A model generated the notes under the pieces. The model saw only the letters and a program-made list of their open reading frames with translations, had not been told where the DNA came from and did no database searches. From positions 1-24,196 of the IMG/VR virus record IMGVR_UViG_3300047319_000349: DNA of 24,196 bases. One strand, written 5' to 3'. Both the position numbers and the translations under genes were made by a program. This document shows positions 1 through 24,196 of the stretch, piece after piece. Origin of the DNA: a virus. Within the stretch, counting starts at the first letter, position 1. Each line of letters begins with the position of its first letter.

Positions 1-142
1 GCATCGACTCGGCCTGGCGCGGCACCTACACCCCGCCGACCAAGGAAGCGCGCGCCGCAATCATGCGTGAGCGAATCGAGTCGCACCAAGCACTGGCACT
101 GTGGGATCGCACCGCGGCGCCCATTCAACTCGGGATGTTCGC

Positions 143-146
<4 letters not shown>
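1..146 (+). CDS. C-terminal fragment of an unidentified phage early protein
   Basis: The frame beginning at base 3 is open to a TGA at 144-146 and gives the last 47 residues of a protein whose start lies left of the window. The fragment (IDSAWRGTYTPPTKEARAAI and on to a tail ending LGMFA) has no motif I recognise. Its stop overlaps the next start as ATGA, so it is probably translationally coupled to the DUF1376 gene and belongs to the same replication-region operon. Function unknown. Confidence 0.55.
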
Positions 147-1056
<910 letters not shown>

Positions 1057-1060
<4 letters not shown>

Positions 1061-1515
1061 CCCACACCCACGACGACCGCGTAGCCGACCGCCCCAGCCA
1101 CCTGTGCGCCGCCTATGGCTGCCCGCTGATCGGCACCAGCACCGCCAGCACGATCGGAGGCTCCGAGTGGTGGTGCTTCGCCCACTTCGGCGCCGATGTC
1201 GGCCGCTACCAGGCGATCACGTCGGAGCTGAACCGGCTGCGCTGGCTCTCCGCCGCTGCCCGCGACGTGCGCTTTCACGACAAGTCCGGGACCGAGGCAT
1301 CGCGCGCTGCCTTCGCGCTGATCGAGAACGAGCTGACGCAGCACCAGCGCCCCGACCTGCTGTGGGACCGCACCGAGAAGCGCACCCGCTGGCTCGAACG
1401 CCTGGAAGCCGCGCTCAAGACCGAGCTGGCCGACGTGATGCATTCGGTGCCGAAGCAGGTGGCCGGGCAGCCTGCCGGGACGTTCAGCAGGGTCGAATTC
1501 GACATGCCCGCATAG
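1057..1515 (+). CDS. Small phage protein with a Cys/His zinc-binding-like motif
   Basis: This 152-residue protein has a C-x4-C pair near residue 18 (CAAYGC) and a C-x2-H pair near residue 40 (WWCFAHF), spaced like a small treble-clef or zinc-ribbon site. The rest is a charged, helical C-terminal region rich in Arg, Leu and Glu (about 60-135). I do not recognise the family; zinc binding is inferred from residue spacing only. The start overlaps the DUF1376 stop as ATGA, so the two are coupled. The 78 nt after it (1516-1593) contain no gene and no clear promoter. Confidence 0.7.
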
Positions 1516-1593
1516 CCAAACGAACCCCATAAGCCGGGACCATTTCGCGCGCGAGCGCTAGTTGCCACAAGACCAAAAACAGGGAGAGATACC

Positions 1594-2325
1594 ATGCCTG
1601 ACCAGATCATCGCACTACTCACCACAACCCCGATGCTGCGCATAGCGCAGATCGCCGATAAGCTCGACATCACGGTCGACGACGTTGACACGCTGCTGCG
1701 CCCGCACTTGATCGACGGCTCGGTGGTCGAACACGAGGTCACCGGGCCGAATGGCCGCCCAACGATGGCCTACGAGGTCAGCGTGCAGGGCCAGCGGCGC
1801 CACAGACCCGCCGTACAGTGGCCCGAGCCAGCCGCCAGCCGAACCCCAGCCCCGGTGCCCGAGCCAACCAGCGCCCCGGTGCCCGAGCCGACGAGGGTCG
1901 ACCGCGCGATTGCCTGCCTGACCGAGCACGGCAGCGTGGCGACCGGCCAGCTGCGCATTGCGATGGGGCTCAGCAAGACCCAGTCGCCCGTGAACTTTCT
2001 CTCGTATCCGCTGCGCGATGGCCGCATCAAGCGCGAGGGCGAATACTGGATGCTGGGCCCGGGTAAGGCGGCGCCAGAGGCGAAACCGGACGCGCTCGAA
2101 ACCGGCGCGGAGTTGGGCCGGTTCAAGCCTGATCTGCCGATGCCGACGTTCGTGCCAGTAGCGGCGCCAGCCCCGCAGGCGCGCGCGGACAGCACGCCGT
2201 CGCGCTGCCGGTTTGCGCGCTGGTCCGATGGGCAGATCGAGATCAAGAAGCAGGGCCTGCCGTCGGTCGAGCTGTCGCGCGAGGAGTTCGATGAGCTGGT
2301 TCGCTTCGCAGCGGGTGGCGCATGA
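1594..2325 (+). CDS. Phage protein with two winged-helix-like modules
   Basis: The 243-residue product appears to hold two helix-turn-helix/winged-helix-like units. The first is residues 3-50 (MLRIAQIADKLDITVDDVDT then a short wing) and the second about 104-158 (hydrophobic helices, SVATGQLRIAMGLSKT, and a YWMLGPG wing). A Pro-rich linker with repeated PVPEPT separates them. The C-terminal 50 residues (about 192-243, FARWSDGQIEIKKQG) look like a small beta-rich domain. It probably binds DNA, but its target and job are unknown; a replication accessory or regulatory role fits its place beside rusA. A GGGAGAG ribosome-binding site lies about 7 nt before the ATG. Its stop overlaps the rusA start. 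Confidence 0.7.
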   Translation: MPDQIIALLTTTPMLRIAQIADKLDITVDDVDTLLRPHLIDGSVVEHEVTGPNGRPTMAYEVSVQGQRRHRPAVQWPEPAASRTPAPVPEPTSAPVPEPTRVDRAIACLTEHGSVATGQLRIAMGLSKTQSPVNFLSYPLRDGRIKREGEYWMLGPGKAAPEAKPDALETGAELGRFKPDLPMPTFVPVAAPAPQARADSTPSRCRFARWSDGQIEIKKQGLPSVELSREEFDELVRFAAGGA

Positions 2326-2768
2326 ACTCCATCACCCTCACCCTGCCCTATCCGCTGTCCGTAAACCGCTACTGGATGCCGGTGAAGATGGCCAAGCATC
2401 TGGCCGTACTGCCGACCAAGGAGGGCAAGAAGTACCGCGCCGAGGCCGTTGCATGCTGTCGAGCCCAGGGCGTGACGGCGCCGATCACTGGCCGCGTGCA
2501 CATCGACGTGAAGCTGTACCCGGCGCGCCCGCAGGACTGGCAGAAGCGCCAGCGCGAGCACGGCGCCGCGTGGGACGACAACGTGCGCTGCATCGACATC
2601 GACAACGCCAACAAGGTGCTGCTCGACTCGCTCAAGGACGTGGTGATCGAGGACGACAGGTGGGTGCGCCGCCTGACCGCCGAGCGCATGGAACCGGACG
2701 GCGAGGCGCGCGTGGTGGTGACCGTGACCGCACTGACGACCGAGCAGCCGCAAGCTGCGCTGATCTGA
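2322..2768 (+). CDS. rusA: RusA-family Holliday junction resolvase
   Basis: The 148-residue length and layout match RusA, a homodimeric, magnesium-dependent nuclease that cuts four-way junctions made during phage recombination and replication. Visible features are the N-terminal strand with PYPLSVNRYW (about 9-18), the central acidic motif CIDIDNANKVLLDSLKD (residues 90-106) with Asp92 and Asp94, and IEDDRWV (109-115) with Asp111/Asp112. These correspond to the family's catalytic carboxylates. The DxDN-K-LLD pattern and the later VVVTV strand are typical. It overlaps the upstream gene as ATGA. In lambdoid phages rusA lies in the nin-like region just before the late antiterminator, as it does here. 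Confidence 0.92.
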   Translation: MNSITLTLPYPLSVNRYWMPVKMAKHLAVLPTKEGKKYRAEAVACCRAQGVTAPITGRVHIDVKLYPARPQDWQKRQREHGAAWDDNVRCIDIDNANKVLLDSLKDVVIEDDRWVRRLTAERMEPDGEARVVVTVTALTTEQPQAALI

Positions 2769-2778
2769 GGAGATGACC

Positions 2779-2889
2779 ATGGACAACCTCGTCTTCCCCT
2801 GCCTCGCCTGCCTGATCGTCGGCGTCCTGGGTGGCTTCGCGCTTGGGTTCCGGTTGGCAGCGATGGTGCTTACGGAGCTCAACCGATGA
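2779..2889 (+). CDS. Tiny single-span membrane peptide (36 aa)
   Basis: A 36-residue frame encodes a peptide that is almost entirely one hydrophobic segment (about residues 4-28, with CLACLIVGVLGG and FALGF), then LTELNR. A GAGGAG site at 2767-2772 lies 6 nt before the ATG at 2779, which favours this start over an in-frame ATG at 2773 that would touch the site. The frame begins 10 nt after the rusA stop and overlaps the next gene as ATGA, so it fills the gap in a tightly packed operon. Function unknown. It is too short for homology, but the ribosome-binding site and the overlap argue that it is translated. Confidence 0.6.
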   Translation: MDNLVFPCLACLIVGVLGGFALGFRLAAMVLTELNR

Positions 2890-3074
2890 GTGCCCGCCCG
2901 ACACCTACCTACCGCGACCCGCTCGAGCAGATGCTCAAGGCCGAGGAGCTGACGTGCAAGGGCTGCCAGTACCGAGAGCCGGCGAGCAACGGGATGAAGG
3001 CCTACTGCTCGAACCCGAAGCAGCGAAATCCGCTGGCGGTGAAGCGCTGCGAGCATTACGAGGAGGTCGATTGA
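2886..3074 (+). CDS. Small Cys-rich phage protein, probably zinc-binding
   Basis: The 62-residue product carries four cysteines as C-x2-C (CKGC, about 24-27), a C near residue 41 (AYCSNP) and a C near 55 (KRCEHYEEV). This looks like a small zinc knuckle or ribbon. Proteins of this size and pattern are common between rusA and the late antiterminator in phages of Gram-negative bacteria, but no function is established that I know of. The ATG at 2886 overlaps the previous stop, and the TGA at 3072-3074 overlaps the TTG start of the next gene. Coupled translation across the four genes is likely. Confidence 0.7.
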   Translation: MSARPTPTYRDPLEQMLKAEELTCKGCQYREPASNGMKAYCSNPKQRNPLAVKRCEHYEEVD

Positions 3075-3439
3075 GCGAGCGAAAAGACATCGACGAGCGC
3101 CTGTGCAATTGGGCGCGCTGGAACATGGCCAACGCCGGGCGCGGCGCCGACTGCATGACCGGCGCGATCTGCGAAGGCATGCGCAAGGCGGCGCTTGGCA
3201 ACGTGTGGGCCGGCCACGAGGTGCGCGACCCGATCGACGATGCCGACGCCGTCCGGATCGAGGTCGGTCTACGCAAGGTCCCTTTCCGGGAGAGGCTACT
3301 GCTGACCTGGCACTACATCGAAAAGGCCCCGCCGGGCGTCATCGCTCGCAAGCTGTCGTTCAGGCCCCGGGAGTTCGACGAGCTGTTGCTGGCGGCGCAG
3401 GAAGCGATCGAGGATGTTGTTGACAGCGGGAATCGATAG
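3071..3439 (+). CDS. Q-like late antiterminator candidate
   Basis: Translation from the TTG at 3071 gives 122 residues; an AGGAGG at 3061-3066 lies 4 nt upstream and the start overlaps the previous stop as TTGA. Residues about 72-115 (FRERLLLTWHYIEKAPPGVI then ARKLSFRPREFDELLLAAQE) look like a sigma-region-4-type helix-turn-helix, as in several phage late regulators. The N-terminal part (WARWNMANAGRG) is Trp-rich and contains two Cys. Two contextual facts support a Q role: it is the last early gene, and a near-consensus promoter with a terminated leader begins inside its 3' end, as with lambda Q and pR'. The family assignment rests mainly on position; it could be another HTH regulator of late genes. 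Confidence 0.6.
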   Translation: MSERKDIDERLCNWARWNMANAGRGADCMTGAICEGMRKAALGNVWAGHEVRDPIDDADAVRIEVGLRKVPFRERLLLTWHYIEKAPPGVIARKLSFRPREFDELLLAAQEAIEDVVDSGNR

Positions 3440-3448
3440 GCGTACATT
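3420..3448 (+). promoter_or_regulatory. Predicted late promoter (pR'-like)
   Basis: A perfect TTGACA at 3420-3425 is followed after exactly 17 bp by TACATT at 3443-3448, a good sigma-70 -10 element. Transcription should begin near 3455. The -35 box lies inside the last codons of the Q-like gene. About 72 nt downstream of the predicted start, the first of two intrinsic terminators begins. A -10-like TTAATT at 3461-3466 sits just inside the transcript, where lambda pR' has its sigma-dependent pause element; that comparison is speculative. Confidence 0.75.
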
Positions 3449-3475
3449 CCGCTCAACAACTTAATTCCGTCGACA

Positions 3476-3511
3476 GACGAGGCCGGGTTCCCAGTGGGAG
3501 CCCGCGGCGTC
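3476..3511 (+). promoter_or_regulatory. Structured late leader RNA hairpin
   Basis: The leader contains an 8-bp stem, GGGTTCCC with GGGAGCCC around a three-base loop (one T-G wobble), flanked by further complementary blocks (GACG with CGTC, and GCC with GGC). It lies between the predicted late start and the first terminator. It may be a pause or loading element for antitermination, or only a structured leader; the sequence cannot decide. Confidence 0.45.
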
Positions 3512-3526
3512 TCCGGAAGAACCAGA

Positions 3527-3562
3527 AGCCCTGCGATCAGCGATGACGCGGGGCTTTTTTTT
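3527..3562 (+). terminator. Intrinsic terminator 1 of the late leader (tR'-like)
   Basis: The stem AGCCCTGCG (3527-3535) pairs with CGCGGGGCT (3547-3555) with one T-G wobble, followed by a run of T to 3562. It sits about 70 nt after the predicted late start with no gene between, which suggests transcription is stopped here until antitermination is switched on. Confidence 0.85.
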
Positions 3563-3572
3563 CGCCCCAACA

Positions 3573-3605
3573 AACCCGATCAGATTGCTCTGGCCGGGTT
3601 TTTTG
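3573..3605 (+). terminator. Intrinsic terminator 2 of the late leader
   Basis: A 12-bp imperfect stem (3573-3584 with 3589-3600; one mismatch and one wobble, loop TTGC) is followed by a T run ending near 3604. It lies only 10 nt after terminator 1, so the late leader is closed by a tandem pair. The next 95 nt (3606-3700) hold a palindrome, AGCCTAGGCT, at 3617-3626 and the ribosome-binding site of the HNH gene, but no clear promoter. Confidence 0.75.
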
Positions 3606-3700
3606 CTTTCAGGCGCAGCCTAGGCTAGCTCCCGAACGCCGACTCGTCATCGGCCCGGCTGCGCTCCCGATTCGCAGACGAACCTTTGACGGGAGGTGTT

Positions 3701-4156
3701 ATGGCTGAAATTCGTTTAGCGCGAGGGCAGGTTTCGATTGTCGATGACGGGCTTGTTGCAAAACTCTCGCCTTACCAGTGGTACCTCAGCAACAAGGGCT
3801 ACGTTGTTGCTAGGGCGGGTGGCAGGAAACTAATTTTGATGCACCGCGTGATCGCCGCTCCTGGCGAACAGCAAGTTGTTGATCACAGGAATGGGGATAA
3901 GTTGGATAACCGCCTGAGCAACTTGCGCGCGTGTAGTCGTGCAGAAAACGCGCGCAATAGGAAAATGCACGAAAACAACCGGTGCGGAACCAAAGGCGTC
4001 TACGCTGACATCACGAAAAAAGTGACACGCTACCGCGCACAAATTCGAGTCGATGGAAAGAAGATTTCGCTTGGCTCATTTCCAAGCCTGATAGACGCCG
4101 AACACGCCTACAAGGTGGCTTCTGCCAAGTACCACGGAAACTTTGGTCGAGCCTGA
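3701..4156 (+). CDS. Free-standing HNH homing-type endonuclease with an AP2-like DNA-binding domain
   Basis: The start at 3701 has GGGAGG 4 nt upstream (3691-3696) and gives 151 residues. The central part is an HNH nuclease fold: MHRVI (47-51), VVDHRNGDKLDNRLSNLRAC (59-78, with His62, Asn70 and Asn74) and RAENARNRK (80-88). The C-terminal part (about 97-148, GTKGVYADI, YRAQIRVDGKKISLGSF, AEHAYKVA) is an AP2-type DNA-binding domain. This combination is typical of homing endonucleases that cut allelic sites lacking the gene and spread by repair. Base composition is clearly more AT-rich than the neighbours, with AAA, AAT and TTG codons that are rare elsewhere here, which suggests separate acquisition. 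HNH genes beside terminases can also help packaging, but the AP2 domain favours a mobile gene. Confidence 0.88.
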   Translation: MAEIRLARGQVSIVDDGLVAKLSPYQWYLSNKGYVVARAGGRKLILMHRVIAAPGEQQVVDHRNGDKLDNRLSNLRACSRAENARNRKMHENNRCGTKGVYADITKKVTRYRAQIRVDGKKISLGSFPSLIDAEHAYKVASAKYHGNFGRA

Positions 4157-4203
4157 CCATAACACCAGCGTCTCCCCGCCCCGCTGATCGATCGGGGCAT
4201 TTC

Positions 4204-4234
4204 GGCCCAGCCTAACCCGCTGGGCCATTTTTTT
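4204..4234 (+). terminator. Intrinsic terminator between the HNH gene and terminase
   Basis: A perfect 8-bp stem, GGCCCAGC (4204-4211) with GCTGGGCC (4219-4226), has a 7-nt loop and is followed by A and seven T. A second, weaker hairpin (GCCCCG with CGGGGC, 4178-4198) lies just upstream. No promoter is visible between this terminator and the terminase gene 10 nt later, so late transcripts must read through it. Confidence 0.88.
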
Positions 4235-4243
4235 GGACCATCC

Positions 4244-4678
4244 ATGGCATACGACCAAGACCAAGCAGCCCGGTTCTGTGCCGCCGTGGCCGAAGGCGAC
4301 AAGAGCATCCGGGCGATCTGCAAGCAGAAGGGCATGCCGAGCAAGACCACGGTGTTCCGCTGGCTCGCCGAGCGGCCCGAGTTCGCGAAGATGTACGAGA
4401 TCGCGAAGGACGAGGCAATCGACACCCACGTCGATGAGGCGGTCGAGATCGCGGACAGCTGCAGGAACGACGCCGACTCGATCCGCAAGGCCAGGCTGCG
4501 CATCCATGCGCGCATCGAGACAGCGCAGCTGCTGCGCCCGAAGAAGTATGGCGCCCGGGTGCAGTTGACCGGTGAAGGTGGCGGGCCGATCGTGCACAAG
4601 AACGTGACGCAGATGACCGACGACGAGCTGCTGGCGATCGCGAACCGACCGAAGGACGGCAATGTTCCTGACGCCTGA
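4244..4678 (+). CDS. terS: Terminase small subunit
   Basis: The 144-residue product has an N-terminal helix-turn-helix (about 20-45, SIRAICKQKGMPSKTTVFRW) of the kind small terminases use to recognise the packaging site. A central helical oligomerisation region follows (about 50-105, KMYEIAKDEAIDTHVDEAVE, RIHARIETAQLLRPKKYG). The tail (QMTDDELLAIANRP) is the short C-terminal segment thought to contact the large subunit. Assignment also rests on its place directly before terL, which it overlaps by 17 nt. The ribosome-binding site is weak (GGA shortly after the preceding terminator's T run), so translation may depend on read-through transcription. Confidence 0.88.
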   Translation: MAYDQDQAARFCAAVAEGDKSIRAICKQKGMPSKTTVFRWLAERPEFAKMYEIAKDEAIDTHVDEAVEIADSCRNDADSIRKARLRIHARIETAQLLRPKKYGARVQLTGEGGGPIVHKNVTQMTDDELLAIANRPKDGNVPDA

Positions 4679-6167
4679 ACAGGCCGCCGGCGTGCTGCTC
4701 GAGCGCCGCAACGCGCGCCGCGACTTGGTTGCCTTTGCCTCGCGCGTGCCAGTCCCGGGATCACCAACCGACGACGCCGACGACGCAGCGGCGATCCCGT
4801 TGATCGAGAGCCAGCAGGCCGTGCACCACCAGCTGATCCTGCGCGAAATGCAGGCCTGTATGACCAAGCCACACGGCCGGCTGATGATCATGGCGCCGCC
4901 GGGCTCGGCCAAGAGCACCTACGCCACGGTGGTGGCGCCGACGTGGTTCCTTGGCCTGGAGCGCAACCGGCGCGTGATACTGGCCAGCTACGGTTCGGAC
5001 CTCGCCAGTCGTCACGGGCGCCGCACGCGCCAGCTGCTGCGCTCACCCGAGGCCGAGAGCATCCTGCAATGCGGCCTGCATCCCGAGTCGCGCTCGGCCA
5101 ACGAGTTCGCGCTGACCAATGGCAGCGAGTACATCGCCGGCGGCATCATGGCCGGCATGACCGGCAACCGCGCGCACGGCATCGTGCTGGATGACCCAAT
5201 CAAGGGCCGTGAGCAGGCCGACTCCGAGACCGTACGCAACAAGACCTTCGCCGCTTACGAGGACGACCTGCTCACGCGCCTGATCCCGGGCGGCTGGGTC
5301 GTGATCATCAACACCCGCTGGCACGAGGACGACGTGTGCGGGCGCATCCTGCCGGCCGACTGGGCCGGTCAGTCCGGCGATATCGAGTGCCGCGACGGCA
5401 ACGTGTGGCGCGTGCTTTGCCTGCAGGCGGACTGCCAGACCAACACCGACCCGCTGGGCCGCAAAGTGGGCGAAATGCTGTGGCCGGAGTGGTTCGACAA
5501 GAAGCACTGGGACCAGTTCAGGCTGAACCGTCGCACCTGGTCGAGCCTGTACCAGCAGCGCCCGGCGCCCGACGACGGGATCCTGTTCCGGCGCGACGAC
5601 ATGGGCACCTACGAGAAGATGCCGGGCAACCTGCGCATCATTGGCGGCTCCGACTATGCGGTCACGCCGGACGGCGGCGACTGGACCGAGCACGGGATCG
5701 TGGGCATTGCCGAAGACGGCACCTGGTACTTGCTCGACTGGTGGCGCGGCCAGGTCGGCCCTGAAGAATGGATCGAGCGCAAGATCGACATGATGATCCG
5801 CTGGTCACCGCTGGCATGGTTTGGCGAGGCTGGACCGATCCGCCGCGCTACCGAGGGCCGACTGCGCGCCCGCATGATCGACCGGCAGGCGAAATGCCGT
5901 ATCGAATGGCTGCCGTCCATCCAGGACAAGGCCACGCGCGCGCAAGCGACGATCGCGCAGGCTGGGATGGGCCGTCTGCTGTGGCCCAAAGCCGCGTGGG
6001 TGGCCGAGCTGCAGCGCCAGTGCCTGGTGTTCCCCGCCGGCTCACCCGACGACGGCGTCGACACACTGTCGATCATTGGCCGCGGCGCCGACACTCTGGG
6101 CAAAGCACTGAAACCAACGCCACCGAAACCACGACCACATGCCGCCCCCGGCGGCTGGATGGGATAA
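4662..6167 (+). CDS. terL: Terminase large subunit (packaging ATPase/nuclease)
   Basis: The 501-residue protein shows both expected domains. In the ATPase, Walker A is APPGSAKST (78-86, Lys84), Walker B is GIVLDDP (173-179), and a coupling-type INTRWHEDD follows (217-224). In the RNase H-like nuclease, Asp331 lies in GGSDYAV, Glu389 in WFGEAGP and the late acid pair in DDGVDTL (463-469); together these form the metal site that cuts concatemeric DNA. The enzyme pumps DNA into the prohead through the portal. The ATG at 4662 has AAGGACGG just upstream and overlaps terS. Length is normal for the family and no key residue is missing. Confidence 0.95.
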   Translation: MFLTPEQAAGVLLERRNARRDLVAFASRVPVPGSPTDDADDAAAIPLIESQQAVHHQLILREMQACMTKPHGRLMIMAPPGSAKSTYATVVAPTWFLGLERNRRVILASYGSDLASRHGRRTRQLLRSPEAESILQCGLHPESRSANEFALTNGSEYIAGGIMAGMTGNRAHGIVLDDPIKGREQADSETVRNKTFAAYEDDLLTRLIPGGWVVIINTRWHEDDVCGRILPADWAGQSGDIECRDGNVWRVLCLQADCQTNTDPLGRKVGEMLWPEWFDKKHWDQFRLNRRTWSSLYQQRPAPDDGILFRRDDMGTYEKMPGNLRIIGGSDYAVTPDGGDWTEHGIVGIAEDGTWYLLDWWRGQVGPEEWIERKIDMMIRWSPLAWFGEAGPIRRATEGRLRARMIDRQAKCRIEWLPSIQDKATRAQATIAQAGMGRLLWPKAAWVAELQRQCLVFPAGSPDDGVDTLSIIGRGADTLGKALKPTPPKPRPHAAPGGWMG

Positions 6168-6176
6168 GCACACACC

Positions 6177-8303
6177 ATGGCCGACAACAAAGACGACGAC
6201 CTGCATGCCGAGGGCTTGGAGCTCTACGACATTGCGATCGAGCGCGAGAGCGAGAACCGCCAGAACTACGCCGACGACGTGCGCTTCGCGCGCCTTGGCG
6301 AGCAGTGGCCGGAAGCGGTACGGCGCCAGCGCGAGCTCGACGGCCGCCCATGCCTGACCATCAACCGCCAGCCCGCGTTCATCCGCCAGGTCACCAACGA
6401 CGCGCGCCAGAACAAGCCCTCGATCAAGTTCCACGCGGTGGGTGACGGTGCCGACGAGTGGACCGCCAAGGTGCAGGACGGCTTGGTGCGCAACATCGAG
6501 ACCAGCAGCAACGCCGACGTGGCCTACGACACGGCGCTCGACAACGCGGTGACGGGCGGTTTCGGCTACTTCCGCATCGCCACCGACTACGCGGCCGACG
6601 ACGCCTTCGACCAGGACATCAAGATCGAGCGCATCGCCAACTCGCTGTCCGTGGTCCCGGATCCGTACTGCATGGACGCCGATTCGGCCGACTGGAACGA
6701 CGCGTGGGTCACCGACACCTACTCGATCGATGCCTTCAAGAAGAAGTGGCCGAAGGCCGAAGTGTCGAGCTTCGAAGGAGACCGCAAGGACGTCGCGCCG
6801 GGCTGGATGCAGGACGACGATATCCTGGTTGCCGAATGGTGGCGCCGGCGCGAGGTGGCGGCGACCCTGCTGCAACTGTCGAACGGCGAGGTCATGTTTG
6901 ACGAGCAGTACCAGACCGCCAAGCATCTGCTTGACGTGCAGGGCGTGAAGATCGCCGACAAGCGACCCACGCGCACGATGAAGGTCACGCAGCACATCAT
7001 GAACGGCTGCGAAATCATCGAGACCAACGAATGGGCCGGCAAGTACATCCCCATCGTGCCGGTGTACGGCGACGAGGTGATCATCGACGGCAAGCGCCAC
7101 CTCAAGTCCCTGATCCGCGACGCAAAGGACGCGCAGCGCATGCTGAATTACTGGCGCACCGCGAGCACCGAGTTGGTCGCGCTGGCGCCGAAAGCGCCGT
7201 GGGTGGGCCCGGTGGGCGCGTTCGCGAGCGATCCGAATTGGGCGACCGCGAACACCGTCAACCACCAGTATCTCGAGTTTGACGTGGTCGATGGCCAGGC
7301 GCCACCCCAGCGCCAACCCTTCGCGGGCCCGCCGGCTGGCGCGCTGCAGGAGGCGATGAACGCCAGCGACGACATGAAGTCGATCATGGGCCTGTTCGAT
7401 GCGTCGCTCGGCGCCCAGTCGAACGAGACCAGCGGCCGCGCGATCCTGGCACGCCAGCGCGAAGGTGACGTCAGCACGTTCAACTTCACCGACAACTTGT
7501 CGCGCGCGATCCGGCACGGCGGGCGCATCCTGGCCGACCTGATCCCCAAGGTGTATAGCACCCAGCGCATCATTCGGGTGATCGGCGAGGATGGCGGCAC
7601 CCAGAACGTGCCGATCAACCAGCAAACCGCCCCCATGCCCGACCACGCCAAAGAACTGGGCGAGCAGGCGCAGGGCATCGCGCATATCTACGATCTGACC
7701 AGCGGCAAGTACGATGTCACCTGCGAGAGCGGCCCGAGCTACACCACCAAGCGCGAGGAAGCCGCGGCGCAGATGACCGAATTCATGCGCGCGGTACCGA
7801 GCGCCGGCCAGGTCATGGGCGACCTGCTGGCCAAGAACCTCGACTGGCCGGGCGCGGACGAAATCGCCGACCGCCTCAAGCTGCTGCTGCCGCCCCAGGC
7901 GCAGGGCCAGAACCCGCAGCTGCAGCAGGCTCAGCAGCAAATGCAGGGCATGCAGCAGGCTATCGGGCACCTGCAGCAGCAGCTGGCCGACACCGCCAAG
8001 GACAAGGAAATCGAGGTGGCCAAAGTCAAGATCGACGCCTTCAACGCCGAGACCAACCGGCTGAAAGTGGTCGGCGCCGGCATGGGTCCGGAGCAGGTGC
8101 AGGCGCTGGTGATGCAGACGCTGCAGCAGGTTCTGGCCGCGCCGGACATCACCGGCCAGCAGCCGGGCGCCGCACCGCAGCAGCCACCGGCGCCGCCGCC
8201 AATGACGCCACCAGGCCCGCCGCCCGGACTCGAACAGCCTCACCCAACCGAACCGCCGCAAGGCGGTTTTTTTACGCCCGAAGCCGGGCCTCAACCGGAG
8301 TAA
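6177..8303 (+). CDS. P22-type portal protein
   Basis: At 708 residues this is close to the long P22 portal (about 725). The N-terminal part (about 20-110, with QWPEAVRRQRELDGRPCLTI then RQPAFIRQVTNDARQNKPSI) and the core (GGFGYFRIATDY about 127-138, VPDPYCMDADSADWNDAWV about 161-179, NYWRTASTELVALAPKAPWV about 324-343) match P22-type portals. A Gln-rich coiled segment (about 575-625) and a Pro-rich tail (about 660-700) follow, comparable to the barrel and tail of long portals. It forms the dodecameric ring that docks terminase and later the tail. It starts 9 nt after terL and ends 3 nt before the scaffold gene. Its last codons hold an intrinsic terminator. Confidence 0.92.
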   Translation: MADNKDDDLHAEGLELYDIAIERESENRQNYADDVRFARLGEQWPEAVRRQRELDGRPCLTINRQPAFIRQVTNDARQNKPSIKFHAVGDGADEWTAKVQDGLVRNIETSSNADVAYDTALDNAVTGGFGYFRIATDYAADDAFDQDIKIERIANSLSVVPDPYCMDADSADWNDAWVTDTYSIDAFKKKWPKAEVSSFEGDRKDVAPGWMQDDDILVAEWWRRREVAATLLQLSNGEVMFDEQYQTAKHLLDVQGVKIADKRPTRTMKVTQHIMNGCEIIETNEWAGKYIPIVPVYGDEVIIDGKRHLKSLIRDAKDAQRMLNYWRTASTELVALAPKAPWVGPVGAFASDPNWATANTVNHQYLEFDVVDGQAPPQRQPFAGPPAGALQEAMNASDDMKSIMGLFDASLGAQSNETSGRAILARQREGDVSTFNFTDNLSRAIRHGGRILADLIPKVYSTQRIIRVIGEDGGTQNVPINQQTAPMPDHAKELGEQAQGIAHIYDLTSGKYDVTCESGPSYTTKREEAAAQMTEFMRAVPSAGQVMGDLLAKNLDWPGADEIADRLKLLLPPQAQGQNPQLQQAQQQMQGMQQAIGHLQQQLADTAKDKEIEVAKVKIDAFNAETNRLKVVGAGMGPEQVQALVMQTLQQVLAAPDITGQQPGAAPQQPPAPPPMTPPGPPPGLEQPHPTEPPQGGFFTPEAGPQPE
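8251..8273 (+). terminator. Intrinsic terminator inside the 3' end of the portal gene
   Basis: A perfect 7-bp stem AACCGCC (8251-8257) with GGCGGTT (8262-8268), a GCAA tetraloop and a T run to 8273 lie within the portal reading frame, where they encode PPQGGFFTP, 30 nt before its stop. A second hairpin (GCCCG/CGGGC) follows at about 8276-8289. As DNA this is a textbook terminator, so either the late polymerase is resistant to it or it reduces scaffold and coat messages in cells without antitermination. Confidence 0.8.
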
Positions 8304-8306
8304 TGC

Positions 8307-9176
8307 ATGGAAGATGAACTGGAACAACCAGTGGAAACGCTGGATTCCGACGCCGCAGCCGCAACTGCCGCCGAGGAAACGGAGCAGCGGTTGCATGACG
8401 ACCAAACCGACGCGGACTCGCAAGAGCACACCGAAGAGGATGAGGAAGTCGAGATCGGCGATAAAAAGTTCGCCCTGCCCAAGAGTGCAGCCGAGAAGCT
8501 GAAGGCCGAGCGCCTGATGCAGGCCGACTACACCCGCAAGACGCAGGAAGTAGCGGAAGAGCGCAAGGCCGTCGCGGCCGAGCGCGAGCAGGCTAAGCAG
8601 TCCGCCGAGCAGCAACAGCAGTACCTGCAGGAAGTCGCCGAAGTGGTCGCGATCGACAAGCAGCTGGCCGAGTACGCGAAAGTGGATTGGCAAGCCTTCA
8701 GCGATCGAGACCCGGTCGGCGCACAGAAGTTGCATTTCCAGTACCAAGCGCTGCAAACCGAGCGCAACCAGGCAGTACAGAACGTCACGCAAAAACAGCA
8801 GCAGCATGCACTGGCCGAGCAGCAAACCCTTGCCAAGCAAGTCCAGGAAGCGGATGCGTACTTCAAGCGTGAAATTCCCGGCTGGTCCGACGAGCGCAGT
8901 ACGCGCTTGCAGAAGTTCGCCATCGAGCAAGGCATCCCCGCCGGCACGCTGGCGATGGCTGTCGTGAAGAACCCCGCCCTGGTGAAGGTTCTCCACAAGG
9001 CCGAACTGTACGACCAACTGGAAAAGAAGCAAGGCGCCAAGCCAAAGACCCCGCCGGCACCTCCTGCCCCGGTCACCCGCGTCAGCGCCTCGCGCGCTAC
9101 CGCGGCAAAGGACCCGGACAAGATGCCGATGGATGACTGGCTCAAGTGGCGCGAAGGCCAACGCAAGAAACGCTAA
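8307..9176 (+). CDS. Capsid scaffolding protein
   Basis: The 289-residue product lies between portal and coat, the standard scaffold position. The first 50 residues are very acidic (EEDEEVEIGDKKFALP at the end of that block). A long Gln/Glu/Ala-rich coiled coil runs about 60-185 (VAAEREQAKQSAEQQQQYLQ). Next comes a short folded part about 195-245 (FKREIPGWSDERSTRLQKFA), then a basic tail ending KWREGQRKKR, like the coat-binding C-terminal helix of P22 scaffold. The FKREIPGW block recurs in scaffolds of podovirus-type phages. It should guide coat assembly and leave the prohead before packaging. GGAG lies 6 nt before the ATG. Confidence 0.85.
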   Translation: MEDELEQPVETLDSDAAAATAAEETEQRLHDDQTDADSQEHTEEDEEVEIGDKKFALPKSAAEKLKAERLMQADYTRKTQEVAEERKAVAAEREQAKQSAEQQQQYLQEVAEVVAIDKQLAEYAKVDWQAFSDRDPVGAQKLHFQYQALQTERNQAVQNVTQKQQQHALAEQQTLAKQVQEADAYFKREIPGWSDERSTRLQKFAIEQGIPAGTLAMAVVKNPALVKVLHKAELYDQLEKKQGAKPKTPPAPPAPVTRVSASRATAAKDPDKMPMDDWLKWREGQRKKR

Positions 9177-9180
9177 CCCC

Positions 9181-9204
9181 AACCCGCTTCGGCGGGTTTT
9201 CATT
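9181..9204 (+). terminator. Intrinsic terminator between scaffold and coat genes
   Basis: A perfect 7-bp stem AACCCGC (9181-9187) with GCGGGTT (9192-9198) is capped by a TTCG tetraloop and followed by TTCATTT. It sits 4 nt after the scaffold stop and just before the coat ribosome-binding site (TGGAGAG, about 9207-9213). It could stop transcription or protect the coat message from 5' decay after processing. Confidence 0.75.
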
Positions 9205-9217
9205 TCTGGAGAGCTGC

Positions 9218-10414
9218 ATGCCAAATACCATCCTCACCCCCACCGCAGTGACCCGCGAAGCCCTCGCGGTGCTGCACCAGAAGCTGAACTTCATCGGCTC
9301 GATCAACCGCCAGTACGACAGCTCGTTCGCCAAGGACGGCGCAAAGATCGGCGACAGCCTGAAAATCCGCCTGCCGAACGAGTACGTCGTCCGCAACGGC
9401 ATCACCATGGTCGCCCAGGACACCATCGAGCAGAGCACGACCCTGCAGGTGGCCAACGTCAAAGGCGTCGACCTGAACTTCACGTCGCAGGAGCTGACGC
9501 TGTCGTTGCAGGACTTCAGCGACCGCATCATCGAGCCGGCCATGTCGGTGCTCGCCGCGAACATCGAGGCTGATGCGCTGTCGATGGGCCTGGACGTGTA
9601 CCAGATCGTCAACAACCTCGGCAGCGTGCTTGCGCTGAAGCCGGCGCTGCAGGCGCGCAAGGCGCTAACCGACGCGCTGGCGCCGGGCGCGAAGCGCAAC
9701 CTGCTGTTGAACACCCAGGACAATCTCGACTTCGTCGACGCGGTCAAGGGTCTGTTCCAGGCGTCGGACACGATCGCCAAGCAGTACCGCGAAGGCAAGG
9801 TCGGCTCCACGGCTGGCTTCGGCGACGTGTACGAGAACACGCTGCTCGGCTCGCAGCTGACCGGGACTGCGGCATCGGTCACCACCTACACCGTCAATGG
9901 TGCGGTAACGACCAACGCTTCGAATTCCGTTGTGGTGGCGGCCGGCGCGACGACCTTCAAAAAAGGCGACGTGTTCACCTCTGCCGGCACCAACCGCGTG
10001 CACCCGGAAACCAAGGCGGACACCGGCGTTGCCCAGCAGTTCGTCGTTACCGCCGATTATGCCGGCGGCGCCGGCACGCTGCAGTTCTCGCCGGCCATCT
10101 ACACCTCGACCGGACGGCAGAACGTGACCTCCGGTGGTCTGCTGAATGGCGCCGCCATTACCAAGGTGGGCGGCGCGTCCGCGATCTACCGCCCCTCGCT
10201 GGCCTACCACGAGAACGCGTTCACCTTCGCCACCGCCGACCTGGTGCAGCCCAAGGGCGTGGACTTCGCCGCGCGCGAGGTGATGGACGGGATCTCGATG
10301 TCGATGGTGCGCCAGTTCCAGATCAGCGACCGCTCGTTCCCGTGCCGTATCGACGTGCTGTACGGCTTCAAGACCATCCGCCCGCAGCTGGCTTGCCGCA
10401 TCCTGAGCAACTAA
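9218..10414 (+). CDS. Major capsid (coat) protein, P22-type
   Basis: The 398-residue product is close in length to P22 gp5 (430) and shows its features. The N-terminal part reads TPTAVTREALAVLHQKLNFI (about 7-26). A gp5-like strand block follows (GDSLKIRLPNEYVV about 45-58), and the spine helix region carries EPAMSVLAANIEADAL (about 107-122). An inserted beta-rich domain (about 215-320, rich in Thr, Val, Gly and Ala) lies before the final A-domain segment ending FKTIRPQLACRILSN. It builds the icosahedral shell in the HK97 fold. The ATG at 9218 is chosen because TGGAGAG lies 4-5 nt upstream and the upstream part of the open frame crosses the previous terminator. Confidence 0.92.
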   Translation: MPNTILTPTAVTREALAVLHQKLNFIGSINRQYDSSFAKDGAKIGDSLKIRLPNEYVVRNGITMVAQDTIEQSTTLQVANVKGVDLNFTSQELTLSLQDFSDRIIEPAMSVLAANIEADALSMGLDVYQIVNNLGSVLALKPALQARKALTDALAPGAKRNLLLNTQDNLDFVDAVKGLFQASDTIAKQYREGKVGSTAGFGDVYENTLLGSQLTGTAASVTTYTVNGAVTTNASNSVVVAAGATTFKKGDVFTSAGTNRVHPETKADTGVAQQFVVTADYAGGAGTLQFSPAIYTSTGRQNVTSGGLLNGAAITKVGGASAIYRPSLAYHENAFTFATADLVQPKGVDFAAREVMDGISMSMVRQFQISDRSFPCRIDVLYGFKTIRPQLACRILSN

Positions 10415-10431
10415 ACCCATCGGTGCGACCG

Positions 10432-10462
10432 AGCCCCGCCAGCAGCAACGGCGGGGCTTTTT
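10432..10462 (+). terminator. Intrinsic terminator after the coat gene
   Basis: A perfect 9-bp stem AGCCCCGCC (10432-10440) with GGCGGGGCT (10450-10458), loop AGCAGCAAC, is followed by five T. With the similar hairpin before it, this brackets the coat gene with strong stem-loops, which may set coat message level and stability. Confidence 0.88.
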
Positions 10463-10476
10463 CATTGGAGAGCGAC

Positions 10477-10737
10477 ATGCAGGAATACCCGAAAGCGCTG
10501 TACCGCAAGAGTGAATGCGCCCGCGTCAACGACGCCGCCGAAGAAGAAGCGCAGCGCGCCGAAGGCTTCACCGACTGGCATACCGACCACAAAGCCATGC
10601 AGGGCGACGAAGGCGCGGACGATGCGGCGCCGACCCGCGACGACCTCAAGGCCAAGGCCAAGGAGCTCGGCATCGAGCACCCGGCCAACATCAGTACCGG
10701 CAAGCTGGCCGACCTGGTAGCTGCCGCCAAGGCGTAA
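10477..10737 (+). CDS. Small head-associated protein with an HeH/LEM-like C-terminal domain
   Basis: The 86-residue product starts with a segment (MQEYPKALYRKSECARVNDA) seen in small proteins next to phage coat genes. It ends in a helix-extended-helix-like module (about 52-86, TRDDLKAKAKELGIEHPANI then STGKLADLVAAAK), similar to the HeH/LEM or SAP-like fold of minor head proteins. It may bind DNA or the capsid vertex, but its role is not established. TGGAGAG lies about 4 nt before the ATG at 10477. The adaptor gene starts 2 nt after its stop. Confidence 0.7.
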   Translation: MQEYPKALYRKSECARVNDAAEEEAQRAEGFTDWHTDHKAMQGDEGADDAAPTRDDLKAKAKELGIEHPANISTGKLADLVAAAKA

Positions 10738-10739
10738 CG

Positions 10740-11393
10740 ATGCCGTTCTCCAACTACACGGAGCTGAAGGCAGCGCTCGGCGGGGCGGACGGCTGGCTGC
10801 ACCGCTCGAACCTGACCGCTCAGATTCCCGACTTCATCGCCCTGGCCGAGTCGCGCATCAACCGTCTGGCGCGCGTGCGCACGATGGAGATCGAGGCGCC
10901 GCTGGTGATGACGGTGAATTCGCGCGTGATCGCGCTGCCGGCCGGTTTCAGCGTGCCGCTTGCGGTGTGGCTGGAGAGCGTACAGCCGCGCCAACAGCTC
11001 ACGGCCGTGGTCCCGGAAAGCCTGTCGGTGACGACTGCCCCGGGTATGCCGCACTTCTGGGCCATCGACGGCGACAACCTCGCGTTCGAGCGGCCAGCCG
11101 ACAGTGCCTACCCGGTCACGCTGCGCTACAGCGGCAACTTCACGCTGTCCGACGCCGCCCCGACGAACGCGGTGCTGACGAACTACCCGGACCTGTACCT
11201 GCATGGCGCCCAACTCGCAGCGGCGCTGTACACCCGCAACCCCGATCAGGCCACGCTCTGCAAGCAGCTGTTTGACGAGGCCGTCCGGGAAATGAACCAG
11301 AACGAAAGCCGCGTGCGCGCCGCTGCGCCGCTTCGCACCGAGCTTGCCCACATGGTCGGCTGCCGCAGCTCCGGCATCTACAGGGGATATTGA
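10740..11393 (+). CDS. Head-to-tail adaptor (tail accessory) protein
   Basis: The 217-residue protein matches a common podovirus/siphovirus adaptor family: YTELKAALGGADGWLHRSNL (about 6-25), IPDFIALAESRINRLARVR (about 28-46), a beta-rich middle (VIALPAGFSVPLAVWLESV) and a helical end with NYPDLYLHGAQLAAALYTR (about 147-165). Such proteins bind under the portal after packaging and carry the tail, the role P22 gp4 plays. Family and neighbours agree; I cannot tell which adaptor subfamily it is. Its ATG begins 2 nt after the previous stop. Confidence 0.78.
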   Translation: MPFSNYTELKAALGGADGWLHRSNLTAQIPDFIALAESRINRLARVRTMEIEAPLVMTVNSRVIALPAGFSVPLAVWLESVQPRQQLTAVVPESLSVTTAPGMPHFWAIDGDNLAFERPADSAYPVTLRYSGNFTLSDAAPTNAVLTNYPDLYLHGAQLAAALYTRNPDQATLCKQLFDEAVREMNQNESRVRAAAPLRTELAHMVGCRSSGIYRGY

Positions 11394-11394
11394 C

Positions 11395-11742
11395 ATGCCA
11401 CTCGAACCCTCCGTCACCTACCTCAACGACTTGAACCCGGCGTGGCCGACCGGCGCCGACCCGAAGAGCGAGGGCGACGACCACACACGACGGATCAAGT
11501 CCGCGCTGAAAGCCTCATTCCCGAACATCGGCGGCGTGATGCCGGTTGCGCACGACCAGGTCGCGTCGAAAAACGATATCGCGCAGGCGCAGTTCCAGAC
11601 CGTGCTCCCAGCACAGCCCGGCGGCACGATCACCTACCAGCTTGTGACCGTCGGCGGCTCCGCGAACTGGCAGCCGAAAACCGCGATCTTCGACGACAGC
11701 ACGAAGCTCGCGCAGGCCCACGCAACCGCCCTCTCTTTCTAA
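11395..11742 (+). CDS. Short fibre-module protein (tail-fibre N-terminal-like)
   Basis: At 115 residues it begins with LNDLNPAWPTGADPKSEGDD and continues RRIKSALKASFPNIGG. This is the attachment module usually found at the N-terminus of much longer phage tail fibres. Here it stands alone, followed by separate small proteins, so the fibre may be built from several polypeptides or the gene may have been split. Residues 70-100 form a short beta segment (GGTITYQLVTVGGSANW). It starts 1 nt after the adaptor stop. It is structural by context; the precise role is unproven. Confidence 0.7.
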   Translation: MPLEPSVTYLNDLNPAWPTGADPKSEGDDHTRRIKSALKASFPNIGGVMPVAHDQVASKNDIAQAQFQTVLPAQPGGTITYQLVTVGGSANWQPKTAIFDDSTKLAQAHATALSF

Positions 11743-11750
11743 GGACCACC

Positions 11751-12167
11751 ATGCCAAAGACCTTCACCGCGCCGTTCGCGCAATCGCCCAAGACCGCAAC
11801 CGCCGTCGTCACGGCTGCCGTCGGCAACCTCGGCACCGACGCGCCTACCGGCACCGTTCTGCTGATGACGGCAGGTACTGAGGGCGCGATCATGACGCGG
11901 CTGTGGGCCATTCCCCGCGCAACCGTGACGCCAAGCAGCCTGTTGCTGTTCATCAGCTCTGATGCGGGCGTCACTCAGCGGCTGAAAGATTCCGAGTCGA
12001 TGGCTTCGCAGACCGTGAGTACGACTGCTGCCATTGCCGAGACCACGTTCCCCAACTACTCCGAATCGCGCCCGCTGCGCCTTGGGGCGGGTGATCGCCT
12101 GTACGTTGGCACGCAGGTCGCGCAGGCGACGGGCATCCTCTTCAGCGCCGAATACACGGACTTCTGA
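11751..12167 (+). CDS. Small virion protein of the fibre cluster, unidentified family
   Basis: This 138-residue beta-rich protein has a Thr/Ala-rich start (MPKTFTAPFAQSPKTATAVV) and a middle with LLLFISSDAGVTQRLKDSES. It ends with GDRLYVGTQVAQATGILFSA, a jelly-roll-like strand pattern seen in small phage baseplate or fibre-tip proteins. I do not recognise a specific family. It lies 8 nt after the fibre-module gene with a weak AAGGA before the ATG, and its stop overlaps the next start as TGATG. A minor fibre or tip component is the likeliest role. Confidence 0.6.
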   Translation: MPKTFTAPFAQSPKTATAVVTAAVGNLGTDAPTGTVLLMTAGTEGAIMTRLWAIPRATVTPSSLLLFISSDAGVTQRLKDSESMASQTVSTTAAIAETTFPNYSESRPLRLGAGDRLYVGTQVAQATGILFSAEYTDF

Positions 12168-13081
12168 TGAGCTACACCTATGGAACCAAGGGCGCGCCAG
12201 CCGTTGGCGGCGGGGTGCCTGGCCTGCCGCGCCGCCCCGACCTGCGCGGTGAAATCGCCTTCTGCACCCCCGGCACGTATCAGTGGATCGTGCCTGATGG
12301 CGTGACTTCGATCTGCTGCGTCACGTCCGCCGGGGGTGGCGGCGGCTGGGCCGGCGATTCAGGCTTCGCGTTGTCTTCTGGCGCTGGCGGAGCTACTGCA
12401 TGGAAAAACAACATTCCAGTCACGCCGGGACAGCAAATTCAGATCGTCGCCGGCGATGGCGGCAGGGCTGGTAATGGAGCAACAACCGCCGGTGCCGGGG
12501 GAGTCAGCTACATACAGGATGCCGCCACCTGTGCAGCGGGCGGCGGCACGGCCGGTTCCAGCAGTACGACACCCGCCGCCGGTGGGCAGGTGTTGGCTGG
12601 CGATGGCGGCGGTAACGGCGGTAACGGCGTTTACTTATCGGTCGCCTCTGGCATCGCCGCTAGTGCCGGCGCTGCAGGGGGTTATAGCGGCAATGGCGGG
12701 AATGGGGTTGGGAGTTCCGGCGGGGTCGCCACGGCGGGCAATCCCGGCACAGGCGGAGCCCCCGGCTCAGGTTCGGCGCAGGGAACCTCGCGTCTCGCTG
12801 CCGGTAGCGGCGGCATCGGCATATTTGGCGAAGGTGCATCCGGCAACGGCGGAGCTGGTGGTGGTGTTATTGGCGGTCAAGGCGGCTCCGGCGGGCAGGA
12901 TGGCTCTACTCCAACAGCAAACCAGACCGCCCTAGGTCAAGGCGGCAATTTCGCTGCTGGTGGTGCTGCCACATCGAACGGCACGTCCAGCGGCAACGCC
13001 ATGCCTGGCATTTGCGGCTTCGCCCGCATTCTCTGGGGTGCCGGTCGCGCATTCCCTTCTACTGATGTTGGACCAAGCTAA
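12167..13081 (+). CDS. Glycine-rich adhesin-like tail tip protein
   Basis: The 304-residue protein opens with a short domain carrying TPGTYQWIVPDGVTSICCVT (about 36-55), then about 220 residues dominated by Gly, Ala, Ser and Asn (GGGNGGNG, GYSGNGGNGVGSSGG, GNGGAGGGVIGGQGGSGG). It ends with the conserved ICGFARILWGAGRAFPST. Gly-rich repeats with interspersed variable loops recall the polyglycine-II sandwich of phage adhesins such as gp38 of S16-like phages. The C-terminal GAGRAFPST motif recurs in Gly-rich phage tail proteins. Binding a host surface receptor is the likely job, inferred from composition and place. Its composition gives long spurious reading frames in other phases. Confidence 0.72.
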   Translation: MSYTYGTKGAPAVGGGVPGLPRRPDLRGEIAFCTPGTYQWIVPDGVTSICCVTSAGGGGGWAGDSGFALSSGAGGATAWKNNIPVTPGQQIQIVAGDGGRAGNGATTAGAGGVSYIQDAATCAAGGGTAGSSSTTPAAGGQVLAGDGGGNGGNGVYLSVASGIAASAGAAGGYSGNGGNGVGSSGGVATAGNPGTGGAPGSGSAQGTSRLAAGSGGIGIFGEGASGNGGAGGGVIGGQGGSGGQDGSTPTANQTALGQGGNFAAGGAATSNGTSSGNAMPGICGFARILWGAGRAFPSTDVGPS

Positions 13082-13089
13082 GGAGCAGC

Positions 13090-13800
13090 ATGAACAACGC
13101 AATTTACTACGACTACAGCAACCTGTGCAAAGTGTACCTGACGACCGGCATTGCGACGCGCGAGCCGCTACCCGATTTTCTCTGCGGGTTCCCGCCAGCG
13201 GATCTCGCTGACCTCACGTCGTTCGACCTGTCGCTGGGTATCCACGACCTCGCATGGTGGCCCGCCGAAGACGGATCGATCCCGCTGGGCGAGTACCAGA
13301 GCTACGACCTCGGATCGGAAACGCTTACGTCCGACATGGGCCGCAAGGTAGTCGTCGTGGTGCATCCGGTCGTGGACTGGACCCCGGAGCAAATCCACGC
13401 CGACATCGTGCCGAAGATCGTCAGCGCCATCTTCCAGTCGAACCGCGACACGGACGCCTTCTACAACACCTACATTGGCCGCCGAAGCTGGGAGCAGGCA
13501 GTCGCAGACAAGGCGCGCGCATTCGCTGCTGGCGGCTACACAGGCGACGTGCCGGCTGCCGTCTCCGCGATGATGACCGAGAACGGTCAGACCGCGCAGC
13601 AAGCCGCTGACGCGATCATCGCCCTGTTCGACGACCAGAGCGGCGTGATGGGGCAGGTTTTCGCCAAGCGCGACAAGTGCCAAGTCGCGATGCGGGCCGC
13701 CACGGTGAACGCCGAACTGAATCCGGCTGTGGCCGAGTGGACGGCGTTCCTCAACGGTCTGTGCGCGCAGCTCAGCATCAACCGGCGGTATGACTACTAA
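13090..13800 (+). CDS. Fibre-cluster protein, possible assembly chaperone
   Basis: The 236-residue product has a start rich in Tyr and Asp (MNNAIYYDYSNLCKVYLTTG), a middle with MGRKVVVVVHPVVDWTPEQI (about 84-103), and a helical C-terminal half. That half contains DKARAFAAGGYTGDVPAAVS then AMMTENGQTAQQAADAII (about 140-180), a pattern I associate with phage fibre-linked proteins of the tail assembly or DUF4376-like group. It directly follows the adhesin (AGGAG 4-5 nt before the ATG) and overlaps the next gene by 11 nt. A chaperone or accessory role for the adhesin is plausible but not demonstrated. Confidence 0.55.
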   Translation: MNNAIYYDYSNLCKVYLTTGIATREPLPDFLCGFPPADLADLTSFDLSLGIHDLAWWPAEDGSIPLGEYQSYDLGSETLTSDMGRKVVVVVHPVVDWTPEQIHADIVPKIVSAIFQSNRDTDAFYNTYIGRRSWEQAVADKARAFAAGGYTGDVPAAVSAMMTENGQTAQQAADAIIALFDDQSGVMGQVFAKRDKCQVAMRAATVNAELNPAVAEWTAFLNGLCAQLSINRRYDY

Positions 13801-15355
13801 AGTCACGGTTGCGGACGCCGGCTCTGTCGGCGTCATCAAGGACCTGCCAGCGCATACCCTGCCGCCGGCCGCGTGGAGCGACGCGAGCAATATCCGCTTC
13901 CTCGACGGCTCGGCGCTTCAGTTCTTCGGCCATGGCGAAGTGTATGGTGCGCCGCTGGAAGTGCCGCAGTACCTGCTGCAGATGAACGTGGCCGGCGTGC
14001 GCTACTGGCTGTATGCGACGGCGAGCAAGCAGGTGGCGGTGACCAACGCGAGCGGGTCGTCGGTGCACACGGACATCACGCACGCGACGCCGCGCGCCGG
14101 GACGGTCAACTCGTGGAGTGGCTTCGTCTTCGGCGGCGTGCCGGTGCTGAACGCTGGCGACGGCAAGCCGCCGATGTACTGGGACCAGAACCTGACGCAC
14201 AAGTTTGCCGACTTGGCGGCGTGGCCGGCCAACACGTCATGCAAGGTGCTGCGCCAGTACAAGAACATGATGATCGCGCTGGGCGTCACGAAGACCGGCA
14301 CGCCCTACCCGTTCATGGTCAAGTGGTCGAATCTGGCCGTGGCCGGTTCCCTGCCCTCGACGTGGAACGAAGCCGACGCGACGCAGGACGCGGGCGAGTT
14401 CGATCTCGCGGAGGGGCAAGATCCCATCGTGGACGGCCTCGGGCTGAAAGATAGCCTGATCGTCTACAAGGAATCCGCGACGTACGCCATCGACTACATC
14501 GGCGGCGCATTCATCCTCAAACCGCGCAAGGTTTCTGGCATGAGCGGCCTGCTGAACATTAACTGCGCGGTGGAGTTCGAGGCGGGGTTCGGTGCCATGC
14601 ACTTCGCGGTGACCGGGTCCGACATCGTGGCCCACGACGGCTTCTCGGCGCAGTCGGTGCTCGACAAGAAGGCGCGGCGCTTCTTCTTTCAGAACCTCGA
14701 CACCGCGAACAAGGGGCTCGCGTTCTGCTGCAAGAACCCGTTCCTGAATGAGATTTTCGTGTGCTACCCGAGCATCGGCGCGACGTGGTGCGACACGGCG
14801 CTGGTCTACAACTACGTCGACGGTACCGTGTCGTTCCGCTCTCTGCCGAACGTCACGCACGCGGCTTACGGGCCGGTCGATAACTCGCTGTCGGGTGCAT
14901 GGTCGCAGGACGCGGCGCCGTGGGATTCGGACCTGACCGCGTGGAACGGGCCGGATTTCACGCCCGACCGCGCGCGCGTGATGATGGGCAGCGCCGACAA
15001 CAAGCTGTATCTGCTGGACGCCTCGGCCTCGTTCAACGGCGCGCTGCCGCAAGCGTACTTGGAAAGGACCGGGCTGACCTTCGACGCGCCGGAGCGGATC
15101 AAGCTGCTCTCGGGCGTGCTGCCGCGCATCACCGGCAACGACGGCGGGACGGTGCTGGTGCGCATCGGCGGGGCCGAGCATCCGGGCGATGCGCCGACTT
15201 GGTCGGACCCGATCACCTACACCATCGGCCAGACGCTGCGCTGCGACGGCTTCGCGTCGAGCCGCTACCTGGGCATCCGCTTCGAGACTGGCACCGCGTT
15301 TAGCTGGCGGCTGGACAGCTTCGATCTGTTCGTCGACGACGCGGGAGAGTTCTGA
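13790..15355 (+). CDS. Tail hub / packaged-DNA stabilisation-type structural protein
   Basis: The 521-residue, beta-rich protein begins with IKDLPAHTLPPAAWSDASNI then RFLDGSALQFFGHGEVYG (about 16-53), a start shared by podovirus structural proteins that occupy the place of P22 gp10. The body carries repeated beta-propeller-like blocks such as LKDSLIVYKESATYAIDYIG, MHFAVTGSDIVAHDGFS and RARVMMGSADNKLYLLDAS. Its likely role is in the tail machine below the adaptor, sealing the DNA channel. The family match is from pattern memory, and no catalytic motif is seen. It overlaps the previous gene by 11 nt and the next by 1 nt (TGATG). Confidence 0.68.
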   Translation: MTTKVTVADAGSVGVIKDLPAHTLPPAAWSDASNIRFLDGSALQFFGHGEVYGAPLEVPQYLLQMNVAGVRYWLYATASKQVAVTNASGSSVHTDITHATPRAGTVNSWSGFVFGGVPVLNAGDGKPPMYWDQNLTHKFADLAAWPANTSCKVLRQYKNMMIALGVTKTGTPYPFMVKWSNLAVAGSLPSTWNEADATQDAGEFDLAEGQDPIVDGLGLKDSLIVYKESATYAIDYIGGAFILKPRKVSGMSGLLNINCAVEFEAGFGAMHFAVTGSDIVAHDGFSAQSVLDKKARRFFFQNLDTANKGLAFCCKNPFLNEIFVCYPSIGATWCDTALVYNYVDGTVSFRSLPNVTHAAYGPVDNSLSGAWSQDAAPWDSDLTAWNGPDFTPDRARVMMGSADNKLYLLDASASFNGALPQAYLERTGLTFDAPERIKLLSGVLPRITGNDGGTVLVRIGGAEHPGDAPTWSDPITYTIGQTLRCDGFASSRYLGIRFETGTAFSWRLDSFDLFVDDAGEF

Positions 15356-15624
15356 TGCGAACCACCAACAGCAACACGTTCGGCTACCAGCCCGGCGACC
15401 CGCCGAGCGATCCGGCGCAGCTGCAGCGCTTCTTGCGCGAGGAGTTCATCAAGATCAAGGCTGCGCTCGACGCCGTGGCCGATGGCTTCGACCCGGTCAC
15501 GAACGCACCGCCGGACAAGCCGCGGCAAGGCATGCGCCGCTACGCAGACGGCACGCAATGGAACCCGGGCAGCGGCGCCGGACTTTATCGATACGACGGA
15601 ACAACATGGAGATTTCTCGGATGA
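15355..15624 (+). CDS. Small tail-associated protein
   Basis: The 89-residue product reads NTFGYQPGDPPSDPAQLQRF near the start, a helical LREEFIKIKAALDAV (about 28-42), and a C-terminal PRQGMRRYADGTQWNPGSGA followed by GLYRYDGTTWRFLG. The last part looks like a short beta-hairpin module found at the ends of small phage structural proteins and fibres. Function is unknown; it is probably virion-associated from position. It overlaps its upstream neighbour by 1 nt and the cupin gene by 4 nt. Confidence 0.65.
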   Translation: MRTTNSNTFGYQPGDPPSDPAQLQRFLREEFIKIKAALDAVADGFDPVTNAPPDKPRQGMRRYADGTQWNPGSGAGLYRYDGTTWRFLG

Positions 15625-15935
15625 TCGAGATCGACCTGAACATCAAGCACTTCTTCTCGGGACGTGAGTACGCCAAGAAGATGACCCTACCGGCTGGCCA
15701 CTACGCCGAATCGCACGAGCACCAGTTCGACCACCTGAGCATTCTGGCGTCCGGCAGGGTGACGGTCACGGTCGATGGCGTGGCCACCGACTACACCGGC
15801 CCCGACTGCATCACGATCCGCGCCGGTCAGATGCACCGGATTGATGCGCGCAGCGACTCGGTCTGGTTCTGCGTCCATGCGACCGACGAGACCGATCCGG
15901 ACAAGGTCGATTCAGTGCTCATCGAGGAGGCATGA
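15621..15935 (+). CDS. Cupin-fold protein
   Basis: From the ATG at 15621 (GGAG at 15608-15611 and ATGA overlap with the previous stop) the product has 104 residues; an in-frame ATG at 15606 is also possible. Residues 23-45 (LPAGHYAESHEHQFDHLSIL) match cupin motif 1, with His32, His34 and His38 as likely metal ligands. Residues 60-75 (GPDCITIRAGQMHRID) match motif 2, with His72. It is a single small beta-barrel that could bind a metal or sugar. The gene is coupled to the dioxygenase gene after it by overlapping stop and start, so the two probably act in one process. No substrate can be named. Confidence 0.8.
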   Translation: MIEIDLNIKHFFSGREYAKKMTLPAGHYAESHEHQFDHLSILASGRVTVTVDGVATDYTGPDCITIRAGQMHRIDARSDSVWFCVHATDETDPDKVDSVLIEEA

Positions 15936-16498
15936 TGCAAAACTTCCTGAAGATCGCAGAAAACCTGAACGTCTTGCCGCTGCAGATGGCTCTGATTCGT
16001 CAGCCCGGACTGTTCGGGCGACGCAGTGCGCGCAAGGACGGCTACGCAGACTCGCCGCATCTGGCGATGTCCGATATCTGGGTGCGCTACAACCATCCGG
16101 ACAACCTCGCCAAGGGAATGGAAGTCTTCAACGCCGAGCACGATTCGGTCTGGTATCCGGAGGCCGCCTACATCCCCGAGGTGCGCCAGATCGTCATGCA
16201 TTTGATGGCCCTGGTCGGTGGTGAGCGCCTCGGCGGGGTCCTCATCACCAAGGTTCCGCCAGGCGGCAAGATCGCCCCGCACATCGACCGCGGCTGGCAC
16301 GCCGAGTATTACGACAAGTACTACGTCCCGATCCAGAACGACGACGGCGCGGTGTTCGGCTTCGAGGATGGCGTGATTGCTCCTCGACTGGGCGAAGCCT
16401 ACTGGTTCTACAACGGCAACCCTCACTGGGTTGAAAACAATTCATCGCGAGATCGCATTGCGATGATCGTCTGCATTCGCACTCATAGGGGGGCTTAA
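15935..16498 (+). CDS. Asp/Asn beta-hydroxylase-like 2OG-Fe(II) oxygenase
   Basis: Two adjacent ATGs (15932, 15935) are possible; 15935 has the better spacing from AGGAGG at 15925-15930, so it is used here. In numbering from 15932, residues 103-180 form the double-stranded beta-helix core: VLITKVPPGGKIAPHIDRGW with His117 and Asp119, then NPHWVENN with His165, then RDRIAMIVCI with Arg175. These are the iron triad (H-x-D...H) and the 2-oxoglutarate-binding Arg of the aspartyl/asparaginyl beta-hydroxylase family. Such enzymes hydroxylate protein Asp or Asn side chains. Its place among tail genes suggests a virion protein or a host surface component as target; that is inference. All key residues are present. 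Confidence 0.85.
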   Translation: MQNFLKIAENLNVLPLQMALIRQPGLFGRRSARKDGYADSPHLAMSDIWVRYNHPDNLAKGMEVFNAEHDSVWYPEAAYIPEVRQIVMHLMALVGGERLGGVLITKVPPGGKIAPHIDRGWHAEYYDKYYVPIQNDDGAVFGFEDGVIAPRLGEAYWFYNGNPHWVENNSSRDRIAMIVCIRTHRGA

Positions 16499-16500
16499 CT

Positions 16501-17667
16501 ATGCCATGGGCAGTCGCAGCAGCAGGGGTCGGGGCGGTTGGCGCCTACGAATCTTCGAAGAACAACAAGGAGGCGGCCCAGATCGCCTCGCAACAGCATA
16601 TTGACCCGCGCATCGATAATATTCTGTTCGGCGGCAGCAATGGCAACGGGCCGCAGACAGGCCTGCTGAGCCAGTACCAGTCGATGCTGACCCAGCCGCA
16701 GGCGATGCAGGGCTACCAGCAGGCCGGCGCCGACTACCTGAACCAGTACGGCAAGTCCGACATGGGCGCGATTCATGACGCCGCCGGAAATCTGATCAAG
16801 GGGAATCAGGCGCCGACGACCTCGCCTTCCGCCTGGGCGGTCGGCAACCAGGTGCAGGCGCCGTCGCAGAACGGCATGGACCTGTCGGGCTCGTACAACA
16901 GCTTGATCAACGACGCCCCCGGCGCGAGCCCGTTCCTGACCGGTGCGATCCAGAAGGGTATCGACCAGTCGAGCAACGCGTTCACCCAGATGCAGCAGGG
17001 CGCGACGGACAACCTGATGAAAAACGTCCTGCCGAGCATCCGCAGCAATTCGGTGCTGGCCGGGCAGTACGGCGGCAGCCGTCAGGGCGTCGCGGAGGGT
17101 AACGCGATCGGCGACTTCGCCAAGGCCCAGCAGCAGGCAGCAAGCCAGTTCGGCCAGAACAACACGGACGCGGCCGTCGCGGCGCAGGCGGGCCAGTACA
17201 ACAACGACCGTAACTTGCAGCTGGCGGCCACGCAGGGTCTCGGCGCGCAGCAGTACGGGGTGGCGCAGCAGGACGCGAATACGAAGAACCAGGCCGAGTT
17301 TATGAACGTGGGCAACGTCCAGCAGTCGAACCTCGCCAACCAGGGCGCGCAGCTCGCAACGAACGCCCAGAACACCGGTTCGGCGCTCGGCGGCGCCGGC
17401 TTGCTCGGCGGCCTGACGTCGGGTGCCGTCGGCGCGGTCAACAGTGACCTTCCGCGCGCACAGGCGGTGAACGGCCTGCTGACGCCATATCTAGGGGTGA
17501 ACAACTCTTCCTCGCAACCGGTGTATCAGAACACAGCGGGGAACGTGCTGGGCGGCGCAATGGCGGGCCTAGGACTGTATAACGGGCTGACGGGCGGCAA
17601 GTCGGGCGGCGGGACGAACTGGGGAGGGATCTTCGACCTGTTCTCCAAAGACTACATGAACTACTAG
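16501..17667 (+). CDS. Ejection-type internal virion protein 1
   Basis: The 388-residue product begins with a hydrophobic stretch (MPWAVAAAGVGAVGAYESSK) and is otherwise rich in Gln, Asn, Ala and Gly. Helical, amphipathic segments include AFTQMQQGATDNLMKNVLPS, SRQGVAEGNAIGDFAKAQQQ and NTGSALGGAGLLGGLTSGAV. Composition and position match the podovirus proteins ejected with the DNA (the P22 gp7/gp20/gp16 group). No enzyme motif is visible. It is the first of three such genes in a row with short gaps (2 and 8 nt around this gene). Confidence 0.68.
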   Translation: MPWAVAAAGVGAVGAYESSKNNKEAAQIASQQHIDPRIDNILFGGSNGNGPQTGLLSQYQSMLTQPQAMQGYQQAGADYLNQYGKSDMGAIHDAAGNLIKGNQAPTTSPSAWAVGNQVQAPSQNGMDLSGSYNSLINDAPGASPFLTGAIQKGIDQSSNAFTQMQQGATDNLMKNVLPSIRSNSVLAGQYGGSRQGVAEGNAIGDFAKAQQQAASQFGQNNTDAAVAAQAGQYNNDRNLQLAATQGLGAQQYGVAQQDANTKNQAEFMNVGNVQQSNLANQGAQLATNAQNTGSALGGAGLLGGLTSGAVGAVNSDLPRAQAVNGLLTPYLGVNNSSSQPVYQNTAGNVLGGAMAGLGLYNGLTGGKSGGGTNWGGIFDLFSKDYMNY

Positions 17668-17675
17668 GGGCTGAC

Positions 17676-19202
17676 ATGGCAGGATTACTCGATATGTTCG
17701 GCGGCGGCGACCCGCAACAGCAGGGGCTGCTCGCGGCGGCGGCGCAGATGCTGCAGGCGTCCGGGCCTTCGCTGATGCCGCATTCCTTCGGCCAGGTGGC
17801 GGGAGCTGGTCTACAGGGCTACCAGCAGGCGCAGCAGCAGGCGCAGGAGCAGGCCATGAATGCGCTCAGGCTCAAGGCGTTGCAGGGAGAACTGTCCGAC
17901 AAGGCCAAGGCGCGCACGGATGCGCTGGCGGCGCAGCAATGGATGGTCGACTACAACAAACCCGACGCCACCGCGCCGGCGCGTGCGGTTCTTGGTGGCG
18001 ACCTCGCCCCGACCGTGGCCAACGCGGATAAGTTGACCGCCGCGTGGGGCGGCCCGACGCCGCCGGCAGCCGGCTCGCAGGGCGCCGACCCGTACGGCCA
18101 GAAGCTGGCGTTGGCGCGCGCCATGCGCATGAGCGGCAATCCGGTGCTGATGGGCAGGGCCGACGAGATCGAAAAGCAGGCGCACGAATGGCGGCCCAAG
18201 TACAGCACCGAATTCCGCCCCGGCATGGGCGCGGATGGCCAACTGCACAATTACGTGCTGGCCGATGATGGTACGCAGAAGGACACGGGGCTCGGCGTCA
18301 AGCCTGAAATGACCGAGGTGGATCTCGGCGGCACCAAGCAGTTCGTCGACAAGAACCGCGTCACCAACGGGCAGACGTTCGACAAGACGATGACGTTTGC
18401 AGACCGCAGCGCAGCGGCGCGGCTAGCCTTCGACAAGAACCAGGCTGAGACCAATCAGGATGCGCCGATGGATCCGCTGGCGGTGCATTTCACGGCGCAG
18501 CAGGCGCTGGCCGGCGACACCAGCGCGTTCCAGAACTTCGGGCGCGGCGCGCAGGGTGCGCAGAACCTCAAGTCGGTGCGTGAGGAAATGACACGCATGG
18601 CGCTGGCGCAGGGCATGAGCGGGTCCGATCTGGCCGCCAAGGTGGCCGAGTTCGGCGGCCTGAAGGCGGGCCAGCGCACCGCCGCCACCCGCAGCGCGAA
18701 CATCGAGATCGCGGCGCAGGAGGTTGATTCGCTGGCACCGTTGGCGCTGGAAGCCTCGGCCAAGGTGGCGCGCAGCGGCTTCCTGCCGTTCGGCAAAGTG
18801 CAAGTAATGTTCGATACGAACACCAACGACCCCGACCTACGCCGGCTCGCCATGTCCAACACGGCGCTGGTCAACGCCTACGGCCAGGTGATGGCGCGCG
18901 GCGGCACCGGGACCGTGTCGGATAAGGATCATGCGCGCGAACTGCTGGCCACCGCGTTTGACCAGCCATCGTATGCGGCGGCGGTAGCGCAGTTGCAAAA
19001 AGAAACGCGCGCGGCGCAAGCGGCCCCGAAGGCGGTGCAGAAGAGCCTGTCGGACAGTGTGACCGGGCGCGGCGAAACAGTGCCGAATCCGGTGGCGGCG
19101 CCGGCGAGCCAGTTCTCGGTGACGGCGCCGAACGGCAAGACCTATACATTCGGTGACGCGAAGTCGCTGGCCAACTTCAAGCTCTCGGCGGGGATCCAGT
19201 AA
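17676..19202 (+). CDS. Ejection-type internal virion protein 2
   Basis: The 508-residue protein opens with MAGLLDMFGGGDPQQQGLLA and an Ala/Gln-rich helical region (AGLQGYQQAQQQAQEQAMNA). Charged helical segments follow, including VREEMTRMALAQGMSGSDLA. The tail ends with a small Tyr/Phe-containing module, SVTAPNGKTYTFGDAKSLAN, seen at the end of several phage internal proteins. I recognise no enzymatic domain; no lysozyme-type glutamate motif is visible. Assigned from composition and its place between two similar genes. The next ATG follows the stop directly. Confidence 0.68.
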   Translation: MAGLLDMFGGGDPQQQGLLAAAAQMLQASGPSLMPHSFGQVAGAGLQGYQQAQQQAQEQAMNALRLKALQGELSDKAKARTDALAAQQWMVDYNKPDATAPARAVLGGDLAPTVANADKLTAAWGGPTPPAAGSQGADPYGQKLALARAMRMSGNPVLMGRADEIEKQAHEWRPKYSTEFRPGMGADGQLHNYVLADDGTQKDTGLGVKPEMTEVDLGGTKQFVDKNRVTNGQTFDKTMTFADRSAAARLAFDKNQAETNQDAPMDPLAVHFTAQQALAGDTSAFQNFGRGAQGAQNLKSVREEMTRMALAQGMSGSDLAAKVAEFGGLKAGQRTAATRSANIEIAAQEVDSLAPLALEASAKVARSGFLPFGKVQVMFDTNTNDPDLRRLAMSNTALVNAYGQVMARGGTGTVSDKDHARELLATAFDQPSYAAAVAQLQKETRAAQAAPKAVQKSLSDSVTGRGETVPNPVAAPASQFSVTAPNGKTYTFGDAKSLANFKLSAGIQ

Positions 19203-21476
19203 ATGCCTATCGACTACGACCAACTGGCCGGCAAGTTTGGCGGCGCGGCGGGAGACGCTGCGCCTGCCGACAAATACGATGCGCTGGCGGCCAAGTACGG
19301 CGCCGCCCAGAAACCAGCGCCCAAGCCGTTCGGCCAGCAGCTGAACGACGCGATCAGCGACGTGCCGCGCCAGCTCGGCATGTTCGCGCGCTACGGGCTA
19401 GAGGGCATTGGCGGTACGCTCGACTTCCTCTCATCACCGATCCGCGGTACGCTGAACGCAGCAGGCATGGACATCCATCCCGGCAGCGGCCGGGTGCTGG
19501 CGGATGCCATCGGGCTGCCGCAGCCGCAGACCGCTGGCGAGCGCGTGGTCGGCGATGCAGCGCGCACTGTGGCCGGCGCCGCCCTGCCGCTCGGACTCGG
19601 GAAGAGCGCTGCGGCTGCCGGCGACGCCTTCCTCGCCTCGCGCGCCCAACAAGCGGCAGCAGGAGCTGCGTCCTCCGACCGTCTCGCATCGGCCGCTGAT
19701 CGTGCCGCTCGCGGGGCAAGTGGCGTAGGAAATTTGCTTTCCGCGAATGCTGGATCGCAGCTTACCTCAGCCGGCGCGTCCGGCCTCGCCGGCGGCTACA
19801 CGCGCGAGACCGGCGGCAACGATGCTTCCCAGTTGGCCGCGTCGCTGGCGGCCGGTGTGGCCGCTCCGCTGGCCATGAACGGCATCCAGAGCGGCGTCAG
19901 CGCGGCCGCGCGCCGTCTTTCGCCGTCCGCCCCGGCGCCGCAGCAGATCGATATCACGATCAACAACGCCCTGCAGCAATCCGGGCTCAAGCTGGGCGAC
20001 CTGCCGGCACAGGTGGCGCAGGGCATCCGCGACGACGTGGCCAAGGCGTTTCGCACCAGCGACCAGGTCTCGCCCGACGCCGTGCGCCGGCTGGCCGACT
20101 ACCGCCTGACTGGGCTCACGCCGACCGCCGCCGGCCTGACGCTGGACCCGGCAGTCGTCAGCCAGCAGAAGAACTTGGCCAAGCTAGGCATCAACAGCAA
20201 GGATCAGGTGGCGCAGCAACTCGGCCAGGCGCAGAACGCCAACAACCGCGCGCTGACGCAGGGGCTGAACAACCTCGGCGCCGACACGACCGACGATGCG
20301 ATTTCCGGCGCCGGTACGGTGATGGGCGCACTTTCGCAGCGCAATGCCCGCGCGCAGGACATCATCAACGGCCTGTACAGCCAAGCGCGTGACTCGTCGG
20401 GCCGCAGCGCCCTACTCGACCACTACGACTTCACCAACCGCGCGGGCGACCTGCTGCACGACGCCAACGTTGAGAGCTTCCTGACGCCCGACATCCGCAA
20501 CAAGCTGAACAGCTTCGCCACCGGCCAGACGCCGCTGACGGTCGACATCGCCGAGCAGTTCAAGACCGGCATCGGCAAGATCCAGCGCAATAGCAGCGAC
20601 GGCAACGTGCGCACGGCGCTCGGGCTGGTACGTCAGGCGCTGGACGACACGCCGTTGATCAACCAGGGCGCAGCGCCTGCGGCAGTGAACGCCGGCAACC
20701 AGTTGGTGGCTGCCGGCGGCGCCCTGACGGCGGGCGCGCAGCCACAGAGTCTTGGTCAGGATGCGATCGACGCGTTCAACAAGGCTCGGGGCATGAACCG
20801 CAGTTGGATGAACATTGTCGAGCGCACGCCGGCGCTGCAGGCGGTACGCGATGGCGTCGAGCCGGACAAGTTCGTCCAGCAGTTCATCGTCGGCACCGGG
20901 AAGGATGCCAGCGTCATGGGCGTGGCGCAGTTGAAGAACTCGATCAAGTCCAGCCCGGAAGCGATGGATGCCGTGCGCGGCCAGATCACGTCATACCTGA
21001 AACAGCGCGCGCTGAACGGCGCCGCCGACGAGGTGGGTAATTTCAGCCAGTCGGCCTACAACAAGGCGCTGGCGTCGATCGGCGACCGCAAGCTGGCCCT
21101 GTTCTTTTCGCCCGACGACATCAACCAGATGAAGGCCATCGGGCGCGTGGCCAGCTACGAGCAATTCCAGCCCGCCGGCAGCGCGGTGAACAACTCGAAC
21201 ACCGCCGGCAGTGCTGGCGCGATGCTGCTGGACCGCGTCGCAAACAGCGCGCTTCTGTCGAAACTGCCGGTGCTGGGGGCGGCGATCCAGCCGGCCGCGC
21301 AGAACATTTCGATTGGACTGCGGGCGAACCGGGCGCTGAATGTGCCGATGAATCTTGCGGGACAGGCGCCGGTCATGCAGATGCCGCAGCGCGGGATGCT
21401 GCTGTCGCCAGCGGCGTTCATGGGTACGGAAAGCGATGAGGACCGGCAGCGCCGGCTACTTGCGACGGGACGCTAA
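19203..21476 (+). CDS. Ejection-type internal virion protein 3 (largest)
   Basis: The 757-residue protein repeats a short motif at its start (YDQLAGKFGGAAG, then KYDALAAKYGAAQ). Ala/Gly-rich hydrophobic helices follow (about 95-240, such as ARTVAGAALPLGLGKSAAAA and GGNDASQLAASLAAGVAAPL). A long helical body runs to about residue 700 (TQGLNNLGADTTDDAISGAG, MNRSWMNIVERTPALQAVRD). Size and the hydrophobic helical stretches fit the P22 gp16-like protein thought to help DNA cross the inner membrane. No lytic transglycosylase motif is apparent. It begins immediately after the previous stop codon; a minus-strand mini-frame overlaps its last 21 nt. Confidence 0.7.
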   Translation: MPIDYDQLAGKFGGAAGDAAPADKYDALAAKYGAAQKPAPKPFGQQLNDAISDVPRQLGMFARYGLEGIGGTLDFLSSPIRGTLNAAGMDIHPGSGRVLADAIGLPQPQTAGERVVGDAARTVAGAALPLGLGKSAAAAGDAFLASRAQQAAAGAASSDRLASAADRAARGASGVGNLLSANAGSQLTSAGASGLAGGYTRETGGNDASQLAASLAAGVAAPLAMNGIQSGVSAAARRLSPSAPAPQQIDITINNALQQSGLKLGDLPAQVAQGIRDDVAKAFRTSDQVSPDAVRRLADYRLTGLTPTAAGLTLDPAVVSQQKNLAKLGINSKDQVAQQLGQAQNANNRALTQGLNNLGADTTDDAISGAGTVMGALSQRNARAQDIINGLYSQARDSSGRSALLDHYDFTNRAGDLLHDANVESFLTPDIRNKLNSFATGQTPLTVDIAEQFKTGIGKIQRNSSDGNVRTALGLVRQALDDTPLINQGAAPAAVNAGNQLVAAGGALTAGAQPQSLGQDAIDAFNKARGMNRSWMNIVERTPALQAVRDGVEPDKFVQQFIVGTGKDASVMGVAQLKNSIKSSPEAMDAVRGQITSYLKQRALNGAADEVGNFSQSAYNKALASIGDRKLALFFSPDDINQMKAIGRVASYEQFQPAGSAVNNSNTAGSAGAMLLDRVANSALLSKLPVLGAAIQPAAQNISIGLRANRALNVPMNLAGQAPVMQMPQRGMLLSPAAFMGTESDEDRQRRLLATGR

Positions 21477-21533
21477 CCAGGCGTTGATGATGTAGGCGAG
21501 CATTGCGCCCAATTGGATCGGATCGTAGTGCAC
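21456..21533 (-). CDS. Possible 25-aa minus-strand peptide
   Basis: On the minus strand, GTG at 21533 opens a 25-codon frame (MHYDPIQLGAMLAYIINAWL then ASRRK). A strong AAGGGAGGA (plus-strand 21537-21545) lies about 4 nt upstream and a TATAAT (plus-strand 21556-21561) about 22 nt upstream. No good -35 box accompanies it. The peptide would be a short hydrophobic helix with a basic end. The promoter-like box and ribosome site are the only evidence, so this is tentative. Confidence 0.35.
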   Translation of the reverse strand: MHYDPIQLGAMLAYIINAWLASRRK

Positions 21534-21560
21534 GGTTCCTCCCTTGTTTTTCCCCATTAT

Positions 21561-21584
21561 AAGCCGCCTCGAGCGGCTTTTCTT
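21561..21584 (+). terminator. Intrinsic terminator before the lysis genes
   Basis: A perfect 7-bp stem AAGCCGC (21561-21567) with GCGGCTT (21573-21579), loop CTCGA, is followed by TTCTTT. It separates the ejection genes from the holin-like gene. The 125-nt gap around it (21477-21601) otherwise holds only the minus-strand mini-frame. Confidence 0.75.
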
Positions 21585-21601
21585 TGCCCTGAAAGGACTT
21601 T

Positions 21602-21814
21602 ATGCGCGCGCCATCCCCGCCATCCGGCCCGAGCCTGACCGACATCGTAGACGCTGCCGTCAAGGCGTCCCCGCCCGCCGCGGTCGTTCTGTGGAACAGG
21701 ATCGCGGAAATCCCGGCAGAAAAATGGCTCACCTACGCCCTCATCGGGTACACGCTGCTGCAGGCCCTCGTCCTTCTGCGCAAAGAGTTCTTCAAGCGTC
21801 GGGGGCGCAAGTGA
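21602..21814 (+). CDS. Holin-like small membrane protein
   Basis: The 70-residue product has a soluble N-terminal half (GPSLTDIVDAAVKASPPAAV), one hydrophobic segment (about 43-59, WLTYALIGYTLLQALVLL) and a strongly basic tail (RKEFFKRRGRK). One membrane span plus a positive C-terminus fits a small holin or lysis-linked membrane protein. Its place directly before the endolysin, which it overlaps as GTGA, is the main support. GAAAGGAC lies just before the ATG. It has only one clear span, so it is not a typical class I or II holin. Confidence 0.62.
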   Translation: MRAPSPPSGPSLTDIVDAAVKASPPAAVVLWNRIAEIPAEKWLTYALIGYTLLQALVLLRKEFFKRRGRK

Positions 21815-22281
21815 AACCTGACGACTTCCTCGACCAGATCCTGCCGGCCGCGCGCGCCTGCCAGCGCCAGACCGGCATCCCGGCCAGCTTCACGCTGGCG
21901 CAGGCGGCGCTCGAATCCGCCTGGGGCGCGTCGCTGCTCGCCAAGCGCGGCTGCAACCTGTTCGGCGTGAAGGCTGACCGCGCATGGACCGGCCCGACGA
22001 TCAGCATGGACACCGGTGAGGTCATCAACGGCAAGCGGGTGATGGTGCCGGCCGCGTGGCGCTGCTACCCCGACTGGCTGGCCTGCCTGCTCGACCGCGC
22101 CGCCTTCTTCAAGGCGAATTCGCACTACGCCAAGTGTTTCGACTGCCTGACCGGCGAAGGATGGGCGCGCGCCGTGCAAGCCGCCGGCTACGCGACCGAT
22201 CCGGACTATGCCGACAAGATCATCGGCGTGATTCGTGGCCGCAACCTCACCCGCTTTGACCAACCCAAGGAGCAACCATGA
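21811..22281 (+). CDS. Endolysin, GH73 (FlgJ-type) N-acetylglucosaminidase
   Basis: Starting at GTG 21811 the product has 156 residues and no signal peptide, so release needs the holin. Residues 21-60 (TGIPASFTLAQAALESAWGA then SLLAKRGCNLFGVKAD) are the signature of the glucosaminidase/FlgJ fold; Glu35 in ALESAWG is the expected catalytic acid. SDS-type elements further on (YPDWLACLLDRAAFF about 88-102, WARAVQAAGYATDPDYADKI about 119-138) match the family's C-terminal lobe. It should cut glycan strands of peptidoglycan at lysis. The stop overlaps the lipoprotein start as ATGA. Confidence 0.9.
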   Translation: MKPDDFLDQILPAARACQRQTGIPASFTLAQAALESAWGASLLAKRGCNLFGVKADRAWTGPTISMDTGEVINGKRVMVPAAWRCYPDWLACLLDRAAFFKANSHYAKCFDCLTGEGWARAVQAAGYATDPDYADKIIGVIRGRNLTRFDQPKEQP

Positions 22282-22547
22282 AGAAAACCCTCATCATCGC
22301 GTGCGCCATGCTGCTCACCGGCTGCGCCAGCTTCCAGCAGGCCCTGGGGGGCTACGAGTCGGCCGCCGCCATGTCGCTCGACGCCAGCAACGACAACGTG
22401 GTCAAGGTGTGGCGCTACCAGGCCTGCTCGACGCCGATCTCGGCCGTTATCCGCAATCCGGACATCGTGCCGGCGATCAAGGCGCTGTGCATGCCGTCCG
22501 GCGCGGCCAGCCCGATCACGCTGCTCGACGCGGCGCAGACGAAATGA
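22278..22547 (+). CDS. Small lysis-region lipoprotein
   Basis: The 89-residue product has a lipoprotein signal: MKKTLIIACAMLLTGCASFQ, with lipobox LTGC and Cys16 as the lipidated residue. The mature part has two more Cys (ACSTP about 49-53, LCMPSG about 70-75), a likely disulfide, and is not Pro-rich. It is therefore unlike a classical Rz1 spanin, and no inner-membrane Rz partner is seen. Small lipoproteins of this type occur after endolysins in phages of beta- and gammaproteobacteria, but their role is unclear. AAGGAG lies 5 nt before the ATG. It overlaps genes on both sides by 4 nt. Confidence 0.78.
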   Translation: MKKTLIIACAMLLTGCASFQQALGGYESAAAMSLDASNDNVVKVWRYQACSTPISAVIRNPDIVPAIKALCMPSGAASPITLLDAAQTK

Positions 22548-22927
22548 GCGGCTTCCTCTCCCCCTGCGTGCTTGAGATAGCGGACGATCAGGACGACGGC
22601 CAGTGGATCCTGCGCGCGCCGCTGATCTACCAGTCCGACGTGGCGCGGCAGACGTTCACGGTGCCGGCCGGCTTCCAGACCGATCTGGCCAGCGTGCCGC
22701 GGATCCCGCTGATCTACGACCTGGTCGGCGACACTTCGCGCAAGGCTGCCGTCGTACACGATTGGCTTTACGGTGCCGGGCTGGTGCCGCGCGACGTCGC
22801 TGACGCGGTGCTGCGCGAGGCCAGCCAGGTTACCGGCGTTCCCGGCTGGCGCAGATGGCTCATGTATCTTGGGGTGCGCATCGGCGGGGCCTCACACTAC
22901 ACTGCCGCACCGGCAGCCGCCGCGTAA
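22544..22927 (+). CDS. DUF1353 family protein
   Basis: The 127-residue protein carries the DUF1353 hallmarks: FTVPAGFQTDLASVPRIP (about 39-56), then KAAVVHDWLYGAG (about 67-79) with the conserved His-Asp-Trp, then DVADAVLREA (about 84-93). The family is widespread in phages near tail or lysis genes; its function is unknown to me. The conserved Asp and His residues could form a metal or catalytic site, but that is inference. It is the last + strand gene of the late operon and converges on the tae4-like gene 13 nt away. Confidence 0.82.
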   Translation: MSGFLSPCVLEIADDQDDGQWILRAPLIYQSDVARQTFTVPAGFQTDLASVPRIPLIYDLVGDTSRKAAVVHDWLYGAGLVPRDVADAVLREASQVTGVPGWRRWLMYLGVRIGGASHYTAAPAAAA

Positions 22928-22932
22928 AACCC

Positions 22933-22956
22933 CTGGCCGACTAGTTCAGCGGCCAG
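22933..22956 (-). terminator. Hairpin between convergent genes, weak minus-strand terminator
   Basis: CTGGCCG (22933-22939) pairs perfectly with CGGCCAG (22950-22956). On the minus strand it is followed by GGGGTTTTA, a short T run, and it overlaps the stop region of the tae4-like gene. On the plus strand there is no T run. It may end the minus-strand cassette. Confidence 0.45.
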
Positions 22957-23417
22957 AACCATACCTCCCGCGCCGACCAGTAGCAGGCGCCCAAACACCT
23001 CAGATCGTTATGGTTGGCCGGCTCGACCAGGTCGATATGCCCCTGGGTGTCGGTCGCGCTATTCAGTCCGAAAAATGACACGATGCCGCGACGCATCCCG
23101 ATCTTCATGCTCGCTTCGTAGCCGCTGGCGTAGACCTCCGGCTTGCCAATGTGGTGCATCAGGAACTCGGACAGCCGCCGCTGGCTCTGCTCGACCCGCC
23201 TCCCCTTCCATTTCCCCGCCTTGATCGTCATGTGCCCCGGAAACGGCTGAATCCCGGCGCCCAGCAGGGCGATGCTGACCCGCACGGCGCAGGTATTCTG
23301 CATGTACATGTTCTCAGCGTACTCCGGATGGCCGATGCTCGAGTACAGTGCTGCAGCATCCATCCCGGATTTCTTCGGGTAGTTGGCGGCCAGGACCGCG
23401 TAGATAGGCGTAGTCAT
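22941..23417 (-). CDS. tae4: Tae4-family type VI amidase effector (peptidoglycan amidase)
   Basis: From ATG 23417, which overlaps the stop of the gene before it as ATGA, the product has 158 residues, the usual Tae4 length. MYMQNTCAVRVSIALLGAGI (38-57) holds the family's catalytic Cys (Cys43). TQGHIDLVEP (125-134) holds the catalytic His (His127), and Asp138 with a C-x3-C pair (Cys141, Cys145) follows, matching the rest of the Tae4 active site and a possible disulfide. SQRRLSEFLMHHIGKPEVY (78-96) is also Tae4-like. The family is an NlpC/P60-like amidase that cuts the D-Glu to meso-DAP bond in the target periplasm. No signal peptide is present, as expected for T6SS cargo. A second lysis enzyme is an alternative role. 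Confidence 0.88.
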   Translation of the reverse strand: MTTPIYAVLAANYPKKSGMDAAALYSSIGHPEYAENMYMQNTCAVRVSIALLGAGIQPFPGHMTIKAGKWKGRRVEQSQRRLSEFLMHHIGKPEVYASGYEASMKIGMRRGIVSFFGLNSATDTQGHIDLVEPANHNDLRCLGACYWSAREVWFWPLN

Positions 23418-23800
23418 TGGCAGCACCCATCAGGTGGGCAGGGCCACTTGTCCTGCCAGATTTCGACTACCAGCTGCGCAGCGTTGCGCTTGAGCTGGTT
23501 CTGCGGCAGGGCGCGCAGCCCGGCTAGTATCCGGGTCTGCAGGTCGACCGGGCGCTGCTTCGGCAGCGGTTTGCCGTTCGGGCCGGCGTAACACCAATCC
23601 TTGTGCTCGGTGGCGTCGTGCACGCCCTGTATGTAGTCCTCGGCGGCGGCCGCCTCAGTCGGGCGGCCGAGCCTTTGCAGGAGCTGAGCGCCGGTCAACC
23701 AGGGCGCGGCAGCCGGGATCGGCTTGACGGGCAAATGCTCATCGTCGGCGTAGGCGGCTGAGGCCAGCGCCAGAGCAAGAAAGCAGGAAACGTGTCGCAT
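23414..23800 (-). CDS. Tai4/Rap1a-family periplasmic immunity protein
   Basis: The 128-residue product has a signal peptide (MRHVSCFLALALASAAYADD, cleavage likely after Ala18), so it acts in the periplasm. The core shows the Rap1a/Tai4 pattern: EDYIQGVHDATEHKDWCYAG (about 54-72), a middle helix QTRILAGLRALP, then NAAQLVVEIWQDKWPC (106-121), with Cys70 and Cys121 as the likely conserved disulfide. It precedes the Tae4 gene and overlaps its start, the usual immunity-effector linkage. It should bind and block the amidase in the lysogen's own periplasm. AAAGGA lies 7 nt before the ATG. The leader can fold into a hairpin that includes the start codon. Confidence 0.82.
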   Translation of the reverse strand: MRHVSCFLALALASAAYADDEHLPVKPIPAAAPWLTGAQLLQRLGRPTEAAAAEDYIQGVHDATEHKDWCYAGPNGKPLPKQRPVDLQTRILAGLRALPQNQLKRNAAQLVVEIWQDKWPCPPDGCCQ

Positions 23801-23827
23801 GGGTATCCTTTCTCTGGAATACCCATG
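23798..23827 (-). promoter_or_regulatory. Perfect 9-bp inverted repeat over the immunity gene start
   Basis: CATGGGTAT (23798-23806) and ATACCCATG (23819-23827) form a perfect 9-bp inverted repeat with a 12-nt spacer. On the minus-strand transcript the 3' arm contains the ATG start and the loop contains the AAAGG ribosome site. It could act as an RNA hairpin limiting translation or as a protein-binding operator. Confidence 0.65.
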
Positions 23828-23985
23828 ATGTGCGAGCTGTAGAGCGTGCTACTGCGGGCGCGCAAGAGTGCGTTTGAGGCAATGCCGGGAAGCGAGCTCA
23901 GCGGATAAGGGTGATCGAATTGCCGTCCTGATAATGACAGCTTTTTGCCAGCCTACCTCTCGAAACCCGCATGGATGCCCATTTA
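23828..23985. other. Prophage end region without a recognised gene
   Basis: About 158 nt between the immunity gene leader and the attachment site. I see no credible gene and no strong promoter for the minus-strand cassette. A TTGCGC with TACAGC at 18-bp spacing on the minus strand is the best, weak, candidate. Integrase arm sites could lie here but cannot be recognised without the integrase. Confidence 0.4.
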
Positions 23986-24015
23986 CGGAGGGTTCGATTC
24001 CCTCCGCCTCCACCA
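23986..24015 (+). other. Right attachment site: 3' end of a tmRNA-like (ssrA) gene
   Basis: The segment folds as the end of a tRNA-like molecule: T-stem GAGGG/CCCTC (23988-23992, 24000-24004) with loop TTCGATT, then the acceptor 3' strand CGCCTCC, discriminator A and encoded CCA (24013-24015). The acceptor sequence would pair with GGGGGCG through a G3-U wobble, the alanine identity feature of tmRNA. Only this 3' part is present, without the rest of an RNA gene upstream, as expected when a phage rebuilds the gene end at the other junction. A tRNA is the alternative; the core may extend a few nt further left. Confidence 0.75.
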
Positions 24016-24047
24016 CCATACAATCTGTAGTGATCCAAGCAAGTCCA

Positions 24048-24073
24048 AAAACCCGCCTTCGAGCGGGTTTTTT
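24048..24073 (+). terminator. Intrinsic terminator after the tmRNA-like 3' end
   Basis: A perfect 9-bp stem AAAACCCGC (24048-24056) with GCGGGTTTT (24063-24071), loop CTTCGA, ends in a run of six T. It lies about 33 nt after the CCA end and is likely the original terminator of the host RNA gene. Confidence 0.88.
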
Positions 24074-24108
24074 GCTGTGTGACCGGCGCTCGGTCAGAAG
24101 ACAGGCTT

Positions 24109-24137
24109 TTGACCTTTCTCAACACCGTAACTATAAT
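24109..24137 (+). promoter_or_regulatory. Strong sigma-70 promoter of the flanking host gene
   Basis: TTGACC (24109-24114) and a perfect TATAAT (24132-24137) are separated by exactly 17 bp. The predicted start is near 24144, about 30 nt before the ATG at 24174. Confidence 0.82.
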
Positions 24138-24145
24138 TCAGTTAC
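24127..24145. promoter_or_regulatory. Inverted repeat over the -10 box, possible operator
   Basis: GTAACT (24127-24132) and AGTTAC (24140-24145) form an inverted repeat, with 7 bp between arms, that spans the -10 element. A repressor bound here would block the promoter; autoregulation by the downstream gene is possible but untested. Confidence 0.5.
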
Positions 24146-24173
24146 AGTATAGAGATTCAGCGAGTCTAACCCC

Positions 24174-24196
24174 ATGTCCAAACACAGCAAGGCGTT
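24174..24196 (+). CDS. Start of a host gene, cut by the window edge
   Basis: An ATG at 24174 opens MSKHSKA before the window ends. The strong promoter upstream and the lack of a competing start support it. Only seven residues are visible, so no family can be given. A regulator that controls itself through the operator-like repeat is a guess. Confidence 0.5.

Follow-up and report, generated by a model that had tools for sequence, protein, structure and literature searches.

A cupin and a 2OG-Fe(II) oxygenase encoded before podovirus DNA-ejection genes: a candidate cassette for hydroxylation of an N-terminal proline

The coupled cupin and oxygenase genes described here may form a modification cassette, in which the oxygenase would hydroxylate the N-terminal proline of the DNA-ejection protein encoded immediately downstream, with the cupin as its partner or chaperone. 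This reading is preferred, tentatively. It starts from five observations, namely the fold of the oxygenase, its catalytic residues, a conserved slot in the genome, a linkage that is kept when gene order flips, and a covariation between the type of enzyme and residue 2 of the ejection protein.

The gene pair and its neighbourhood

The window, that is, the whole stretch of 24,196 bases analysed (virus record IMGVR_UViG_3300047319_000349), encodes a P22-type portal. The cupin gene (15621-15935, plus strand, 104 aa) has its ATG at 15621 and its stop at 15935, and is joined by a 4-bp ATGA overlap to the oxygenase gene (15932-16498, plus strand, 188 aa), with its ATG at 15932 and its stop at 16498. 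Both reading frames are real and both proteins exceed their Pfam cut-offs, the cupin for Cupin_2 (PF07883, 35.4 bits vs 27.2, 8.6e-9) and the oxygenase for PF05118, Asp_Arg_Hydrox (26.6 bits vs 22.6, 6.2e-6), so that the two coupled genes of the first-pass annotation are confirmed. Their location, given there as inside the tail module, is more exactly between the tail-stabilisation genes and that of the first ejection protein. A virion structural or stabilisation protein is encoded just before the slot (13790-15355, plus strand; phrog_3287, 2.4e-101), followed by a small gene (15355-15624, plus strand, 89 aa, phrog_8092) that overlaps the start of the cupin gene just as the cupin gene overlaps that of the oxygenase, and of which few relatives have a copy.

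Behind the pair lies the gene of the proposed substrate, a putative first ejection-type internal virion protein (16501-17667, plus strand, 388 aa) whose N-terminus reads MPWAVAAAGVGAVGAY, with the codons of Pro2 (CCA) and Trp3 (TGG) at 16504-16509. The protein has no Pfam or PHROG match, and is putatively assigned from its position and the form of its N-terminus. It is followed by a second (17676-19202, plus strand) and a third (19203-21476, plus strand) putative ejection or internal virion protein, likewise named for their position and with homologues in 7 and 15 loci, respectively. Megablast against phage records returned no match for the cupin/oxygenase region. A gene resembling, by eye, that of an HNH/AP2-type endonuclease lies at 3686-4156 of the window, ahead of the terminase genes.

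A conserved slot before the first ejection gene

Relatives of the oxygenase (at least 551 in IMG/VR) and of the cupin (at least 585) are both widespread in podoviruses, directly upstream of the gene of the first DNA-ejection protein (T7 gp14/P22 gp7 type). IMG/VR is unevenly sampled; in two cases (L010/L011 and L130/L134) one contig was returned twice with near-identical loci, and these contigs may be concatemers. Eleven loci come from bacterial genome records, several of them Burkholderiales (Undibacterium, Paraburkholderia, Cupriavidus), and are presumably prophages; those of Undibacterium sp. TS12 (L110) and Paraburkholderia tropica (L116) have both cupin and oxygenase. In 202 of the 213 loci that could be read, the gene after the cluster encodes an Ala/Gly-rich hydrophobic N-terminal segment. 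The ejection gene in the same slot matches T7_gp14 (PF24072, 2.2e-23) in phage R1 and P22_gp7 (7e-7) in PfAn1, and up to 31 of 52 aligned counterparts match PHROGs named for DNA ejection (23, 4 and 4 across three families).

The gene preceding the slot varies, being a stabilisation protein, a fibre-like gene or terminase-like; in cupin group C3 (17 loci) it is terminase-like and not a fibre gene, which argues against a tail fibre or Gly-rich adhesin as the target, the first option of the first-pass annotation. Such genes do neighbour the pair in the window, but for the Gly-rich protein (12167-13081, phrog_4474) no homologue turned up in the other oxygenase loci that were compared, and it is therefore a poor substrate candidate; this target was rejected and is scarcely credible. 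The wider suggestion, that a virion protein or the host surface is hydroxylated, survives in a narrower form in which the ejection protein is favoured, for its constant downstream position and for the covariation of its residue 2.

In T7, gp13 (PF11090) has the same position as the cupin/oxygenase slot, directly before gp14. No sequence relation of gp13 to the cupin or the oxygenase was seen, and comparison with the GNAT-like proteins of the slot by hhalign, with shallow profiles, gave no match; gp13 is not claimed as a GNAT relative. Several types of these GNAT-like proteins fill the slot in phages that have neither cupin nor oxygenase (L334, L353, L324, L352, L341, L343 and L304), that of L343 being well backed by Pfam (3.7e-11) and the rest recognised by eye. 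In another locus the slot before the ejection gene holds a DUF6445 protein (L266:2763-3371, 8.4e-7), probably a different 2OG-Fe(II) oxygenase.

The oxygenase

The AlphaFold2 model of the oxygenase is confident (mean pLDDT 95) and has a 2OG-oxygenase fold. Its iron and 2OG ligands are present as H117-x-D119...H165...R175, encoded within 16280-16456 of the plus strand (H117 16280-16282, D119 16286-16288, H165 16424-16426, R175 16454-16456). Among the 144 fetched oxygenases, H117 and D119 are each found in 144, H165 in 143 (with one gap) and the 2OG-binding Arg in 137. The intact H-x-D...H and Arg noticed at first pass are borne out by these sequences.

The first-pass description as Asp/Asn hydroxylase-like goes no further than the Pfam label; by profile, the solved structures closest to the phage enzyme are those of proline hydroxylases. 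The best PDB profile matches are L-proline cis-4-hydroxylase (4p7w, 3.8e-6) and proline 3-hydroxylase (2.6e-4), followed by AspH (9.4e-3). By fold the three are tied, with Z scores of 15.1 for proline 3-hydroxylase (over 150 residues, rmsd 2.5), 14.6 for L-proline cis-4-hydroxylase and 14.4 for AspH, so that fold scores do not separate kinship with the proline hydroxylases from kinship with AspH. L-proline cis-4-hydroxylase and proline 3-hydroxylase type II (1e5r) are also 2OG-Fe(II) enzymes with HxD...H and Arg, acting on a free prolyl amine. Their substrate is free proline and they are about 290 aa long, whereas the phage enzyme, 12-17% identical to them by structural alignment, has 188 aa and a protein N-terminus as its proposed substrate; it lacks the approximately 290-residue architecture of the proline 3-/4-hydroxylases and is not counted as a member. 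AspH (5apa, 5jqy) shares PF05118 and a similar fold score with the phage oxygenase, and acts on EGF-like domains. The iron site of AspH is a two-His site; the phage oxygenase, unlike AspH, keeps HxD...H. The one line of evidence that the oxygenase would hydroxylate a prolyl ring is the covariation at residue 2.

Oxygenases annotated as TlmH in the Prochlorococcus phages P-HM1 and P-HM2 are weak homologues (25-29% identity). They have been described as asparaginyl beta-hydroxylases, with proposed roles in 2-oxoglutarate and nitrogen (PMC3037559). These are T4-like phages, and the neighbourhood of their oxygenase differs from that in the window.

The cupin

The AlphaFold2 model of the cupin is likewise confident (mean pLDDT 92) and shows a cupin fold, matching KdgF and HP0902 with Z of about 12. 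Its metal site, H32-x-H34-x3-H38...H72, is encoded within 15714-15836 of the plus strand (H32 15714-15716, H34 15720-15722, H38 15732-15734, H72 15834-15836). All four residues are invariant in the 29 sequences of alignment A2, in agreement with the His-rich metal site first proposed. The Glu position of motif 1 in the canonical 3-His/1-Glu cupin is taken by the invariant His38, making this a 4-His variant. KdgF (5fpx), TM1459 (8hjy) and a cellulose oxidative enzyme (9bwf) are also small single-domain cupins with a metal site (fold Z 11-12); their substrates are unrelated, and the site of the phage cupin is HxHx3H...H.

The family splits into two branches that are homologous by profile (8e-28); the HxHx3H...H site is invariant in one of them, and the ligands are lost in the other. 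The cupin matches PHROG 24280/12032 ('tail fiber adhesin'/'short tail fiber') at 3.5e-19 and 2.8e-18, a fibre label that appears to be derived from annotation. Podovirus cupins so labelled in BA3 and VPMS1 ('short tail fiber'/'tail fiber adhesin') belong to the same family and slot as that of the window; the A3-type members of this labelled set have lost the metal ligands, and none was found beside an oxygenase. A further podovirus cupin reported under a fibre-type label is ORF43 of Ralstonia phage phiAP1 (PMC8703784). A plain tail-fibre adhesin was considered as the identity of the cupin and not adopted: it is a single cupin domain whose metal site is invariant in oxygenase phages, so the fibre label is unsupported.

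The branch without ligands lends some weight to a different reading, in which the cupin serves chiefly as a non-enzymatic chaperone of assembly or as a minor virion protein, at the T7 gp13 position, while the oxygenase is an accessory gene and the link to Pro2 was inherited with the adjacent ejection gene. Metal-less cupins fill the same slot in many phages and are joined to the other branch by the above profile match, T7 gp13 sits in an equivalent slot, and some records call the cupin a structural or tail-fibre protein. Against this, Pro2 is fixed among ejection proteins that otherwise diverge strongly from one oxygenase phage to the next, the oxygenase has fixed catalytic residues, and the pair stays together despite flips in gene order. 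We regard this reading as unlikely.

Linkage of the genes in the slot

Linkage was counted over 70 oxygenase groups defined at 80% identity. A cupin adjoins the oxygenase in 40 of them, 27 times downstream and 13 times upstream; this adjacency survives reversal of order, which points to a functional link. In the other groups the neighbour is a sulfotransferase-like P-loop gene (15), a GNAT gene (2) or none that was recognised (13). Cupin and sulfotransferase-like gene were never seen together among the 70 groups. All four His are present in 99 of 99 cupins adjacent to an oxygenase, and 20 of 20 cupins without the metal site have no oxygenase neighbour.

The sulfotransferase-like P-loop protein, 170 aa long with a PRSGTTW motif, takes the place of the cupin in L010, L025, L027, L036, L040 and others; its relatives in other Pseudomonas phages are near DNA-metabolism genes. 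A protein of about 440 aa that resembles, by eye, an ATP-grasp ligase is encoded downstream of the ejection genes in several cupin/oxygenase phages, namely L026 (10872-12206), L069, L074, L076 and L077. Homologues of the cupin in Xanthomonas phages Mallos and Elanor (L099 and L105; Bradleyvirinae) lie near replication genes, beside a nucleotide pyrophosphohydrolase, and not near virion genes.

These Bradleyvirinae and Pseudomonas-phage neighbourhoods are the reason why DNA modification was considered, as part of a reading in which the enzymes modify a host metabolite, an envelope component or phage DNA and owe their location to chance; MW202665, moreover, encodes a protein annotated as a pyrimidine hydroxymethylase. 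Such a reading is not favoured and appears improbable, as podoviruses keep these genes directly in front of the ejection gene in some 200 loci though the upstream gene changes, and as such a reading leaves the covariation at residue 2 unexplained.

Covariation with residue 2 of the ejection protein

Start codons were picked automatically, the criteria being a ribosome-binding site and a hydrophobic N-terminus, and a few of them (L027; L090/L091) are wrong. In standard oxygenase loci the ejection protein begins with Met-Pro in 118 of 118 cases (28 groups at 40% identity), comprising 92 loci with a 4-His cupin, 20 with a sulfotransferase-like gene and 6 with neither; among distinct N-termini of this class Pro2 is found in 93 of 93. 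Trp3 follows in 96 of the 118, Met-Pro-Trp being the usual beginning. In alignment A7 of 52 ejection proteins, with a mean column identity of 11%, no column but Pro2 is invariant. Each of the four Pro codons occurs, and selection therefore acts on the amino acid. The residue-2 pattern is absent from the next two genes (B and C) of the same phages.

Other occupants of the slot are accompanied by other residues. Loci with a metal-less cupin have Ser, Thr or Ala at residue 2, with Pro in 2 of 75, both probable start errors; in a sample assembled through similarity of the ejection protein and not of the enzymes, Pro was found in 0 of 56 such loci. Gly2 is found in 7 of 8 loci with the sulfotransferase-like gene alone, and Val2 in 4 of 4 oxygenase-GNAT loci, PfAn1 being a phage of this Val2/GNAT kind. 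The oxygenases of the Val2 loci keep H117, D119, H165 and R175 and differ at R34 (to L), H43 (to F), D48 (to T/S), T106 (to N), W122 (to A/E/V) and K129 (to R), positions nearly fixed in the Pro2 class. A switch in specificity is suggestive only, since these 4 sequences are probably one clade. Pro2 is also found in 69 of 83 loci with a 4-His cupin and no oxygenase, and in about 12 loci with a GNAT-like gene in the slot, which represent some six sequence types; it thus goes with the oxygenase but is not confined to it.

Correlated change of oxygenase and Pro2 was tested on an ejection-protein tree of one family (138 tips, 230 columns of divergent sequence), giving LR 65.4 and p 2e-13, with about 30 parsimony changes of Pro2 and about 19 of the oxygenase. 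The same test on the cupin tree gave LR 31.1 and p 3e-6; these p-values are rough, as trees of such divergent proteins are uncertain. The 4-His site changes once on the cupin tree; its association with Pro2 thus amounts to one event, confounded by descent. The effects of the two enzymes are separated by oxygenase phages that lack the cupin, those of the sulfotransferase-like type, in which Pro2 is present in 20 of 20.

Instead of the N-terminus, the oxygenase might modify an internal Asp, Asn or Pro of this or another ejection protein, Pro2 being kept for another purpose, e.g., Met removal, N-terminal stability or cupin binding. The slot and the linkage fit this equally, the Pfam label is that of an Asp/Asn hydroxylase with AspH folds scoring about the same, and Pro2 is still found in 69 of the 83 phages with the cupin alone. 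The aligned ejection proteins, however, have no invariant internal residue beside the single invariant Pro2 column, and the Val2-class oxygenases differ at residues beyond the iron site. On this evidence an internal site seems unlikely.

Proposed function

The preferred reading, hydroxylation at the N-terminus, runs as follows; from the above observations we infer that Met is removed in the host, what the reaction and its target residue are, and what role the cupin has. Pro at position 2 permits removal of Met1 by methionine aminopeptidase. The host enzyme would remove Met1 of the Met-Pro-Trp ejection protein and so expose an N-terminal proline similar to free L-proline, and the oxygenase would hydroxylate this residue before or during assembly. 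As a metal-dependent partner or chaperone, the 4-His cupin may act on that N-terminus or hold it, and in metal-less-cupin phages the holding role alone would be left to it. As to benefit, one may speculate on protection of the N-terminus or on tuned membrane insertion of the Ala/Gly-rich segment. Since Pro2 occurs without the oxygenase in cupin-only and GNAT-like loci, it may also serve otherwise and merely accompany the enzyme.

The slot before gp14/gp7 could conceivably be a general locus of N-terminal modification, where 2OG oxygenase, 4-His cupin, GNAT-type acetyltransferases, DUF6445 and sulfotransferase-like proteins tailor the leading residue of the injected protein, each enzyme matched to the first residue of its ejection protein; we hold this generalisation to be rather doubtful.

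Limited literature searches found nothing joining a cupin with an ejection protein, nothing joining a sulfotransferase with an internal virion protein, and nothing on hydroxyproline or a prolyl hydroxylase in a bacteriophage virion protein. Enzyme-like genes directly before podovirus ejection genes are common and have no assigned job, the cupins being annotated as tail fibres. The covariation between enzyme type and residue 2 points to a substrate, a residue and a reaction, and these can be tested by mass spectrometry. If true, this would be, to judge from those searches, the first case of post-translational hydroxylation in a phage virion protein, and would give a first clue to the job of genes in the gp13 position.

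What the first reader, a model, noticed from the sequence alone, without database searches (positions are those of the whole stretch)
22941..23800. Tae4-Tai4 type VI amidase effector-immunity pair carried as prophage cargo
Seen: minus-strand genes, an exported Cys-containing immunity-type protein followed with ATGA overlap by an amidase with Cys43, His127, Asp138 and a CxxxC pair. Known: Tae4 effectors cut peptidoglycan peptides in rival cells after T6SS delivery; Tai4 (Rap1a/Tai family) blocks them in the periplasm. Inference: the phage gives its lysogen a contact weapon plus resistance to related Tae4 attacks, or the pair keeps the prophage in the population because loss of immunity is costly. 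The cassette is antisense to the late operon and next to the attachment site, as expected for lysogen-expressed cargo. No Hcp, VgrG or PAAR gene is in the window, so delivery would rely on the host.
Basis: partly seen in the sequence, partly recalled or inferred. Interest (0 to 1): 0.85.

Follow-up and report, generated by a model that had tools for sequence, protein, structure and literature searches.

The report
Prophage-borne T6SS toxin and antidote
A virus integrated in a bacterium carries a cell-wall-cutting toxin of the kind fired by the type VI secretion machine, together with its antidote, and several other phages of related bacteria carry the same pair, which suggests that phages can re-arm their hosts for fights between bacteria.

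Summary
Window 22941-23800 (-) encodes a Tae4 amidase (PF14113, E 1.5e-13) and, just upstream with an ATGA overlap, an exported Rap1a/Tai4 immunity protein (PF18602, E 6.9e-12), antisense to the end of a P22-like late operon and next to an attachment site at the 3' end of ssrA. One detail is wrong: the likely triad is C43-H127-D129 (Serratia/Agrobacterium type); D138 is kept in 4 of 41 homologues. New here: (1) in a Massilia-containing genus, 24 of 40 fetched homologous loci have hcp directly upstream (hcp-rap1a-tae4), tying this subfamily to T6SS; (2) the window and four further phage or prophage copies show no hcp, and both genes are under purifying selection (dN/dS 0.12-0.32); (3) the phage copies fall into about three Tae4 lineages and different phage types, yet the four with upstream sequence, plus one decayed copy beside a tRNA gene, share a leader with a stem-loop at the start codon, not seen in the other 40 loci that could be checked. 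Best reading: lysogen-benefit cargo that borrows the host's T6SS. Prophages with T6SS effector clusters are known (Ralstonia), so this is a variant of a known kind. Expression, secretion and killing are untested.

The parts
22941..23417 (-). tae4: 158-residue peptidoglycan amidase, no signal peptide seen; likely catalytic C43, H127, D129; CxxxC C141/C145
   Evidence: PF14113 and PDB Tae4/Ssp1 matches; residue counts in 41 homologues
23414..23800 (-). rap1a/tai4: 128-residue immunity protein with an N-terminal signal sequence (by eye, ..SAAYA-DD..); conserved C70 and C121
   Evidence: PF18602 match, PDB Tai4/Rap1a by sequence and by model; C70 in 43 and C121 in 42 of 43 rows
23798..23828 (-). 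stem-loop around the rap1a start: 11-bp stem, start codon in the 3' arm, ribosome-binding GAGAAAGGA mostly in the loop
   Evidence: fold -14.9 kcal/mol, z -4.24; same element in L003, L005, L080, L112
23777..23910 (-). leader region -110 to +24 of the rap1a start, shared with other phage copies; role (promoter, regulator or attP arm) unknown
   Evidence: alignments
23933..23951 (.). 19-bp stretch shared (18 of 19) with the same side of the G298 prophage's att site, a possible attP arm
23986..24016 (+). 3' end of ssrA (tmRNA): attachment site at the phage-host junction
24017..24196 (+). host flank with the ssrA terminator and a sigma-70-like promoter facing away
21811..22281 (+). phage endolysin (glucosaminidase), end of the convergent late operon
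   Evidence: PF01832 E 4.4e-32, PHROG endolysin 9.1e-51
22544..22927 (+). DUF1353 protein, last gene of the late operon
   Evidence: PF07087 E 5.5e-27

Best explanation
A genuine Tae4-Rap1a (Tai4) effector-immunity pair carried as lysogen-benefit cargo. Shown by sequence: both memberships, kept catalytic and disulfide residues, purifying selection on both genes, position beside the att site, recurrence in other phages, and hcp-linked chromosomal relatives. Inferred: Tae4 stays harmless in the cytoplasm until the host's own T6SS loads it (most likely into an Hcp tube) and injects it into neighbours, where it cuts the D-Glu-diaminopimelate bond of peptidoglycan stems; Rap1a is exported to the periplasm and protects the lysogen against sister cells and against rivals with a related Tae4. 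The phage copies have no hcp and use their own leader instead, so they depend on the host for delivery.
For: Family and structure matches. hcp directly upstream in 24 of 40 chromosomal-survey loci (one Hcp checked, PF05638 E 9.4e-37). Same pair in viral contigs L002, L003, L005 and in a 43.2-kb prophage of G298 with integrase, terminase and portal genes and a 29-bp ssrA repeat at both ends. dN/dS 0.117 and 0.208 (window/L002), 0.322 and 0.213 (L003/L005) for Tae4 and Rap1a. G298, the genome with the intact prophage, has a VipB gene.
Against: No promoter for lysogen expression was recognised. T6SS is no commoner in carriers than in non-carriers of the genus. The window's own host is unknown. 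Dependence on host Hcp is inferred. L002 is cut at the start of rap1a, so absence of hcp there is not seen. The Tae4 model has low confidence (mean pLDDT 63.9).
Confidence: 0.75

Rival explanations
1. Lysis accessory: Tae4 is a second cell-wall enzyme that leaves the cytoplasm through the holin at the end of the lytic cycle, and Rap1a holds back leaked enzyme until then.
For: It lies next to the lysis genes in the window, L002 and L003, cuts the right polymer by family, and a periplasmic inhibitor would fit timing control.
Against: It is antisense to the late operon in the window, L002, L003, L005 and the G298 prophage; these phages already have endolysins where checked (window, L002, L003); relatives are hcp-linked T6SS genes.
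Confidence: 0.07
2. Immunity first: the phage keeps the pair mainly so that Rap1a shields the lysogen from Tae4 of neighbouring cells; Tae4 attack matters little.
For: Related Tae4 genes are common around the host (28 of 62 genomes of the genus; PF14113 in 92 of 392 genomes of the family).
Against: Tae4 is at least as constrained as Rap1a in one phage pair (dN/dS 0.117 against 0.208) though not in the other (0.322 against 0.213); an orphan immunity gene would do, yet the window and the four other phage or prophage copies all keep Tae4.
Confidence: 0.1
3. Addiction or toxin-antitoxin module that punishes loss of the prophage.
For: Toxin and antidote are translationally linked (ATGA overlap).
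Against: Tae4 has no signal sequence and its target lies in the periplasm, so a cell that loses the prophage should not be harmed by its own Tae4, except through T6SS hits from sister cells.
Confidence: 0.05
4. Neutral passenger picked up near the att site.
For: One related copy (L008 = L112, Massilia terrae) is decayed.
Against: Purifying selection in two phage pairs and recurrence in different phage types.
Confidence: 0.03

Closest known systems
Ssp1-Rap1a of Serratia marcescens and Tae4-Tai4 of Agrobacterium tumefaciens (PMC3852654, PMC3533786, PMC6277958; passages read)
   Same: Same two Pfam families; Cys-His with Asp two residues after His; disulfide CxxxC in the enzyme; exported immunity protein with a conserved cysteine pair; in Serratia the genes flank hcp1.
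   Different: Those lie in bacterial T6SS gene clusters; here the pair lies in a prophage with no T6SS gene near it.
Tae4-Tai4 of Salmonella and Enterobacter
   Same: Same Pfam family; solved structures found by sequence and by model.
   Different: Much weaker similarity (E about 0.02 for the Salmonella entries), and their third catalytic residue is the Asp eleven after His (PMC6277958), which is not conserved in the present subfamily.
T6SS aux (vgrG-toxin-immunity) clusters in prophages of the Ralstonia solanacearum complex (PMC11481896; passages read)
   Same: Temperate phages carry T6SS toxin and immunity genes; the paper says that one such phage genome was sequenced from virions.
   Different: There myo-, sipho- and inovirus-type prophages carry aux clusters, and the main text has no occurrence of 'Tae4'; here a pair without vgrG or hcp sits in P22-like and HK97-type phages behind a shared leader.
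hcp-rap1a-tae4 units of Massilia-group chromosomes (found here)
   Same: Same protein subfamilies and same rap1a-tae4 order.
   Different: Translated directly behind hcp; lack the phage leader.

Membership tests
Tae4 (PF14113) | Profile match above the curated cut-off | tested here: met
   51.4 bits against 27
Tae4 (PF14113) | Catalytic Cys and His | tested here: met
   C43 and H127 in 41 of 41 homologues
Tae4 (PF14113) | Acidic third residue | tested here: met
   D129, as Asp135 of Ssp1 (PMC3852654); kept in 30 of 41, Ala in 10, Asn in 1
Tae4 (PF14113) | Cleaves D-Glu-diaminopimelate bond; T6SS-secreted | not testable with these tools
   Only indirect: hcp-linked relatives
Tae4 (PF14113) | Tae4 fold | tested here: inconclusive
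   Best structure hits are Tae4 (4bi3_A E 3.9e-9) but the model is weak: mean pLDDT 63.9, TM about 0.5
Rap1a/Tai4 (PF18602) | Profile match above the curated cut-off | tested here: met
   46.2 bits against 27.7
Rap1a/Tai4 (PF18602) | Helical fold of Rap1a/Tai4 | tested here: met
   Model pLDDT 77.7; the 7 PDB hits at E <= 0.001 are all Tai4 or Rap1a
Rap1a/Tai4 (PF18602) | Periplasmic export and disulfide | tested here: inconclusive
   Signal sequence by eye only; cysteine pair C70/C121 conserved
Rap1a/Tai4 (PF18602) | Binds and neutralises the cognate Tae4 | not testable with these tools
   No two-chain prediction available
T6SS effector encoded with delivery protein | Neighbouring hcp, vgrG or PAAR gene | tested here: not met
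   No Hcp hit in the window, L003, L005, G298 prophage region or L002 (upstream of L002 not seen). VgrG and PAAR were not searched for by profile in the window; none among the ten window proteins scanned
Temperate-phage cargo (moron) | Non-essential insert at a variable site next to att, opposite to the late genes | tested here: met
   Window, L003, L005 and G298 prophage; a sister phage without it was not found because related contigs end before the site or are distant
Temperate-phage cargo (moron) | Own promoter and lysogen expression | tested here: inconclusive
   No sigma-70-like site on the minus strand; expression not testable

The most novel reading that the evidence does not exclude
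Temperate phages of Massilia-group bacteria share a weapon slot next to the attachment site: a phage-only leader with a start-codon stem-loop and conserved signal-peptide start, behind which different lineages of T6SS toxin-antidote genes, stripped of hcp, have been exchanged between unrelated phages (P22-like and HK97-type). The leader would let genes that elsewhere are translated behind hcp be expressed alone, and be controlled by RNA folding or by a phage regulator.
Probability: 0.42. Interest if true: 0.65.

Novelty: new variant of a known kind. Interest (0 to 1): 0.52.

Why it matters
It links a common T6SS unit of Massilia-group bacteria (hcp-rap1a-tae4) with temperate phages that carry only toxin and antidote and must borrow the host's injection machine. 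This makes two questions directly testable: does lysogeny re-arm a bacterium against its own kin, and does the phage gain from it? The shared leader gives a handle for finding more phage-carried effectors and for asking how an hcp-coupled gene pair becomes independent.

Tried and rejected
T6SS enrichment among carriers: rejected as evidence. VipB is in 27 of 28 carriers and 30 of 34 non-carriers of the genus (carriers, VipB). The earlier count of 23 of 24 used only 24 of the 28. PF05954 hits in 24 of 24 say little, because the family also covers phage tail proteins.

Asp138 as catalytic: rejected (4 of 41).

Covariation as proof of an RNA stem-loop: not obtained. With five sequences, 175 to 454 of 500 shuffles reach the five measures. 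Cells paired are 87.3% against 30 to 50% when slid. Single folds: z -4.24, -6.09, -2.32, -4.77 and -4.79 for window, L003, L005, L080 and L112; for L005, 7 of 200 shuffles fold as well. My first fold of L112 used coordinates six bases off and showed no such stem; the corrected one did. A DNA operator would look the same. The palindrome occurs once in the window.

Leader in front of other genes: not found. Three viral contigs pattern scans gave only the L003 and L005 contigs. In 392 genomes of the family, 5 have a site with up to 2 mismatches; the two exact ones are the G298 prophage and the M. terrae copy, and the other three showed no Rap1a-like frame by eye. The pattern was drawn from these sequences, so exact matches are by construction. 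Over the longer leader (-110 to +24) the excess similarity is modest (59-69% against 52-59% for the rest, among the three lineages) and absent for the decayed M. terrae copy (52-62% against 52-65%); the signal is in the core -32 to +24.

GenBank phages: no match for window Tae4, L003 Tae4, window Rap1a or L078 Tae4.

Presence or absence in sister podoviruses: inconclusive. Six contigs matched one structural gene, none with the cassette, but they end before the site or are distant.

Literature: listings of nine searches showed no title or abstract on a Tae4-Rap1a pair in a phage. Passages, not whole texts, were read in seven papers. The library lacks most subscription journals, so absence from print is not shown.

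Full report
What is there. On the minus strand, 23800-23414 encodes a 128-residue protein and 23417-22941 a 158-residue protein; the stop of the first and the start of the second share ATGA. The first passes the Pfam Rap1a cut-off (46.2 bits against 27.7) and the second the Tae4 cut-off (51.4 against 27). By sequence, the nearest solved relatives of the enzyme are Serratia Ssp1 (4bi3, E 4.9e-24) and Agrobacterium Tae4 (6ijf_C, 3.2e-23); those of the partner are Tai4 and Rap1a. A model of Rap1a (mean pLDDT 77.7) finds the same structures. The Tae4 model is weak (63.9), although its best hits are Tae4.

Active site. Ssp1 uses Cys50, His133 and Asp135, whereas the Enterobacter and Salmonella enzymes use an Asp eleven residues after the His (PMC3852654 and PMC6277958, passages). 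In 41 full-length homologues C43 and H127 are invariant, D129 is kept in 30 (Ala in 10, Asn in 1) and D138 in 4. These 41 rows come from 47 loci: seven with fragments only were dropped, and one locus gave two rows. C141 is kept in 41 and C145 in 37; the equivalent pair forms a disulfide in Ssp1. Rap1a C70 and C121 are kept in 43 and 42 of 43.

Where it sits. The window is a 24,196-bp virus record classed as linear, with no host genome held. Its genes are those of a P22-like phage (portal E 4.2e-193, coat 9.2e-34), ending in a glucosaminidase endolysin, a small lipoprotein and a DUF1353 protein. The cassette converges on this operon. Beyond it, 23986-24016 is the 3' end of ssrA, followed by a terminator like the one behind ssrA in genome G318 (82% over 90 columns). 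I read this as a phage-host junction. The one sigma-70-like site in the region faces the host gene; none was found upstream of rap1a.

Other phages. Peptide-pattern scans of the viral collection gave three relatives: L002 (Tae4 80% identical), L003 (42%) and L005 (38%). Such scans find only relatives that share short stretches, so more may exist. All three have Rap1a directly upstream and late genes on the opposite strand. L003 shows integrase, tRNA-like piece, cassette and lysis genes in a row. L005 has the cassette beside a tRNA-His. A fourth copy lies in a bacterial genome, G298: intact ssrA, a tyrosine integrase (E 1.7e-14), terminase, an HK97-type portal (PF04860, 6.2e-71), then the cassette and a second ssrA end. 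The two ssrA ends share a perfect 29-bp repeat about 43.2 kb apart. Four late proteins of that prophage resemble L002 and none of the 19 window proteins used as queries matched near its cassette. Four protein searches of 50,697 GenBank phages found nothing.

Chromosomal relatives. In the genus of Massilia terrae, 28 of 62 genomes match the three-sequence Tae4 profile, with 52 matches. I fetched 40 regions; 10 weak matches (E 2e-9 to 5e-4) were not fetched, and two lay inside fetched regions. Of these 40, which include the G298 prophage and the decayed M. terrae copy, 37 have a Rap1a hit and 24 have an Hcp gene on the same strand directly upstream; the other 16 have no Hcp hit in the fetched stretch. 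One Hcp was checked by Pfam (PF05638, E 9.4e-37). The order hcp-rap1a-tae4 is the strongest evidence that this subfamily serves T6SS. Among the phage copies no Hcp hit appears in the window, L003, L005 or the G298 prophage region; L002 starts at rap1a, so its upstream side is unseen. T6SS is nearly universal in the genus (57 of 62), carriers or not (27 of 28 against 30 of 34), so it allows the mechanism without singling it out.

Selection. By a simple counting method dN/dS is 0.117 (Tae4) and 0.208 (Rap1a) for window against L002, and 0.322 and 0.213 for L003 against L005, with dS 0.6 to 1.3. Both genes are being kept.

The leader. In a quick tree of 41 Tae4 proteins the five phage copies need three changes of label, at least two of them forced by well-supported branches: window with L002 (support 100), L003 with L005 (87), and the G298 prophage on a long branch among hcp-linked copies (81). 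Yet window, L003, L005, the G298 prophage and a decayed copy beside a tRNA-Arg in M. terrae share an upstream element. From -32 to +24 of the Rap1a start, pairs from different lineages (window; L003/L005; G298) agree at 39 to 46 of 56 positions, while the rest of the cassette agrees at 52 to 59% of bases. Over the longer stretch the excess is modest, and for the decayed copy it is absent. The core is a stem-loop with the start codon in its 3' arm; all five fold better than the mean of shuffles, L005 least clearly. Its loop motif occurs in six of 47 loci, five distinct places, exactly these; L002 is cut off at that point, and the other 40 loci lack it. Covariation is not significant, so RNA control and a DNA operator both stay open.

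Interpretation. The simplest account is that hcp-rap1a-tae4 units of the host group gave rap1a-tae4 to phages, which express the pair from their own leader and rely on host Hcp. The phage gains if its lysogen wins or survives contact fights. Expression, secretion, killing and immunity are inferred from family knowledge, not shown. The bolder reading is that phages of this group share a slot next to the att site through which different toxin-antidote lineages pass, with the leader as the fixed part.

Relation to known work. Prophages that carry T6SS toxin clusters are documented in Ralstonia (PMC11481896, passages). What differs here is the enzyme family, the lack of a delivery protein, the P22-like and HK97-type carriers, and the shared leader. 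I therefore call it a new variant of a known kind.

Noticed in passing
L077 (G387:C33) 5076-9943, with L142 12145-19710: Apparent prophage remnant (tyrosine integrase, Toprim primase, Sf6-type small terminase, homologues of L003 and window structural genes) with a complete hcp-rap1a-tae4 unit behind a resolvase gene: a possible intermediate between chromosomal and phage forms.
   Followed up: partly
L078 (G366:C12), oriented 8198-12042: hcp-rap1a-tae4 lies in a 3.6-kb stretch flanked by a 90% identical direct repeat of about 270 bp that begins in the 3' end of ssrA: a small island at the same attachment site used by the G298 prophage.
   Followed up: partly
L083, L089, L101, L109: Four further Rap1a-Tae4 or hcp-Rap1a-Tae4 loci start within about 320 bp of a tRNA gene (Ser, Arg, Phe, His), suggesting that tRNA genes are a general landing site for this unit. 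Not tested against chance.
   Followed up: no
L097 (G393:C74): Two rap1a-tae4 pairs in tandem behind a single hcp; this genome has six matches to the profile.
   Followed up: no
L008 9645-10150 (= L112), Massilia terrae: Decayed cassette with the phage leader directly beside an intact tRNA-Arg, without other phage genes recognised nearby: probable remnant of a lost prophage.
   Followed up: partly
window 22278-22547 (+): Small lipoprotein-like gene between endolysin and DUF1353; residues 1-21 weakly match the Cor superinfection-exclusion PHROG (E 1.9e-4), perhaps only through the signal sequence.
   Followed up: no
window 3686-4156 (+): HNH_3 endonuclease (E 2.5e-10) near the terminase genes, possibly a homing endonuclease.
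   Followed up: no
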